DNA of 64,000 nucleotides, taken from NCBI RefSeq assembly GCF_014218275.1, contig NZ_AP023213.1:1466001-1530000 (forward strand). Reading direction: 5' to 3'. The stretch is from Citrifermentans bremense. Its GTDB lineage: Bacteria; Desulfobacterota; Desulfuromonadia; Geobacterales; Geobacteraceae. This document shows, piece after piece, positions 1-64,000 of this stretch. Below the pieces are notes generated by a model that had not been told where the DNA came from, searched no databases, and saw only the letters and a list, made by a program, of their open reading frames with translations. The position numbers were made by a program, and so were the translations under genes. How positions within the stretch are numbered: the stretch's first letter is position 1; the number at the start of each line of letters is the position of its first letter.

Positions 1-744
1 AAGCCCTCCTATTCGCTGGGGCGGGAGCAGTACGTAAACTCGATGTTCGAGGAGATGAACGACTGGCTTCTGCGGCACGGGGTGCGGGAGGTGCTGGTCG
101 CCTGCCCCAACTGCCAGGTGATGTTCGAGCGCCTGGGGCACGGGATGCGGGTGCGCACGGTATGGGAGGCCTTGGCCGAGGCGGGACTCGAGCCGGAGCG
201 GGTGTCGGGGACGGTCACGGTCCACGACCCCTGCGTGATCCGCAACGCCGAGCCGGTGCACCGGGCGGTCCGCACGCTTCTTGAGCGCCAGGGGCTGGTG
301 GTCGAGGAGATGAAGCATGCCGGGAAGAAAACGGTCTGCTGCGGCAAGGGGGGCGGGGTGAACCTGTTGAACCCCTCCCTGGCAGGGGAGTGGGGGGAGC
401 TCCGCAAGAAGGAGGCGGACGGCAGGAGGGTGATCACCTACTGCGCCGGCTGCGTCCAGGCACTGGAACAACACACCCCGACCAACCACCTGGTGGACCT
501 GCTCTTCGCGCCGGCGCAGACGCTGGCCGGGAAGAAGAAGGGGGCCAAAGCCCCCATCACCTACCTGAACCGGCTGCGCCTCAAGATGTCGTTCAAAAAG
601 AAGAAGGGGAACGCGGTGCTCAGGGAGCGAAGCTTCGTGGCGCAGCAGGCGCTGCAGAAAAGACGCAGGTGGAAGATCCCTTTCACGCAGATACTCTGCG
701 GCATAGCCGCGGCTGCAGCCGGGATGCACTGGTTATCCCTCTGA
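1..744 (+). CDS. Fe-S oxidoreductase, C-terminal part (CCG domains)
   Basis: The reading frame is open from base 1, so this is the 3' part of a gene that begins before the window. The visible 247 residues hold two cysteine-rich CCG units: CPNC near residue 35 and HDPC with VCCGKGGG around residues 76-118, then YCAGC near 150. These units bind a noncubane [4Fe-4S] cluster or transfer electrons in heterodisulfide-reductase-like, GlcF-like and LutA-like proteins. The C-terminus is very basic and ends in a hydrophobic stretch that may touch the membrane. The electron donor and substrate cannot be told from this fragment. The domain call is secure; the specific enzyme is not. Confidence 0.8.
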   Translation, partial: KPSYSLGREQYVNSMFEEMNDWLLRHGVREVLVACPNCQVMFERLGHGMRVRTVWEALAEAGLEPERVSGTVTVHDPCVIRNAEPVHRAVRTLLERQGLVVEEMKHAGKKTVCCGKGGGVNLLNPSLAGEWGELRKKEADGRRVITYCAGCVQALEQHTPTNHLVDLLFAPAQTLAGKKKGAKAPITYLNRLRLKMSFKKKKGNAVLRERSFVAQQALQKRRRWKIPFTQILCGIAAAAAGMHWLSL

Positions 745-757
745 CACCAGGCACGTG

Positions 758-2998
758 TCACCGCCTCCCTTTTGACTGCGTATCCTGCAACTGCCGGTGG
801 AATATCTCGGGATCGCTGGTGGGGCGGCGGCAGCTGCGGCTCTCGCAGAGATAAGCCATGGCGCGCCCGCCGTCGGCCTTCCTATCCCTGACCAGCTGGA
901 GCAGCTCGCCCGCCTGTTCCAATTCATCCCCCTCGCAAAAAACCACCAGGGCACGGTTGGGAAGATAGACGCGGCGCAGCTTGTCCAGCAGCGGGGCGGC
1001 CGCCTCACGTTTCCCGCGCGGCGCGACTATGACGATCTCGCGCGGCAGGTCCTGCAGGTAATCTACTGCCAGGAGCATTTCGGTAAGCGCCGTGGGTGAG
1101 GAGGCGAGCTGGGTCGAGAAGGCATCCAGCGCCCGCTGCGCCTGGTCCAGCATCTGCTGCTCGCCGGTGAGCGCGTAGAGCCTCAGTAGGTTCATGATCA
1201 TGACCGAGTTGCCGGAGGGGATCACGCCGTCGTAGGCGGGCTTCTCCCTGGAGATCAGCTCCTCGTGGAAGGGGCCGGTCATGAAATAGCCCCCCGCCTC
1301 ACTGTCCTCGAACTGCTCCTGCACCTGCGCTGCCAGTTCGAGCGAGCGCTTGAGCCAGGGCAGCTCGCCCGTTGCCTCGAAGAGATCGACGAGCCCTGCT
1401 ATGAAGAAGGCGTAGTCGTCCAGGAACCCCACCCCCTTCGGCTCCCCTTCCTGGTAGCTGTGGCAAAGCCTTCCCTGAGACATCACGTTTTCCAGCAGGA
1501 ACGTCGCCGCCCCGCGCGCCGCGTCGATAAGCGCCGGGTCGTTCAGCACCAGCCCCCCGCGCGCGAAGGCGGATATGGCGAGGCCATTCCACGAGACCAG
1601 GACCTTCTCGTCCCTCAAGGGAAGCGGGCGCCGCTGCCGCGCCCGGTAGAGATCCTGGCGCGCGTCGGTTAGCAAGCGCTCCAGCTCGTCCTTCGGGAGC
1701 ATCAACTCTTCAGCCAGGTGCTGCATGCTCTTCTCCCGGTGCAGGATGCTCCGCCCCTCGAAGTTCCCCTCCCTGGTGATGTCGTAGCAGGCGGCCACGA
1801 CCCGGGCCCGCTCCGCGCCTAACGCCGCGTCCAGTTCCTCCGGAGTCCAGGTAAAGAACACCCCTTCCTCACGGTGACCGCTCTCGTTGAGGCTGTCCGC
1901 GTCGGTGGCGGAGTAGAAGCCTCCTTGCGGGCTCGTCATGTCGCGTTGCAGGTAGCGCAGGATCTCCCCGGCGACCTGGGCGAAACGGTGGTCCCCTGTC
2001 GCCTGATACCCCTCAAGGTAGGCTGCCGCCAGTCTTGCGTTGTCGTAGAGCATCTTCTCGAAGTGCGGGATGAGCCACGCCGAATCGGTAGCGTAGCGGT
2101 GAAAGCCGCCGCCCGCCTGGTCGTAGATCCCTCCTGCGGCCATGCGCCGCAGGGTGTGCTGCGCCATGAACAGCGAGTTTTTATCGCCGCGTCGCAGGTA
2201 GTCGCGCAGCAGAAGGCTTAAAGGGAGCGAACTGGGGAACTTCGGCGCGCCGACGACCCCGCCGTTTTTGGCGTCGAACCGTTCCTGGTAAGCCTCAATC
2301 ACCCCATCCAGGGAGATCTCCTTTTCGGGGGGCTCGCCCCCCATCGGCGCCAGCATGCCGCGGATCGCCTCGGTAAGCTGCACCCCCGCGTGGGTCACCC
2401 GCTCCGGTGCCTGCCGGTAGGTCTCCCGGATCCTCTGCAACAGGCTCAGGAACCCGATGCCGCCCGGATAATCGCGGGGCGGGAAATAGGTGCCGCCGTA
2501 GAAGGGTTTTCGGTCGGGCGTGGCGAAGACGTTGAGCGGCCATCCCCCCTGCATCCCCATGGCGTGGACGGCGGTCATGTAGACGGTGTCGACGTCGGGG
2601 CGCTCCTCGCGGTCCACCTTGATGGCGATGAAGTTGGCGTTGAGAAAGCGCGCGATCTCCTCGTCCTCGAACGATTCCTCCTCCATCACGTGGCACCAGT
2701 GGCAGGTGGCGTAGCCGATGCTGACCAGGACCGGCCGGGTCAGGCGCCGCGCAAGTTCGAAAGCCTCGTCCCCCCAGGGGAACCAGTTCACCGGGTTGTG
2801 GGCGTGTTGCAGGAGATAGGGGCTCGTCTCCAGGAAAAGACGGTTCGTGTATTTCGCCTTTCCGCCAGGCGTGAGGTGCCGAGTGCGCGGCCGGTAGGAT
2901 TTCCCCCTGCGCCGGCGCGCCTGTTCGAACAGCTCTGCCGGGGGAGGGGGGACCTCGCCGCTGCCGGGGAGCGGGGTATAGACAGGTTCGTTTTCCAT
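758..2998 (-). CDS. YyaL/SSP411-type thioredoxin-domain protein (DUF255)
   Basis: A 746-residue protein, the usual length of the YyaL/spermatogenesis-associated protein 20 family. The N-terminal third has a thioredoxin-like fold with the motif [12 protein letters not shown] and, further on, DREERPDVD and GGWPLNVF. The remainder resembles an (alpha/alpha)6 barrel of the N-acylglucosamine 2-epimerase type. The ATG is preceded by GGGAGGT at good spacing on the minus strand. The cellular role of this family is not established; a redox or sugar-modifying function is only suggested by the folds. It converges with the Fe-S gene on its left with 13 bp between stop codons. Confidence 0.9.
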
Positions 2999-3173
2999 GG
3001 GTTACCTCCCGGTGCAGGCAGAGCGTCCGGCGGCGTGCCACCGCCTTGCCCTGCGGCCGCCGGATGCCGCGGGTTGATTTTGCACAAGGTCTAACTTTAG
3101 CAGGTTTGTGGCCGCCGGTCGCAAGGCGAGGAGGGATATTGAACAGGGAAGTGAGAATGAGGCGCCGGTGCGG

Positions 3174-3743
3174 CTACCCCAGGCGGGATACGCGACCGGC
3201 GTCGAGCATGGAGAAATAGAGCTGCGAGTGCTTGTTCGGGGGGGAGGCCCGGATTCCTTCCCTTACGTGAACCCGGCGCGGCGGGCGGTTGCCGCGAGAA
3301 TGCCCATAGCTTACGTCTGCCTGCAGGTACTCTTCGGTGATCAGCTTGAATTCCTTGCGCGCCACCGACAGCGTCATTTCGAAGACGCGGCAGATGCGGG
3401 GTTCCTTGAAGGCCCTGAGCAGCATGGTGTAAAACCCGATGCTCCAGCGCTTGTTAAGCAGGGCAAGACGCAACTGTTCGAACACCCTGTTTCCTGTAGG
3501 CCCGGTCAGGTCCCACTCCACCCCCGGCTGGGTCTCGCTTTTTTGCCTAAGGTCGCTGCACCAGGTCCCAGGATGCTGCCACAAAAGCGCATCGATATGT
3601 TTTGATTCGTCGCGGGCAAGTTTTTCGAAGATCCGCTTGCCGGCGAGGTCGACTACCTCCAAAGCCGCCTGCCGGTAGATATCGTAGCTTTTTTTCTCTA
3701 TGATCACCGCAAAACGCACCGCCTCTGCAATGAAGTCTCGCAT
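3174..3743 (-). CDS. Ferritin-like/rubrerythrin-type protein
   Basis: A 189-residue protein starting with MRDFIAEAVRFAV. The first helices carry a rubrerythrin-like pattern (EKKSYDIYRQAAL, then ARDESKHIDALL), giving Glu and ExxH ligands for a di-iron site in a four-helix bundle; a later helix holds ARKEFKLITEEYLQ. No C-terminal rubredoxin domain with CxxC pairs is present. The last 35 residues are Arg/Pro rich and do not look like part of the fold. The start was placed at 3743 because GGAAGG lies just upstream; an upstream in-frame ATG at 3833 lacks such a site. Peroxide or iron handling is likely but inferred. Confidence 0.72.
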   Translation of the reverse strand: MRDFIAEAVRFAVIIEKKSYDIYRQAALEVVDLAGKRIFEKLARDESKHIDALLWQHPGTWCSDLRQKSETQPGVEWDLTGPTGNRVFEQLRLALLNKRWSIGFYTMLLRAFKEPRICRVFEMTLSVARKEFKLITEEYLQADVSYGHSRGNRPPRRVHVREGIRASPPNKHSQLYFSMLDAGRVSRLG

Positions 3744-4025
3744 CTTTCCTTCCTTTAAAGTCGTACCCCTCAAGGCCAGCCGCATGCGCCTGTTTTGGTT
3801 ACAGCTTTTTAACATTCGCAATGTTAGCTGCACTGGTAATGGGAGTCAACTTCGTTAATATTAAAGGGAAGGTGGCGGCTTGGTCATGAGACCTGCAGCC
3901 AGAGCGGTTCATCTGCGCCAGGCGCGTCTTCCTCCCATCGGCTACAAAATGCCCACTTTCGGCATCGTGTGTGGTATGGTGGCGCCTTTGCCGCAATTCA
4001 CGCAATCCAGAAGGAAACAGAGTAC

Positions 4026-4925
4026 ATGACAATCAAATGGTATCCGGGGCACATGAGCAAGGCCCTCGAACAGATCTCCGAGCTGGTCCGCAAAATCGAC
4101 GTGATCATAGAGGTGCTAGATGCGCGCCTTCCGTTCTCCAGCTCCAATCACCTGCTGGAGCAGGTCCGGCGGAACAAGCCCTGTATCAAGGTTTTGAACA
4201 AGAACGACCTCGCCGACCCGGCAGTCACCAGGGCATGGGTGCAGCATTTCCAGAAGGCGTCCGGTGTGCGCGCCCTGCCGCTGGTAGCGAAGAACATACC
4301 CGAAGCGAAGAACCTGGTGAAGCTCATCAAGCAGGTTTGCCCCAACCGTGGCAACCCAGGCTACCCGATCCGGACCATGGTGGTCGGCATTCCCAACGTG
4401 GGGAAGTCGACGCTGATCAACACACTTGCGGGGAAATCGATCGCCAAGGTGGGTGACAAGCCGGCGGTGACCCTGAAACCGCAGCAGATCGACCTGCGAA
4501 ACGGGATACTTCTTTTCGACACCCCGGGGCTTCTCTGGCCGGTGATGGACGACCAGGGGGGCGCCTACCGGCTGGCGGCAAGCGGGGCCATCGGCGCCAA
4601 TGCGCTCGACTACACCAACGTCGGCGTCTTCGCGGCGGCGTACATGATGCGGCGCTACCCGGAGCTGCTCAAGGAGCGCTACAAGCTGGATGAGCTGCCG
4701 GAGTTGCCGTACGAGATGGTGGAGGCTGTGGGGCGCTGCCTCGGCTGCCTGATGACCGGCGGCGTGGTCGACGTGCACCGGGCCGCTGAGACGTTTTTGC
4801 GGGAATTGAGGGCGGGGAAGGCGGGGCGGATCAGCTTCGAGGAGCCCGGCACCCCGGCAGATATCGAGGCGGAGTTGTTGAAGATGGCCGGAATAGAGCA
4901 GCGGGCGCAGGAGCAGATTTTCTGA
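4026..4925 (+). CDS. rbgA: Ribosome biogenesis GTPase RbgA/YlqF
   Basis: A 299-residue circularly permuted GTPase that helps mature the 50S subunit. The N-terminal WYPGHMSKAL motif is diagnostic for RbgA/YlqF. Permuted order is visible: G4 NKND near residue 58, then G1 GIPNVGKST near 122-130, then G3 DTPG near 164. The C-terminal domain holds the helical RNA-binding region. The start is ATG 4026; a longer in-frame start at 3969 would add residues with no similarity to the family. Stands alone on the plus strand. Confidence 0.93.
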   Translation: MTIKWYPGHMSKALEQISELVRKIDVIIEVLDARLPFSSSNHLLEQVRRNKPCIKVLNKNDLADPAVTRAWVQHFQKASGVRALPLVAKNIPEAKNLVKLIKQVCPNRGNPGYPIRTMVVGIPNVGKSTLINTLAGKSIAKVGDKPAVTLKPQQIDLRNGILLFDTPGLLWPVMDDQGGAYRLAASGAIGANALDYTNVGVFAAAYMMRRYPELLKERYKLDELPELPYEMVEAVGRCLGCLMTGGVVDVHRAAETFLRELRAGKAGRISFEEPGTPADIEAELLKMAGIEQRAQEQIF

Positions 4926-5008
4926 CCAGCCGGCGGGCCGCTCTTCTTCTGCTGCTTTCCTTTTCCAGCAGCCGCGGCGTCACCAGTCGATTTCCCCCTC
5001 CCTGACCC

Positions 5009-5029
5009 TCCCCCTCCAGGGGAGGGGGA
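5009..5029. repeat. GC-rich intergenic inverted repeat
   Basis: TCCCCCTCC and GGAGGGGGA form a 9-bp stem with a 3-base loop between rbgA and the sensor kinase gene. Similar C-run/G-run palindromes occur at 38241-38260 and around 46714-46747, so this is a dispersed repeat class rather than a dedicated terminator. Confidence 0.55.
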
Positions 5030-5063
5030 AGAGCTAGACCCTATCAGCAGCACCGGGATCAGC

Positions 5064-6857
5064 ATGGGAACATTCCTTCAGACAGCATCCCTTTTCTTTG
5101 CAGGACCCACCTTGCCGTGCCGCCGGCGGCAGCCTTTGGTCGTCCTGGCCCAGATGCTCCTTTGGGCCCTGCTCGTCGTTCCCGTCTGCGGCGCCGCCGA
5201 ATCTGCGGCCGGCGTCAGGACCGTCATCGTCGGCGGCGACCGCGACTACCCCCCTTACGAGTTCATCGACAAATCGGGCCACCCTGCCGGCTACAACGTG
5301 GATCTCACCCGGGCCATAGCCGACGTCATGGGGATGAAGGTCGAATTCCGCCTGGGCGGCTGGTCCGGGATGCGCAGCGCGCTGCAAAGCGGGAAGGTGG
5401 ACGTGCTGCAGGGGATGTCGTACTCGCAGGAGCGCTCCTCCGAAGTCGACTTTTCCGTCCCCCATGCCGTCGTCAACCATGCAGTCTTCGCCCGCAAGGA
5501 CTCCCCCTACGTCTCATCGCTTGATGATCTCAAGGGTAAGACGGTGGCGGTGCATCGGGCGGGAATCATGCACGACTATCTGGTCCGGCAAGGGGTGGGG
5601 GGGAAGCTGACCCTGACCGATACTCCGGCCGACGCACTCAGGATGGTCGCTTCCGGCCGCGCCGACTTCGCCGTGGTTGCCATCGTTCCCGGTATGTACA
5701 TGATCCGGGAGCTGAAGCTCTCCAACCTTGTCCCGGTGCTGCGCAACGTCGCCACCCATCGCTACTGCTACGCGGTGAAGAAGGGGAACGCGGAGCTCTT
5801 GTCCCGCTTCAACGAGGGGCTGGCGATACTGAAGAAGACCGGCCAGTACGACGCGATCCACAACAGGTGGCTCGGCGTCGTGGAGCCGCAGACGATAGAC
5901 TGGTGGACCTTCGCGAAGTACGCGGCGGTCGTGGTGGTGCCGCTCGTGCTCCTTCTGGGCGGTTTCGCCCTCTGGTCCCGCACCCTGCACCGTCAGGTCG
6001 CCCTGCGCACGGCGGACCTCACCCGCGAGATCGCCGAAAGGCGCCAGGTGGAGGAGGAGCTCCGCCTGAACCAGCAGCAACTGGTGCAGGCGGACAAGAT
6101 GGCTGCCCTGGGGGTGCTGGTTTCCGGCGTCGCCCACGAGATCAACAACCCGACCGGCGTCATCCTTCTCGAGGTCCCGATCCTGAAGCGGTTCCATGAC
6201 GACTCCGTGAAGATCCTGGAGCGCTACTACGAGGAGAACGGAGACTTCAGCTGCGGCGGGCTCCCCTATTCACGGATGCGCCAGGAGATCCCCAGGTCCC
6301 TGGAGAAGATCCAGGACGCCGGCAAGCGTATCAAGCGCATCGTGGCCGACCTGAAGGATTTCGCCCGCCGGGACGAGACCGACTGCAACGAGATCCTGGA
6401 TCTGAACGCGGCGGCCAAAGCGGCGGTGCGCCTGGTCGAGCCGACCATCCACAAGGCGACCACGCGCTTCAGCGCCGAGTACCGCAAGTCGCTGCCGCGC
6501 ATCCGTGGGAACCGCCAGCGCATCGAGCAGGTGCTGGTCAACCTGATACTTAACGCCTGCCAGGCGCTTCCCGACCCGGAGCGGGCCATCGAGCTGACCA
6601 CCTGGCACGACGTTTTCCGCAACCAGGTGGTCCTGCGCCTGCGGGACCAGGGCACGGGGATCGCCCCCGAGCACCTGTCGCGCCTGACCGACCCGTTTTT
6701 CACCACAAAACAGGACCAGGGGGGGACCGGCCTCGGGCTCTCGGTCTCGGCGGGGATCGTCAAGGAGCATGGCGGGAACCTGCAATTCGAGTCGAACGGG
6801 GAGGGGACCACGGTCACCCTGACCCTGCCGGTGTACCACGAGGAGAACAACGCATGA
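5064..6857 (+). CDS. Sensor histidine kinase with periplasmic solute-binding domain
   Basis: A 597-residue hybrid receptor. A signal-like hydrophobic segment (residues about 25-43) precedes a SBP_bac_3 domain (about 52-272, with RDYPPYEFIDKSG and the DFSVP strand). One membrane helix follows at about 284-304, then a short coiled linker, an HisKA box (VAHEINNP, His358), and a HATPase_c domain with N box NLILNACQAL, G1 DQGTGI and G2 GGTGLGLSV. It probably senses a small solute directly, as amino-acid-binding receptors do. Its stop overlaps the start of the response regulator by 4 bp, so the pair is translationally coupled. Given the dicarboxylate transporter downstream, a C4-dicarboxylate signal is plausible but not shown. 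The exact start is uncertain within the signal region. Confidence 0.88.
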   Translation: MGTFLQTASLFFAGPTLPCRRRQPLVVLAQMLLWALLVVPVCGAAESAAGVRTVIVGGDRDYPPYEFIDKSGHPAGYNVDLTRAIADVMGMKVEFRLGGWSGMRSALQSGKVDVLQGMSYSQERSSEVDFSVPHAVVNHAVFARKDSPYVSSLDDLKGKTVAVHRAGIMHDYLVRQGVGGKLTLTDTPADALRMVASGRADFAVVAIVPGMYMIRELKLSNLVPVLRNVATHRYCYAVKKGNAELLSRFNEGLAILKKTGQYDAIHNRWLGVVEPQTIDWWTFAKYAAVVVVPLVLLLGGFALWSRTLHRQVALRTADLTREIAERRQVEEELRLNQQQLVQADKMAALGVLVSGVAHEINNPTGVILLEVPILKRFHDDSVKILERYYEENGDFSCGGLPYSRMRQEIPRSLEKIQDAGKRIKRIVADLKDFARRDETDCNEILDLNAAAKAAVRLVEPTIHKATTRFSAEYRKSLPRIRGNRQRIEQVLVNLILNACQALPDPERAIELTTWHDVFRNQVVLRLRDQGTGIAPEHLSRLTDPFFTTKQDQGGTGLGLSVSAGIVKEHGGNLQFESNGEGTTVTLTLPVYHEENNA

Positions 6858-8266
6858 TCGAGAACGTCTATCCCGGCTTCGGGATCCTGCTGGTAGACGA
6901 CGAGCCGGACTGGCTCGGTTCGTTGGCGCTGACCCTGGAGACTTACGGCGGGATCAACAACATCAAGACCTGCTGCGACAGCCGGCAGGTGCTCTCGCTC
7001 CTGGAAGAGGGGGGGATCGGGCTGGTGCTGCTTGACCTGACCATGCCGCACCTCTCCGGCGAGGAGGTGCTGAAGCAGATCGCTGAGCAGCACCCGGAGA
7101 TCGCCGTTATCGTGGTCTCGGGGTTGAACCAGGTCGAAACCGCCGTCAGCTGCATGAAACTCGGCGCCTTCGATTACTGCGTCAAGACCGACGAGGCGGA
7201 CCGGATCGTCGGGAGCGTTTTGCGCGCCATCCGGATGGTCGAGATGAGAAGCGAGTTCCAGGAGGTTTCCAGCAGGCTCATCTCGCGGGAACTCTCCCAT
7301 CCCGAGGCGTTTTCCTCCATCGTCACCGCGGACCGCTCCATGCTCGACATCTTCTCCTATGTGGAAGCTGTGGCCAAAAGCCCGCAGCCGCTTCTGATCA
7401 CGGGGGAGAGCGGAGTGGGGAAGGAACTGATCGCCCAGGCGGCGCACCGGCTGAGCGGCTGCCGCGGCAAGCTCATCACTGTGAACGTGGCGGGGCTCGA
7501 CGACACCGTCTTCGCCGATACCCTCTTCGGGCACGTGCGGGGCGCGTTCACCGGCGCGGACCAGGCCCGGCGCGGGATGGTGGAGGAGGCGGCGGACGGC
7601 ACCCTTTTCCTTGACGAGATCGGCGACCTGAGCATCCCTTCCCAGGTGAAGCTTTTGCGCCTGCTCCAGGAGCGCGAATATTTCCCCTTGGGGTGCGACC
7701 TTCCCAAGCGGCTGCGCGCCAGGGTGATCGTTGCCACCCACCAGAACCTCTCCGCCAAGGAGAGCGCCGGAAGCTTCCGCCGGGACCTCTACTACCGGCT
7801 GCGCACCCACCGGGTGCAGATCCCCCCCCTCAGGGAGCGTCGCGGCGATATTCCGCTTTTGCTCGACCATTTCCTGGGGGAAGCCGCCGAGACCCTGGGC
7901 AAGAAGAAGCCGACCCCGCCCAAGGGGCTGGCACAGTTCCTTTGTACCTACAGCTTTCCCGGCAACGTCCGGGAATTGAAGGCCATGGTTTACGATGCGG
8001 TCAGCGTGCATAGGGACCGCATGCTATCGATGGACAGCTTCGTGAAAGCGGTCGAGTCGGCCCAGGCCGAGTCCGGACCCACCCAAGCCGCGGCGCCGAA
8101 GCAAAACCCCTTTTCCGGCTTCGACGAGCTGCCGACATTCAGCGACGCCGCCGCGTTCCTGGTGCAGGAGGCGCTGGACCGGGCCAACGGCAACCAGACA
8201 CTGGCGGCGAGGCTTCTGGGGATCTCGCAACCTGCCCTCAGTAAACGGCTGAAGATGCGCCACTAG
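6854..8266 (+). CDS. Sigma-54-dependent response regulator (NtrC/DctD class)
   Basis: A 470-residue regulator. The receiver domain has the acidic pair VDDEPD (14-19) and phosphoacceptor Asp61 in LLDLTMP. The AAA+ domain has Walker A GESGVGKE (185-192), the sigma-54 contact loop GAFTGA (231-236), and DEIGDL for Walker B. The C-terminus carries a Fis-type helix-turn-helix (GNQTLAARLLGISQPALSKRL). ATGA overlaps the kinase stop. Its likely target is the sigma-54 promoter at 8641-8656, with the symmetric half-sites at 8438-8492 as its enhancer site; that link is inference from position. Confidence 0.93.
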   Translation: MIENVYPGFGILLVDDEPDWLGSLALTLETYGGINNIKTCCDSRQVLSLLEEGGIGLVLLDLTMPHLSGEEVLKQIAEQHPEIAVIVVSGLNQVETAVSCMKLGAFDYCVKTDEADRIVGSVLRAIRMVEMRSEFQEVSSRLISRELSHPEAFSSIVTADRSMLDIFSYVEAVAKSPQPLLITGESGVGKELIAQAAHRLSGCRGKLITVNVAGLDDTVFADTLFGHVRGAFTGADQARRGMVEEAADGTLFLDEIGDLSIPSQVKLLRLLQEREYFPLGCDLPKRLRARVIVATHQNLSAKESAGSFRRDLYYRLRTHRVQIPPLRERRGDIPLLLDHFLGEAAETLGKKKPTPPKGLAQFLCTYSFPGNVRELKAMVYDAVSVHRDRMLSMDSFVKAVESAQAESGPTQAAAPKQNPFSGFDELPTFSDAAAFLVQEALDRANGNQTLAARLLGISQPALSKRLKMRH

Positions 8267-8437
8267 CACTCCACAGCGCTCCTGCACCGCTCTTCCATCC
8301 GACCCCTGCGGTTTCCTCGCTCTAGATTCCAGTTCCCTCCCTTCGCGAAACGCTGCGCCCCGGACCCCGTCAAGGGAGGGGACCATACCGCGGCAATCCC
8401 AGATCATCCTGCAAAATGCTCCCTTAACCCTCGCCGC

Positions 8438-8492
8438 ATAACCGGCTAATTAAGTGGCATAACCTGCGGTTATAACGATAATCAGCGGTTAT
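8438..8492. promoter_or_regulatory. Candidate enhancer site for the sigma-54 regulator
   Basis: Four half-sites: ATAACC at 8438-8443 and 8459-8464, GGTTAT at 8468-8473 and 8487-8492. The inner pair forms a perfect palindrome with a 3-base centre (TGC). Repeats of the same half-site are spaced 21 and 19 bp, close to two helical turns, so dimers would bind one face of the DNA. The site lies about 150-200 bp upstream of the -24/-12 element, the usual place for an enhancer-binding activator. Confidence 0.6.
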
Positions 8493-8640
8493 AGGTAGGC
8501 TCATCTTCCCGGAATCACGACGTTTTTGCCTTGTTCATCCATTGATACATTGCTGGTGGTTATGACTGTTCCTGCTGCATCTGGGCGTGGTTTTCTGGAT
8601 TTTGCTAGTATAATCGATGACTTGAAGCGGTGCGCGGTTT

Positions 8641-8656
8641 TGGCATCATGCCTGCT
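8641..8656 (+). promoter_or_regulatory. Sigma-54 (-24/-12) promoter candidate
   Basis: TGGCATCATGCCTGCT matches the sigma-54 consensus with GG and GC separated by exactly 10 bases. It lies 71 bp before the transporter start codon and follows a gene for a sigma-54 activator. Confidence 0.65.
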
Positions 8657-8727
8657 CTAGGGAAGTTAGAAATTGAAGCGAGGTGCAACGGCCCTCGCTA
8701 AAGCTAACCCCGACAGAGGAGGTCGTC

Positions 8728-10059
8728 ATGGCAGCGATGTTTTGGATCCAGTTCGTTTTGGTGCTGGGAGCGGTGTTAATAGGTATTCGCAGGGGCGGAG
8801 TGGCCCTGGGGCTCATCGGCGGGCTAGGCGTCTCGGTGCTGGTGCTCGCGTTCCGCAGTACCCCCTCCGAGCCCCCGATCGCCGTGATGCTCATCATCCT
8901 GGCGGTTGTCACGGCGTCGGCGACCTTGCAGGTGGCGGGAGGGCTGGACTACCTGGTGCAACTGACCGAGAAGCTGCTGCGCGCCCATCCCAAGTACGTG
9001 ACCATCCTGGCGCCGCTCTCCACCTTCTTTCTCACTGTCTGCTGTGGCACCGGCCATGCAGTGTACGCGCTGCTTCCGGTCATCTCTGACGTGGCCTTGA
9101 AGACCAAGATCCGCCCCGAACGTCCCATGGCGATCTCCAGCGTCGCTTCGCAGATGGGTATCACTGCCAGCCCGGTTGCGGCAGCGGTCACCTTCTTCCT
9201 CGGCTTTGCCGCCAAGGCGGGGCACCCCGTTACCCTCATCGACATCATCTCGGTCACGATGCCTGCCGGCGTCATCGGCGTCCTGGCAGCAGCCGCTTGG
9301 AGCTTCAACCGTGGCAAGGACCTCGACAAGGACCCGGAGTTCCAGGCTCGCCTCGAGGATCCGGAATTCCGCAAGGGGCTTGACAGTGAAGTCACCACGC
9401 TCGGCATGAAGATCTCCACCACTGCCAAGGTTTCCGTGGCCCTGTTCTTTACCGGTGTGGGCAGCATCATCCTGATGGCGAGCTGTCCCTGGATTCTCCC
9501 TCTGACCGCAGGAGGAAAGCCGGTCGCCATGACCACCGTCGTCCAGTTCATCATGCTCGCTTTCGGCGCCTTCATCATGTTCAGCGCCAACGTCAAGGCC
9601 AAGGAAATAGCCCACTCCAGCGTCTTCACTGCCGGCATGATCGCAGTTGTATCCATCTTCGGCATTGCCTGGATGAGCGATACCTTCATCACCGCCAATA
9701 AGAAGTTCCTGGTCGACAACATCGGCGTCATGGTGAAGATGGCCCCCTGGACCTTCGCCATCGCCACCTTCTGCATCTCCGCTTTCGTCAAGAGCCAGGC
9801 TGCGACGCTGGCCATCACCCTTCCCCTGGGTCTCGCCCTGGGTCTCCCCATACCGCTGCTTTTAGGGCTCATGCCGGCAAGCTACGCCTACTTCTTCTTT
9901 GCCTTCTACCCCAGCGACCTGGCCGCCATCAACATGGACCGCACCGGCACGACCAGGATCGGCAAGTACCTTCTGAATCACAGCTTCATGATCCCGGGAC
10001 TGATCGGCGTGAGCGTCTCGACCGTAATCGCCTACGCTATCTCCCAGGTTCTTCTCTAA
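8728..10059 (+). CDS. dcuB: Anaerobic C4-dicarboxylate transporter, DcuA/DcuB family
   Basis: A 443-residue polytopic membrane protein of normal Dcu length with about 10-12 hydrophobic segments. Family hallmarks include STFFLTVCCGTGHAVYALLPVI, SVASQMGITASPVAAA and FYPSDLAAINMDRTGTTRIG. Dcu carriers exchange fumarate, malate, aspartate and succinate during anaerobic growth, matching fumarate respiration. The ATG at 8728 has GAGGAGG 8 bp upstream; an upstream in-frame start at 8683 has none. DcuA and DcuB cannot be separated by eye. Regulation by the upstream kinase/regulator pair is inferred from the sigma-54 elements. Confidence 0.88.
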   Translation: MAAMFWIQFVLVLGAVLIGIRRGGVALGLIGGLGVSVLVLAFRSTPSEPPIAVMLIILAVVTASATLQVAGGLDYLVQLTEKLLRAHPKYVTILAPLSTFFLTVCCGTGHAVYALLPVISDVALKTKIRPERPMAISSVASQMGITASPVAAAVTFFLGFAAKAGHPVTLIDIISVTMPAGVIGVLAAAAWSFNRGKDLDKDPEFQARLEDPEFRKGLDSEVTTLGMKISTTAKVSVALFFTGVGSIILMASCPWILPLTAGGKPVAMTTVVQFIMLAFGAFIMFSANVKAKEIAHSSVFTAGMIAVVSIFGIAWMSDTFITANKKFLVDNIGVMVKMAPWTFAIATFCISAFVKSQAATLAITLPLGLALGLPIPLLLGLMPASYAYFFFAFYPSDLAAINMDRTGTTRIGKYLLNHSFMIPGLIGVSVSTVIAYAISQVLL

Positions 10060-10130
10060 AAGGTGCTTTAAAGCTGGATGAAGTGGCTGGAAGGGATGTA
10101 AAAAAGATTCAGAAAAACGCAGAAAAGGAA

Positions 10131-10164
10131 AAGGGTCCTGGCGAAAATGCCGGGACCCTTTTTT
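10131..10164. terminator. Bidirectional terminator between dcuB and folD
   Basis: GGGTCCTGGC and GCCGGGACCC pair across GAAAAT with one G-U wobble, with an A-rich left side and a T-run on the right. It can end dcuB on the plus strand and folD on the minus strand. Confidence 0.8.
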
Positions 10165-10173
10165 GTCTGGTAT

Positions 10174-10200
10174 TGAACGTCGAACGTTGAACGTTGAACG
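10174..10200. repeat. Short tandem repeat GAACGTT
   Basis: The unit TGAACGT recurs about four times with small changes just after the dcuB/folD terminator. Function unknown; a small dispersed intergenic repeat is the simplest reading. Confidence 0.45.
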
Positions 10201-10206
10201 GGGGTC

Positions 10207-11079
10207 TTAAGCCAGCTCGAAGTTGTTCTGGTATGCCATCAGGGTGTTGATCATCAGGGCAGCGACGGTCATGCGCCCGACTCCGCCGGGAACCGGGGTG
10301 ATCCACTCGCACTTGGGGGCCACGGCAGGGAAATCGACGTCGCCGACGATCTTGCCGTTCTCCAGCCGGTTGATGCCGACGTCGATGAGCGTTACCCCGT
10401 CCTTCACCATGTCCGGCGTGACGAAGCCTGGGATGCCGACGGCGACGATGACGATATCGGCACGGCGGGTTTCCTCCAGAAGCAGTTCCCGCGGGGTCTC
10501 GATGTGGGTCAGGGTGACGGTGGCATTGCCGATGTCGAAGTCGTTGGAGAGCATGATGGAGATCGGCTTGCCGACGATGTTGGAGCGCCCGATGACCACG
10601 CAGTGCTTTCCTGCCACCGGCACCTGGTAGAACTGCAGCAGCTTGCAGATGCCGTAGGCGGTTGCAGGGCGGAACGCCTTCTGCCCGAGCGCCATGCGCC
10701 CGAAGTTGGCGGGGTGGAAGCCGTCGATGTCCTTCTCGGGAGCTATGGCGTTGATCACCCGCTGGGCGTTGATCTGCTTGGGGAGCGGGAGTTGGACGAT
10801 GACGCCGTCGGTGGAGGCGTCGGCGTTGATCTGCTGGATCAGCCAGAGCAGCTCCTTTTCGGTCACGGTCTCGGGAAGCCGGATCAGGTTGCTTTCGAAG
10901 CCGGAAAGCGTGCAGGTGGTGACCTTGGATTTGACGTAGGACTCGCTGGGGGCGTGGTGCCCGACCAGGACCACCGTCATGTGCGGCTTCCTGAGGCCGG
11001 CGTCGACGTGGCGCGAGACCTGTTTCGCGATGTCCGCGATCAGGCTGTCGGCGCATCTCTTGCCGTCTAAAAGGTTCAT
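10207..11079 (-). CDS. folD: Bifunctional methylenetetrahydrofolate dehydrogenase/cyclohydrolase
   Basis: A 290-residue FolD that interconverts 5,10-methylene-, methenyl- and 10-formyl-tetrahydrofolate using NADP. Visible motifs are ESYVKSK with the catalytic Lys, [18 protein letters not shown] of the Rossmann nucleotide site, and PGGVGRMTV near the C-terminus. The last motif is usually PGGVGPMT; here Arg replaces Pro. ATG at 11079 is preceded by AAAGGA; a longer in-frame start to 11148 would add a Pro-rich, unrelated segment. Confidence 0.93.
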
Positions 11080-11431
11080 GCTGGTTCCTTTGCATTGGGA
11101 TTGAGCGCCCCGGGGGAACGGCGGAGGGCGTGGGAAAAGTAGTAGCACAAAAAAACCTGCGCCTCAACAGCTACTTAGCTTGGTGCGGTATACATCATCC
11201 GTGAGGCCGGCGGCAACACGAGCCAGGCCCAGGTGCACCCAGACAGCGATGGTAACCTGCAGGGAGGTTCTGTCGGAAAACGCAATTTCCTGGAAGGGAT
11301 TTGGTCGCTTGAAGACGACTCCTAAAAAGAGCATGGGATGTAAAGTGATGTGTTTACAATAGCTTGGGTTGCTCATTAAATTAACCTCCCCTAATTGATA
11401 AACAGGAAGTATATCAATACTAAACTTTTCG

Positions 11432-11460
11432 TTGACAAAATTTCGGGAACACAATAGAGT
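11432..11460 (+). promoter_or_regulatory. Sigma-70 promoter of the polyamine operon
   Basis: TTGACA at 11432-11437, a 17-base spacer, and TAGAGT at 11455-11460 (4 of 6 matches to the -10 box). It lies 45 bp before the TTG start of the regulator gene. Confidence 0.6.
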
Positions 11461-11474
11461 GCCGAAATACAAAA

Positions 11475-11493
11475 GGTTTACTGATACTAAACC
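11475..11493. promoter_or_regulatory. Operator-like palindrome of the XRE-cupin regulator
   Basis: GGTTTA and TAAACC are perfect inverted arms around CTGATAC, just downstream of the -10 box. Part of it (ATACTAAAC) recurs at 11417-11425, upstream of the -35 box, so two copies bracket the promoter. The arrangement suits autoregulation by the adjacent XRE regulator. Confidence 0.5.
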
Positions 11494-11505
11494 GGGGAGG
11501 ATGTT

Positions 11506-12051
11506 TTGAAAATCGGTGAGAGGTTGAAAAGGCTCAGGATGGTCAACTCGCTTACCCAGGAGGAACTGGCCAGCCGCGCCGATCTTACCAAAGGTTTCAT
11601 CTCACAGCTGGAGAACGATGCCACTTCGCCGTCGATCGCGACCTTGAAGGATATAGTCGACGTCTTCGGCATCAGCATGCAGGAGTTCTTCAGCGAGGAG
11701 ACTGACCAGGACATCGTGTTCGGGAAAGACGCCCGGGTTCAGGCGACCGACGACGGCGACAGCGTCAAGGTGGAACTCCTGGTGCCGGGTGCCCAGAACC
11801 GGGACATGGACCCGGTGCTGGTGACGTTGGACCCCGGCGGCGAGATGGACGAACAGCCGATACATGAAGGCGAGGAATTCGGCTACGTGATTTCGGGCAA
11901 GGTGCAGCTTCGGCTGGACGACAAGCTGTACACGGTGGACAAGGGTGAGTGTTTCTATTTCGCTTCAGACCGCAAGCATGCGGTGAAGAATGTAGGAAAA
12001 AGTGCGGCGAAGCTTCTTTGGGTGGTGACGCCGCCGACGTTTTATTATTGA
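11506..12051 (+). CDS. XRE-family regulator with cupin domain (PuuR-like)
   Basis: 181 residues: an N-terminal helix-turn-helix (IGERLKRLRMVNSLTQEELASRADL split around the turn, then FISQLENDATSPS) and a C-terminal cupin barrel (about 105-178; HEGEEFGYVISGKVQLRL, KHAVKNVG). This two-domain plan is that of PuuR and related regulators in which the cupin senses a small metabolite. The start is TTG at 11506 with GGGGAGG 6 bp upstream; the nearby ATG at 11501 is out of frame. It is the first gene of the polyamine cluster, so polyamine or precursor sensing is likely but inferred. Confidence 0.85.
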   Translation: MKIGERLKRLRMVNSLTQEELASRADLTKGFISQLENDATSPSIATLKDIVDVFGISMQEFFSEETDQDIVFGKDARVQATDDGDSVKVELLVPGAQNRDMDPVLVTLDPGGEMDEQPIHEGEEFGYVISGKVQLRLDDKLYTVDKGECFYFASDRKHAVKNVGKSAAKLLWVVTPPTFYY

Positions 12052-12070
12052 AAAGAGGAGAGTAAGTGAA

Positions 12071-13270
12071 ATGAGCAAAGTACTGATTATCGGGGCAGGT
12101 GGTGTAGGCGGGGTTGTGGCACACAAGTGCGCCCAGGCCACAGGTGTAATCACGGCCATCACGCTGGCATCGCGCACGGAGTCCAAGTGCCGCGCCATCG
12201 CGGCGCAGATCGAGTTTCCGGTCGCCACCGCGCAGGTAAACGCCGACAACGTCCCGGAATTGATAGCGCTGATCGAGCGCGAAAAGCCGAAACTGGTGAT
12301 CAACGTGGCGCTTCCCTACCAGGACCTGACCATCATGGACGCCTGCCTTGCCACCGGCGTCGATTATCTCGATACGGCCAACTACGAGCCGCTCGACACC
12401 GCGAAGTTCGAGTACAGCTGGCAGTGGGCTTACCAGGACCGCTTCAAGGAGAAGGGGCTCATGGCGCTACTGGGAAGCGGCTTCGACCCGGGCGTCACCA
12501 ACGTCTACACCGCCCTCGCCGCGAAGAAGTACCTGGACGAGGTGCACGAGATCGACATCATCGACGCCAACGCCGGCAACCACGGCCAGCCCTTCGCCAC
12601 CAACTTCAACCCCGAGATCAACATCCGCGAGGTCACCGCTCCCTGCCGCCACTGGGAAAACGGGCAGTGGGTCGAGACCGCGCCGCTTGCCACCAAGCAG
12701 AACTTCGACTTCCCGGAAGGGATCGGCCCGATGAACATCTACCGCATGTACCACGAGGAGATGGAGTCGCTGGTCAAGCACATCCCGAGCATCAAGAAGG
12801 CGCAGTTCTGGATGACCTTCTCGGACAACTACCTGAAGCACTTAGAGGTGCTGCAGAACGTCGGCATGACCCGCATCGACGAGGTGGAGTATAACGGCCA
12901 GAAGATCGTGCCGCTGCAGTTTTTGAAGGCGGTGCTCCCGGACCCCGGAAGCCTCGGGCCGCTCACCAAGGGGCGCACCTGCATCGGCGTCATCGCCCGC
13001 GGCATCAAGGACGGCAAGAAAAAGCAGGTCTACATCTACAACATCTGCGACCACGAGGCGTGCTACCGCGAGGTGAAATCCCAGGCGATCAGCTACACCA
13101 CCGGCGTTCCCGCCGTGGTCGGCGCCATCATGATGCTGACCGCCAAGTGGCGCGGCGAAGGCGTCTTCAACATGGAGCAGTTCGATCCCGAGCCGTTCCT
13201 GGAAAAACTGGGCTCCATGGGGCTGCCGACCGTGGTAGTCGACGGCGGCGAGTGGGCGGAACTTACGTGA
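12071..13270 (+). CDS. Carboxynorspermidine/carboxyspermidine dehydrogenase
   Basis: A 399-residue saccharopine-dehydrogenase-like protein with the N-terminal Rossmann motif GAGGVGGVVAHK. Members of this length beside a carboxynorspermidine decarboxylase condense aspartate semialdehyde with putrescine or diaminopropane and reduce the product with NADPH. Internal motifs typical for the family include DYLDTANYEP and GSGFDPGVTNVY. It is followed by the decarboxylase with a 4-bp overlap and then by speA. This is the SAM-independent route to spermidine or norspermidine; which diamine is used cannot be read from sequence. Confidence 0.9.
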   Translation: MSKVLIIGAGGVGGVVAHKCAQATGVITAITLASRTESKCRAIAAQIEFPVATAQVNADNVPELIALIEREKPKLVINVALPYQDLTIMDACLATGVDYLDTANYEPLDTAKFEYSWQWAYQDRFKEKGLMALLGSGFDPGVTNVYTALAAKKYLDEVHEIDIIDANAGNHGQPFATNFNPEINIREVTAPCRHWENGQWVETAPLATKQNFDFPEGIGPMNIYRMYHEEMESLVKHIPSIKKAQFWMTFSDNYLKHLEVLQNVGMTRIDEVEYNGQKIVPLQFLKAVLPDPGSLGPLTKGRTCIGVIARGIKDGKKKQVYIYNICDHEACYREVKSQAISYTTGVPAVVGAIMMLTAKWRGEGVFNMEQFDPEPFLEKLGSMGLPTVVVDGGEWAELT

Positions 13271-14421
13271 CCAAACTGCATGTAGAGGAAATGACGAGGC
13301 TTGCCCCATCTCCATCCTACGTGGTGGACCTGGGGCGGCTTCGCCATAACCTGGCCATACTGAACGAGGTACAGGAGAAAAGCGGGGCGAAGATCCTCTT
13401 GGCTCTCAAGGCCTTCTCCATGTGGAGCGTCTTCCCGATCATCGCGAAGACGCTTCATGGCGTCTGTGCCAGCTCTCCCTGGGAGGCGCGCCTGGGGATG
13501 GAGGAATTCGGCGGCGAGGTGCACAGCTTTTCCGCCGCTTTCAAGGAGAGCGACGTGGTCGAGCTCCTCTCCACCTCCAACCATCTGGTCTTCAACTCCT
13601 TCAACCAACTGGAGCGCTTCCGGCCGCTTTGGGAGCAGTACGCCGGGAAGGTCTCGGTGGGGCTCAGGGTGAACCCTGGGCACTCCGAGGGGCACACGCC
13701 GATCTACGATCCGGCCGCCCCCAAGTCGCGCCTGGGTATCCTCCGTTCCGAGTTCGACGGGAAGTCGCTGCAGGGGGTGGAGGGGCTTCATTTCCACACG
13801 CTCTGCGAGCAGCTCTTCGAGCCGCTGGAACGGACTGCGCGCGTCTTCGAGGAGCAGTTCGGCGAGTTCCTGCCGCGGATGAAATGGCTGAACTTAGGCG
13901 GCGGGCACCACATCACCCGGGAGGGTTACGACGTAGAAGCGCTGATCAAGCTGGTGCGCTACTTCAGGGAGAAATACGACCTGGAGGTCTACCTGGAACC
14001 GGGGGAGGCGATCGCCATCGGCACCGGGATCCTGGTCTCCGAGGTGCTCGACGTGGTGCACAACGAGGTGGACATCGCTGTCCTCGACGTCTCGGCCACC
14101 TGCCACATGCCTGACATCCTGGAGATGCCCTATCGCCCCGAGATCCAGGGGGGGTACGACCCGGGCGAGAAGGGGCACGACTACCGCCTGGGAGGGCCAT
14201 CGTGTCTCGCCGGCGACGTCATCGGGGACTGGTCCTTCGACCACCCGCTTGCCGTCGGGGAGAAGCTCGCTTTTCTCGACATGTCGCACTACACCATGGT
14301 GAAGACTACGACCTTCAACGGGATACAACATCCCCATATCTGTACCTTTGAGCCGCTGACCGGCGAGCTGAAAGTCGTGAGGAGCTTCGGCTACCAGGAC
14401 TTCAAAAGCCGCCTGTCCTGA
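13267..14421 (+). CDS. nspC: Carboxynorspermidine decarboxylase
   Basis: A PLP fold-type III decarboxylase related to alanine racemase and diaminopimelate decarboxylase, 384 residues from GTG 13267. Motifs: LLALKAFS with the PLP lysine near the N-terminus, HFHTLCEQ, LGGGHHIT for phosphate binding, and a C-terminal Cys region CHMPD. It removes CO2 from carboxy(nor)spermidine made by the preceding enzyme. The GTG start overlaps the upstream TGA (GTGA), implying coupling; an alternative ATG at 13291 has AGAGGA, but too close. Both starts keep all motifs. Confidence 0.88.
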   Translation: MTKLHVEEMTRLAPSPSYVVDLGRLRHNLAILNEVQEKSGAKILLALKAFSMWSVFPIIAKTLHGVCASSPWEARLGMEEFGGEVHSFSAAFKESDVVELLSTSNHLVFNSFNQLERFRPLWEQYAGKVSVGLRVNPGHSEGHTPIYDPAAPKSRLGILRSEFDGKSLQGVEGLHFHTLCEQLFEPLERTARVFEEQFGEFLPRMKWLNLGGGHHITREGYDVEALIKLVRYFREKYDLEVYLEPGEAIAIGTGILVSEVLDVVHNEVDIAVLDVSATCHMPDILEMPYRPEIQGGYDPGEKGHDYRLGGPSCLAGDVIGDWSFDHPLAVGEKLAFLDMSHYTMVKTTTFNGIQHPHICTFEPLTGELKVVRSFGYQDFKSRLS

Positions 14422-14465
14422 TGATGCAACAACCCTATTTCATGAAGTACACGGTGAACTGAATT

Positions 14466-16373
14466 ATGGCCAAATGGACTATCAACGATTCCTCGAAGAT
14501 CTACAACATCGACAACTGGGGCGCGGAGCTCTTCTCCATCAACAAGAAGGGGAACGTCTGCGTTCATCCTTCCCCCAACTCCAAGTACTCCATCGATCTC
14601 AAGGTGCTGGTTGACGACTTGATCAAGAGGAAGATCAAGCCCCCGATCCTCCTGCGCTTCATGAACATACTGGAAGGGCGCATCGCCTCCATCAGCCGGG
14701 TTTTCAAAAACGCCATCAGCGACAACAACTACCCGGCCAAGTACCAGACCTTCTACCCCATCAAGGTGAACCAGCAGCGCCAGGTGGTGGAGGCGATCGC
14801 TAACTTCGGCAAGAAGTACAACATCGGCCTCGAGGTCGGCTCCAAGCCGGAACTGGTGGCGGCAATCTCCATGTCGACCGGGAACAACCTCCCCATCCTT
14901 TGCAACGGCTACAAGGACACCGAGTTCATCGAGACAGTCCTCTTCGCGACCCGCGTCGGCTACGACATCACCATCGTCGTGGAGAAGCTCTTCGAACTGG
15001 AGAAGATCGTCGAGGTCTCCAAACGCACCGGCATCGTGCCGAAGCTCGGCATCCGGGTGAAGCTCTCCTCCAAGGGGATCGGCAAGTGGTCCACCTCCGG
15101 CGGCGACGACGCGAAGTTCGGCCTGCGCATCTCCGAGCTGATCGCCGCCATCGAGATGCTCAAGCAAAACGACATGCTCGACTGCGTGAAGCTCCTGCAT
15201 TTCCACGTCGGGAGCCAGATCACCAAGATCGACAAGATCAAGAACGCCCTGATCGAGGGGACCAGGATCTACGCGGAGATGAGGAAGCTCGGGGTCAACC
15301 TGGAATTCCTCGACATCGGCGGCGGCTTGGGGGTCGACTACGACGGCTCCAAGTCGAGCTACTTCTCCAGCGTCAACTACTCGCTCGAGGAGTACGCCAA
15401 CGACGTCATCTACCAGGTGAAGAACATCTGTGACGACGCAGGCGTCCCCTGCCCGAACATCATCTCCGAGTCCGGGCGCGCCACCGTCGCCCACTACTCG
15501 GTGCTCGTCACCGACGTGTTGAACAACAACCCCCAGACACTGATGCCGGACTTCGAGTCGATCCTCACCGAGCCGGAGAAGCTCTCGCCGACGGTTAAAA
15601 AGCTGGTCGACATCTACAAGAGCATCGACAAGCATTCGCTGCGCGAGGATTACCACGACACCATCCAGCTGATCCAGGAATCGGTGAGCCTTTTCAACCT
15701 GGGCTACCTGAACATGGCCGAGCGCGCCAACGCGGAATGGATCTGCACCAAGATCATCAGGAAGATCAACTCGATCGTGGAAAAGATGAAGCCGATCCCG
15801 GACGAGCTGCAGAACTTCCAGTTGAGCCTGAGGCAGACCTACTTCGCCAACTTCTCGCTCTTCCAGTCCATCCCGGACTCCTGGGCCATCGACCAGCTCT
15901 TCCCGATCGTCCCGATCCAGCGCCTGGACGAGAAGCCGGACGTTTCGGCCTCCATCGCCGACATCACCTGCGATTCCGACGGCGAGATCACCAGTTTCGT
16001 CGGCGAGAACGGCAGGACCAAGGCGCTGCCGCTGCACAAGATCAAGGTGGACGAGCAGTATTACATCGGGTTCTTCCTGATCGGCGCCTACCAGGAGATC
16101 CTGGGGGACATGCACAACCTCTTCGGCGATACCAACGCGGTGCACATCACCTTCAACAAGAAGACCAACTACAAGATCGACACGGTCATAACCGGCGACG
16201 CCACTTGGGAAAGTCTCAAGTACGTGCAGTACGACAGTCAGGAGATCCTCAAGAGGGTGCGTAACAACCTGGAGAAGGACGTCTCGTTGCAGAAGGTCTC
16301 CATCGAGGAGAGCAGCCACTTCCTCGAACTGCTGGACAAGACGCTGCAGTCATACACATACCTGGGAGAATAG
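14466..16373 (+). CDS. speA: Biosynthetic arginine decarboxylase
   Basis: A 635-residue SpeA that turns arginine into agmatine, a putrescine precursor. PLP lysine lies in FYPIKVNQQRQVV (about residue 100), followed by GLEVGSKPEL, HFHVGSQI, LDIGGGLGVDY and the substrate-region SESGRATVAHY. Length and motifs match SpeA rather than LysA. It is the last gene of the operon and is followed by a strong terminator. No agmatinase gene lies in the window, so the step to putrescine must be encoded elsewhere. Confidence 0.95.
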   Translation: MAKWTINDSSKIYNIDNWGAELFSINKKGNVCVHPSPNSKYSIDLKVLVDDLIKRKIKPPILLRFMNILEGRIASISRVFKNAISDNNYPAKYQTFYPIKVNQQRQVVEAIANFGKKYNIGLEVGSKPELVAAISMSTGNNLPILCNGYKDTEFIETVLFATRVGYDITIVVEKLFELEKIVEVSKRTGIVPKLGIRVKLSSKGIGKWSTSGGDDAKFGLRISELIAAIEMLKQNDMLDCVKLLHFHVGSQITKIDKIKNALIEGTRIYAEMRKLGVNLEFLDIGGGLGVDYDGSKSSYFSSVNYSLEEYANDVIYQVKNICDDAGVPCPNIISESGRATVAHYSVLVTDVLNNNPQTLMPDFESILTEPEKLSPTVKKLVDIYKSIDKHSLREDYHDTIQLIQESVSLFNLGYLNMAERANAEWICTKIIRKINSIVEKMKPIPDELQNFQLSLRQTYFANFSLFQSIPDSWAIDQLFPIVPIQRLDEKPDVSASIADITCDSDGEITSFVGENGRTKALPLHKIKVDEQYYIGFFLIGAYQEILGDMHNLFGDTNAVHITFNKKTNYKIDTVITGDATWESLKYVQYDSQEILKRVRNNLEKDVSLQKVSIEESSHFLELLDKTLQSYTYLGE

Positions 16374-16401
16374 TTCCCTTCACATTGACACAGATTCGAG
16401 C

Positions 16402-16436
16402 AAAGGAGAGGCTGCTACAAGCCTCTCCTTTTTTTT
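16402..16436 (+). terminator. Rho-independent terminator after speA
   Basis: AAAGGAGAGGCT and AGCCTCTCCTTT pair perfectly across a 6-base loop and run into eight T residues. Confidence 0.9.
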
Positions 16437-16612
16437 GCGCCTGGCGCGTAAGGCTGTGTCGGTATGTTTTACACTTTTGATGTTGGAAACTTTTACAAAT
16501 TTGGAGGTAGAGAGAGTGAAAAAATCGGGTAAGATTGTCACAGACAGCACTTACCGCAATGGCACTGAATGTGCTTGGAATGGGGGTTCTGTATTGACTG
16601 AGGAGGTGAGAC

Positions 16613-16876
16613 ATGCTCATCCAAGTGGCTTACGAAGACGAGAAGTATGACTACGTCAAAGATTTTATGCTGGACAAGTTGATTGAAACAGGCGCGATCT
16701 CCAAGTTCAGACGCAGCTCCGGCTGGGTTCGTGTAGGCGTGGACCCCATCCGCAAGCGCACCACCCGTAGCAAAGCGATGGAACCTGTAAGCAGAAGCGA
16801 GGCAGAGACCAGGAGCGAGACTGAGATCAGGAGCGAAAGCTATACCGGAATCGAGAGAAGGGCCGCTAACGCCTGA
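16613..16876 (+). CDS. Small charged protein with a repeated Arg-Ser-Glu tail
   Basis: 87 residues with a strong Shine-Dalgarno (GAGGAGGTGAG) before ATG 16613. The first half (IQVAYEDEKYDYVKDFMLDKLIETGAISKFRRSSGWV) looks folded and phosphate-loop or RNA-contact like only in a vague sense. The second half repeats SRSEAETRSETEIRSES and ends YTGIERRA, a motif that resembles the ExRR-type tails seen in small deltaproteobacterial proteins. I do not recognise a function. It stands alone between the speA terminator and the ferritin-like gene. Confidence 0.65.
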   Translation: MLIQVAYEDEKYDYVKDFMLDKLIETGAISKFRRSSGWVRVGVDPIRKRTTRSKAMEPVSRSEAETRSETEIRSESYTGIERRAANA

Positions 16877-16892
16877 CCTGGGGGAGCGGCCA

Positions 16893-17378
16893 TCAGCTGC
16901 TCCCGCTATCCTCGGGCTCCCGCCAAGGCACGTCGTCCCTGGTTCTCTTCACATACTCGCAGATGTTGTCCAAGATGTTGTAGTGGCTCTTTTCCTCGTT
17001 GGCCAGTGTGAGGTAAAGTCGCGCCAGCACCGGGTCTTCCTCTTTTTTAGCCATATCCTCGTAGAGCCTTACGCTCTCAGCCTCCACCTTCAGCGCTGAC
17101 TGGTACGCGTCCAGCGCGTCCTGCATCTCCTGTCGAGCCCCCGGTCTTTCGATAAGGTCGGTGAAAACGCTCCTTGCCTGCTGGATGACGGTCGAGTCCG
17201 CCATTCCAAAGTTGTTCCCTTCCTTCAGGCCCCGCAACAGGTCGTAGTGCTTCTGTTCGTCGGCCGCGAGCCCGGTGAAGATTCCCTTCAATTCCGGAAT
17301 ACGGGCCGAGTCGGCCAGGGTCTGGTAATAGGCCACTCCCTGCAGTTCCATCTTCATGGCGAAGTCAAAGACGTTCAT
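16893..17378 (-). CDS. Ferritin-like/rubrerythrin-type protein
   Basis: 161 residues forming a four-helix ferritin-like bundle. Ligand pairs are visible: MKMELQGVAYYQTLA, AADEQKHYDLL, KVEAESVRLYEDMA and ANEEKSHYNIL, giving Glu and two ExxH motifs for a di-iron centre. No rubredoxin domain. ATG 17378 has GGGAGGAG upstream; a longer reading frame up to 17564 has no such site. A role in peroxide or iron stress is likely. It is only distantly similar to the ferritin-like protein at 3174-3743. Confidence 0.82.
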   Translation of the reverse strand: MNVFDFAMKMELQGVAYYQTLADSARIPELKGIFTGLAADEQKHYDLLRGLKEGNNFGMADSTVIQQARSVFTDLIERPGARQEMQDALDAYQSALKVEAESVRLYEDMAKKEEDPVLARLYLTLANEEKSHYNILDNICEYVKRTRDDVPWREPEDSGSS

Positions 17379-17411
17379 GGCGCTCCTCCCAGGCAAAGTG
17401 TGGTAATGGGT

Positions 17412-17437
17412 CGCACCGGTCCCTATGAACCGGTGCG
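17412..17437. promoter_or_regulatory. Perfect palindrome upstream of the ferritin-like gene
   Basis: CGCACCGGT and ACCGGTGCG are perfect 9-bp arms around an 8-base centre, 34 bp upstream of the minus-strand start codon. It could be an operator or a leader hairpin; no T-run follows on either strand. Confidence 0.45.
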
Positions 17438-17652
17438 CAGGGTATCTCCGGCCGGCATTGGCTATTGGAGGATTCTCACGGTGACTTGTCTCTTTGTCAA
17501 GAGAAGGCACAGTCGTCTTCTCAGCCTGCAGTGGCGAAAAACCGCAATGGACAAATCGGATCAAAATAGTATTATTTGAACTGTGCTGGCTCTATGACGA
17601 CAGCCAATTGCCATCAAGGTAATCAATAAACATTGCAGTAGAGGAGGACTGT

Positions 17653-18258
17653 ATGAACAGAGTATTCAATTCCTTTGCAGCCATCTTTGCGGCGGTTTTT
17701 CTTGTCATGGTCCCGGCCTTTGCTTCTGCATCGACGTGGAACATAGACCCGGAGCACTCAAGCGCCCAGTTCAAGGTACGGCACCTGATGGTCTCTCACG
17801 TGAAGGGTGGTTTCGGCAAGGTTTCTGGCGTGGTCACGATTGACGACAAGGACCTCGCGAAATCGCGCGTCACCGCCATAATCGACACAGCCTCCATCGA
17901 TTCCGGGGTCGCAAAGCGGGATGCGCACCTAAAGAGTGCGGACTTCCTGGACGTGGAGAAGTACCCGACCATGACCTTCAACTCAACCAGGATCGATAAA
18001 AAAGGGGACGGCATGCTCAGGATGACCGGCAACCTGACCCTGCATGGTGTGACCCGTCCGGTTGTGCTTGAGGTCGAAGGGCCGACGGCTCAGGTGAAAG
18101 ACCCAATGGGGAACGTCAGGCGCGGCGCCTCCGCTACCACCAAGATCAGCAGGAAGGATTTCGGGCTGGTCTGGAACAAGGCTCTGGAAGCTGGCGGGGT
18201 AGCGGTCGGCGATGACGTCGACATAAGCATCGAGGTGGAACTGATCCTGGCCAAGTGA
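17653..18258 (+). CDS. YceI-family periplasmic lipid-binding-like protein
   Basis: 201 residues with an N-terminal signal peptide (hydrophobic core FAAIFAAVFLVMVPAFASA, cleavage near residue 27). The mature part begins with the family pattern TWNIDPEHSSAQFKVRHLMVSHVKGGF and contains DVEKYPTMTFNST and LTLHGVTRPV. YceI proteins are lipocalin-like barrels that bind isoprenoid lipids and are often induced by base or stress. The GAGGAGG site sits before ATG 17653. It is read divergently from the ferritin-like gene across about 270 bp. Confidence 0.9.
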   Translation: MNRVFNSFAAIFAAVFLVMVPAFASASTWNIDPEHSSAQFKVRHLMVSHVKGGFGKVSGVVTIDDKDLAKSRVTAIIDTASIDSGVAKRDAHLKSADFLDVEKYPTMTFNSTRIDKKGDGMLRMTGNLTLHGVTRPVVLEVEGPTAQVKDPMGNVRRGASATTKISRKDFGLVWNKALEAGGVAVGDDVDISIEVELILAK

Positions 18259-18617
18259 CCACGGATGAAGCTGCACGCACGAAAGGGCCATCATGCCGCA
18301 GCCGGCTGATGGCCCTGCTGTATTCCTGCACAGCATCTATTGGGGCGCATGCCGCAGTTATACACCTCTTTGCAACCTGCAGGTCCTTGTCAATCCGGTA
18401 ACTTAAAGCTTTGGTTGGGAGGCCGGACCTGCCTGGAACCGCGCCAGGTGTATGAAAAAGAAATACTATCGGCCGCGGCTGGAGGAACGCGATGAATGGT
18501 CAAAGCGTGTAATTTCGCTACTTTGAACGCTAGATGAACTTGGCTGCAGCTCTGGCATGCTTGATGCTTTTCATGAATCAAGCAGACTAAAGAACTGATT
18601 CCTAAAAGGAGGATGTC
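18259..18617 (+). other. Intergenic region with hairpin and sigma-54 element
   Basis: 359 bp without a supported gene. GGGCCATCA and TGATGGCCC pair at about 18285-18313 and may end the YceI transcript although the T-run is poor. A -24/-12 element lies at 18553-18568. Confidence 0.55.
18553..18568 (+). promoter_or_regulatory. Sigma-54 promoter candidate
   Basis: TGGCATGCTTGATGCT has GG and GC exactly 10 bases apart, matching the -24/-12 pattern at most consensus positions. It lies 50 bp before the start of the small membrane protein gene. Confidence 0.55.
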
Positions 18618-18845
18618 ATGAGAGCGAGAGCACCAATAACCGCGATTCTTGCAACGGCCGCTTCTGCGACCACGGCTTTTGCAGCAAACGGTGCGCAGGC
18701 TGACGAGCCTGGCATCCTTGTCTGGGCCTTCATGGGATTTGCCGCCGTCATCGTGGCGGGGCAGATGGTTCCGGCGGCGCTGCTGGTATTCGGCGCGCTG
18801 AAGGCGCTCCTCGGCAAGCCCGAGGCGGCGAAAATGAAGGCTTAA
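18618..18845 (+). CDS. Small membrane protein with signal peptide
   Basis: 75 residues: a short signal-like N-terminus (AILATAASATTAFA), then a single long membrane stretch (about 33-63, ILVWAFMGFAAVIVAGQMVPAA and LLVFGALKALL). AAAAGGAGG precedes the ATG. Not recognised as a named family. It is flanked by a sigma-54 promoter candidate and a perfect terminator, so it is a real single-gene transcript. The role is unknown. Confidence 0.7.
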   Translation: MRARAPITAILATAASATTAFAANGAQADEPGILVWAFMGFAAVIVAGQMVPAALLVFGALKALLGKPEAAKMKA

Positions 18846-18873
18846 AGGGGCAGGGAGGCTGCTGCAAAACGGC

Positions 18874-18911
18874 AAAAGCCGCTCGAAGTTTCGAGCGGCT
18901 TTTCCTTTTTC
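18874..18911. terminator. Bidirectional terminator
   Basis: AAAAGCCGCTCGAA and TTCGAGCGGCTTTT are perfect arms; T-rich sequence follows. It serves the small membrane gene and possibly the lactate operon on the other strand. Confidence 0.85.
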
Positions 18912-18967
18912 TGAACCAGCGATTGATCTTCGCAGCAGCTCAGCGAAGACTCCTCATCTCTCTCCCT

Positions 18968-21103
18968 TTACCCTTTCAACCGCTCCGCCAGAAGTTCGGC
19001 CGTGTGCTTCACCTTGACCCCGCCCCCCTGCTGGTCGAACCCGCCGCGGATCTGCATCACGCACCCCGGGCAGTCCATAGCCACTACCGGCGCGCCGGTA
19101 TCCTTGATGTTCTGCAGTTTCCGCTTGAGTATCGGCGCCGAGATCTCGGGAAGCTTCATCGAGTAGGAGCCCCCCATGCCGCAGCACGTGTCGCACTCGA
19201 ACATCTCCTCCAGCTGATAGCCCGCCTTCTGCAGCAGTTCGCGCGGCTCTTCCGACACCCTGAGGGTGCGCTTCAGATGGCAGGAGTCGTGGTAGGTGAT
19301 CTTCCCCAGCTCTTCTCCTTCCTCAAAGCTCAGCCTTCCCTCATCGGTCAGACGCTTCACGAGCGTAGCGAGGTCCACGGTTTTCGCGGCCAGTTGCCGC
19401 GCCTGCTCCAGGTGCTCGGTCTGCCCCAGGGTTTCCAGGGTCTTGCCGAACTCGTGCGCCAGCGCGACCGTGCAGGTGGGGCAGGCGGAGACCACGTACT
19501 GCGCGTCGTCTTGCAGGAGCGCCTCTATGTTGTCGACCGCGTTTTGCGCCGCAACCTCGTAGGCGCCGTTGTAGAGCGCTGGGGCTCCGCAGCAGGTCTG
19601 CTCCTCGGGGAATAGCACCTCGATCCCGGCCTTGTTCAGCAGCTTCACCAGTGCAATGCCCGTCTCGGGGTAGGCAAAATCGATCAGGCAGCCGGCGTAG
19701 AAGACAGCCTTTTCCTTTCCCTGCGGCTGCTCGATTTCGGGGAAGATGTCCCTGAACGGCTTCTCCGCTATGGCGGGGAGGCTGCGGCCGTCGGTGAGGT
19801 CGGCCAGAAACAGCGGCAGGTGGCGGATGAACCCGGCCGAGCTGAAGGGTTTTCCCGCGACGGAGGCGGCGCGCAGCATGCCGTGGAAGAGCTTTCTGTT
19901 GTTGACCACGCCGAAGATCGCCTTTTGCAAGAGCGGCTGTCCTTTTTCCACTACCAGCCGCCGCCTGATCTCCATGATCATCTCGGGGATGTCGAGCTTT
20001 CCCGGGCAGACCTCCTTGCAGTTGCCGCACTGGATGCAGAGCCCCTGGATTTCCTCGGACTTTTTCAGTTCGTCGAACCAGGCAGTGAGGATGGTGCCGA
20101 TACCTCCGGTGTAGATGCTGCCGAAGACGTGCCCCCCCACCAGCCGGAAGATGGGGCAGACGTTCAGGCAGGAGCCGCAGCGGATGCATTGCAGCGCCTG
20201 CTTGAACTTGGGATCCTGCGCCATTTCTGTGCGCCGGTTGTCCATCAGGATTATGTGCAGCTCCTTTTCGCTGCCGTCGTCGTTGAGGGTGGGGCCGGTG
20301 ATGATGGAGACGTAGCTGGTGAGAAGCTGCGCCGTGGCGCTCCTGGGGAGCGCGTCGAGTATGGGGGCGACACTTTCGAACTTCTCCACCAGCTTCTCGA
20401 CGCCGACCAGCGCCACGTGGATTTTAGGAAGGGTGGTGACGAGCCTTGCGTTCCCCTCGTTGGTCACAAGCACTATGCTTCCGGTTTCGGCGACGGCGAT
20501 GTTGCCGCCGGAGATCCCCATTTCCGCGGCCAGGAACTTCGGGCGCAGCTCGTTTCGGGCCACCTTGACCAGCCGCGGGATGTCCGTGGAGAGCCGCTCG
20601 TCGACCTCCTTGCTGAAGATCTCCGCCACCTCTTCCTTGGTCATGTGGATGGCGGGCATGACCATGTGCGATGGCGTCTGGCCGGCAAGTTGTATTATCC
20701 ACTCCCCAAGGTCGGTCTCGGCGACCGAGATCCCTTCCTGCAGCAGGGCCTTGTTCAGGTGGATCTCCTCTGTCGCCATGGACTTCGACTTCACCACGCT
20801 TTTAACACCCTTCTCCTTGGCCAGTTGCAGGATGTAGCGCTTCACCTCCTGCGGATCGCGGGTGCGGAATACCTTGGCGCCGAGCGCCTCGGCGTTCGCC
20901 TTGAAAGTGTCTGCCACCTCGTCGAGGTGACAGGCGGCCCTCGACTTGGCGTCGGCGACGGTGGCGCGGAGCGCCTCGAAGTCGATCCCCTCGTAGGCCT
21001 TGGCGCGGTTCACCTTGTACGCCTCCGAGAATTTCCCAAGGGCGCCTGTCAGGTTGGCGTCGTTGAGTGCGCGGTTGATGGATGCCTTGAACTCTTTTTT
21101 CAT
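18968..21103 (-). CDS. Fused L-lactate oxidation Fe-S protein (LutB-LutA)
   Basis: 711 residues, equal to LutB plus LutA end to end. The N-terminal half is a LUD domain (GISGGNIAVAETGSIVLVTNEGN), followed by two [4Fe-4S] sites, CIRCGSCLNVCP and CIQCGNCKEVCPG. The C-terminal part has two CCG units: CLIDFAYPETG with CCGAPALYNG and CPTC, then HDSCHLKRTL with CCGMGGSYS and CPGC. The family oxidises L-lactate to pyruvate and passes electrons to the quinone pool. It overlaps lutC by the ATGA at 21100-21103, so the two are one operon, divergent from the lactate permease. The split form is usual elsewhere. Confidence 0.88.
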   Translation of the reverse strand: MKKEFKASINRALNDANLTGALGKFSEAYKVNRAKAYEGIDFEALRATVADAKSRAACHLDEVADTFKANAEALGAKVFRTRDPQEVKRYILQLAKEKGVKSVVKSKSMATEEIHLNKALLQEGISVAETDLGEWIIQLAGQTPSHMVMPAIHMTKEEVAEIFSKEVDERLSTDIPRLVKVARNELRPKFLAAEMGISGGNIAVAETGSIVLVTNEGNARLVTTLPKIHVALVGVEKLVEKFESVAPILDALPRSATAQLLTSYVSIITGPTLNDDGSEKELHIILMDNRRTEMAQDPKFKQALQCIRCGSCLNVCPIFRLVGGHVFGSIYTGGIGTILTAWFDELKKSEEIQGLCIQCGNCKEVCPGKLDIPEMIMEIRRRLVVEKGQPLLQKAIFGVVNNRKLFHGMLRAASVAGKPFSSAGFIRHLPLFLADLTDGRSLPAIAEKPFRDIFPEIEQPQGKEKAVFYAGCLIDFAYPETGIALVKLLNKAGIEVLFPEEQTCCGAPALYNGAYEVAAQNAVDNIEALLQDDAQYVVSACPTCTVALAHEFGKTLETLGQTEHLEQARQLAAKTVDLATLVKRLTDEGRLSFEEGEELGKITYHDSCHLKRTLRVSEEPRELLQKAGYQLEEMFECDTCCGMGGSYSMKLPEISAPILKRKLQNIKDTGAPVVAMDCPGCVMQIRGGFDQQGGGVKVKHTAELLAERLKG

Positions 21104-21651
21104 CTCCTGCCTCCCTCAAGCTCGTCCACAAATAGGATCACCAGGCGCTGGGGGCCGTGCACCCCTATGGTCAGCACCCGCTCGATGTCGGCGGTGCGGC
21201 TGGGACCGGTAATGAAGGCTATGTAGCGGCTGGTCTTGGGGGAGATCCTGGTGAAGACGGAAGCCTTGTCGGGAACGATGTTGGCGCTCGGGACGAGGGC
21301 TATGTGGATGTCGGTGAGCGAGGAGGCGAGCCGGTCGGCGGGGGCGCTTTGATCCTGCACCAAAGAGCCGGTGTCGGCGACGGCGAAAGACATCTCGCTG
21401 ATACCGACCTTCGCCTGGGCCGCACGCTCGCGGGTCACCTCGAAGGAGAGCCCCGGCAGGTTGCGGAGGGTTTCACGGTCGATGCCTTCCAGGAAAGGTC
21501 CTTCAGCCCATATTGCGCGGCAGCCTGGAAGCTCTGCGGCACATTCTTCCTTCAGCAAGGAGGTGATGAACCCAAGCGCCTCCTTCTTGCCGGCTACCCG
21601 ATGCACTTCCGCCCCGACCGCGGACGCCTTGCTTTTGAATAGTTCGTACAT
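21100..21651 (-). CDS. lutC: LUD-domain protein LutC
   Basis: 183 residues with a single LUD domain: VGISEMSFAVADTGSLV, LVPSANIV, and YIAFITGPSRTADIERVLTIGVHGP, the family's C-terminal signature. It is a partner of LutA/LutB in L-lactate oxidation. GGAGGAAA precedes the ATG. It is the first gene of the minus-strand pair, and its promoter must lie in 21652-22091. Confidence 0.88.
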   Translation of the reverse strand: MYELFKSKASAVGAEVHRVAGKKEALGFITSLLKEECAAELPGCRAIWAEGPFLEGIDRETLRNLPGLSFEVTRERAAQAKVGISEMSFAVADTGSLVQDQSAPADRLASSLTDIHIALVPSANIVPDKASVFTRISPKTSRYIAFITGPSRTADIERVLTIGVHGPQRLVILFVDELEGGRR

Positions 21652-22091
21652 GCTCTGGTTTCCTCCATCCCGCTGTCGCGCCGTTTCCCAGCCTGCAGGC
21701 TCATGCCGCCTTGAAGTGGAGGGAAAGCTGTTTTAAAGGATGCTGCCCCGTCTGGTCTGGGCGGAATCAACTCCACCTGCCAGGCTCGTTGTTGCATATG
21801 CGGAGAAACAGATATTACCAAAATGATGACGCATGGTAGTTCAAAAATGTGCCTATGTAAAGCAGTTTAACTGTTCCGCGCAAAAAAACTTGACACTGTA
21901 TTCAAAAGGTGGTTAATTGGCCTGACCAAAAAGTATAACCGGGTTTGATTGGCCTGTTCTCCAGCTCGCAAGGCGCCGGGTGTCTCAGGTCCAAGACGAA
22001 GATTGATCCGTTTAACGGTTTAGCTGCACGTAAAAAGCACCGGTCTTGAAACGCACCAAGACAGCACCAAGAGCAAAGGAGAACACAAGTC
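21652..22091. other. Divergent promoter region of the lactate locus
   Basis: 440 bp between lutC (minus) and the permease (plus). The stretch 21780-22090 is AT-richer than its neighbours. It holds a TTGACA box and a FadR-type operator candidate, given separately; no gene is supported. Confidence 0.6.
21890..21931 (+). promoter_or_regulatory. Promoter and FadR/LldR-type operator of lactate permease
   Basis: TTGACA at 21890-21895, 16-base spacer, GTTAAT at 21912-21917. Overlapping the -10 box is AATTGGCCTGACCAAAA (21915-21931), close to the AATTGG...CCAATT boxes bound by LldR/PdhR-type GntR regulators. A second half (GATTGGCCTG) follows near 21947. A FadR-type regulator is encoded at the end of this operon. 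Confidence 0.55.
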
Positions 22092-24041
22092 ATGCCATGG
22101 ATTCAGAGCTACACCCCTGTAGCGGGAAGTCTCGCGATGTCGGCCCTGGTAGCCGCCATTCCCCTCGCCGTCATCTTCGTCTGTCTGGCCGTCTTCAAGA
22201 TGAAGGCGCACAAGGCGGGCCCGCTGGCGGTCGCCTCCGCCATTGCCATCGCCGTCTTCATCTGGCAGATGCCCGCGAAACTTGCCGGGCTCGCCACGCT
22301 GCACGGTGTGGCCTTCGGCCTCTTCCCGGTCTTCTACATCGTGGTGACCACCATTCTCCTTTACAACATCACGGTGAAGGGCGGGCAGTTCGAGATCATC
22401 CGCGCTTCCCTGGCCGGGCTCACCGGTGACCGCCGCCTGCAGGCGCTGCTGATAGCCTTCTGCTTCGGCGCCTTCATCGAGGGTGCGGCAGGGTTCGGCA
22501 CCCCGGTCGCCATCGCCGGGGCCACCCTGGTCGGTCTCGGCTTCCGCCCCTTCTACGCCGCGGGTGTCTGCCTCATCGCCAACACCGCTCCGGTCGCCTT
22601 CGGCGCCATTGGCATCCCGGTGGTCGCGCTTGCCGGAGTCATGGGGTACGACGATGCCGGTCTGATGAAGCTCTCCACCATGGTGGGGAGGCAGCTTCCT
22701 TTCATCTCCGTGTTCATCCCCTTCTACGTCATCATGATCATGGTGGGATGGAAGAAGACCATCGAAGTCCTCCCCGCCATCATCGTCTGCGGCGTCACCT
22801 TCGCCCTTGCCCAGTGGGGTACCGCGAGCTACCTTGGTCCCTACCTCCCCGACGTCACCGCCTCGCTCCTGACCCTGGCCGCCCTCGTCATCCTGCTCAA
22901 GTTCTGGCAGCCCAAGACCGTCTGGACCTTCGATCATGAACCCGAATTCTCCGGGAAGGAGAGTCACGAATACACCGGCGGTCAGGTGTTCCGGGCCTGG
23001 GCCCCTTACCTGGTCCTCACCATCATGGTGCTGGTATGGGGGATCCCGTCTGTGAAGACCTCGCTCGACAAGAGCAAGGTGGTGATTCCCGTAGCAGGCC
23101 TCGACAACGCCATCGTGAAAAAGGTCTCCAAGCCTGAAGACGGCGTCAAGAAGGTCGCAGCGGTCAAGGCTGAAGCGGCCAGGCAGGCGGCGCTCCTCGT
23201 GCCGGCCGACGCCAAGCAGGCCGCATTGGCGGCAGGACTTGGCGAACTGCAGGGGCTTGAAGACAAGCTCCTTCTGGTCGAGCAGAGCCTGCCGGCCGGA
23301 AAGCCCGTGCTCACCGCAGAGCGCCTGGCAGCCTACGACGCGGTCGACAAGAAGCAGAAGGACCTGCAGAAGATAGAGAAGGAACTGGTCGAGGCGAAGC
23401 TGGTGGACAAGGCGCAGTTCAAGGCGCTCGACAAGGCCGTTGCCGATCAGCTCCCGGCCCAGATTGCAGCCAAATTCACCTTCAACTTCATGTCCGCGGC
23501 CGGCACCGCCATCCTGATTGCGGCCATCATCTCCGCACTTATCTGCGGCGTCGGCATCGGCGACTTCTTCCAGGTGCTCAGTAAGACCCTTTTCGACATG
23601 CGCTGGCCTGCGGTCACCGTCGCCTCAGTCGTGGGGCTTGCCTTTGTGATGAACGCGTCGGGCATGACCACCAGCATGGGGATGTCGTTTACCAAGGCGG
23701 GCGCGCTCTTCCCGTTCCTTTCCCCCTTCCTGGGGATGCTCGGCGTCTTCCTGACCGGCTCCGATACCTCGAGCAACGTCCTCTTCGGCGGGCTGCAGAA
23801 GGTGACCGCGGAACAGCTCGGCATGAACCCGCTTCTGACCGGCGCCGCCAACACCAGCGGCGGCGTCATGGGCAAGATGATCTCGCCGCAGTCCATCGCG
23901 GTAGCCTGCGCTGCCACGGGCCTGGTAGGGGAGGAGGGGAACCTCTTCCGCTTCACCCTGAAGCACGCCCTCTTCCTGACCACCGTGATGGGGTGCATCG
24001 TGGCGCTGCAGGCCTACGTCTTCCCCTGGATGATCCCCTGA
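22092..24041 (+). CDS. lutP: L-lactate permease, LutP/LldP family, with extra loop domain
   Basis: 649 residues, about 100 longer than ordinary LldP/LctP. Conserved segments include GAFIEGAAGFGTPVAI, AGVCLIANTAPVAFGAIG, FMSAAGTAILIAAI and LTGSDTSSNVLFGGLQK. Between roughly residues 318 and 460 lies a hydrophilic Ala/Lys/Glu-rich segment with coiled-coil character in place of a short loop. AAGGAG precedes the ATG. It is the first gene of the plus-strand lactate operon. The protein imports lactate (and perhaps glycolate) with protons. Confidence 0.9.
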   Translation: MPWIQSYTPVAGSLAMSALVAAIPLAVIFVCLAVFKMKAHKAGPLAVASAIAIAVFIWQMPAKLAGLATLHGVAFGLFPVFYIVVTTILLYNITVKGGQFEIIRASLAGLTGDRRLQALLIAFCFGAFIEGAAGFGTPVAIAGATLVGLGFRPFYAAGVCLIANTAPVAFGAIGIPVVALAGVMGYDDAGLMKLSTMVGRQLPFISVFIPFYVIMIMVGWKKTIEVLPAIIVCGVTFALAQWGTASYLGPYLPDVTASLLTLAALVILLKFWQPKTVWTFDHEPEFSGKESHEYTGGQVFRAWAPYLVLTIMVLVWGIPSVKTSLDKSKVVIPVAGLDNAIVKKVSKPEDGVKKVAAVKAEAARQAALLVPADAKQAALAAGLGELQGLEDKLLLVEQSLPAGKPVLTAERLAAYDAVDKKQKDLQKIEKELVEAKLVDKAQFKALDKAVADQLPAQIAAKFTFNFMSAAGTAILIAAIISALICGVGIGDFFQVLSKTLFDMRWPAVTVASVVGLAFVMNASGMTTSMGMSFTKAGALFPFLSPFLGMLGVFLTGSDTSSNVLFGGLQKVTAEQLGMNPLLTGAANTSGGVMGKMISPQSIAVACAATGLVGEEGNLFRFTLKHALFLTTVMGCIVALQAYVFPWMIP

Positions 24042-24174
24042 TGAAACCGTCACCCCGGGGGGCTAGTCCTCCCGGGGGAACTGCCGTCTCGCCGTTTGCC
24101 GCGCAGCGATCTATTCGGGCAACCGCTGGAAACCCCCTCCTGCCGCTATAGGGAGCCGCAAGCTGGTAGCGATC

Positions 24175-24540
24175 ATGACAAAAACTACATTCAATATAGC
24201 CTGGCAGGTACTGCTCCTGTGGCTGGTCTTTCGCCTGGGGACCTTTCTGGTTGCTTTGCTGCACCTCTCACTCCCTGGGAACGTGGCCGGGATGCTGATC
24301 ATGTTCGCCCTTTTGGCAAGCGGCGCGGTGAAGCCCTCGCTCGTCGAAGAGGGGGGAGGCTTTCTCCTCAAGCACTTCGCCTTCTTCTTCATCCCGATCT
24401 CTGTGGGGCTCATGACCTTTGGTGATCTCATGCGCCAAAGCGGGGCGGCTTTGTTGTTTGTCCTTACTGTCAGCGCCTTGGTGGGGGTGGCGGCTACAGG
24501 GATCTCGGTAAAGCTGCTGCAGGGGAGCTCCTCCCGATGA
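24175..24540 (+). CDS. lrgA: CidA/LrgA-family membrane protein
   Basis: 121 residues with four hydrophobic helices and the family pattern LSLPGNVAGMLIMFALL and FFIPISVGLM. LrgA acts with LrgB. First described as holin/antiholin-like, in Bacillus and streptococci these pairs take part in pyruvate transport. Sitting between a lactate permease and lactate oxidases, transport of pyruvate or lactate is the better guess here. Its stop overlaps the lrgB start by 4 bp. Confidence 0.85.
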   Translation: MTKTTFNIAWQVLLLWLVFRLGTFLVALLHLSLPGNVAGMLIMFALLASGAVKPSLVEEGGGFLLKHFAFFFIPISVGLMTFGDLMRQSGAALLFVLTVSALVGVAATGISVKLLQGSSSR

Positions 24541-25226
24541 GCCTGCTCTTAAGCGTCTCCCTCATCCTGCTGACCTTGGCGGCCTACCTGGCGACCCGCC
24601 GCATCTTCCTCGCCTATCGGCACCCGCTGCTTAACCCTGTTTTCCTGAGCACCGTGACCATCATCGCCCTCCTTAAACTCACGGGGTACACCTGGGGCGA
24701 CTACCAACCGGCCAAAGAGGTGATGACCTTCCTCCTCGGCCCGGCAACAGTGGCGCTCGCCCTGCCGCTTTACCACAACCGGCTGCTGTTACGCCGGCAT
24801 GCTCCCGCCGTTTTGGCGGGTGTTGCCGCCGGTTCGCTGACCACCATGACCGCAGCCCTTGTGGCGGGGAGGCTCTTGTCGCTTAACGACACACTGCTTC
24901 TCTCCCTGGGTCCCAAATCGGTGACCGTTCCGATCGCCGTGGAGATCTCGCGCCTTTGCGGCGGGGAGGCCCCGCTTACCGCAGCCTTCGTGGTGGCGAC
25001 CGGGATGCTCGGCTCCATACTGGGACCGGGAACTCTCACGCTGCTGAAGGTGAAGCATCCGATGGCCCGGGGGCTTGCGCTCGGGACCGTTTCCCACGGC
25101 CAGGGAACGGCTGTGGCGCTCATGGAGAGCGAGACCGCAGGGGCCATGGGCGGTGTGGCCATGGCGCTTGCCGCCGTATTCACTGCGCTGATAGCACCTT
25201 ATTACCTCCCGCTTTTCCTGCACTGA
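24537..25226 (+). CDS. lrgB: CidB/LrgB-family membrane protein
   Basis: 229 residues, 6-7 membrane helices. Family signatures: FLLGPATVALALPLY, SLGPKSVTVPIAVEIS, GMLGSILGPGTLTLLKVKHPMARGLALG (read in two parts) and SHGQGTAVAL. ATGA overlap with lrgA. It probably forms a complex with LrgA that moves pyruvate or a related acid across the membrane; that role is inferred from context and other species. Confidence 0.88.
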   Translation: MSLLLSVSLILLTLAAYLATRRIFLAYRHPLLNPVFLSTVTIIALLKLTGYTWGDYQPAKEVMTFLLGPATVALALPLYHNRLLLRRHAPAVLAGVAAGSLTTMTAALVAGRLLSLNDTLLLSLGPKSVTVPIAVEISRLCGGEAPLTAAFVVATGMLGSILGPGTLTLLKVKHPMARGLALGTVSHGQGTAVALMESETAGAMGGVAMALAAVFTALIAPYYLPLFLH

Positions 25227-25282
25227 CAGGGATGGAGCGGAAGCCGCGACACTTCATACAAGAACTAAAAGGAACAGATGCC

Positions 25283-26656
25283 ATGGAAAAGAGTTTCATA
25301 AAGGCGCTGGCCGGGATCGTCGGAGAAGCCAACACCCTGACCGATCCCGAATCGCTTGCCTGTTACGGATACGATTCCACCCCCGAGCTGCAGAGCAGGC
25401 CGGGCGCGGTGCTGCTCCCGGGGAGCGCGGAGGAGATTTCTCAGGTCATGGCGCTCTGCCACGAGGCGGGGGTGCGGGTGACCCCACGCGGCTCCGGCAC
25501 CAACCTTTCCGGCGGCTCCATCTCCTTCGATGCCGGGGTGGTGCTGCAGACGAGCCGCCTGAACCGGATCCTGGAGATCGACGAGGAGAACCTGACCGCT
25601 ACGGTCGAGACCGGCGTGATCACCTCGGCGCTGCACCGCGAGGTGGAGGCGAAGGGGCTTTTCTACCCCCCCGACCCCGGGAGCATGAACATCTCCACCA
25701 TGGGGGGGAACGTGGCCGAGAACTCCGGAGGGTTGCGCGGCCTCAAGTACGGCGTCACCGACGACTACGTGATGGGGCTTAAGACCGTGCTCGCCGACGG
25801 CGACCTGTTGAAGACCGGCGGCAAGGTGGTGAAGGACGTGGCCGGCTACAACCTGAACCAGCTCCTGGTCTCCTCCGAGGGGACCCTCGGGGTGTTCACC
25901 GAGATCACCGTCAAGCTGATCCCGAAGCCGGTGGCGAAAAAGACCATGCTGGTGCACTTCCCGCAGTTGGAGCAGGCGGCGCTCACCGTCTCGCACATCA
26001 TCGCGGCGCGCATCATCCCGGCCACCCTGGAATTCCTGGACCGGGTCACCATCAAGTGCGTCGAAGATTATGCCCACGTGGGGCTGCCGCTCGACGTAGA
26101 CGCGGTCCTGCTCATCGAGGTGGACGGGCACCCCGCCCAGGTGGAGGAGGACGCGGCCGGCATCAGGCAGATCTGCGAGCGGCACCACTGCTCCTTCTTT
26201 CAGACCGCGGCGGGGCCCGAAGAGGCGCTGAAACTCGCAACGGCGCGCCGGGTGGCGCTTTCCGCCTTGGCTCGCATGAGGCCGACTACCATCCTGGAGG
26301 ACGCGACAGTCCCCAGGAGCTGCATAGCACCGATGGTCAAGCTGATCCAGGACACCGCCAGGAAGTACGACCTCCTGATCGGCACCTTCGGCCACGCCGG
26401 CGACGGCAACCTCCACCCCACCTGCCTCACCGACGAGAGAAACCCCGACGAGATCGCCCGCGCCCACAAGGCTTTCGGCGAGATTTTCGAGGCGACCATA
26501 GCCATGGGTGGGACCATCACCGGCGAGCACGGGGTAGGGGTGGCCAAGAAGAAGTACCTTCCCAAGCTGGTGGGAGAGTCGGGGCTGCGCGTGATGCGCG
26601 GCATCAAGGGGGCGCTTGACCCCAAGGGGATACTGAACCCCGGGAAGATTTTCTAG
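25283..26656 (+). CDS. glcD: FAD-linked glycolate/D-lactate dehydrogenase subunit
   Basis: 457 residues of the VAO/GlcD flavoprotein family. N-terminal FAD domain: VTPRGSGTNLSGGSIS, PPDPGSMNISTMGGNVAENSGG, GVTDDYVMGL and DVAGYNLNQLLVSSEGTLG. C-terminal cap ends with FGHAGDGNLHPT and TGEHGVGVAKK. It oxidises D-lactate or glycolate, passing electrons to the Fe-S partner encoded next. The start at 25283 is chosen by AAGGA upstream; the frame is open far upstream but that part lies inside lrgB. Confidence 0.92.
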   Translation: MEKSFIKALAGIVGEANTLTDPESLACYGYDSTPELQSRPGAVLLPGSAEEISQVMALCHEAGVRVTPRGSGTNLSGGSISFDAGVVLQTSRLNRILEIDEENLTATVETGVITSALHREVEAKGLFYPPDPGSMNISTMGGNVAENSGGLRGLKYGVTDDYVMGLKTVLADGDLLKTGGKVVKDVAGYNLNQLLVSSEGTLGVFTEITVKLIPKPVAKKTMLVHFPQLEQAALTVSHIIAARIIPATLEFLDRVTIKCVEDYAHVGLPLDVDAVLLIEVDGHPAQVEEDAAGIRQICERHHCSFFQTAAGPEEALKLATARRVALSALARMRPTTILEDATVPRSCIAPMVKLIQDTARKYDLLIGTFGHAGDGNLHPTCLTDERNPDEIARAHKAFGEIFEATIAMGGTITGEHGVGVAKKKYLPKLVGESGLRVMRGIKGALDPKGILNPGKIF

Positions 26657-26720
26657 CTCGTGGGCAGGGACCTGTCCGACGCCGAAGCCGAAGCCGTTTT
26701 GCGAAACAAGAGGGTGCACC

Positions 26721-27962
26721 ATGGATTACGTCAAGCTGATCAACTGCATGCGCTGCGGGATGTGCCTGCCGCACTGCCCGACCTACAAGGAGACCTTCCT
26801 GGAGACCGCCTCGCCGCGCGGACGCGTGGCGCTGGTGCGCAAGCTCCAGGAAGGGGAGCTGGTGGAGAGCGAGAAATTCCTCGAATACGTCTCGCTCTGC
26901 CTCGACTGCCAGGCCTGCGCCTCCGCCTGCCCCTGCGGCGTCAACGCAGGGGAGCTGGTGGCGGAGTTCCGCTGCGAGAGCAAAAAGGAAAAGGGGCTTT
27001 CCCTCATGGAGGACCTGGTCCTGAGAAAGCTGGTGCCGCATCCGGACCGCCTGGAGGCGGCCACGGCGCCGCTTAGGCTCTACCAGAAGACGGGTCTGCA
27101 GCAGGTGGTCCGCTCGCTGGGGCTGTTGAAGCTCTTCCCCGAAGCGCTGGGGCGCATGGAGGGGCTTCTGCCGAAGCTCCCTGATGCGCCTCTGCGCCAG
27201 ACCATCAGCGAGGTGACGCCGGCGGTTGGAGAAGAGAAGGGGACTGCGGGCTTTTTCCTGGGCTGCGTCATGAGCCTCATCTTCAGCGAGGCGAGCCTTG
27301 CCACGGTGCAGCTCCTTTCCACCCTGGGGTACCGGGTGGTGACCCCAAAGGCGCAGAAGTGCTGCGGCGCACCAAACATGCTGGGGCACGACCTGGACGG
27401 TCTCAAGGAGGCGGCCGCCTTCAACACCGACCTCTTCGACTCCTTCGACCTCGACTTCGTGGTCACCGACTGCGGCGGCTGCGGGGCGGAACTGAAGAAA
27501 TACGGCCAGCACCTGGACGGTGAACGCAAGGCTGAAGAGTTCAGCGCCAGTGTGCGCGACATCTCCGAAGTCCTCTTCGCCGAGTCGGAGGCCCTGGCAA
27601 GAAAGCTCAAGCCCCTGCCGCTCAGGGTGACCTACCACGACCCCTGCCACATCGCACATTGCCAGGGGATCCGCAGCCAGCCCCGGGCGCTGATCAAGCT
27701 GATCCCCGGGATCGACTTCCGTGAACTCCCCGAGGCGGACGCCTGCTGCGGGTCGGCGGGGACCTACAACATCGAGAAGCCTGAGATGTCGGACCGGGTG
27801 CTGTCGCGCAAGGTGCAAAACGTGCTGAAGACCGGCGCAGAGTACCTGGTGACTAGCAACCCCGGGTGTCTGCTGCAGCTGAAGAAGGCGCTCGCGGAGG
27901 CCGAGCCCAAGGTCAGGGTGATCCATCTCACCGAACTGCTCCAGATGAGCCTGGAAGCGTGA
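26721..27962 (+). CDS. glcF: Fe-S subunit of glycolate/D-lactate dehydrogenase
   Basis: 413 residues. Two N-terminal [4Fe-4S] motifs (CMRCGMCLPHCP, CLDCQACASACPCG) are followed by two CCG units: GCVMSLIFSEAS with CCGAPNMLGH and DCGGCG, then HDPCHIAHCQG with CCGSAGTYN and NPGC. It takes electrons from GlcD and probably passes them to menaquinone. It follows glcD by 64 bp in the same operon. Confidence 0.9.
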   Translation: MDYVKLINCMRCGMCLPHCPTYKETFLETASPRGRVALVRKLQEGELVESEKFLEYVSLCLDCQACASACPCGVNAGELVAEFRCESKKEKGLSLMEDLVLRKLVPHPDRLEAATAPLRLYQKTGLQQVVRSLGLLKLFPEALGRMEGLLPKLPDAPLRQTISEVTPAVGEEKGTAGFFLGCVMSLIFSEASLATVQLLSTLGYRVVTPKAQKCCGAPNMLGHDLDGLKEAAAFNTDLFDSFDLDFVVTDCGGCGAELKKYGQHLDGERKAEEFSASVRDISEVLFAESEALARKLKPLPLRVTYHDPCHIAHCQGIRSQPRALIKLIPGIDFRELPEADACCGSAGTYNIEKPEMSDRVLSRKVQNVLKTGAEYLVTSNPGCLLQLKKALAEAEPKVRVIHLTELLQMSLEA

Positions 27963-28016
27963 GGGCAGGGGGATCCCTCTTCGCGGTGTATACAGTTATT
28001 GGCGCAGTAGGTGGAT

Positions 28017-28035
28017 TGGTAAGAAACATTTACCA
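28017..28035. promoter_or_regulatory. Operator-like palindrome before the FadR-type gene
   Basis: TGGTAA and TTACCA are perfect arms around GAAACAT, 44 bp before the regulator start. TGGT...ACCA is the core of FadR-subfamily sites, so autoregulation is likely. A GTATAC element lies just upstream at about 27989. Confidence 0.5.
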
Positions 28036-28078
28036 GAAAACTATTGCCATCCTCTTAGTAATGTAGTATCGGTGCCTT

Positions 28079-28801
28079 ATGAAATTTACCCCTATCAAGC
28101 CGAAGAAGGTGTCGACCCAGATCGCGGAGCAGATACGCAGCTCCATCCTTGCGGGCGAGTTCAACCCGGGGGAGAAGCTCCCCCCCGAGCGCGAGCTGGC
28201 CGAGCTGTTCGGCGTCTCCCGCCCCTCGGTGCGCGAGGCGCTCAACATCCTTACCTCCTCCGGCCTGGTCGAGACCTATCAAGGGGGGGGCACCCTGGTC
28301 CGCTCCCTGGTCGAGAACTCAGCGGGAATGCCGCTTTCCGAGCTGATCCGCATCGACGGCGACCGTGCCCTGGACGTGATCGAGGTGCGCAAGGGTATGG
28401 AATCCTGGACCGCCTGGTACGCCGCTTCCCGGGCGCTCCCCGAGGACGTCAGGCGCCTCAAGGTGGTGGTCGACGGCATGGCCAAGAACCTGGAGCAGCT
28501 GAAGGCTTCGGAGGATTTCGACGCCCACTTCCACATGCTGGTCGCCCGGGCCACCCATAACGTGGTCTGGAGCCACATGATGCAGAGCATCTTCGAGGCG
28601 ATGCAGGAGTTCCAGCGCGACGTCTGGCGCGCCGTCTACCTTACCGAGGAGGACCAGCGCCTGCTCTTCAGCCACCATCTGAAGATCTACGAGATGATCC
28701 GCGACCGCGACGCCGAAGGCGCGAGAGCGGCGATGCTCGAGCACCTCGACTTCGCGCAGAAGAGATGCTCCGCCTACGTCTCCATGCGCGGCACCGAATA
28801 A
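28079..28801 (+). CDS. GntR/FadR-family regulator, LldR-like
   Basis: 240 residues: an N-terminal winged helix (IAEQIRSSILAGEFNPGEKLPPERELAELFGVSRPSVREAL in the usual order) and a C-terminal FCD all-helical domain with metal ligands (FDAHFHMLV, HHLKIYEMI). The FCD domain of lactate regulators binds lactate or pyruvate. It ends the lactate operon, so repression of lutP and lutC relieved by lactate is the expected logic. Followed by a strong terminator. Confidence 0.88.
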   Translation: MKFTPIKPKKVSTQIAEQIRSSILAGEFNPGEKLPPERELAELFGVSRPSVREALNILTSSGLVETYQGGGTLVRSLVENSAGMPLSELIRIDGDRALDVIEVRKGMESWTAWYAASRALPEDVRRLKVVVDGMAKNLEQLKASEDFDAHFHMLVARATHNVVWSHMMQSIFEAMQEFQRDVWRAVYLTEEDQRLLFSHHLKIYEMIRDRDAEGARAAMLEHLDFAQKRCSAYVSMRGTE

Positions 28802-28820
28802 CGCAGCAGCAAACAAACGA

Positions 28821-28853
28821 CAAAGGCCCGGCAGCCATCCTGCCGGGCCTTTG
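28821..28853. terminator. Terminator after the lactate operon
   Basis: CAAAGGCCCGGCA and TGCCGGGCCTTTG pair perfectly across a 7-base loop. Confidence 0.85.
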
Positions 28854-28974
28854 TCGCTTTCTGTCCGGCGCCGATGGCGCCGCGCCCAAATCCCCCGTTT
28901 TTGGTTGAAGCTCACTTTCTTTTTGGGTATAGTGACCCGTTATTTCTTGCAGATTAATTCCAAGGAGGAGTTCG

Positions 28975-30756
28975 ATGATAGATTTTCTGGGCGGTTGGAA
29001 GAGAACCAGTTACTGCGGCGAGTTGAGGGGGAGCCACATAGGGCAGGAAGTCACCCTCATGGGTTGGGTCTCCAAGAGGCGCGACCACGGCGGGCTCATC
29101 TTCGTCGACCTGCGCGACAGGGACGGCATCTCCCAGATCGTCTTCGACCCGGAGCGCTGCGCCGAGGCCCACGCCAAGGCCGAGTCCGCCAGGAACGAGT
29201 ACGTCCTCGCCATCAAGGGGACGGTTGCCGCCCGCCCGGAAGGGACCGTGAACCCGAAGATGAAGACCGGCGAGATCGAGGTGCTGGTGACCGAGTGCAA
29301 GCTCCTCAACCCCTCCAAGGCGCTCCCGTTCACGCTGGACGGCTTCGTGGACGTCAACGAGAACATCAGGCTCAAGTACCGCTACCTCGACCTGCGCACC
29401 GGGACCCTGCAGCAGAACCTGATGCTCCGCTCCAAGGTGGCGCAGCTCACCCGCTCCTACCTAAGCGACAACGGTTTCATCGAGCTGGAGACCCCGTTTC
29501 TCACCAAGTCCACCCCGGAAGGGGCGCGCGACTTCCTGGTCCCCTCCCGCATCAACAAGGGCGAGTTCTACGCGCTGCCGCAGTCCCCGCAGCTCTTCAA
29601 GCAGATCCTCATGGTCTCCGGGTTTGACCGCTACTTCCAGATCGTGCGCTGCTTCCGCGACGAGGACCTGCGCGCCGACCGCCAGCCCGAGTTCACCCAG
29701 ATCGACTGCGAGATGTCCTTCATCGACCGCGAGGACATCATCACCGTGATGGAAGGGCTCATGGCGCGGATCTTCAGCGAGGCCAAAGGGGTCAAGGTGG
29801 AGCTCCCGATAGAGCGGATGACCTACCAGGAGGCGATCCGGCGCTTCGGCGTGGACAACCCGGACCTCCGCTTCGGCCTCGAACTGGTGGAACTCTCCGA
29901 CATCGTCAAGACCTCCGGGTTCAAGGTCTTTGCCGACGTGGTGAACGGCGGCGGCATCGTCAAGGGGATGAACGTGAAGGGCGCCGGCGCCATGAGCCGC
30001 AAGGAGATCGACGACCTGACAGAGTTCGCCAAGATCTACGGCGCCAAGGGGCTTGCCTACGTGAAGATGACCGCGGAGGGGTGGCAGTCCCCGATCGCCA
30101 AGTTCTTCACCCCGGAAGAGATCGCCACCATGGACAAGGCCTTCGACGCCGAGGAAGGGGACCTGCTTCTCTTCGTCGCGGACAAGCCGAAGGTGGTCAA
30201 CGACTCGCTGGGCAAACTCAGGAACCACTTGGCCGCCAAGATGGGGCTCACCGATCCCAACGTCTTCCGCTTCGTCTGGATCACCGACTTCCCGCTTCTT
30301 GAGTGGGACGAGGAGGCCAACCGCTGGGCGGCGGTGCATCACCCGTTCACCGCTCCCATGGACGAGGACCTGCAGTACGTCGAGAGCGATCCCGGCCGCT
30401 GCCGCGCCAAGGCCTACGACCTGGTGCTGAACGGAAACGAGATCGGCGGCGGCTCCATCAGGATCCACCAGGAGGAAGTGCAGTCGCTCATGTTCAAGAT
30501 GCTCGGGCTCTCCGAAGAGAATGCCCGTTCCAAGTTCGGCTTCCTGCTCGACGCGCTGGAGTACGGCACCCCGCCGCACGGCGGCATCGCCTTTGGCCTG
30601 GACCGCCTGATGATGCTCATCACGGGTAGCGACTCGATCCGAGACGTCATCGCCTTCCCGAAGACCCAGAAGGGTGCCTGCCTCATGTCCGAAGCCCCTT
30701 CCGGGGTGGATGCACTGCAGCTGCGCGAGCTCGGTATCCGTCTCGCCACCAAATAG
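28975..30756 (+). CDS. aspS: Aspartyl-tRNA synthetase
   Basis: 593 residues, a bacterial-type class II enzyme. An N-terminal OB-fold anticodon domain ([24 protein letters not shown] in order) is followed by motif 1, motif 2 ([18 protein letters not shown]), the GAD insertion domain and motif 3 ([11 protein letters not shown]). AAGGAGG lies before ATG 28975. Whether it is discriminating or also charges tRNA-Asn cannot be told by eye. Confidence 0.96.
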
Positions 30757-30764
30757 GGGGGCTG

Positions 30765-31457
30765 TTGAAGCTTGCCGTCCGTTTCATAACCCTGCTGCTC
30801 GTTATCTCTGCGGCGGCCTGCGCAACGCAGCCGCCGCGTTTTCGCGACGAGGCGAGCGCGAGGCTCCAGCAACTGAGGCTCGAAGGCGGCGAGCGGCTCC
30901 ATCCCAACGAGTACGCCGGTACGCTCCAGGCCTTTTTCAAGGGGGACGCGCTGCTTGTGGCCAACGAGCGCGAGGAGGCGGAGCGCTACTTCCAGCTGAC
31001 CCTCTTGAAGGCCGAGCTGCTGGAAAAGACCCTCGACGAGGAGAAGGCGCGGGAAAAGGCCGCGCGCGAACTGGCCGAGGAGGAAAGACGGCGCGCCGAG
31101 CACGAGAAAAAAGCGCTGGAAGAGGCGGAGCGGCGCGCCAAGGCGAAGGCCGCGGCCGAGGAGAGGGCCAGGCGGGAGGCGGCGGAGGCCGAGCGCAGGA
31201 GGGCGAAAACCCAGAAAGAGCCGCAGCTCGTCCCCTCCTACACCGTCAGAAGGGGGGAGTCGCTCCCCCTCATCGCCTCGCGCCCCGAGGTGTACGGCGA
31301 CCGCTCCCTCTGGCCGCTTTTGTACCGCGCCAACCGCGACCAGATCCGGGACCCCAGGCACATCTGGCCCGGGCAGGTGCTGCGCATCCCTCGCAACCAG
31401 GGTCGCGACGACATCTCCGAGGCCAGGCGCTACGCCCAGGAACACCCGCTGCACTGA
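30765..31457 (+). CDS. LysM-domain lipoprotein with coiled coil
   Basis: 230 residues from a TTG start 8 bp after aspS. The N-terminus is a lipoprotein-like signal (LLLVISAAACATQ, Cys about residue 19). A charged Ala/Glu/Arg coiled coil covers about 85-150. The C-terminus is a LysM peptidoglycan-binding domain (SYTVRRGESLPLIASRPEVYGD, then IWPGQVLRIP). It probably anchors outer membrane or periplasmic structures to the cell wall; no enzymatic domain is seen. Confidence 0.82.
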   Translation: MKLAVRFITLLLVISAAACATQPPRFRDEASARLQQLRLEGGERLHPNEYAGTLQAFFKGDALLVANEREEAERYFQLTLLKAELLEKTLDEEKAREKAARELAEEERRRAEHEKKALEEAERRAKAKAAAEERARREAAEAERRRAKTQKEPQLVPSYTVRRGESLPLIASRPEVYGDRSLWPLLYRANRDQIRDPRHIWPGQVLRIPRNQGRDDISEARRYAQEHPLH

Positions 31458-35100
<3,643 letters not shown>

Positions 35101-35125
35101 CAGCAGGCTGAACATGCTTTGCCAG

Positions 35126-35161
35126 GGGGTAAGGAGGTGTCCCCTCCTTACCCCTTTTTTG
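35126..35161 (+). terminator. Terminator after mdh
   Basis: GGGGTAAGGAGG and CCTCCTTACCCC are perfect arms with a 5-base loop, followed by six T residues. Confidence 0.9.
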
Positions 35162-35194
35162 CAAGGCGAAGCGGTGGCGCTGGATAGCCGCAGC

Positions 35195-35224
35195 TTGCAT
35201 TTTGTATACGGCATGTGTTATAAA
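35195..35224 (+). promoter_or_regulatory. Promoter of the kor operon with TTTTGTATAC half-site
   Basis: TTGCAT, 18-base spacer, TATAAA. The spacer begins with TTTTGTATAC (35200-35209 counting the last T of the -35 box), identical to the left arm of the icd palindrome. This suggests common control of icd-mdh and kor. Confidence 0.5.
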
Positions 35225-35275
35225 ACCATATTTTGAACAGCCTGAAAGGGCATTTTAGTCAAAGGAGCTACGTGG

Positions 35276-35470
35276 ATGGAGAAAAAACTGCCGACAATCG
35301 AGATAATCGAGAAGTACTGCAAGGGGTGCCACATCTGTGTGGAGTTTTGCCCTACCAAGGTCTTGGAAATGAAGGGTTTCGTGGCAAGCGTCAAGAACCT
35401 TGAGGCTTGCATCAAGTGCATGCAGTGCGAGCTTAGATGCCCTGATTTTGCAATCAAAGTAACGGCTTAA
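35276..35470 (+). CDS. korD: 2-oxoacid:ferredoxin oxidoreductase, delta (ferredoxin) subunit
   Basis: 64 residues with two [4Fe-4S] motifs: CKGCHICVEFCP and CIKCMQCELRCP. It carries electrons from the thiamine site to free ferredoxin. First gene of korDABC; the set makes succinyl-CoA from 2-oxoglutarate. Confidence 0.9.
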   Translation: MEKKLPTIEIIEKYCKGCHICVEFCPTKVLEMKGFVASVKNLEACIKCMQCELRCPDFAIKVTA

Positions 35471-35492
35471 TTATTCTTAGGAGGTATTGAAA

Positions 35493-36626
35493 GTGGCTAA
35501 AAAAGTTGCATTCCTTCAGGGGAACGAAGCTGCCGCACAGGGTGCATTGTACGCCGGGTGCACTTTCTTCGGCGGTTATCCGATTACACCCTCCACCGAA
35601 GTTGCAGAGGTTCTCTCCATAGAGCTTCCGAAAATCGGCGGCAAATTCATCCAGATGGAAGACGAGATCGGCGCGATGGCTTCCGTCATCGGCGCGTCGC
35701 TGACCGGCGCGAAGGTGCTTACCGCTACCTCGGGTCCCGGCCTCTCCCTGAAGCAGGAGCTGATCGGTTACGCCTGCATCGCCGAGACCCCGGTCGTCAT
35801 CGTCAACGTCATGAGGGGCGGCCCGTCCACCGGCATGCCGACCGGCCCTTCCCAGTCCGACGTGATGTGCGCCAAGTGGGGCACCCACGGTGACCACCCC
35901 GCCATCTGCCTCGTTCCGGCTTCCGTCCAGGAGCTGTTCGAAGAGACGGTTCGCGCCTTCAACCTGGCCGAGAAATACCGCACCCCGGTAATGGTCATGC
36001 CCGACGAGATCGTCGCCCACATGCGCGAGCGCATCGTGTTCCCCGAGCCGGGCGAGATGGAAGTCATCAACCGCACCGCTCCGAGCGTCCCTCCGGCTGA
36101 GTACAAGCCGTACGACACCAAGTTCGGCGACGTACCTCCCCTTGCCGCTTTCGGCACCGACTATCGCTTCCACGTAACCGGCCTCAACAAGGCCGAGGAC
36201 GGCTTCCCGACCACCAAGGCAGCACTGGTACAGGCCGAGGAAGAGCGCCAGGTCCGCAAAGTCGAAGCAAATGTCGACGACATCGTGACCTTCGAAGAGT
36301 ACGAGCTCGCCGACGCCGAGGTCGTGGTCGTAGCCTACGGCTCCACCTCGCGCTCCGCAAGGTTTGCAGTCAACGAGGCGAGGAAGGCTGGCATCAAGGC
36401 AGGCCTCTTCAGGATCAAGACCTTCTGGCCCTTCCCGGACAAGCAGATTGCCGCCATCGCCGGGAAAGCTAAAGCGATCATCACCCCCGAAATGAACCTC
36501 GGCATGTGCACCCAGGAAGTACAGCGTTGCGCAGCGGGCAAGGCGCCGGTGACCGGCATCTTCCGCGTCGATGGCGAGCCGATCAACCCGGGGCAGATCC
36601 TCGAAAAGATCAAGGAGGTCAAGTAA
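35493..36626 (+). CDS. korA: 2-oxoglutarate:ferredoxin oxidoreductase, alpha subunit
   Basis: 377 residues. N-terminal pyrimidine-binding part with GGYPITPSTEVAE, QMEDEIGAMASVIGAS and TSGPGLSLKQE; C-terminal transketolase-like domain. GTG 35493 is chosen because AGGAGGT ends 8 bases upstream; TTG at 35487 would leave only 2 bases. Acts with KorB in oxidative decarboxylation of 2-oxoglutarate, with ferredoxin as acceptor. Confidence 0.92.
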   Translation: MAKKVAFLQGNEAAAQGALYAGCTFFGGYPITPSTEVAEVLSIELPKIGGKFIQMEDEIGAMASVIGASLTGAKVLTATSGPGLSLKQELIGYACIAETPVVIVNVMRGGPSTGMPTGPSQSDVMCAKWGTHGDHPAICLVPASVQELFEETVRAFNLAEKYRTPVMVMPDEIVAHMRERIVFPEPGEMEVINRTAPSVPPAEYKPYDTKFGDVPPLAAFGTDYRFHVTGLNKAEDGFPTTKAALVQAEEERQVRKVEANVDDIVTFEEYELADAEVVVVAYGSTSRSARFAVNEARKAGIKAGLFRIKTFWPFPDKQIAAIAGKAKAIITPEMNLGMCTQEVQRCAAGKAPVTGIFRVDGEPINPGQILEKIKEVK

Positions 36627-36627
36627 C

Positions 36628-37440
36628 ATGTCTTTTGATTACGATAAGTACATCCGTCCTGGCAAGCTGCCGCACATCTGGTGCCCCGGTTGCGGTCACG
36701 GCATCGTCATGAAGGGTCTGATCCGCGCCATCGACACCCTGGGCCTCGAGAAGAACAACACCGCTATCGTTTCCGGTATCGGCTGCGCTTCCCGTCTTCC
36801 CGGCTACCTCGACTTCTGCACCCTGCACACGGCACACGGCCGTGCAGCAGCTTTCGCCACCGGCGTAAAGATGGCGAAGCCTGAGATGAACGTGATCCTC
36901 GTCGGCGGCGACGGCGACGGTACCGCCATCGGCGGCAACCACTTCATCCACGCCTGCCGCAGAAACATCGACATGACCTACATCATCATGAACAACAACA
37001 TCTACGGCATGACCGGCGGCCAGTTCTCCCCGTGCACCCCGACCGGCGCCAAGGCTTCGACCACCGTGTACGGCAACCCGGACCCGGCATTCGACGTCGC
37101 GAAGCTTGCCATCGGCGCCGGCGCGACTTTCGTTGCCCGCGGCACCGCGTACCATGCTACCCAGATCGACAAGCTGATCGTCGAGGCCGTGCAGCACAAA
37201 GGGTTCTCGGTAGTCGAGATCCTTGACGACTGCCCGACCACCTACGGTCGTCGCAACAAGTACAAGTCCGTCATCGAGATGATGAACCGCCTGAAGGACG
37301 TGGCTGTTCCCGTCAAGGCTGCCGAGAAGATGACTGCCGAGCAGCTCGAAGGCAAGATCCTCACCGGCGTTCTTTACAAAGAAGAAAGGCCCAACTACAC
37401 GGACGAGTACGCGAAGGTCATCGAGCGCGCCAAGAAATAA
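36628..37440 (+). CDS. korB: 2-oxoglutarate:ferredoxin oxidoreductase, beta subunit
   Basis: 270 residues holding the thiamine pyrophosphate site: WCPGCGHG, GIGCASRLPGY, GDGDGTAIGGNH with the Mg-TPP motif, and NNNIYGMTGGQ. The start codon is one base after the korA stop, so the two are coupled. A 57-bp longer frame inside korA was not used. Confidence 0.93.
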   Translation: MSFDYDKYIRPGKLPHIWCPGCGHGIVMKGLIRAIDTLGLEKNNTAIVSGIGCASRLPGYLDFCTLHTAHGRAAAFATGVKMAKPEMNVILVGGDGDGTAIGGNHFIHACRRNIDMTYIIMNNNIYGMTGGQFSPCTPTGAKASTTVYGNPDPAFDVAKLAIGAGATFVARGTAYHATQIDKLIVEAVQHKGFSVVEILDDCPTTYGRRNKYKSVIEMMNRLKDVAVPVKAAEKMTAEQLEGKILTGVLYKEERPNYTDEYAKVIERAKK

Positions 37441-37460
37441 CCAAAGGAGGAGAACCTCAG

Positions 37461-38009
37461 ATGTCTCAGAGATATGAAATCAGATTTTCCGGGGCTGGCG
37501 GGCAGGGTCTCATCCTTGCCGGTGTCATCATGGCCGAAGCCGCTTCCATCTACGACGGCAAGCAGGCAGTTCAGTCCCAGAGCTACGGCCCCGAGGCAAG
37601 GGGTGGTGCATCCAAGTCGGAGGTCATCATCTCCGATACCCTTATCGACTACCCGAAAGCAACCGTGGTTGACGCGCTGCTCGCGCTGACCCAGGAAGCC
37701 GCCGACAAGTACTCCCACGACCTGAAAGAAGGCGGGGTACTGCTGATCGATTCTGACCTGGTGAAGAAAGTACCGGCGGGGAAATTCAAAACCGTCGCCT
37801 TCCCGATCATCAACACCGCGAAGAACGAAGTCGGCCGCGAGATCGTCGCGAACATCGTGGCGCTGGGCGCCATGGTGGCACTGACCGAAGTCGTTTCCAA
37901 GGAAGGCGCAGAGAAAGCAGTTCTCGCCCGCGTTCCGGAGGCTTTCGTCGAGCTTAACAAGAAGGCGTTCCAGATGGGTTACGAGAAGGCGATCGCAGCA
38001 CGCGCCTAA
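37461..38009 (+). CDS. korC: 2-oxoglutarate:ferredoxin oxidoreductase, gamma subunit
   Basis: 182 residues of the 2-oxoacid oxidoreductase gamma family: FSGAGGQGLILAGVIMAEAA, SYGPEARGGASKSEVIIS. It completes the enzyme with KorD, KorA and KorB. AAAGGAGGAG precedes the ATG. A terminator follows directly. Confidence 0.92.
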   Translation: MSQRYEIRFSGAGGQGLILAGVIMAEAASIYDGKQAVQSQSYGPEARGGASKSEVIISDTLIDYPKATVVDALLALTQEAADKYSHDLKEGGVLLIDSDLVKKVPAGKFKTVAFPIINTAKNEVGREIVANIVALGAMVALTEVVSKEGAEKAVLARVPEAFVELNKKAFQMGYEKAIAARA

Positions 38010-38033
38010 TCTCAGCCTGCACAGGTAACATCG

Positions 38034-38066
38034 AAAGGCCCGGCGGCAACGCCGGGCCTTTTTTTT
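38034..38066 (+). terminator. Terminator after korC
   Basis: AAAGGCCCGGCG and CGCCGGGCCTTT pair across GCAA with a long T-run. Confidence 0.9.
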
Positions 38067-38240
38067 CGAATAATTTCGTGGCCCCCTGGGTATAGATGCG
38101 CTCGAAGCGCAGCACGCGACCGAACGTCCCCTCCTTTGCGAAAGCTCTTGAAAGATGTGCATGAAACGTGAGGCAAAAAGAAAAATGCGTCGAAACGTCG
38201 GGCACAGTTGCCTACAGAAGCGCTGCACGCGCCCAGCGTT

Positions 38241-38260
38241 CCCCCCTTTGCGAAGGGGGG
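38241..38260. repeat. GC-rich intergenic inverted repeat
   Basis: CCCCCCTT and AAGGGGGG are perfect arms around TGCG, followed by more G-runs. Same class as 5009-5029. Confidence 0.5.
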
Positions 38261-38368
38261 ACAGGGGGGATTTGCTTGTGGTGGAAGGTGCCGCAGCCTG
38301 ATCACTTTGAAATTCCCCTGATTATTCGATATAAGAATAAAAGCCAGCATCCTCAATGAGAACCGGGA

Positions 38369-39625
38369 GTGATCGTGTCACTCGAACTTTGCCACATGGC
38401 GCTAAGACAGACGCTGGACCTGATCGGACTTACAGACGAGACTCTGCAGGGACTGACGCGCCGCAAGTTCACCAGCGACGAACTATACGGCGAGGTCCTC
38501 GGGAAGCTTTTAGGCGGCAACGGGGTACGCGGCCCTTCCGGCATCCTCATCGCCAGCGAGAGCGCCGACGCAGCCTGCTGCAACGGCAGGGTGTTCCACC
38601 TGCGCCACGAGCGTCTGGTTGAGCGCTCCGACGTCATCTGCATCGAAACCGGTTCGAGCTATGCCAGCAGCCTGGTCCTTCTGGAAGGTGGGGGGCAGGT
38701 GGTGGCAATCAACTGGAAGGACATCTGTTCCAGCGTCGAGGAATTCCAGGGCTTCTTCCATCCCAAGGTGGTGGCTGCGATGGCGGAGCCGATCCTCAAC
38801 TTCGTGAGCTGCCGCATCAGCGGCAAGCCTGCAGGCATCATCGAGGCTTTCAATTACCCGGGGCGCGCCACCGAATACGACGCCGACGTGCTGCAGAGCG
38901 CGGCCGTGGTCATGGGATCGCTGCTGGCGGTGTCAAACGGGATGCGCGAGACGGAGCAGGCGTTCAACTACACCATAGAGGCTTTGGCCCGGGCCTGTGA
39001 GGCGGCGGAAGAGGACACCGGCAGGCACATAGTCCGCGTCAACCGCTATTCCGGTGCCCTTGCCGCCAACATGGGGTTCAACGTCGAGTTCATCGAGGAC
39101 ATCTCCATCTCGGCGCAGATGCACGACGTAGGGAAGATGAAGATACCGTCGGAAATCCTGCTCAAGAAGGGTCTGCTTAATGCGAAGGAGATGCAGCTGA
39201 TTAGGCAGCATCCGGCGTTCGGCGCTGAGATCATTGGGGACTCCCCGAGGCTCAGGCTCGCGCACCAGATCGCTTTGGCCCATCACGAGAACTGGGACGG
39301 CACGGGATACCCGAAGCGGTTGCGTGGGGAGAGGATCCCCATCGGCGGGCGCATCGTCAAGGTGGCGGACGTCTACGACGCGCTGCGTTCCAAGAGGAGC
39401 TACAAGGGAGCCAGGACCCACGAAGAAGCGGTGGCTGTTTTCAGGGATGGGGATGAAAGGATCAATCCCGCGGCCCATTTTGACCCGGCGGTTTTAGCTG
39501 CATTCTTCAGGATAGAGCACATGTTCGACATGATCTACGACAGTTCGGTGCCGAAACTCGGGTTATACCGCAACCATAAGAACAAAGCCAAAAATGTCGG
39601 CCACGGAGACACGGAGAATAGCTGA
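38369..39625 (+). CDS. HD-GYP domain protein (putative c-di-GMP phosphodiesterase)
   Basis: 418 residues. The first about 190 resemble a GAF-like sensory domain. The C-terminal HD-GYP domain has HIVRVNRYS, the HD pair in AQMHDVGKMKIP, HHENWDGTGYP and VADVYDALRS, with metal and substrate residues intact. Hydrolysis of cyclic di-GMP is expected. GTG 38369 is used; GTG 38375, spaced better from GGGAG, is equally possible and ATG 38396 cannot be excluded. The last 15 residues, running into a CACGGAGACACGGAG repeat, look like read-through into repeat DNA. Confidence 0.85.
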   Translation: MIVSLELCHMALRQTLDLIGLTDETLQGLTRRKFTSDELYGEVLGKLLGGNGVRGPSGILIASESADAACCNGRVFHLRHERLVERSDVICIETGSSYASSLVLLEGGGQVVAINWKDICSSVEEFQGFFHPKVVAAMAEPILNFVSCRISGKPAGIIEAFNYPGRATEYDADVLQSAAVVMGSLLAVSNGMRETEQAFNYTIEALARACEAAEEDTGRHIVRVNRYSGALAANMGFNVEFIEDISISAQMHDVGKMKIPSEILLKKGLLNAKEMQLIRQHPAFGAEIIGDSPRLRLAHQIALAHHENWDGTGYPKRLRGERIPIGGRIVKVADVYDALRSKRSYKGARTHEEAVAVFRDGDERINPAAHFDPAVLAAFFRIEHMFDMIYDSSVPKLGLYRNHKNKAKNVGHGDTENS

Positions 39626-39632
39626 GAAAAAC

Positions 39633-40859
39633 TCAAGGGACAGGGTGAGGGAAGCCCCTGCTCATTTTTTTTCTCAGCTCCTCCACCCTTCGCTGCATGA
39701 TCATCTGCTGCAGCTTCTCCGGCGGCGTCACCTTGCTGTCGAGCATCTCCGCTTCGATCCCCAGTTGCGCCGCGTTGAGCCCCGCCACCCTGAGCACTTC
39801 ATCCCACTCCGGCATCTTCCCGCCGCAGTCTGCCGCAACCTGCAGCGGAAGAAACTCAACAATACCCCCCTTGACCGCGTCCAGGGCCAGCCTGATCCTG
39901 GTGGAGTCCCTGAGCTCTTCCCATTTGTTCGCCTTGTCGTGCAGCTTATTGGTCGCTTTCAGGGCGCGCAGCAGCGCCGACGGCAGGCGCAGCCTTTTGC
40001 AAAAGGCGTCGGCGGCAGCCGCTCCGAGCCCATCGTGGCCGTGGTGCTTGGGGTGCTGGTCCTTTGGAGTGTAGAGTTTTCCCAGGTCGTGGAAGAACGC
40101 GCAGAAGCGGCCGTTGACGTCACTGGTGAGGGCGGCCATACGCTCCAGCACCTGCACGGAGTGCGTGAAAAGATCCCCCTCCGGGTGGTGCTGAGGCGGT
40201 CCCGCGATGACCTGCGCCATTTCGAAGATTTCAGGGAGGTAGTTTTGCCCCACCTGGAATTCCAGCATGCGCCGGAAGAAGCGAGCGGGGTCGGGCTTGG
40301 CCAAGGCCTTGAGCATCTCCTGGGAGAAGCGCTCTACCGGGATGTTGGCGAAGGCGTCGGACCAGTCACTGCCAGTTAGGATGGATTCGGTCTCGCGGTC
40401 CAGACGCCATCCTTCGCACTCAAAACGGAAGGCACGGAACATCCTCAAGGGGTCATCGCTGATGCTGGTGGGAGTGCAGGCGCGCAGGGTGCGCCGCTTT
40501 AGGTCGGGCTCGCCGCCCAATGGGTCGGTGAGCGCGCCGTCCAGGCTCATCGCCATGGCGTTAACCCTATAGTCGCGGCGATGAAGATCAGCCTCCAGTT
40601 CCTCAACGGACTCCAGGCGGGTGATCTCGATCTTTCCGAACTCCTGGCGGTAACTGAAGTAGATGTTGGGGGTGCTCTTGGATTCGACCAGGCGGAAGCC
40701 GAGAGAGGCGAGTTCCGCGGCGGGAATCGCCGCCGCGAGATCTACATCCTGGCAGGCAACTCCCAGCAGGAAGTCGCGCACCATGCCTCCGGTGAGGAAG
40801 ATACGGGAGTGAAGGGACGCGGGGAAGAACTTCTTCAGTCGTAGGATCAAAGCGTCCAT
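39633..40859 (-). CDS. cca: CCA-adding/poly(A) polymerase-type nucleotidyltransferase with HD domain
   Basis: 408 residues. N-terminal polymerase beta-like domain: FLTGGMVRDFLLG, the acidic pair DVDLA, RRDYRVNAMAMS, and the RNA-binding region DDPLRMFRAFRF. C-terminal HD domain: FTHSVQVLERM, FFHDLGKL and HHGHD. HD-type CCA enzymes have phosphohydrolase activity as well. ATG 40859 has AAGGG five bases upstream; GTG 40865 is the alternative. Whether this is a full CCA enzyme or a PcnB-like polymerase cannot be decided by eye; the HD domain favours CCA. Confidence 0.85.
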   Translation of the reverse strand: MDALILRLKKFFPASLHSRIFLTGGMVRDFLLGVACQDVDLAAAIPAAELASLGFRLVESKSTPNIYFSYRQEFGKIEITRLESVEELEADLHRRDYRVNAMAMSLDGALTDPLGGEPDLKRRTLRACTPTSISDDPLRMFRAFRFECEGWRLDRETESILTGSDWSDAFANIPVERFSQEMLKALAKPDPARFFRRMLEFQVGQNYLPEIFEMAQVIAGPPQHHPEGDLFTHSVQVLERMAALTSDVNGRFCAFFHDLGKLYTPKDQHPKHHGHDGLGAAAADAFCKRLRLPSALLRALKATNKLHDKANKWEELRDSTRIRLALDAVKGGIVEFLPLQVAADCGGKMPEWDEVLRVAGLNAAQLGIEAEMLDSKVTPPEKLQQMIMQRRVEELRKKMSRGFPHPVP

Positions 40860-40913
40860 GGCCACCCTTGAAGCGGCATTGCTGCCGCTTTGAATCGTCG
40901 CCGGATCTGTATT

Positions 40914-42698
40914 TTAAGCCTGCCTCAATTCCAGCAGCGCGACGTCCTCGACATGCACCGTCTGCGGGAACATGTCCACCGGCTGCACCTCCGCGGTGCG
41001 GTACCCGAGCCCGGAGAGGATGTCGAGGTCACGCGCCAGCGTTTCCGGCGAACAGGAAACGTAGATGATGCGGGGGGGCTTGATGGCGGCCACGCTTTTC
41101 AGCACCTTCTCGTCGCACCCTTTCCTGGGCGGGTTGAGTACGATCAGGTCGGCGCCTCCTTCCTCGCCGATCTCGTCTATCAGGTGTGCGGCGTCGCCCG
41201 CCTCGAAGTGGCAGTTCTCCACGTGGTTCAACGCCGCGTTGATGGTAGCGTCGGCGACGGCTGCCTCGACGAACTCGATGCCGACCACTTCGCGCGCCCG
41301 GTCGGCCAGAAACAGCGAGATGCCGCCGATGCCGCAGTAGACGTCGATGACCCGCTCGGTCCCCCTGAGGTTCGCCAACTCCCGCACCTTCTCGTAGATG
41401 ATGCGCGCTGCGCCGCTGTTGACCTGGAAGAAGGAATGGGGCGAGAGGTTGAAGATCTTGTCTCCCACGAACGCCTTCAGCGTCTGCGCCTTGGTTATGG
41501 AGCGGTCCTTGGTGCCGAAGATCACGTTGCCGGTCGAGGTGTTGATGTTCTGTGCCACCACCGCGACCTCGGGGACCGCCTGCTGGATGAACTTCGCCAG
41601 GTGGTGCATCTCGTTGTACCCCTGGTCCGTCGTCACCAGCACCACCATGGCCTGGTTGCTCTTCTCGGCCACGCGAACCACAAGGTAGCGCAAAAGCCCC
41701 ATCTCGCTCTTGGGGTTGTAGATCTGCACCTTTCCCTTCTTGATCCCGGCCTTGGCAGCCTTCACCACCTTGTTGATGAGCGGGTGGTGCAGCGCGCAAT
41801 CCTCGATCTCCAGCACGTCATGTGTGTTACGACGGTAGATGCCGATCACCGGATCGTTGTTCTTCCCGGCGATGACCAGCTTGGCGGTGTTGCGATAGCC
41901 AAGTTCCCTGGGGGAGCCGATGGTTTCCCTGACGGGTACCTCGTAAAGAGAGGAGTATTTCCTGAAGTGGCGCGCGACCAGCGCCTTTTTCCACGCCAGC
42001 TGGGCCGGGTAGCGCATCTGCATCAATCCGCAACCGTCGCATACACGTCCCAGCGTGCAGGCGGGGGAGGGGTTGCGGTCCGGGGAACGCTTCAGGCACT
42101 TGATGGTGTTGGCGAAGGCTTCCCTGCGCCCGACGTAGGTGATTTTCGCCACCAGCACCTCGCCCGGAAGCCCCCCTGCCACCAGCACGCGGGTTCCTTC
42201 GTGGTTCGCCACTCCGAAACCCTCGTCGTTAGTGGTGAGGATGTTAAGCTCCAGTACCTGCCCGCTGCGCAGCGCGGGTTGACGCTCTTCTTTACGCGCT
42301 GCAGCTCCCTTTGCTGCAGGGGCCCGGTCCGGTCTGTTGCCGGCGCTCTTTCCGGACGGTTTCCAGTCACCGGTTTTGCCCGCTGCGGGATGCGCAGAAC
42401 GGTCACCCTTTGGCTGGGCGGGTCGTGAGCCATAGGCGGCAGCAGAGGCCTCGCCCCTGGGGCTGCGCGGAGCTTCGGCTCGCTCAGTTGGGGCTGCCTT
42501 GGTTTTGCGCGCTGTAGTTGACGAGGTCTTGGAGTGGCTGGATGTAGCGCGTGGCGCGGCGCCTTCGGTTTTGGCCGGGTCGGCTTTCCTGTATGACTTC
42601 TGAGGCTGGGGACGCGAGTTGTCTAACTGTTTCGACCTGCCGTCCTGTGCAACCTGTTTCACTCTATCTCTTTTTGGGGCTTGGCTTTTATTTTTCAT
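40914..42698 (-). CDS. 23S rRNA (uracil-5-)-methyltransferase, RlmD/RumA-like, with basic tail
   Basis: 594 residues. After a disordered N-terminal tail of about 143 residues (Lys, Ala, Pro, Ser, Arg rich) come a TRAM-like domain, the [4Fe-4S] cysteines (ACTLGRVCDGCGLMQ and a later DCALHH), a Rossmann SAM domain (DVYCGIGGISLFLA) and the catalytic loop LNPPRKGCDEK with SCSPETLARD. The family makes m5U in rRNA or tRNA using SAM. Which uridine is modified is unknown. ATG 42698 has AGAGAG upstream. The tail is unusual; normal members are about 430-460 residues. Confidence 0.88.
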   Translation of the reverse strand: MKNKSQAPKRDRVKQVAQDGRSKQLDNSRPQPQKSYRKADPAKTEGAAPRATSSHSKTSSTTARKTKAAPTERAEAPRSPRGEASAAAYGSRPAQPKGDRSAHPAAGKTGDWKPSGKSAGNRPDRAPAAKGAAARKEERQPALRSGQVLELNILTTNDEGFGVANHEGTRVLVAGGLPGEVLVAKITYVGRREAFANTIKCLKRSPDRNPSPACTLGRVCDGCGLMQMRYPAQLAWKKALVARHFRKYSSLYEVPVRETIGSPRELGYRNTAKLVIAGKNNDPVIGIYRRNTHDVLEIEDCALHHPLINKVVKAAKAGIKKGKVQIYNPKSEMGLLRYLVVRVAEKSNQAMVVLVTTDQGYNEMHHLAKFIQQAVPEVAVVAQNINTSTGNVIFGTKDRSITKAQTLKAFVGDKIFNLSPHSFFQVNSGAARIIYEKVRELANLRGTERVIDVYCGIGGISLFLADRAREVVGIEFVEAAVADATINAALNHVENCHFEAGDAAHLIDEIGEEGGADLIVLNPPRKGCDEKVLKSVAAIKPPRIIYVSCSPETLARDLDILSGLGYRTAEVQPVDMFPQTVHVEDVALLELRQA

Positions 42699-42885
42699 CT
42701 CTCTTACATAAGGGTAAAACAGGTTCCTGTCAACCGCCGAATTCACCCGGGTTACACGGTGTAGCTCAATATCGGATAGTACTGTAAGATCCAGACTATG
42801 TGGCTTAAGTCTCCTCCCATCATCGCACAACCCGCCGCCCCTTCATCCTTGCATTTCCTACTACTTTTAGCTACTATGGCCCGCT

Positions 42886-43935
42886 ATGAGAAAATCGACC
42901 CGGCAGATCATGATAGGGAATATCCCGGTCGGCGGAGGCGCTCCCTGCTCTGTCCAATCCATGTGCTCGACCGACACACGTGACGTCGCCGCGACCCTTG
43001 GACAGATCGGCCGGCTTGCAGCCGCCGGATGCGAGATCGTACGTTGTGCGGTACCCGATATGGACGCCGCCGTAGCCCTCGCGGCCGTCAAGGCCGGCTC
43101 CCCCATGCCGCTCATAGCCGACATACATTTTGACTACAAGCTCGCCCTGAAGGCGCTGGAATCCGGAGTGGACGGGCTGCGTCTAAACCCCGGCAACATA
43201 GGCGAGAAGTGGAAGGTCGCCGAGGTGGTGAAGGCCGCGGCCGAGCGCAACGTCCCCATACGCATCGGCGTCAACGGCGGTTCGCTGGAAAAGGAACTGC
43301 TTGTTAAATACGGGCACCCGACTCCCGAGGCCATGGTCGAGTCGGCATTGGGGCACGTGCGCATCCTCGAGGATCTGGGGTACCAGCAGATAAAGATATC
43401 GATCAAGGTCTCCGACGTGCTCCGGACCCTGGAGGCGTACCGGCTTCTTTCGGATGCCGTGGAGTATCCGCTGCACATAGGTGTCACCGAGGCAGGGACC
43501 ATCTTCGCCGGAACTGTCAAGTCCTCAGTGGGTCTGGGTATCCTTTTGCACCAGGGGATCGGCGACACCATGCGTGTTTCGCTTACCGGCGACCCGGTAG
43601 ACGAGGTGCGGGTGGCGTATGACATCCTCAAGTCTCTCGGCCTGAGGACGCGCGGCATCAATTTCGTCTCCTGCCCCACCTGCGGGCGCTGCCAGGTGAA
43701 CCTGATACCGGTAGCTGAGGAAGTAGAGCGGCGCCTGGCGCACCTGGACAAGAAACTCACCGTCGCCGTCATGGGGTGCTCCGTCAACGGTCCCGGCGAG
43801 GCCCGCGAAGCAGACTTCGGCATAGCCGGGGGTAGGGGAGAGGGGCTTCTTTTCAGGCACGGCGAGATCCTGCGCAAGGTCCCCGAAGCAGAGCTGGCCG
43901 ATGCCCTGGTGGAAGAAGTGTTGAAGAACACCTAG
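42886..43935 (+). CDS. ispG: 4-hydroxy-3-methylbut-2-enyl diphosphate synthase (IspG)
   Basis: 349 residues. N-terminal TIM-barrel half (RKSTRQIMIGNIPVGGGAP, QSMCSTDTRDV, LIADIHFDYKLAL, GLRLNPGNIG) and C-terminal Fe-S half with CPTCGRCQ and MGCSVNGPGEA, whose three cysteines bind the [4Fe-4S] cluster. Penultimate enzyme of the MEP isoprenoid pathway. Length fits the ordinary bacterial type without the extra domain. Confidence 0.95.
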   Translation: MRKSTRQIMIGNIPVGGGAPCSVQSMCSTDTRDVAATLGQIGRLAAAGCEIVRCAVPDMDAAVALAAVKAGSPMPLIADIHFDYKLALKALESGVDGLRLNPGNIGEKWKVAEVVKAAAERNVPIRIGVNGGSLEKELLVKYGHPTPEAMVESALGHVRILEDLGYQQIKISIKVSDVLRTLEAYRLLSDAVEYPLHIGVTEAGTIFAGTVKSSVGLGILLHQGIGDTMRVSLTGDPVDEVRVAYDILKSLGLRTRGINFVSCPTCGRCQVNLIPVAEEVERRLAHLDKKLTVAVMGCSVNGPGEAREADFGIAGGRGEGLLFRHGEILRKVPEAELADALVEEVLKNT

Positions 43936-43991
43936 AGCTGAAAAAGGAAAGGCCAGGGTTTGTTTTCAGGTTTTGGTTTTACCTCAGTGTT

Positions 43992-44014
43992 CCTCTGTGT
44001 CCTCTGTGGTTAAA
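43992..44014. repeat. CAGAGGACACAGAGG repeat, left copy
   Basis: A 23-bp segment that is the exact inverse of 45803-45825; the two copies flank proS. A looser version extends to 43975. Confidence 0.7.
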
Positions 44015-44055
44015 GCTTTTTTTTAGTTTTTTCAATTTCATAGTGAGGTCGATTC

Positions 44056-45777
<1,722 letters not shown>

Positions 45778-45802
45778 CAACAAAAGATCAAACCAAAAAG
45801 CA

Positions 45803-45825
45803 TTTAACCACAGAGGACACAGAGG
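45803..45825. repeat. CAGAGGACACAGAGG repeat, right copy
   Basis: Exact inverse of 43992-44014. A related CCGTGGCCA form is at about 46766 and CACGGAGACACGGAG at about 39603. Confidence 0.7.
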
Positions 45826-45937
45826 CACGCTTGGGTCGTAGCGGCCAAACAGTTGGTTTAACCCTGTCTTACTCCGGGACCTATGTGACCCACTGTGACC
45901 TCTTTGGTGAGCTTTCAGGTTTTAAGGATTGGGAAAT

Positions 45938-46660
45938 ATGACCAGAGAAGAAGCGATCAAGAAGATTATTTTCGCCATGGATGTGAAGGAGTTCAGCGAC
46001 GTGCAGTACTGGGCCGAGCTCCTCTCCCAGCACGTCGGCATGTTCAAGGTCGGCAAGCAGCTCTACACCGCCTGCGGCCCCGCCGCGGTCCGGATGATCC
46101 AGAAGTGCGGCGGCGAGGTGTTCCTCGACCTCAAGTACCACGACATTCCGAACACCGTGGCCATGGCTACCCTTGAGGCCGCGAACCTGGGCGTGCAGCT
46201 CTGCGACCTGCATGCGATGGGCGGCTACGAGATGATGAACAAGACCATGGAGACCCTGGACAAGAACTTCAGCGGTTGCACTCCGCGTCCCAAGGTTCTC
46301 GCCATCACCGTACTCACCTCCTCCAACGAAGAGACCCTGCGCGGGATCGGGATCGAGCTCCCGGTGCCGGAGATGGTAGTGAAGCTCGCCAAGCTGGCAA
46401 AGAGCGCAGGCGTAGACGGTGTGGTAGCTTCCCCGCAGGAAGTTGATCTGATCAGGGAAGCCTGCGGCAAAGACTTCCTCGTCGTGACCCCCGGCGTCCG
46501 TCCGAGCTTCGCCTCCGCAGACGACCAAAAGCGCATCATGACCCCTGCCGAAGCAGTCAAAGCCGGAGCCGACTACCTCGTCATCGGTCGCCCCATAGCC
46601 GCCGCCCAGAGTCCGGTAGACGCCGCGCAAAAGATAGTAGACGAGATCGTAGCCGGCTAG
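45938..46660 (+). CDS. pyrF: Orotidine 5'-phosphate decarboxylase
   Basis: 240 residues. Catalytic motif FLDLKYHDIPNTV near residue 63 with paired Asp/Lys residues, FKVGKQLY, VTPGVRPS and ADYLVIGRPI for phosphate binding. Last step of UMP synthesis. The start is ATG 45938, with AAGGA 9 bp upstream; TTG 45929 would overlap that site. Confidence 0.95.
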   Translation: MTREEAIKKIIFAMDVKEFSDVQYWAELLSQHVGMFKVGKQLYTACGPAAVRMIQKCGGEVFLDLKYHDIPNTVAMATLEAANLGVQLCDLHAMGGYEMMNKTMETLDKNFSGCTPRPKVLAITVLTSSNEETLRGIGIELPVPEMVVKLAKLAKSAGVDGVVASPQEVDLIREACGKDFLVVTPGVRPSFASADDQKRIMTPAEAVKAGADYLVIGRPIAAAQSPVDAAQKIVDEIVAG

Positions 46661-46802
46661 TCCCACTTAGTCGGATGCCGTCCACCCCACTTCCACCATT
46701 GCCGGTCAGGTTCCCGCCCCCGGAGGGGGAGGGACAGGGAGGGGGGCGGTCTTTCTCCGAAGTTCTCCGTGGCCAATGGTTAAAAAAGTTGTTGAGAGGA
46801 AT

Positions 46803-47552
46803 ATGTCAAAAGAAGAAATCATCTACGGTCTGAACCCGGTAATGGAAGCCCTGCGCGGCTCGCGCGAGATCTACGAGCTTTTCGTAGCCGGCACCAGTGC
46901 CGATAAACGCCTGGAGAAGCTGCTTAAGCTGGCGGCTGAGAAAAAGATCCCGGTCCGCCAGCGCGAGAAGGGCGATCTCAACCGTCTTTGCGGCACCGAT
47001 CATCACCAGGGCGTAGCCGTCAAGGCAGAGCCGTTCCCCTATGCCGATCTGGACGACGTACTGGCAGAACTGAAAGGAAACCAGGAGGGGCTTATCCTGG
47101 TGCTCGACAGCGTGCAGGACCCGCACAACCTGGGAGCCCTGATTCGGAGCGCCGCCTGTGCCGGAGCAGACGCCGTCGTCATACCCAAGGACCGCGCAGC
47201 GGGAGTCACGGCAGTGGCAGAGAAGTCTTCAGCCGGCGCCACGGAGACCATTCCCGTCGCACAGGTGACCAACATCTCCCAGGCGCTGGAGAGTCTGAAG
47301 AAGGCCGGTTTCTGGATCTACGGAGCCGACGGCTCCGCAAAGCACACCCTCTACCAGCAGAATTTCACCGGTCCGGTCGCTCTCGTAATAGGTGGGGAAG
47401 GGGAGGGCATCCGCCCGTTGGTCAGAAAAGGGTGCGATGAGATCGTCAGCATCCCGCTGCAGGGAGGCGTGAATTCGTTAAATGCCTCCGTAGCAGGAGG
47501 AATCTTCCTGTTCGAGGTTGTGCGACAGAGGCTGACCCGGAAAAAAGCGTAA
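46803..47552 (+). CDS. rlmB: 23S rRNA (guanosine-2'-O)-methyltransferase RlmB-like
   Basis: 249 residues of the SPOUT/TrmH family. N-terminal substrate-binding domain (IYGLNPVMEAL, DHHQGVAVKAEPF) and C-terminal knotted domain with LDSVQDPHNLGALIRSA, VIGGEGEGIRPLV and IPLQGGVNSLNASVAGGI, the three SPOUT motifs. Methylates G2251-type position of 23S rRNA. GAGAGGA lies just before ATG 46803. Confidence 0.92.
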   Translation: MSKEEIIYGLNPVMEALRGSREIYELFVAGTSADKRLEKLLKLAAEKKIPVRQREKGDLNRLCGTDHHQGVAVKAEPFPYADLDDVLAELKGNQEGLILVLDSVQDPHNLGALIRSAACAGADAVVIPKDRAAGVTAVAEKSSAGATETIPVAQVTNISQALESLKKAGFWIYGADGSAKHTLYQQNFTGPVALVIGGEGEGIRPLVRKGCDEIVSIPLQGGVNSLNASVAGGIFLFEVVRQRLTRKKA

Positions 47553-47614
47553 GGCGGGAATGTTTACATTGACTGGCGAGGACGCCTGTAGTATAAGAGT
47601 TGAGTTGACCATGA

Positions 47615-47691
<77 letters not shown>

Positions 47692-47702
47692 AAAGAAAAT
47701 CA

Positions 47703-47734
47703 GGGACTTGCACAGCGTTGCAAGTCCCTTTTTT
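47703..47734 (+). terminator. Terminator after tRNA-fMet
   Basis: GGGACTTGCA and TGCAAGTCCC pair across CAGCGT and run into six T residues. Confidence 0.9.
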
Positions 47735-47815
47735 CGTGCCTGTACCCTTTTTTGTACCCCAATCTCGGGGAAAGGGGTTTCTGGCCTGCACAATAGGACT
47801 TGCGGAGGATTTTTT

Positions 47816-49045
47816 ATGGCAAGTCTGAAGAAGCGGGGCAGGGCCTTTTACGCCCAGTACTATGAGAACGGCAAACAGAAGAGGGTGAACCTGCATACGG
47901 AGTCCCTTCAAGTCGCGAAGGAGAAGCTGCGCCAGATCGAGTCGGCTCAGTTCCGCGAGGAGGAGATTCCCCTCACCACCAAAACCCCCATCGGCGAAAT
48001 TCTCGAAAAGTACATCAAGTACAGGAGTGGTCACAGCAGGGACAAGAACATCCCCAAGGTGAACACCTACCTGCGCGGGGCCTTCGGTCCGATATGCGAA
48101 GCACTGCAGGTTCGCAACCAGGCCGTTGCGCAAAAGGCAGTGAAGCGTCCCAGTGTGGACGTTGCTCCCATCATCTCGATCTCCAACGTAGAACAACTCA
48201 GTGCGGAGGTTCTGTCCACTTTTCTTTCCGACCTGATAACCAAGAAGGCCGTCTCTCCGAAAACAGTCAACCACTATCGTCAAACCATAATCACCTTGGC
48301 TAACTGGGCTCAGCGCGAGGGTGGCGTACGATTTCCGGGCGGGAAAAACCCGGTAGCCGACGTCAGGTGCTACAAGGTACCAAAACGCGGAATTACCTTC
48401 ATGAAACTGAAGGAGATACGCGCTCAGCTTCATGTGCTCGCCAATGATATCCAGCTTCAGACGATGGTGGCGGTATACATTTACGCGGGCCTTCGTCGGG
48501 AAGAGGCCCTCTGGTTGACTCCTGATGACTTTGAGTGGGACATGGGCAACCACGGGGTCATCATGGTGCGAGGGAAGTCGATCGAAGGGAAAGAGTGGAT
48601 GCCCAAAACGGGCGCGGACCGCGTGGTGCCCATAAGTAAAACTCTCAGAGAGTACCTGGACTCCTTCCTTAAGATACGGAAACCGGGGGTCTGGTTCTTT
48701 TCTGCTCCCAAGGGGGGGCAGTGGGATCCGGACAATTTTTCTGAACTCCTTCGCAAAAATAATTCCCAGCATGATCTGTCCTGGTCCTGCCTCGATTTCC
48801 GCCACACTTTCGGCAGTCAGTTGGCGATGAAGGGTGAAAGCTTGTTTAAGATATCTACAATAATGGGGAACTCCCCCGACATATGCCGGAAGCATTACGC
48901 TGCCATTATGCCTGAGTCCCTGCTGGAAACCGTCGAGTTCCCGGTGGATCGGGATTCAGTTGCGCCTGTATCTGCGAAGAGCGATGAAAGCGCTGAGGCT
49001 CCATTGCGAAGAGGTCCTTTGAAGCTGGTGGTCAATAACAGGTAG
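47816..49045 (+). CDS. tRNA-adjacent tyrosine integrase
   Basis: 409 residues. N-terminal arm-binding region (RAFYAQYYENGKQKRVNLHTESL in order), a SAM-like core-binding domain around 100-190 (SPKTVNHYRQTIITLANWA), and a catalytic domain with Arg in YAGLRREEALWL, the RHT box LDFRHTFGSQL and the nucleophile Tyr in RKHYAAI. The first His of the HxxR box is Leu here, and the usual GH before the Tyr is GN; both occur in some phage integrases. GGAGG precedes ATG 47816. Its position 125 bp from a tRNA 3' end and reading away from it is typical of an island integrase. Confidence 0.88.
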   Translation: MASLKKRGRAFYAQYYENGKQKRVNLHTESLQVAKEKLRQIESAQFREEEIPLTTKTPIGEILEKYIKYRSGHSRDKNIPKVNTYLRGAFGPICEALQVRNQAVAQKAVKRPSVDVAPIISISNVEQLSAEVLSTFLSDLITKKAVSPKTVNHYRQTIITLANWAQREGGVRFPGGKNPVADVRCYKVPKRGITFMKLKEIRAQLHVLANDIQLQTMVAVYIYAGLRREEALWLTPDDFEWDMGNHGVIMVRGKSIEGKEWMPKTGADRVVPISKTLREYLDSFLKIRKPGVWFFSAPKGGQWDPDNFSELLRKNNSQHDLSWSCLDFRHTFGSQLAMKGESLFKISTIMGNSPDICRKHYAAIMPESLLETVEFPVDRDSVAPVSAKSDESAEAPLRRGPLKLVVNNR

Positions 49046-49132
49046 TGTGCAACAGACAGATAGGCGTCGTGACAGGCGAGACGAGTCGGTCTCGTCTGCC
49101 ACTTGCTCCATGGTGATGCATATGCCATTGAT

Positions 49133-49357
49133 TCAGGCTTGAACCGTTCTCGACGCCTCGTAATCCAGGATCTCCTTGAGAAGGAAACGTACCATGCCAT
49201 TTTTCCCGGTTCCGAGGCAGACGCGTGACAGATTTTCACGTCTTACGATCCTGTCGACGCTGGTTCGGGCACAGTGCCAGCGCAATGCCAGTTGCTCGGG
49301 AGTGATAAATACTGATTCCTTTGCCTGGGTTTCTTTGGTTGCGGTGTTGTTTTTCAT
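49133..49357 (-). CDS. Excisionase-like helix-turn-helix protein
   Basis: 74 residues with a MerR/Xis-type winged helix: FITPEQLALRWHCARTSVDRIVR, then VRFLLKEILDYEASRTV. These are directionality factors or small regulators commonly encoded beside integrases. ATG 49357 has GGAGA upstream; a longer frame to 49396 lacks one. Read towards the integrase 3' end, from a promoter in the AT-rich region to the right. Confidence 0.8.
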   Translation of the reverse strand: MKNNTATKETQAKESVFITPEQLALRWHCARTSVDRIVRRENLSRVCLGTGKNGMVRFLLKEILDYEASRTVQA

Positions 49358-49981
49358 AACAGTCTCCGTTTGATGTGCCACTTGCAATGTTGACATAGCA
49401 AGTACACTGTGAGTTGTTTACTGTTATTGTGCAGGCCAGCAACCAGTTAAAAATTTTGATATTGAAAAAAACCCAAAAATGGTATCAAAAAATTGCTAAT
49501 AAAATTGTTTGATCTGTGTCTAATCCATTTACACATTTGACCGAAAGATACCAAATTTGGTATCTGTAATGCAAAAAATATTTTAGTAGTAAAAATGTCT
49601 TGCAAAATCCGAAATAGTTGGGCTATTGTCTTTGTAAGAGGAAACGCCTCAGCTTTTTGCGGTGGATTGCAGCGTGGCTCGAGATAGTTCAAGCCTGTCC
49701 CTCTTGAGTCACTCACCCTATAGAAATTGCTGAAGAGCAATGCTTGGGTGGGCTTACTGACGTCGATGTTTCGAGAGGTTTAAACTCTCTTCAGTTTTTT
49801 ATTTCCGTTACGGATTTACAGCTCCCGGTATCAACTCCCAAACCGGGGCCAGGTGAAAGATGCACTCCGCCAAGCATCTTTTGGGGAACACGTGGCGATG
49901 ATTTAGTTTCTTTGTGTTGCGGTTAACGCTACTGCTGTTATGTGACGTAACCCCGCACCTTCCTTAAATGAAGGGACGACC
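49358..49981. other. AT-rich intergenic region of the island
   Basis: 624 bp, clearly richer in A+T than the chromosome around it. It carries the 20-bp palindrome at 49546-49565 and a half-site at about 49489. A 60-codon plus-strand frame (49744-49926) has no ribosome site and no known features, so no gene is called. Confidence 0.6.
49546..49565. promoter_or_regulatory. 20-bp perfect palindrome, candidate operator
   Basis: AGATACCAAATTTGGTATCT reads the same on both strands. Half of it (ATGGTATCA) recurs about 60 bp to the left. It lies about 190 bp upstream of the excisionase-like gene. Confidence 0.55.
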
Positions 49982-50761
49982 ATGATCTATGTTACCGGCG
50001 ACTTGCACGGCGGCGAAACCTCTTGGCATGTGTCGTCTGCGAATTTCAAACCTGCGAAAAAAGGCGATATTGTGCTGTGCTGTGGCGATTTGGGTGGGGT
50101 CTGGTACCACGACTACCACCTGAATCAGGACCATAGGCGCCAGGAGGATTACTTTCTTGAATCACGACTTCGGCAGCGGGTGACTTGGTTGGCCGTGGAC
50201 GGGAATCATGAAAACTTCGCGCGGCTGTTCGGCGGAGAGTTTCCCCTGGTGGATCTGTACGGTGGCCACGCCTACCAAGTCCGTAAGAATGTTTTCTATC
50301 TCAAACGCGGTGAGGTCTTCACAATCGAAGGTGAGACATTTCTCGCTTTTGGTGGAGCAACCAGCAATGACCGGTTCGGCGCCAAGATACCCTCGCTTGG
50401 TTGGGAAGGTGGCTATGACTACCTACCACCCCGAAAGGAGGGGATAAATTGGTGGCCGGAAGAACTGCCAACACAAGAAGATTATGACAACGCCTGCCGC
50501 AACTTGGACAGGGTAGGTTGGGTTGTCGATCACATCGTAACCCACACATGTCCGGCCAGTCTGCGCCCGCAATTTAAATCGGGACATGGTTCTGACCCGA
50601 CCGAGGACATATTGCAAAAGTTGTACGAGCGACTGACCTTTGGAAGTTGGCATTTCGGCCACCTGCATATCGACAAGCAGGTGGGCAAACTCACGTGCCA
50701 CTATAATACGGTAAAGCGGCTGGCGAAAAACACAGCCCCTGAAATACAGTCATCCTCCTGA
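49982..50761 (+). CDS. Metallophosphoesterase
   Basis: 259 residues of the calcineurin-like fold, with metal-site motifs in order: GDLHG (6-10), GDLGG (about 36), GNHENF (about 72), a His in IVTHTCPA and GHLHID near the C-terminus. AAGGGACG lies before ATG 49982. Substrate unknown: the family includes phosphatases, nucleases and phosphodiesterases. Part of the island; function there is not known. Confidence 0.85.
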   Translation: MIYVTGDLHGGETSWHVSSANFKPAKKGDIVLCCGDLGGVWYHDYHLNQDHRRQEDYFLESRLRQRVTWLAVDGNHENFARLFGGEFPLVDLYGGHAYQVRKNVFYLKRGEVFTIEGETFLAFGGATSNDRFGAKIPSLGWEGGYDYLPPRKEGINWWPEELPTQEDYDNACRNLDRVGWVVDHIVTHTCPASLRPQFKSGHGSDPTEDILQKLYERLTFGSWHFGHLHIDKQVGKLTCHYNTVKRLAKNTAPEIQSSS

Positions 50762-51036
50762 AGGGATGGAGCTACTGGGATTGCAGTGGCTCTCGTACAA
50801 GAATGCCCTCAGGTAGAAAGTGAGCCTGAGGGCTCCCTCCTTCAAGAATCTGCTTTGGTGTGCATTGAGAAGGTGCTGTCAGGCCGGATTCAATTGCCAC
50901 CTTCATGTCTCCACTGTGACATCAAAATGCATTTTTGATGCTCTCCCCTAATGCAAGCGACAGCTTGCCGGACCGCAGTTTTTCGCGGGCCGTCTATCCT
51001 GCCCCCCCCAACCAGTGTTGCTGCTGCATAAGGAGG

Positions 51037-51080
51037 CGGCCGTCTCTTTCATCAAGCGTAGCGTGAGAAAGAGACGGCCG
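51037..51080. repeat. 14-bp inverted repeat with 16-base loop
   Basis: CGGCCGTCTCTTTC (51037-51050) and GAAAGAGACGGCCG (51067-51080) are perfect arms. No T-run follows. Confidence 0.85.
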
Positions 51081-51108
51081 GCAATTCCACAATGCTGCCA
51101 ACATGTTA

Positions 51109-51135
51109 GCGCCGAATCTCTGAGAGATTCGGCGC
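51109..51135. repeat. 12-bp inverted repeat with 3-base loop
   Basis: GCGCCGAATCTC and GAGATTCGGCGC flank TGA. Confidence 0.85.
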
Positions 51136-51403
51136 ACTTCGAAATTCTCAATTTCGATCTTCCCGTCACCCTGCACTAGTACAATTCCGCGCGTTGCGCG
51201 TTTCCATATGACTCATCCCCAGCCTGTCCCGATTGCGATCGGGGCGGCAAATGTCACGCAGGAATGCCCCTGATGGGGATCCTCGCCTTACGAGACGAGG
51301 CTAAAACTTGCGGCGGCGCGGACCAGTATGGCCCGCGTTCGGTGGTTTTCAAACTGAAGACCATAGACACCTACACTCAACAGCATCTGCTGGGGCTAGG
51401 CGG

Positions 51404-51457
51404 TGTGCTGCTGCATGCGCCCCTGATTGCTAAATCAGGGGCGCATGCAGCAGCACA
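51404..51457. repeat. Long perfect hairpin before recombinase gene
   Basis: Arms of 24 bp (51405-51428 and 51433-51456) are perfect inverses with a 4-base loop; one further T-A pair extends it. The 3' side is 21 bp before the start codon of the recombinase, so as RNA it would sit near the ribosome site. Confidence 0.9.
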
Positions 51458-51477
51458 TCACTTACGGGAGGTCGATT

Positions 51478-52305
51478 ATGGGAACGCACATTGAGAAACT
51501 GCAGCAGGAAGCGCGGAACGTGGTAGGGAAGAATTGGTCGGGGGCGTCGCTGACGCGGGAAAAACTCCTGGGGAACCTGAATCGCATTGCTGAGTTCGCT
51601 GCCCAAAGGGGCTACCAGCATATGAATCAGATCGGCAGCAAGCTCGTGAATGACTTTTTTGAAAAGCTCAATTCCGAAGGGCTGTCTCCATCAACTATCA
51701 GCGGGTATGCTACGGCAATGAGGACGCTCGCCGGTGCTATCGGGAAGGCCAATATCGTGGCTCGAGACAACGCACCATTGGGAGGTTCCAGAGCCGGCAC
51801 TCGCCTCCAGCCGAAAGTGCCGAACGTGGAAAAGATGTTGGAGGTACGCCAAGCCCTCTACGAAAAGGCGGAGTGGTTGGGAGTCGCGCATGACCTTCGT
51901 GTTTCCTTTGGCACCCGGGTGAAAGAAAGTCTTCTCACCAAAACCACCTTTACTGATACCCTTGGCCGGACTTTACTCAAGATCGAAGGTACAAAAGGCG
52001 GTCGGCCTCGAAGCCTTACAGTTGATACACCTGAAAAAGTTGCAGCTGTGGCTGCTTTGAAAGAATATTTGACCGCGACGGGCGCAAAATCCTTGATCCC
52101 CGCCGGCATGACCCTTAAAGAGGCATATGACTTCCAGCGTAATGCTCTTCATCGCGCGGGTGCCACGAAAGAGAATGGTGCGAATGCGCACCTTGCCAGG
52201 CATGGGTACGCGCAGGCTTTGAAAGAGGCTGGCGTCGAACGCGAGGCCATTGCAATGGATCTCGGGCATGGCAGAACCGATGTCATCTCGCACTATTGCC
52301 GGTAG
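51478..52305 (+). CDS. Small tyrosine recombinase (phage integrase-like)
   Basis: 275 residues. N-terminal SAM-like domain (VNDFFEKLNSEGLSPSTISGYATAMRTL in order), then a catalytic domain in which R in HDLRVSFGTRVKESLL, K in EGTKGGRPR, HLARHGYAQAL (HxxR), GHGRTD and the Tyr in ISHYCR can be matched to the tyrosine-recombinase set. The layout resembles the short integrases of Pfam Integrase_1 type found on conjugative elements. GGGAGG lies before ATG 51478. It follows the hairpin-rich region, which may be its substrate; that is speculation. Confidence 0.8.
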   Translation: MGTHIEKLQQEARNVVGKNWSGASLTREKLLGNLNRIAEFAAQRGYQHMNQIGSKLVNDFFEKLNSEGLSPSTISGYATAMRTLAGAIGKANIVARDNAPLGGSRAGTRLQPKVPNVEKMLEVRQALYEKAEWLGVAHDLRVSFGTRVKESLLTKTTFTDTLGRTLLKIEGTKGGRPRSLTVDTPEKVAAVAALKEYLTATGAKSLIPAGMTLKEAYDFQRNALHRAGATKENGANAHLARHGYAQALKEAGVEREAIAMDLGHGRTDVISHYCR

Positions 52306-52340
52306 GCAATCAAACAAGTATTGGAGCCATCACAACGTGA

Positions 52341-52391
52341 ACGGGGCTCGTCTGTCACTGCAAAGCAGTGGCGGGCGAGCCCCGTTTTTTT
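52341..52391. terminator. Strong bidirectional terminator
   Basis: ACGGGGCTCG and CGAGCCCCGT form the outer stem, CACTGC and GCAGTG an inner one, then seven T residues on the plus strand. Ends the recombinase transcript and probably the repressor transcript. Confidence 0.85.
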
Positions 52392-52412
52392 GTGGATGAA
52401 GGGCGGTGGGGG

Positions 52413-52769
52413 CTATTCAGATGTGGAACCGGCACGCAGCAGGCGGATCATATCCATGATGCGGTTTTGGTCATGGGCGGAAAGTGCGCTGAACTCCGCG
52501 ATAAGTTCCTGAATCTTTTCATGTTGAACCAAGTCTTCGATTTCGGACCTCGATTTGCGCCCCACGAGGTAGTCAACTGAGCAATCGAGCGCATTGGCAA
52601 GGCGCATGAGCGCCTCCCTATTTGGGGTTCGGGTGCCGGAAAAGTACATGCTGAGGACAGCCGGGGAGAGTTCCGCGGCTCTGGCAAGGGCAGCTTGGCT
52701 AAATCCTTTGGACACCATGTTGTCGCGCAAGCGGTCGATGAACATCTGCTGGTCGGTGATCTTTTCCAT
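52413..52769 (-). CDS. XRE-family phage-type repressor
   Basis: 118 residues with an N-terminal helix-turn-helix (FIDRLRDNMVSKGFSQAALARAAELSPAVLSMYFSGTRTPNREALMRLANALDCSVDYL in order) and a short acidic helical tail. No peptidase domain, so not a LexA/CI-type self-cleaver. Divergent from the 52931 gene across 160 bp with repeated half-sites, the arrangement of a phage genetic switch. Confidence 0.85.
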   Translation of the reverse strand: MEKITDQQMFIDRLRDNMVSKGFSQAALARAAELSPAVLSMYFSGTRTPNREALMRLANALDCSVDYLVGRKSRSEIEDLVQHEKIQELIAEFSALSAHDQNRIMDMIRLLRAGSTSE

Positions 52770-52810
52770 GCACCATTTTTAGCATAGCGCCAGATGGGTA
52801 TCAAGAAGAT

Positions 52811-52876
52811 GTTCACATACGCGAACTTTTGTTATTGTGTTAACGTACGCGAAGTGATATAATAGCATTTGTGAAC
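52811..52876. promoter_or_regulatory. Divergent operator and promoter region
   Basis: GTTCACATACGCGAAC (52811-52826), GTTAACGTACGCGAAG (52839-52854) and the half-site TTTGTGAAC (52868-52876) share GTTC/GAAC-type arms. A promoter TTGTGT-17-TATAAT (52835-52863) reads towards the 52931 gene and overlaps the second site. Repressor binding there would shut the cassette off. Confidence 0.65.
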
Positions 52877-52930
52877 AATTGAGGAGGGCGAAACAAACGC
52901 TTTCAGAACCTCGATGAATGGGAGAGAACC

Positions 52931-53302
52931 ATGAACATGACTAGGAAAAAGGATGTGCGGCAATGGATAGGGCAGAACATGGAGATGACCTTGGACCAGC
53001 TTGATCCGGAGGTGGCCGATGTCCTGCACAATCTGGCAACTAACCAGACACGTGATTTTCTCGAAGTCGCGGAGCAGGGTTTGCGGCTGAGCAGGAAAAA
53101 GGCAAATCTTCCCCCGCCGAGTTCCCGGCGGGAGGTGGTCGCGTTCCTTATGGAATTCCGGATCAAAATCCAGATGGTACACGATCGCGTCAAAGGGGTG
53201 CCTGAGGTGCCGCTGTTCGACTTTGGCGGGTATCAGTTCTTGAACAGCAGGGCATTTGCAGAAGCAAAGATGCTTTACGGAGCAATGGGGGGGCTGGCAT
53301 GA
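52931..53302 (+). CDS. Hypothetical protein of the island cassette
   Basis: 123 residues, mainly helical and charged, no family recognised. GGGAGAG precedes ATG 52931. First gene of a four-gene unit under the divergent operator. Its stop overlaps the HNH gene by 4 bp. Confidence 0.7.
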   Translation: MNMTRKKDVRQWIGQNMEMTLDQLDPEVADVLHNLATNQTRDFLEVAEQGLRLSRKKANLPPPSSRREVVAFLMEFRIKIQMVHDRVKGVPEVPLFDFGGYQFLNSRAFAEAKMLYGAMGGLA

Positions 53303-53784
53303 CGGTTCTGGCTGTTGCTCGCAACAAGCATCGCTCTGAAAAAAACGGTGTCGACGGTAAAGGCAGGCAGGTTGTCGCGCCCGCATATGCTGCCGAACTC
53401 TCTATCGACAGCGGTGACCCTGCTTGGTTCGAGAAAGCACGCACGATTGTAACTTCGAGTGGTTACATAGAGCGGCTTCTTCGCGTTGGGAAAACGGTAG
53501 TCCGGCGAATGGAGCACATCATCGTGTGGGAAATGGTAAACGGGAAAAAGGTTCCGAAGGGATGGGTTGTCCACCATGTAAACGAGCGGAAGGACGACAA
53601 CGATCCTTTGAACCTTGTAGCACTGCCACCAAGACTGCACAGGGAACTCCACGTGAGGCTTCGCGAGCTGTCAAACGAGTGTAATGGGCTTCTTCACGCA
53701 GTGCGCAGGCTGGAACTGACTCAGGAACATGTGGTGCGCGCAACACGCCTGGATGAGCTTAGAAAATACTGGTTCGGAGAATGA
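53299..53784 (+). CDS. HNH endonuclease-like protein
   Basis: 161 residues. HNH core: MEHIIVWEMVNGKKVPKGW, VVHHVNERKDDNDPLNLVAL, RLHRELH, with the paired His, Asn and His in HNH_3-type order. N-terminal part (first 60 residues) is unassigned. ATGA overlap with the preceding gene. May be a homing or phage-packaging-type nuclease; its DNA target is unknown. Confidence 0.8.
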   Translation: MTVLAVARNKHRSEKNGVDGKGRQVVAPAYAAELSIDSGDPAWFEKARTIVTSSGYIERLLRVGKTVVRRMEHIIVWEMVNGKKVPKGWVVHHVNERKDDNDPLNLVALPPRLHRELHVRLRELSNECNGLLHAVRRLELTQEHVVRATRLDELRKYWFGE

Positions 53785-53800
53785 AACAAGGAGGATGACT

Positions 53801-54271
53801 ATGAAAATGCAGCAAAAGCAGATTGTCCCGGTCGATATCAGGAAGATCAGGCAGACCTTGGACCTTACCATGAAGCAAATGGGCCAACAGATTGCCATTT
53901 ACTCCCAGGGAATCCCATATTCCCCTGTCCCCGAGACGCGGGTCAGCGAGTGGGAGTTCCGGCACCGTCACATCCCCAGCTATGTCTTCACAGCAACTGC
54001 GAAGCTGTTGTTGGATCATTGGTCGGAGGATCGGCATATGGCGTTGCCCGCAAGGCAGCTGGATGTGGACGTTTTCTACGGCACCGCTTTGAACCAGGCC
54101 TTCGGCCATATGTTCAAGCTGGAAAAGGAATTGTCAAAAGGACGTAGAACTGATCACAAACTGCTCAACTCCCTTCGGGATGCGCGTCTCATGCAGCAGC
54201 GCTATCTGGAGCGGCTGTTGGGCGTCCGGATGTTTTATGTTTTTGCACACGATATTGGAGTGGAAGCATAA
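53801..54271 (+). CDS. Helix-turn-helix-like protein
   Basis: 156 residues. The N-terminal segment VDIRKIRQTLDLTMKQMGQQIAIYSQG...VSEWEFRHRHIPSYV follows the XRE pattern of a recognition helix and WE-x-G-like end, with a short insertion. The remaining part (KLEKELSKGRRTDHKLLNSLRDARL) is helical. ATG 53801 sits 6 bp after AGGAGG; ATG 53795 abuts it and is less likely. Role unknown. Confidence 0.65.
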   Translation: MKMQQKQIVPVDIRKIRQTLDLTMKQMGQQIAIYSQGIPYSPVPETRVSEWEFRHRHIPSYVFTATAKLLLDHWSEDRHMALPARQLDVDVFYGTALNQAFGHMFKLEKELSKGRRTDHKLLNSLRDARLMQQRYLERLLGVRMFYVFAHDIGVEA

Positions 54272-54295
54272 CTACGCGGGAAAGGAGAAAGGTAT

Positions 54296-54679
54296 ATGAC
54301 CGAAAAGAAGGAAAGCGAAATGCTCATCATTGGTGGGTTCTGGAAAACCCCTTCAGTGCCAGAGCAGCCTGAGGTCGTCATAGAGCGTTGGCGGGTTATC
54401 GAGGTGCTTGAAGGACCATGTGCAGGTGAGCGGCACATTGTCGGTTATAACCGGTATGACTATGAGGGCCGGGTGAGCACCGCCATTGCCTCCTATGATC
54501 CGGAGACAAGGAAATGTGTAACGAGATCTGGACGCGTGTACGTGCTCACGGGCAGGTCGGGCTATGATCCGGATGGTGACTATGTGTGGGGAGCTTGGTG
54601 CAGGGTAAATGGTGTTGATGCGCAAGTAGAGGTCTCGGAAATGTACGAGGAGTCGGCACCTGATGATAGGCAGGTATGA
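54296..54679 (+). CDS. Hypothetical protein of the island cassette
   Basis: 127 residues, mostly beta-like with charged turns; begins MTEKKESEMLIIGGFWKTP and contains GPCAGERHIVGYNRYDYEGRVSTAIAS (split). GGAAAGGAG precedes the ATG. No family recognised. Last gene of the cassette. Confidence 0.65.
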   Translation: MTEKKESEMLIIGGFWKTPSVPEQPEVVIERWRVIEVLEGPCAGERHIVGYNRYDYEGRVSTAIASYDPETRKCVTRSGRVYVLTGRSGYDPDGDYVWGAWCRVNGVDAQVEVSEMYEESAPDDRQV

Positions 54680-54984
54680 AAGATACACTGGATTAGCACG
54701 CCTGCATCGGTGAGCAGGGGGCGGATGTTCTACTCCAGTATTCCGGTCAATGAATCAAGGGCTTACAGCGCCAGCCGCAAGCCCTTGATTTGTTCACGAC
54801 GCAAATGTCACCCCTCGATGTCACCTCTACTGCTCTTTTCCCTTTAATGAGCCGGAAACATAGCCTGCTAGTATGCATCCAGAATTGCAAGAGCAGCTTC
54901 GGATACACTGTATGGTTCACCAAAACCGGCAACGATTGCAACTGTGGTGGTGGACACCTGCCGCAGAAGCCAGATAACGAAAAT
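54680..54984 (+). other. Intergenic region at island right edge
   Basis: 305 bp. AATCAAGGGCTT and AAGCCCTTGATT pair at 54753-54764 and 54779-54790, a possible terminator. No copy of the tRNA 3' end was found, so the right attachment site is not identified. Confidence 0.55.
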
Positions 54985-56250
54985 TTACCCTTCCCGATTT
55001 TTGTTTGCGAGAAACCGATATAACGGAACTGGCATAAAAATCTTTCCGATTCTTCTGGCTAGATATGCTGCTAGGAGGAAAGGAATGATAAGGATATGTT
55101 CGTCTGTCATCTCCATGATGATGATAACGCCGGTAAGCGGAGCTTGGATTGCTCCCGAGAAAAACGCCACCATCCCTAACAGCGCGCAAACCTTGAAGTT
55201 GGAAAAATGAAAGAGTTTGGCGACGGTGAAGCCTAGGCCTGCGCCAATTGATAAAGACGGCGAGAAAATCCCCCCTGCCATGCCAGAAAGGTAGGAGAGC
55301 ACGGTGGTAAAAAACTTCTCTATTCCGAAAAAAACCGGCCATTGATCGATGGATGGACTTTCAAGAAATTTTCTTGTGATCTCGTATCCTGAACCAGCTG
55401 TCGAGCCATCGCTTAAAAGCCCGATAGCTGCACAAAGAATCCCGCAGTACAGTGCCTTTTTCCATGCTTGATCGGGCAGATTCACCATGGACGGAAATGC
55501 AAGAACACGTGCGAATGCCCCCCCTGCTACCCCTCCAACAACTCCTAATAATAGTGTTTCTGGAAACAAAGCCAGGCTTGGACTGGAAACAGCAGGATGT
55601 CCGAAATAAAGATAGTTCCCAGAGATGGCAAGTGCCGCGATACCAGAAAGTATAACCGCCAGCATGATCATCTCGCGAAACCTGCCGAGAATACCTTCAG
55701 TCACTTCCTCTATGGCGAACGCGATACCTGCAAGAGGAGCATTGAAGGCAGCCGCGACTCCCGCAGCGGCACCGGCTGTAAGGAACGTCTGGAAATCAAC
55801 TTCTGGCACAATCCGTCGGGTGATACGCCCTATCCACGCAAAAATGGATGCGGCTATCTGCACCGTTGGCCCCTCACGACCGATCGAGGCGCCAGAAAGA
55901 GTCCCGATCAAACTTGAGACCACTTTGACGCCAGCAGTCTTCAGGGAGACAAGTGAACTTACCCAGGGGGGATCGCTAACTTTTTTGTCGTGGACCTGGT
56001 CGATTGCCTCCAATACCTGCGGAATCCCACTCCCCTTTGCATCCGGGCCAAAAAACTGGACAACTAATGTGGCGCCGACAAAGAGAAGGGGGGTCGCCAC
56101 TGTGACCATATAAGGGTGACCGGCGAAGATATGGAAATACCATCCCTGCACATAGGAAATAACGTGCGCAAAAAGAGCAGCAGCACCACCAACGAGAGCT
56201 GCCGCAGTCCACACTGCTAACTGAAGATATGTTTTACGTTTCAAACTCAT
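54985..56250 (-). CDS. clcA: ClC-family chloride transporter
   Basis: 421 residues with the ClC motifs in order: GSGIPQVLEA, GREGPTVQIAAS with the gating Glu, FNAPLAGIAFAIEEV, and GGIFSPSLSIGAG. Multiple membrane helices. Start at 56250 (MSLKRKTYLQL) is chosen because earlier in-frame ATG/TTG codons (56307, 56352) lie inside the neighbouring gene's end; the ribosome site is weak for all. Probably a Cl-/H+ exchanger. No CBS domains. Confidence 0.88.
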   Translation of the reverse strand: MSLKRKTYLQLAVWTAAALVGGAAALFAHVISYVQGWYFHIFAGHPYMVTVATPLLFVGATLVVQFFGPDAKGSGIPQVLEAIDQVHDKKVSDPPWVSSLVSLKTAGVKVVSSLIGTLSGASIGREGPTVQIAASIFAWIGRITRRIVPEVDFQTFLTAGAAAGVAAAFNAPLAGIAFAIEEVTEGILGRFREMIMLAVILSGIAALAISGNYLYFGHPAVSSPSLALFPETLLLGVVGGVAGGAFARVLAFPSMVNLPDQAWKKALYCGILCAAIGLLSDGSTAGSGYEITRKFLESPSIDQWPVFFGIEKFFTTVLSYLSGMAGGIFSPSLSIGAGLGFTVAKLFHFSNFKVCALLGMVAFFSGAIQAPLTGVIIIMEMTDEHILIIPFLLAAYLARRIGKIFMPVPLYRFLANKNREG

Positions 56251-56281
56251 TTTGAAGGGATTCCGCCTGCCACCATTCTTG

Positions 56282-56878
56282 TTACTTTTCTGACACAACG
56301 AACTCATCGTGACGGTTCGCGGCCCATGCTGTCGTGTTGTGACCCGGATCAACTGGCCTCTCTTCGCCGTAGCTGATCACAGAAAGACGATCGGTAGGAA
56401 TCCCCAGTTCAGTTAGGTAGTTTCTGGCGGCCTTGGCACGTTTTTCTCCTAATGCAAGGTTATATTCATCTGAGCCACGCTCGTCACAGTGGCCTGCTAT
56501 CTGGATCTTGATGTCAGGGGCCTTTTTCAAAATGTCTGCATTTTTTACTAGGGTTTCTCGAGCGTCCTTGGACAACGAGGAGGAGTCAAAGTCAAAGTAT
56601 ATTTCCTGGAGGGACACCTTCAATTCACCAGCCTGTGAAATTGGTTCTAGTTGAGCAGGTAGAGGGGTGGGCAAGGATTCATCATTTATCTGGGTCGGCT
56701 GAATTTTTAGCGGTGCGGCGACCTGCGTCAGCGTCGCCTCAGCTTTTACAGGCGGCTTTGCTACTGCTTCTAACGGCACTATAGGGGGCTCGGCTTTTAC
56801 CATTTCGTGTTTGGCGCAGCCGCTGACCCCGATGGCGACGAAACCCAAGACTACCAATGCCAGAACTTTTCTTTTCAT
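56282..56878 (-). CDS. Pal-like OmpA-family lipoprotein
   Basis: 198 residues. Lipoprotein signal ending in GVSGC (Cys about residue 21), a Pro-rich linker, and a C-terminal OmpA domain (FDFDSSSLSKDARETLVKN, IQIAGHCDERGSDEYNLALGEKRA, RLSVISYGEERPV) that binds peptidoglycan. Pal proteins work with Tol proteins; no tol genes are adjacent, so it may be a Pal paralogue. GAGGCGG precedes the ATG. Confidence 0.88.
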   Translation of the reverse strand: MKRKVLALVVLGFVAIGVSGCAKHEMVKAEPPIVPLEAVAKPPVKAEATLTQVAAPLKIQPTQINDESLPTPLPAQLEPISQAGELKVSLQEIYFDFDSSSLSKDARETLVKNADILKKAPDIKIQIAGHCDERGSDEYNLALGEKRAKAARNYLTELGIPTDRLSVISYGEERPVDPGHNTTAWAANRHDEFVVSEK

Positions 56879-57255
56879 TACCGCCTCATGTGAATTACCG
56901 CATTGATAATGCGACAAAGTGTTTTGACGCTAAGCTAAAATTACAACATGATTTGCAAAACGAATTATTTGCTATGCAAATCTTTTTGTCAAGCATTCCT
57001 GGTGCCGCGATGCCTCCAAGGAGCAAGGTTGATGAGGTTATCATCAATCTTCGCGGAACGTTCCACGCAGGAATGCAGCCGATTTGGCGTATTGTGATTG
57101 GGTAGCCTGTAGAGTGCCTTTTGCGATGGTGTTGTTGCTGCATGTGATCAGGCGAGAAACGGCATGGCTCACAGGATGTGTGACCACTGCCTGCAAACAA
57201 AAAGAGGCTGGAGAGGTTACCCTCTCCAGCCTGCCTTGCCAGTTGTCGACGCCCC
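56879..57255. other. Intergenic region before pal-like gene
   Basis: 377 bp. Contains the actP terminator and no supported gene; a minus-strand frame through it overlaps the actP C-terminal region and has no features. Confidence 0.6.
57205..57232 (-). terminator. Terminator after actP
   Basis: AGGCTGGAGAGG and CCTCTCCAGCCT are perfect arms around TTAC; a T-rich run follows on the minus strand. Confidence 0.85.
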
Positions 57256-59235
57256 CTAGTGGTCGATGGCTTTGGCCATGCCGAGACCAGTGTTCTGGCG
57301 AACGTACACTTCATCAAACATTTCCTCAGAGCGCCTACTTGGGAAGGCAAGGCAGCCGATAATTGCAGCCATGAAGCCAAGAGGGATCGAGATGATCCCA
57401 GGGTTTTTAAGACTAAACAGTGGCCTCTCAAGGCCCACCATTGAGGTACCATCCTGTTTGGCATCTTCCATTGCCTTGGCAAGTGCCTTGGCATCGTTTT
57501 CGGAGAGCGTGGCACCTGGAGGCAGCGCCGCCTGCTTCTGCTGTATTGCCGCGACAACCTTTTTTGCGCCAGCAGCGACTACCTTCGGATAGGTCATGTT
57601 GGGGGACACCATTACCAACGCGATGGAAGCTACCGTACCAACAATTAGGCCTGAAATGACACCGGCAGTATTAAACTTGCGCCAGAACAGCGAGAGGACG
57701 ACGACAGGCAAGTTGCCGGAAGCCGCCACGGCAAAGGCAAGCGCCACCAAGTGAGCGACATTCTGCTTTTCAGCGGCGATGCCGATCAGTATGCCACAGG
57801 CCCCGACTACGAAGGAGGTGACACGGGCCGCAAATACCTGCTCATGCTGATCCGCATGACCATCCTTGATCACGTTGACGTATATATCGTGGGCGATTGC
57901 CGCAGAAGCGGCAAGTACCAAACCGGAGACAACAGCGAGGATGGTCGCGAAGGCGACGGCGCAGAGGAAAGCAAGGAAAAGGTCACCGATAATAGGGGAG
58001 ATATCCGCCCCCATCTGCTGGGCCAGCATCAGTGTCGCCATGTTGCCGCCCTTGTCGACGGCAGTTATCCCTTGCGGAGTGAGATGGATGGCTGAGCCGA
58101 AACCGAGAAGAGTGGTAAGGATGTAAAAGCCGCCGATGATGAACATGGCTATGATTACGGATTTTCTAGCCGCTTGGGCGGTCGGTACGGTGAAGAAGCG
58201 CATCAGGATGTGCGGCATTCCGGCGGTGCCGAGTACGAGTGCCATGCCCAGCGAGATCTGATCAAGTGGGTTCTTGAGATAGAGGCCCGGCTCGAGAAAG
58301 CGCTGACCTGCATCCATGCCGTTCATGATAATCCCATCCTTTAGAACCATCTTCGAGACATGGTCCTGGATATTCGGATTGCTGACGATGGTGTCGAAGA
58401 AGCCAATCGGATTAAAGCCAGCCTTAGCCATGACAAGCACGGAGAGGAGGAAGGCGCCGGTCATCAGAAGCCCGGCCTTGATGATCTGTACCCAGGTGGT
58501 GGCGGTCATACCGCCGAAGACGACGTAGCCGACCATAAGAATGCCGACGCCTATGATGGAGATTTTGTAGGGTATGCCCACCAGGAGGGCCATTAATTTG
58601 CCTGCACCGACCATCTGGGCAGTCAAATAGAAGGTTGAAACAGAAACGGTTGAGATGGCCGCAAATGCCCGCACTGGCTTGGGTGAAGTTCTGAAGGAAA
58701 GAATGTCACCGAGTGTGTATTTCCCCGCATTGCGACATGGCTCTGCGACTATCAAAAGGACTGTGATATAGGCGACTAGCCAGCCTACCGAATACATAAA
58801 ACCATCATAGCCGTACAGCGATATGAGGCCGGAGATACCGAGGAACGAGGCCGCTGACATGTAGTCGCCGGCGATGGCCCAGCCATTTTGGGTGCCTGTG
58901 ATTCCCCCGCCGGCAGCGTAGAAGTCTGCCGCGCTCTTTGTCTTGCTGGCGGCCTTGACCACGACGGCCATGGTGATGGCGATTATTACTGCAAACATGG
59001 ATATGGTGATGGCCTTGTTCGCCTTAAGCTCCTTGTGCTTGACCGGAGCCACAGCCGCGGCAGCGGGCGTTTGGGTGGTGGTTGCCGCAGTTGCGGTAGC
59101 GCCGGAGCCAGCGGGTGCAGTTAAGGCGGAGTTCGAACCCGATGCTGCAGTTACCTTGGACGGTTCCTCCGCAAACGCAACGGCAGCGAGGGAGAGGGCC
59201 AGAGATGCTGCGATAATGATCTTCTTCAAAGTCAT
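57256..59235 (-). CDS. actP: ActP-type acetate/solute:cation symporter
   Basis: 659 residues, about 110 longer than typical ActP. After a signal-like helix and an Ala/Thr/Pro-rich linker (about 20-75) comes the SSS-family core: SAADFYAAGGGITGTQNGWAIAGDYMSAASFLG in order, RNAGKYTLGDI, GTAGMPHILMRFF. A hydrophilic Ala/Lys-rich insert lies near residues 565-620. AGGAGG precedes ATG 59235. Together with DUF485 it forms the usual acetate uptake pair; acetate is the main substrate in Geobacteraceae. Confidence 0.88.
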   Translation of the reverse strand: MTLKKIIIAASLALSLAAVAFAEEPSKVTAASGSNSALTAPAGSGATATAATTTQTPAAAAVAPVKHKELKANKAITISMFAVIIAITMAVVVKAASKTKSAADFYAAGGGITGTQNGWAIAGDYMSAASFLGISGLISLYGYDGFMYSVGWLVAYITVLLIVAEPCRNAGKYTLGDILSFRTSPKPVRAFAAISTVSVSTFYLTAQMVGAGKLMALLVGIPYKISIIGVGILMVGYVVFGGMTATTWVQIIKAGLLMTGAFLLSVLVMAKAGFNPIGFFDTIVSNPNIQDHVSKMVLKDGIIMNGMDAGQRFLEPGLYLKNPLDQISLGMALVLGTAGMPHILMRFFTVPTAQAARKSVIIAMFIIGGFYILTTLLGFGSAIHLTPQGITAVDKGGNMATLMLAQQMGADISPIIGDLFLAFLCAVAFATILAVVSGLVLAASAAIAHDIYVNVIKDGHADQHEQVFAARVTSFVVGACGILIGIAAEKQNVAHLVALAFAVAASGNLPVVVLSLFWRKFNTAGVISGLIVGTVASIALVMVSPNMTYPKVVAAGAKKVVAAIQQKQAALPPGATLSENDAKALAKAMEDAKQDGTSMVGLERPLFSLKNPGIISIPLGFMAAIIGCLAFPSRRSEEMFDEVYVRQNTGLGMAKAIDH

Positions 59236-59251
59236 GGCAAGCCTCCTGTGG

Positions 59252-59563
59252 TTATTTGTGTAACTCGTCAATGAGTTCCCGCGTGAGCCGGTCGAAATCC
59301 TTGTTCGCAACGTGCGAGTAGTACAGGGCGATCCCCCAGGAGACGAAGAACTGGGAGAGTGCAAAGACATACCCTACGTTCACGGGGCCGAGTACTTTTA
59401 CCCTGAATATTCCCGGGGTGTAAGCTGCGCCGATAGGCAGCATGAAATAGTAGGCGCAGGAAAAAATCCACCATCCGAAAAGGAAGGCCGATTTTTTGTG
59501 GTGTAACTCCACGAACTTCGGGTTCCTGGCGATTGCCGACCAGTCATACTTTTTTTCTGCCAT
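59252..59563 (-). CDS. DUF485 membrane protein
   Basis: 103 residues with two membrane helices (SAFLFGWWIFSCAYYFMLPI, VGYVFALSQFFVSWGIALYY). DUF485 proteins are encoded upstream of ActP-type symporters and are thought to help them. AAGGAGG precedes ATG 59563. 16 bp from actP. Confidence 0.9.
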   Translation of the reverse strand: MAEKKYDWSAIARNPKFVELHHKKSAFLFGWWIFSCAYYFMLPIGAAYTPGIFRVKVLGPVNVGYVFALSQFFVSWGIALYYSHVANKDFDRLTRELIDELHK

Positions 59564-59646
59564 GGTGGTTCCTCCTTTTGAAAAGGTTGCGCAGCTTGGG
59601 TGGATAAAGATTCTGCTTCCAGGAGTGTGATATCGATGCTTTTATT

Positions 59647-60468
59647 TCATGCGGGAAGATACCCGAACCTGGCGGAAAGGAGGCTTGCTCCCTCCTGAAG
59701 GGATGGGATTATCTCGTGCTCGACCCGTTCCGCCAGCATTCTGAAGGAGGGGGCAAGCAAGGTGATGGCGCCAATCACCTTCCCTGCGTAGTCACGGACA
59801 GCTACCGCAACACTGATAACGCCATCCCCCAATCCGCCGTCGTCGACGGCGACTCCAGTGACTCTGATTTCTTGCAGTTCGCTCGCCAGTTTTTCCAGGT
59901 CAGGCTGACTTCCCCGTCCATCGTCCCGTCTGCAGATCCGCTCCAGTAAATCCCATGATTCAACCGCCTTCATGACCTTTCCCGCGGCGTTGGTGAAAAA
60001 CGGGAATTTCCTTCCGATAAATGGTTGCGCCTTGATCAGCCTGTCGCAGTCGACCATGTTGAGGAACAGCACCTCGTTGTCCTTAATGACAGTCATATAG
60101 ACCGCTTCATCATGTTTTCGGGCGAGGTTCTCCATGATCGGATGGGCATAGGTTACAAGGTTCGAGCCGTCGGTAGGCTCTCGAAGGATCTCTCTAGTAT
60201 GCCTGGCGAGGTTCGAGCTATCGGCAAGTTTGCGACCGAGGGCGATGGTCCTTGCGCCAAGCTGGTACTCTCCGGTTATCGAGTCGCGTTCTACCAAGCC
60301 CTTTTCGATCAGGGTGGCCAACAGGCGGAAGGTCTTGTTTCTGCTGAATCCAATGCCATCGGCCAGCGATTGAAGCGGAATTTTTTCGGAACTTTCTGCC
60401 AGTTTCTCCAGCAATTCCAAAGCCTTTTTGACGTTACGGATAGTGTAATTTGTATCGGTTTCTCGCAT
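59647..60468 (-). CDS. IclR-family transcriptional regulator
   Basis: 273 residues. N-terminal winged helix (VKKALELLEKLAESSEKIPLQSLADGIGFSRNKTFRLLATL in order) and C-terminal ligand domain (GRKFPFFTNAAGKVMKA, GVISVAVAVRDYAGKVIGAI). It is the first gene before DUF485-actP on the same strand, so control of acetate uptake is likely. In G. sulfurreducens an IclR-type protein is known to control TCA-cycle expression; whether this is its counterpart cannot be shown here. Confidence 0.88.
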   Translation of the reverse strand: MRETDTNYTIRNVKKALELLEKLAESSEKIPLQSLADGIGFSRNKTFRLLATLIEKGLVERDSITGEYQLGARTIALGRKLADSSNLARHTREILREPTDGSNLVTYAHPIMENLARKHDEAVYMTVIKDNEVLFLNMVDCDRLIKAQPFIGRKFPFFTNAAGKVMKAVESWDLLERICRRDDGRGSQPDLEKLASELQEIRVTGVAVDDGGLGDGVISVAVAVRDYAGKVIGAITLLAPSFRMLAERVEHEIIPSLQEGASLLSARFGYLPA

Positions 60469-60730
60469 GGCGACCTCTTATTAGAGACACCGCCCAATCG
60501 GGACGTCGAATGGCGGGTCCTAATCGTAAGTTGGACATCGGAGGCAGGTCCTGCCCCACCACCGCATAAGCGCGCAACTGTCCGTATTGGGTCACGGAGA
60601 CAGCCGACGAGCGAAGTCGCAGCCCCAGTTCATCGCCTTTGACCAAAGGGAGGATGAAGTGAGGGGCCCTTCAGGAAGCTTAATGGGCTGTGGCTGTGGC
60701 ACCTATTCTGTAATTGGCATCAAAGCGGTG
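60469..60730. other. Promoter region of the acetate operon
   Basis: 262 bp upstream of the iclR gene. No strong palindrome or gene stands out. Confidence 0.45.
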
Positions 60731-61054
60731 CTAAGACAATGCGGAGGCGAGTGACGGAGGAGCTCTTGAGTGGAGTGAAACGGGGAAAGCGGCAAGGGCG
60801 CCGATAGGCTGAAGCGTGACGAGGTCTTTGATTTCGACTAGGGACGCAACAACGACGACTGGTGGAGAGAGTTCCAATTCCCACTGCTGGTTGCACGATT
60901 TTACAGCGGGTGCTTTCGAAATTTTTTCAACGACCGCGCGTGGCCGTTGCTTGGGACCATGGTTATGCTCCAACGCAGGATTCCTCATCCCCAAAATGAC
61001 GAGGAAGAACACTGGTGCAACAATTGATAATGTCAAAAGGAGTCTTCTTTGCAT
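60731..61054 (-). CDS. Possible small exported protein
   Basis: 107 residues beginning MQRRLLLTLSIVAPVFFLVILG, a single hydrophobic helix suitable as a signal or anchor, then a Pro/Val-rich tail ending in HSRAPPSLASALS. No family recognised and no good ribosome site. It could be a chance frame; kept at low confidence. Confidence 0.4.
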   Translation of the reverse strand: MQRRLLLTLSIVAPVFFLVILGMRNPALEHNHGPKQRPRAVVEKISKAPAVKSCNQQWELELSPPVVVVASLVEIKDLVTLQPIGALAAFPVSLHSRAPPSLASALS

Positions 61055-61338
61055 AACCAGATCGTTTGTGCTCAAATTTTTGGTATAGCAACTTATGTAA
61101 AATATAACGTGATTTTATATTTTTGCAACAAAAAAGTTGCACCACAATCTAGCAGACAGCAAAATGTTGTTTTTATGTGACATTTTAACCAAACATTCTG
61201 ACATTCGTGCAACGGCATGGCAGCGTCAGGACAAGGTGTTTGGGCGTTTCGAACGTGAATCAACTCATTATTGGAAATCACTTTCTACGTGCAACCAGCT
61301 GTGATATACCACGAGAAACTTCCAGACCAGAGGGGCTT

Positions 61339-61845
61339 ATGAAAGAGCGCGAAAAGGCCATCGTCGTAGGCGAAATCATCGATAACATCCGTCGCGTGTT
61401 TCAGGCAGTCAACGAATACTCAAAGAAGGCGGAACGGGAGACGGGACTGACCGGACCACAACTATGGGCTATAAAGGTGATAGCGGAGAGAGGCCCCTTG
61501 AAGGTCTCGGAACTGGCGCGACGGATGTACCTTCATCCTGCCACTGTTGTGGGGGTCGTAGACCGGCTAGAAGGACGGGGGCTGGTATCGCGCATGCGCT
61601 CACGGGAGGACAGGCGTGTTGTGAAGATAGAGTTGACTGAGCATGGAAAAAATCTCATCGTCAATGCCCCGGAAGTGGCTCAGGGGCTGCTCGTCAGGGG
61701 ACTTGAGACTCTTGAGCACGAGCAACTACTGCGCATGTCGGTAGATCTCGAACGGCTTGTCGAAATCCTGGGCGCTCAAGAGGTCCCTCCCAAACTCCTA
61801 CTTTCATCGGAAATCAACCTACCAGGTCGTTCCGTTCCGAAATGA
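61339..61845 (+). CDS. MarR-family regulator (copy 1)
   Basis: 168 residues with a winged helix: LTGPQLWAIKVIAERGPLKVSELARRMYLHPATVVGVVDRLEGRGLVSRMRSREDRRVVKIELTE in order. AGGGG precedes ATG 61339. Very similar along its length to the gene at 62607-63068. Ligand and targets unknown. Confidence 0.88.
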   Translation: MKEREKAIVVGEIIDNIRRVFQAVNEYSKKAERETGLTGPQLWAIKVIAERGPLKVSELARRMYLHPATVVGVVDRLEGRGLVSRMRSREDRRVVKIELTEHGKNLIVNAPEVAQGLLVRGLETLEHEQLLRMSVDLERLVEILGAQEVPPKLLLSSEINLPGRSVPK

Positions 61846-62606
61846 CCCTAGAAACTATTGATTACAACTACCGGTGCGGTATTGTGGGGAGTGATTTCCT
61901 TTCCAAGTCTGCAACCCAACAAAAAATCCGCGCCAGCGGCAATACGCAAAATGCCGGACGCGACATTCCGACAGCTAAACTGGTGGCGATTTTGGGAGCG
62001 AATGAGGAGCTGGTTGGGCGGTGGTCTGCTATTGGTGCGCGCAAAGGTCGGCCGGCCGTAGGCTGAGCTGCATTCCTGCAGTTCGCACATCAGCATATAC
62101 GCCTCCGCCATACTCCCCGTGCCTTCACTGGCTAGCTATGGCTCACATCCTGTAACAACGAATAGCGCGATGCTCTCTCGGCAATTGTGGGCCATTACGC
62201 TTTGCCTGACCTGTAGAGTTTTGACCTTCTCCATCAGCCACCAGAGTGCCGCCAGCCGCCAGACTTCATACATAACTTCCCGCGTGAAAACAAAGAATAT
62301 TACCCGTCGTTGCAAGGTAGGAGTCATAAGCGTTGACACGAAGCGGCTTGAGCGAACTCAAACGCCATTTTTCAACCCTTCAGTTTGTTACAGCTGACTC
62401 AACCTTTGGCATCCTGGCATCTAATCGTGGATCACGTACTGAATGAGTAGACTCGCCAGCACATGACCAATGCTTTGCAGGTTATACATCGCTATGAGGC
62501 TATGGGAGTTGTCCGATCAACTTGACTCTTCTTAGAAACCCCAGTATAATTTGTAAAGCTAATTATTCGTTTCACTAACATTATAACCAAATCTTTGGAG
62601 TACAGC
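61846..62606 (+). other. Region between MarR copies, no clear gene
   Basis: 761 bp. Several frames of 60-92 codons exist on both strands but none has a ribosome site and known features together. It may hold decayed sequence between the two MarR copies. Confidence 0.5.
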
Positions 62607-63068
62607 ATGGGACGCAGTGAGCAGATTTCGCAAGTTATTGACAACTTAAGGAGGATCTTCCAGGCCGTGGGTGAGTACTCACGCAGCGCCGAAAAAGAGA
62701 CCGAACTTACCGGGCCGCAGCTATGGGCCCTGAAGATCCTCGACAAACAGGCTCGTTTGCGTGTCTCCGAGCTGGCCCGGCAGATGTACCTGCGACCGGC
62801 TACGGTGGTAGGGATACTGGACCGTCTAGAAGCAAAGGGACTGGTGAGCCGAACCCGGTCGAAGCAGGACCGCCGTGCGGTCGACCTAGAACTGACAGAA
62901 GCGGGCAGGGGGGTCGTCGCCAAGGCACCGGAGGTTGCCCAGATCATGCTTGTAAACGGGCTATCAGCGCTTGAAGAAGAAGAATTCAACCGCGTCATCG
63001 ATGGGATGCAGCACATGGTAAAGATACTGGGGGCGGAGCACCTGATGCCGCAGCCACTGCACAGCTGA
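62607..63068 (+). CDS. MarR-family regulator (copy 2)
   Basis: 153 residues, well over half identical to copy 1 by eye (e.g. LTGPQLWA.KI, VSELAR.MYL.PATVVG, EAPEVAQ). Same domain order. ATG 62607 has GGAG 7 bp upstream. It lies 34 bp before the glucoamylase-like gene and may regulate it. Confidence 0.88.
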   Translation: MGRSEQISQVIDNLRRIFQAVGEYSRSAEKETELTGPQLWALKILDKQARLRVSELARQMYLRPATVVGILDRLEAKGLVSRTRSKQDRRAVDLELTEAGRGVVAKAPEVAQIMLVNGLSALEEEEFNRVIDGMQHMVKILGAEHLMPQPLHS

Positions 63069-63102
63069 GCATCCCCCCCGAAAACGATGGAGGAAGCTCC
63101 CT

Positions 63103-64000
63103 ATGAAGCATTCTCTTGACCTTGCGCTGATCGGCAACTGCCAGGTCGGCGCGCTCATCGACACACAGGCGGAGATCGTCTGGTACTGCCTGCCCCGCTT
63201 CGACGGCGACCCGGTCTTTTGCTCCCTGTTGCAGGAACACGAACCGGGCGAGGGGATCGGTTACTGCGGCATCGAACTCGTGGACCAGGTGGCGAGCGAG
63301 CAGCACTACCTCCCCAACTCGGCGGTCCTCGTCACCACGATGACCGATTCCCGGGGGGGCGCGGTCGAGGTGACCGACTTCGCGCCCCGCTTTCGGCAGT
63401 ACGGCAGGATCTTCACCCCTATCATGCTGGTCAGGCAATTGCGCCGACTGCACGGGACACCGAGGGTGGTCGTCCGGGTGCGCCCAGCCCGCAACTACGG
63501 CGCCGAGCGCGGCTAGTTCACCTACGGCAGCCACCACATCCGCTACGTTTCCCCGTACATGGTGCTGCGCCTTTCCACCGACGCTTCCGTCACCGCCATT
63601 CTGCAGGAACTTCCGGTGCTGCTCGAGGACGAGCTCAACCTCGTCCTGGGCCCGGACGAGACGGTGCATGAGAATGTCTCGGAGCTCGCGCACCGTTTCA
63701 AGAAGGAGACCGTCGCCTACTGGCAGGAATGGGTGCGGGATCTGGGCATACCGTTTGAGTGGCAGGACGAGGTGATCAGGGCGGCCATCACGCTGAAGCT
63801 CAACGCCTTCGAGGATACCGGCGCCATCGCCGCCGCCCTCACCACCTCGATACCGGAGGCGCCCGACTCGGGGCGCAATTGGGACTACCGCTACTGCTGG
63901 CTGCGCGACGCCTACTTCGTGGTCAACGCGCTGAACCGGCTCGGCGCCACCAAGACCATGGAGCGCTACCTGCGTTATCTGGTCAACGTGGTGGCCGGGA
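63103..64000 (+). pseudogene. GH15 glucoamylase/trehalase-like gene with in-frame stop
   Basis: ATG 63103, with GGAGGAAG upstream, opens the GH15 N-terminal beta domain (DLALIGNCQVGALIDTQAEIVWYCLPRFDGDPVF). A TAG at 63514-63516 interrupts it after 137 codons, yet the same frame then continues without stops through HHIRYVSPYMVL and the GH15 catalytic signature NWDYRYCWLRDAYF to the window end. The gene is truncated at both this stop and the window edge. Simplest reading: recent nonsense mutation or sequencing error; functional read-through cannot be excluded. Confidence 0.8.

What the first reader, a model, noticed from the sequence alone, without database searches (positions are those of the whole stretch)
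50762..51477. Hairpin-dense non-coding block inside the island
About 500 bp (50950-51460) carry at least six inverted repeats, three of them perfect with arms of 12, 14 and 24 bp, with no gene. This is far above chance for random DNA of this size. It directly precedes a tyrosine recombinase gene. Explanations: an unknown structured RNA, a folded single-stranded DNA recombination or transfer site, or decayed repeat elements. None is proven.
Basis: partly seen in the sequence, partly recalled or inferred. Interest (0 to 1): 0.72.

Follow-up and report, generated by a model that had tools for sequence, protein, structure and literature searches.

The report
Structured RNA module beside a recombinase
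The hairpin block is a real, conserved folded element: a palindrome plus an RNA-like fold resembling the little-known EFASI RNA of gut bacteria, and it travels with one family of DNA-cutting recombinases on plasmids and genomic islands of distant bacteria, so the two probably work together.

Summary
In detail: 6 perfect inverted repeats with arms of 8 bp or more in 716 bp, against 0.3 in shuffles. It is not decayed repeats. Two conserved parts lie upstream of a PF12835 (Integrase_1) tyrosine recombinase. (1) A palindrome, P1 (51037-51080, stem core GTCTCT). A P1-like palindrome lies upstream of 41 of 45 homologous recombinase genes, against 0 of 402 other stretches of the same loci. (2) A multibranched core (51217-51395) holding CTCAAC, closed by a long-range helix. 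The block carries compensatory changes, and the thermodynamic centroid gives the same core.
In 7 of 8 enterobacterial loci scanned, the same place upstream of the same recombinase family holds Rfam's EFASI RNA, with the same order of helices and the same CUCAAC. The window itself scores nothing against the EFASI model, so it is EFASI-like, not a member by Rfam's test.
Flanks change between islands while the module persists. I favour an RNA leader or partner of the recombinase, with P1 as a DNA-level site. Function is inferred, not shown. Novelty: new variant of a known, unexplained kind.

The parts
51037..51080 (.). P1 palindrome: perfect 14-bp stem CGGCCGTCTCTTTC/GAAAGAGACGGCCG, 16-nt loop; core GTCTCT in mid-stem
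   Evidence: P1-like palindromes upstream of 41 of 45 recombinase homologues and in 0 of 402 control stretches
51109..51135 (+). hairpin P2 (13-bp perfect stem); two A-T to G-C double changes in G007
51139..51157 (+). hairpin P3 (8-bp stem); broken in G007, so kept only in the nearest relatives
51188..51200 (+). hairpin P4 (5-bp stem CGCGC/GCGCG), invariant in the 5 sequences of clade C
51217..51395 (+). EFASI-like core, closed by long-range helix alpha (51217-51223 CCCCAGC with 51389-51395 GCTGGGG)
   Evidence: comparative model; same helices in the thermodynamic centroid; covariance model R1, built from this clade, hits 5 of 58 related genomes, each time in this module
51224..51247 (+). core hairpin hp1 (10 pairs, two of them U.G, loop TGCG), directly 3' of the alpha 5' strand
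   Evidence: one C-G to U-A double change, one-sided changes through G.U
51252..51369 (+). closing stem gamma (51252-51255 UGUC with 51366-51369 GACA) around hairpins h2 51267-51278, h3 51281-51300, h4 51317-51337, h5 51343-51363
   Evidence: gamma reads GGUC/GACC in the distant hit L037 (read by eye)
51371..51381 (+). CTACACTCAAC motif, unpaired in the model between gamma and the alpha 3' strand; CUCAAC is also conserved in EFASI
51404..51457 (+). 25-bp perfect hairpin Pt between core and Shine-Dalgarno; 8 pairs with double changes; a long perfect hairpin stands at the same place in an E. coli ICE (L109, by eye)
51478..52305 (+). tyrosine recombinase, PF12835 Integrase_1, 275 aa; R147, K149, K173, H238, R241, H264, Y273 invariant in 9 aligned homologues
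52340..52386 (+). 22-bp imperfect hairpin followed by a T run: probable intrinsic terminator of the recombinase gene

Best explanation
Shown: the block is a conserved two-part module tied to one tyrosine-recombinase family. Part 1 is a palindrome (P1) with a GTC[AT][CG]T core in its stem. Part 2 is a folded core of about 180 nt (helix alpha, hairpin hp1, closing stem gamma around several hairpins, unpaired CUCAAC) upstream of the recombinase start. Inferred: the core acts as RNA, made on the recombinase's strand, and is an EFASI-like leader or partner of the recombinase. In several Desulfuromonad loci the terminal hairpin that holds the alpha 3' strand stands a few nucleotides before the Shine-Dalgarno sequence (by eye; in the window the Pt hairpin lies between), so the most likely action is in cis: the fold sets how much recombinase is translated, and binding of the recombinase or another ligand would switch it. 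P1 is inferred to be a DNA-level element, a binding or recombination site of the recombinase, because its duplex sequence is what is conserved. Confidence: about 0.85 that it is a real EFASI-like structured element paired with the recombinase, about 0.4 that cis control is its main action.
For: P1-like palindrome in 41 of 45 loci, 2 of 900 shuffles, 0 of 402 other stretches, and in 8 of 12 loci not seen before the rule was set. Named structure on five clade-C sequences: 97.6% of cells paired, 15 of 93 pairs with double changes (shuffles 4.8, 0 of 500 as high; slid 1-3). Clade H: 37 of 92 pairs predicted by RNAalifold have double changes (that program favours such pairs). Core helices in L025 and G007: 8 G.U cells, 4 of them changes, and 0 A.C of 90. 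Folded alone, the + strand gives the same core helices as its centroid (z -2.83). A model of the window's clade finds the core upstream of a recombinase 35% identical to the window's (G047, L037; identity) as its only outside hit below E 0.1 in 624 kb, and a second model that includes it finds G082 at 3.9e-12. EFASI lies between P1 and the recombinase in 7 of 10 loci of other classes scanned, with a long-range helix, hp1, a closing stem and CUCAAC in the same order. The module persists while flanks change. EFASI and STAXI were detected by RT-qPCR in vesicles of one E. coli strain (PMC12370729, passages).
Against: No Rfam EFASI or STAXI match in the window at gathering or at E up to 5, in 8 loci at gathering (one of them the window's own) or in 6 Desulfuromonad loci at E up to 5, so the tie to EFASI rests on place and architecture, not on a score. 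Alpha and gamma are invariant in the window's own clade. A loose permutation test of alpha over 38 loci failed (556 of 5000); only a stricter rule passed (10 of 10000), and that rule missed alpha in the window's clade. The minus strand folds about as well (z -2.48). G.U against A.C over all helices found by a general scan was nearly even (122 to 97), and the core count leans towards G.U because the structure was drawn on the window's own pairs. No promoter-like site was found on the + strand in 50700-51500. Shine-Dalgarno pairing is weakly supported and confounded by a C-rich stretch. The clade-C models did not reach most other clades.
Confidence: 0.5

Rival explanations
1. The whole block is a DNA recombination site of the recombinase, acting as folded single-stranded DNA or as a double-stranded site with accessory sequences (attI/attC-like, or a multimer-resolution site for plasmids and circular islands).
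For: P1 stems in 34 of 35 loci: 514 Watson-Crick cells (204 of these by construction of the search), 6 G.T, 4 A.C, 11 other, with the conserved sequence inside the duplex, as in a site read by a DNA-binding protein. The carriers are plasmids, ICEs and islands. CTCAAC fits the RYYYAAC inverse core of integrons (recalled, from no call). Weinberg 2010 raised single-stranded DNA for the neighbouring STAXI motif, though its UUCG loops argued for RNA (PMC2864571, passage).
Against: P1 spacers vary from 2 to 138 nt, unlike a strand-exchange site. The P1 pattern and CCTACACTCAAC each occur once in the genome at full match, so no partner site was seen. The core shows G.U and no A.C. The recombinase is far below the integron-integrase model's cut-off (23.8 against 265 bits).
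Confidence: 0.3
2. The EFASI-like RNA works in trans: it binds the recombinase as an RNA partner, or regulates other messages as a small RNA.
For: EFASI is described as a likely trans-acting small RNA (PMC12370729, table quoting Rfam, passage). P1 and the recombinase go together across classes. Long perfect hairpins between core and gene in the window and in L109 could be processing sites.
Against: Nothing tests binding or targets. In the 5 of 58 genomes where model R1 hits, the core is directly upstream of the recombinase on its strand, as expected also of a leader.
Confidence: 0.2
3. Ordinary transcription signals and decayed mobile-element ends that happen to be rich in inverted repeats.
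For: A probable terminator follows the recombinase gene, terminator-like hairpins stand upstream of P1 in some relatives (by eye), and a weak 5-pair terminator-like match overlaps the left arm of P1.
Against: Compensatory changes, conserved order, and P1 in 41 of 45 loci. No T run follows P1 in the window.
Confidence: 0.03

Closest known systems
EFASI RNA (Rfam RF02957)
   Same: Same place upstream of the same recombinase family; long-range helix enclosing hp1, a closing stem with hairpins, unpaired CUCAAC, then the 3' strand of the long-range helix.
   Different: No score against the Rfam model; alpha of 7 pairs in place of 12; more hairpins inside gamma; host in Geobacterales, not Enterobacteriaceae; no STAXI match upstream.
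STAXI RNA (Rfam RF01728)
   Same: Lies upstream of P1 in 7 of the 10 loci of other classes scanned.
   Different: No match in the window; STAXI is a pseudoknot repeated two or three times, with frequent UUCG loops.
Integron attI/attC with IntI
   Same: A tyrosine recombinase next to conserved hairpins; CTCAAC fits the RYYYAAC consensus (recalled).
   Different: Not an IntI by model score, no second copy of the P1 pattern, no attC boxes seen in P1.
IS110-family bridge RNA
   Same: A structured non-coding RNA beside a recombinase gene on mobile DNA (recalled).
   Different: Tyrosine recombinase in place of a DEDD enzyme; no guide loops identified; programmability untested.

Membership tests
EFASI RNA RF02957 | Reaches Rfam gathering score (51.2 bits) | tested here: not met
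   No match in the window at gathering or at E up to 5; none in 8 loci at gathering or 6 at E up to 5
EFASI RNA RF02957 | Long-range helix enclosing the element | tested here: met
   alpha 51217-51223/51389-51395, paired in 5 of 5 sequences but without variation; in the centroid
EFASI RNA RF02957 | hp1, then a closing stem with hairpins, then CUCAAC | tested here: met
EFASI RNA RF02957 | Upstream of an integrase gene | tested here: met
EFASI RNA RF02957 | Downstream of a STAXI motif | tested here: not met
   No STAXI match in the window
EFASI RNA RF02957 | Made as RNA | not testable with these tools
   No expression data
Integron attI/attC with IntI | Recombinase is an integron integrase | tested here: not met
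   TIGR02249 23.8 bits against a cut-off of 265
Integron attI/attC with IntI | Array of attC-like sites | tested here: inconclusive
   P1 pattern found once in the genome; no attC model was run
IS110 bridge RNA | DEDD transposase of the IS110 family | tested here: not met
   Pfam gives tyrosine-recombinase families only
PF12835 Integrase_1 tyrosine recombinase | Pfam gathering score | tested here: met
   31.7 bits against 23
PF12835 Integrase_1 tyrosine recombinase | Catalytic R, K, H-x-x-R, H, Y conserved | tested here: met
   Invariant in 9 homologues; the catalytic roles are recalled
oriT or single-strand origin | Adjacent relaxase or Rep gene | tested here: not met
   None among the 9 island proteins scanned against Pfam, 3 of which matched nothing

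The most novel reading that the evidence does not exclude
A tyrosine recombinase that works as a ribonucleoprotein: the EFASI-like RNA binds the recombinase and licenses or guides its action at DNA sites such as P1, a tyrosine-recombinase counterpart of the bridge-RNA recombinases, spread over plasmids, ICEs and islands of several proteobacterial classes and Desulfobacterota.
Probability: 0.1. Interest if true: 0.95.

Novelty: new variant of a known kind. Interest (0 to 1): 0.6.

Why it matters
EFASI and STAXI are orphan RNAs described from Enterobacteria, with no known function. The comparison here suggests that EFASI is the enterobacterial branch of a much wider module tied to one tyrosine-recombinase family from Geomonas to E. 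coli and Agrobacterium, and it adds a part that the passages I read on EFASI do not mention, the P1 palindrome. That turns 'an RNA often found near integrases' into a testable pairing: does the recombinase bind the RNA, the palindrome or both? If the RNA controls or assists recombination, it would be a new way for mobile elements to govern a tyrosine recombinase.

Tried and rejected
Intrinsic terminator as the explanation of P1: no T run follows it in the window; a weak terminator-like match overlaps only its left arm. Dispersed repeats: single copy. Sigma-70 -10 box for TACACT: no conserved -35 by eye, and the only promoter-like site in 50700-51500 is on the other strand. Known Rfam family: none in the window. 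Island ends: no duplicate of the tRNA-Met end was found in the window. Viral contigs: none with one homologue as query, 7 weak relatives with the alignment, not analysed. Loose alpha test: not significant. Strand choice by G.U against A.C over all helices: inconclusive (122 to 97). Four-base hairpin loops of C(UNCG)G type, 14 of 96 on the + strand, are nearly all one hairpin with loop TGCG, so I give them little weight. Shine-Dalgarno pairing: weak. A mixed alignment of four clades gave no common fold (RNAalifold -2.2 kcal/mol), so clades were compared by architecture and by covariance search. A model search of 701 nt of L085 (clade G) with filters off found no match to the core. The 7-of-58 pattern search is telling by location only: the backward control pattern gave 13 places in 10 genomes. 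STAXI counterparts in Desulfuromonads (promoter, then terminator, upstream of P1 in several loci) were seen by eye only.

Full report
What is there. The window lies in a Geomonas-like genome: the nearest named relatives of its recombinase locus are Geomonas azotofigens and G. anaerohicana. Between a calcineurin-like phosphoesterase gene (49982-50761) and a PF12835 tyrosine recombinase (51478-52305) lies a gene-free block. Its inverted repeats are far above chance: 6 with arms of 8 bp or more against 0.31 in shuffles, and the two top tiles of 177 both overlap it.

Relatives of the recombinase. The protein has a match in 18 of 58 related genomes at E up to 0.001 and, with a nine-row alignment (A1), in 33 of 141 genomes of the order at E up to 1e-15, but in only 7 of 395 drawn from the phylum (which counts the window's own genome). 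It also occurs on plasmids: 56 records with the window's protein as query, 50 with the E. coli homologue, 185 with the Agrobacterium homologue. The catalytic residues are invariant in the nine aligned proteins. Among 38 loci compared, the gene shares its neighbourhood with different recombinases: one family (F1) in 11 loci, the tRNA-Met type integrase (F3, Pfam Phage_integrase) in 7, another family (F5) in 5; I read F1 as a tyrosine and F5 as a serine recombinase by eye. DNA homology between modules of different islands usually starts near P1 (about -350 to -530 from the start codon) and ends in or soon after the recombinase gene; some pairs share much more, and a few start later.

P1. By one fixed rule (left arm with GTC[AT][CG]T, perfect arm of 9 or more, loop up to 220, within 1300 nt upstream) P1 occurs in 41 of 45 loci, in 2 of 900 shuffled upstream regions and in 0 of 402 other stretches of the same loci. 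Two gene fragments (G024, G116) and one locus with little upstream sequence (L101) were left out before counting. The four misses are G047 and G121b, which by eye have variants, and L104 and L107 (Burkholderia-type plasmids), which have none. In 26 further loci the rule hits 21. Fourteen of these had already been looked at; of the 12 unseen ones it hits 8, missing G342a, G342b, G365 (560 nt held) and Glaesserella. The fifth miss, L122, has one mismatch by eye. The exact pattern CGTCTCTTN{6,35}AAGAGACG occurs in 7 of 58 genomes, once each, all beside this recombinase, while the backward control pattern gave 13 places in 10 genomes. P1 stems are nearly all Watson-Crick: 514 cells, 204 of them by construction, with 6 G.T, 4 A.C and 11 other, in 34 of 35 loci.

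The core. In the window's clade (own, G017, L025, L026, G007) a named structure of 93 pairs has 97.6% of cells paired and 15 pairs with changes on both sides, against 4.8 in shuffles (0 of 500 as high) and 1-3 in slid versions. Eight of the 15 are in the 25-bp hairpin Pt, two in P2 and five in the core. Alpha and gamma do not vary inside this clade. In the core, counted on L025 and G007, 8 of 90 cells are G.U (4 of them changes from the window's pair) and none A.C; the count leans towards G.U because the structure was drawn on the window's pairs. Folded alone, the + strand gives as centroid alpha, hp1, gamma and h2 to h5 (z -2.83); the minus strand folds similarly (z -2.48). In clade H 37 of 92 pairs predicted by RNAalifold have double changes. 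Gamma reads GGUC/GACC against UGUC/GACA in the distant relative G047, found by a covariance model of the window's clade as the only non-member below E 0.1 in 624 kb. A second model that includes it finds the core of G082 at 3.9e-12. The models did not reach the other clades, and a search of L085 with filters off found nothing. Alpha strands differ between clades but tend to keep complementarity: with the 5' strand required to abut a hairpin, cognate pairing over 38 loci (14 of 52 left out as near-duplicates, disrupted or without a clear motif or room for it) exceeded permuted pairing (10 of 10000; Wilcoxon over clades 0.0026). A looser rule did not (556 of 5000), and the strict rule failed to pick alpha in the window itself.

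Link to EFASI. Ten loci from other classes (nine gammaproteobacterial, one alphaproteobacterial) were scanned against Rfam. Seven carry EFASI RNA between P1 and the recombinase (L103, L109, L122, L124, L130, L131, L132; P1 of L122 by eye), and seven carry STAXI upstream (L103, L105, L109, L122, L124, L131, L132; L131 only just above the cut-off). Agrobacterium (L102) and Thiothrix (L133) carry neither by score. The EFASI consensus has a long-range helix, hp1, a closing stem around hairpins, ACCUCAACA and the 3' strand of the long helix, in that order, as in the window. No EFASI match was found in the window or in six Desulfuromonad loci even at E up to 5. I therefore call it EFASI-like, not a member. 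Of the literature I read passages only: Weinberg 2010 on STAXI (PMC2864571) and the 2025 vesicle paper on EFASI and STAXI (PMC12370729). The 2017 paper that I recall as the source of EFASI is not held. My searches for EFASI (one paper), STAXI with integrase (two papers), PF12835 (listing only) and tyrosine recombinase with non-coding RNA terms (none) showed no work that links this recombinase family to P1 or extends EFASI to Desulfuromonads. The library lacks most subscription journals.

How it probably works. The core behaves like an RNA: pairs change in step or through G.U, and the same architecture is a named RNA elsewhere. Its place before the start codon, on the same strand, favours control in cis (5 of 5 genomes hit among 58 by model R1); pairing of the C-rich stretch before alpha with the Shine-Dalgarno sequence is suggestive at best, and in the window the Pt hairpin lies between core and gene. 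P1 behaves more like duplex DNA read by a protein. A division of labour, with P1 as the recombinase's DNA element and the core as the leader or partner that sets its dose or activity, explains both, but no step of function has been shown. The main rivals are a pure DNA recombination site and a trans-acting RNA partner.

Verdict. The finding is real and more interesting than a chance cluster of hairpins. It is a new, unrecognised variant of an orphan RNA kind, with an added conserved palindrome, tied to one recombinase family across distant bacteria.

Noticed in passing
L109:2824-2979 and 4987-5145: An E. coli chromosomal ICE carries two STAXI copies, one before the recombinase module and one before another operon of the element.
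   Followed up: partly
L104:1839-3037 and L107:1326-2794: Burkholderia-type plasmids have 1.2-1.5 kb without annotated genes upstream of a longer PF12835-like recombinase (annotated as integrase domain-containing), but no P1 was found there.
   Followed up: partly
L098 and L096, roughly 800 to 450 nt upstream of the recombinase: Clade H shows a repeated hairpin with variable stem and similar loop (GAAGTTGAAGCG..AGCGGAAACGTA), two copies in G111 and G114 (by eye).
   Followed up: no
L124, L126, L130, L131, about 10 nt before the alpha 5' strand: Enterobacterial copies have an AAGGAG stretch just before the EFASI core, with no conserved open frame after it (by eye).
   Followed up: no
L036:11245-12008: The recombinase gene of G044 is interrupted by a stop codon while its upstream module looks intact; G024 and G116 hold only fragments of the gene.
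   Followed up: no
window:47615-49045: tRNA-Met followed by a tyrosine integrase probably marks the left end of the island; no duplicate of the tRNA end was found to its right in the window.
   Followed up: partly
window:52413-52769 and 53299-53784: Downstream cargo: a Cro/CI-type regulator and an HNH endonuclease.
   Followed up: no
L131:342-529: isrK and C4 antisense RNAs upstream of the module on a Salmonella plasmid.
   Followed up: no
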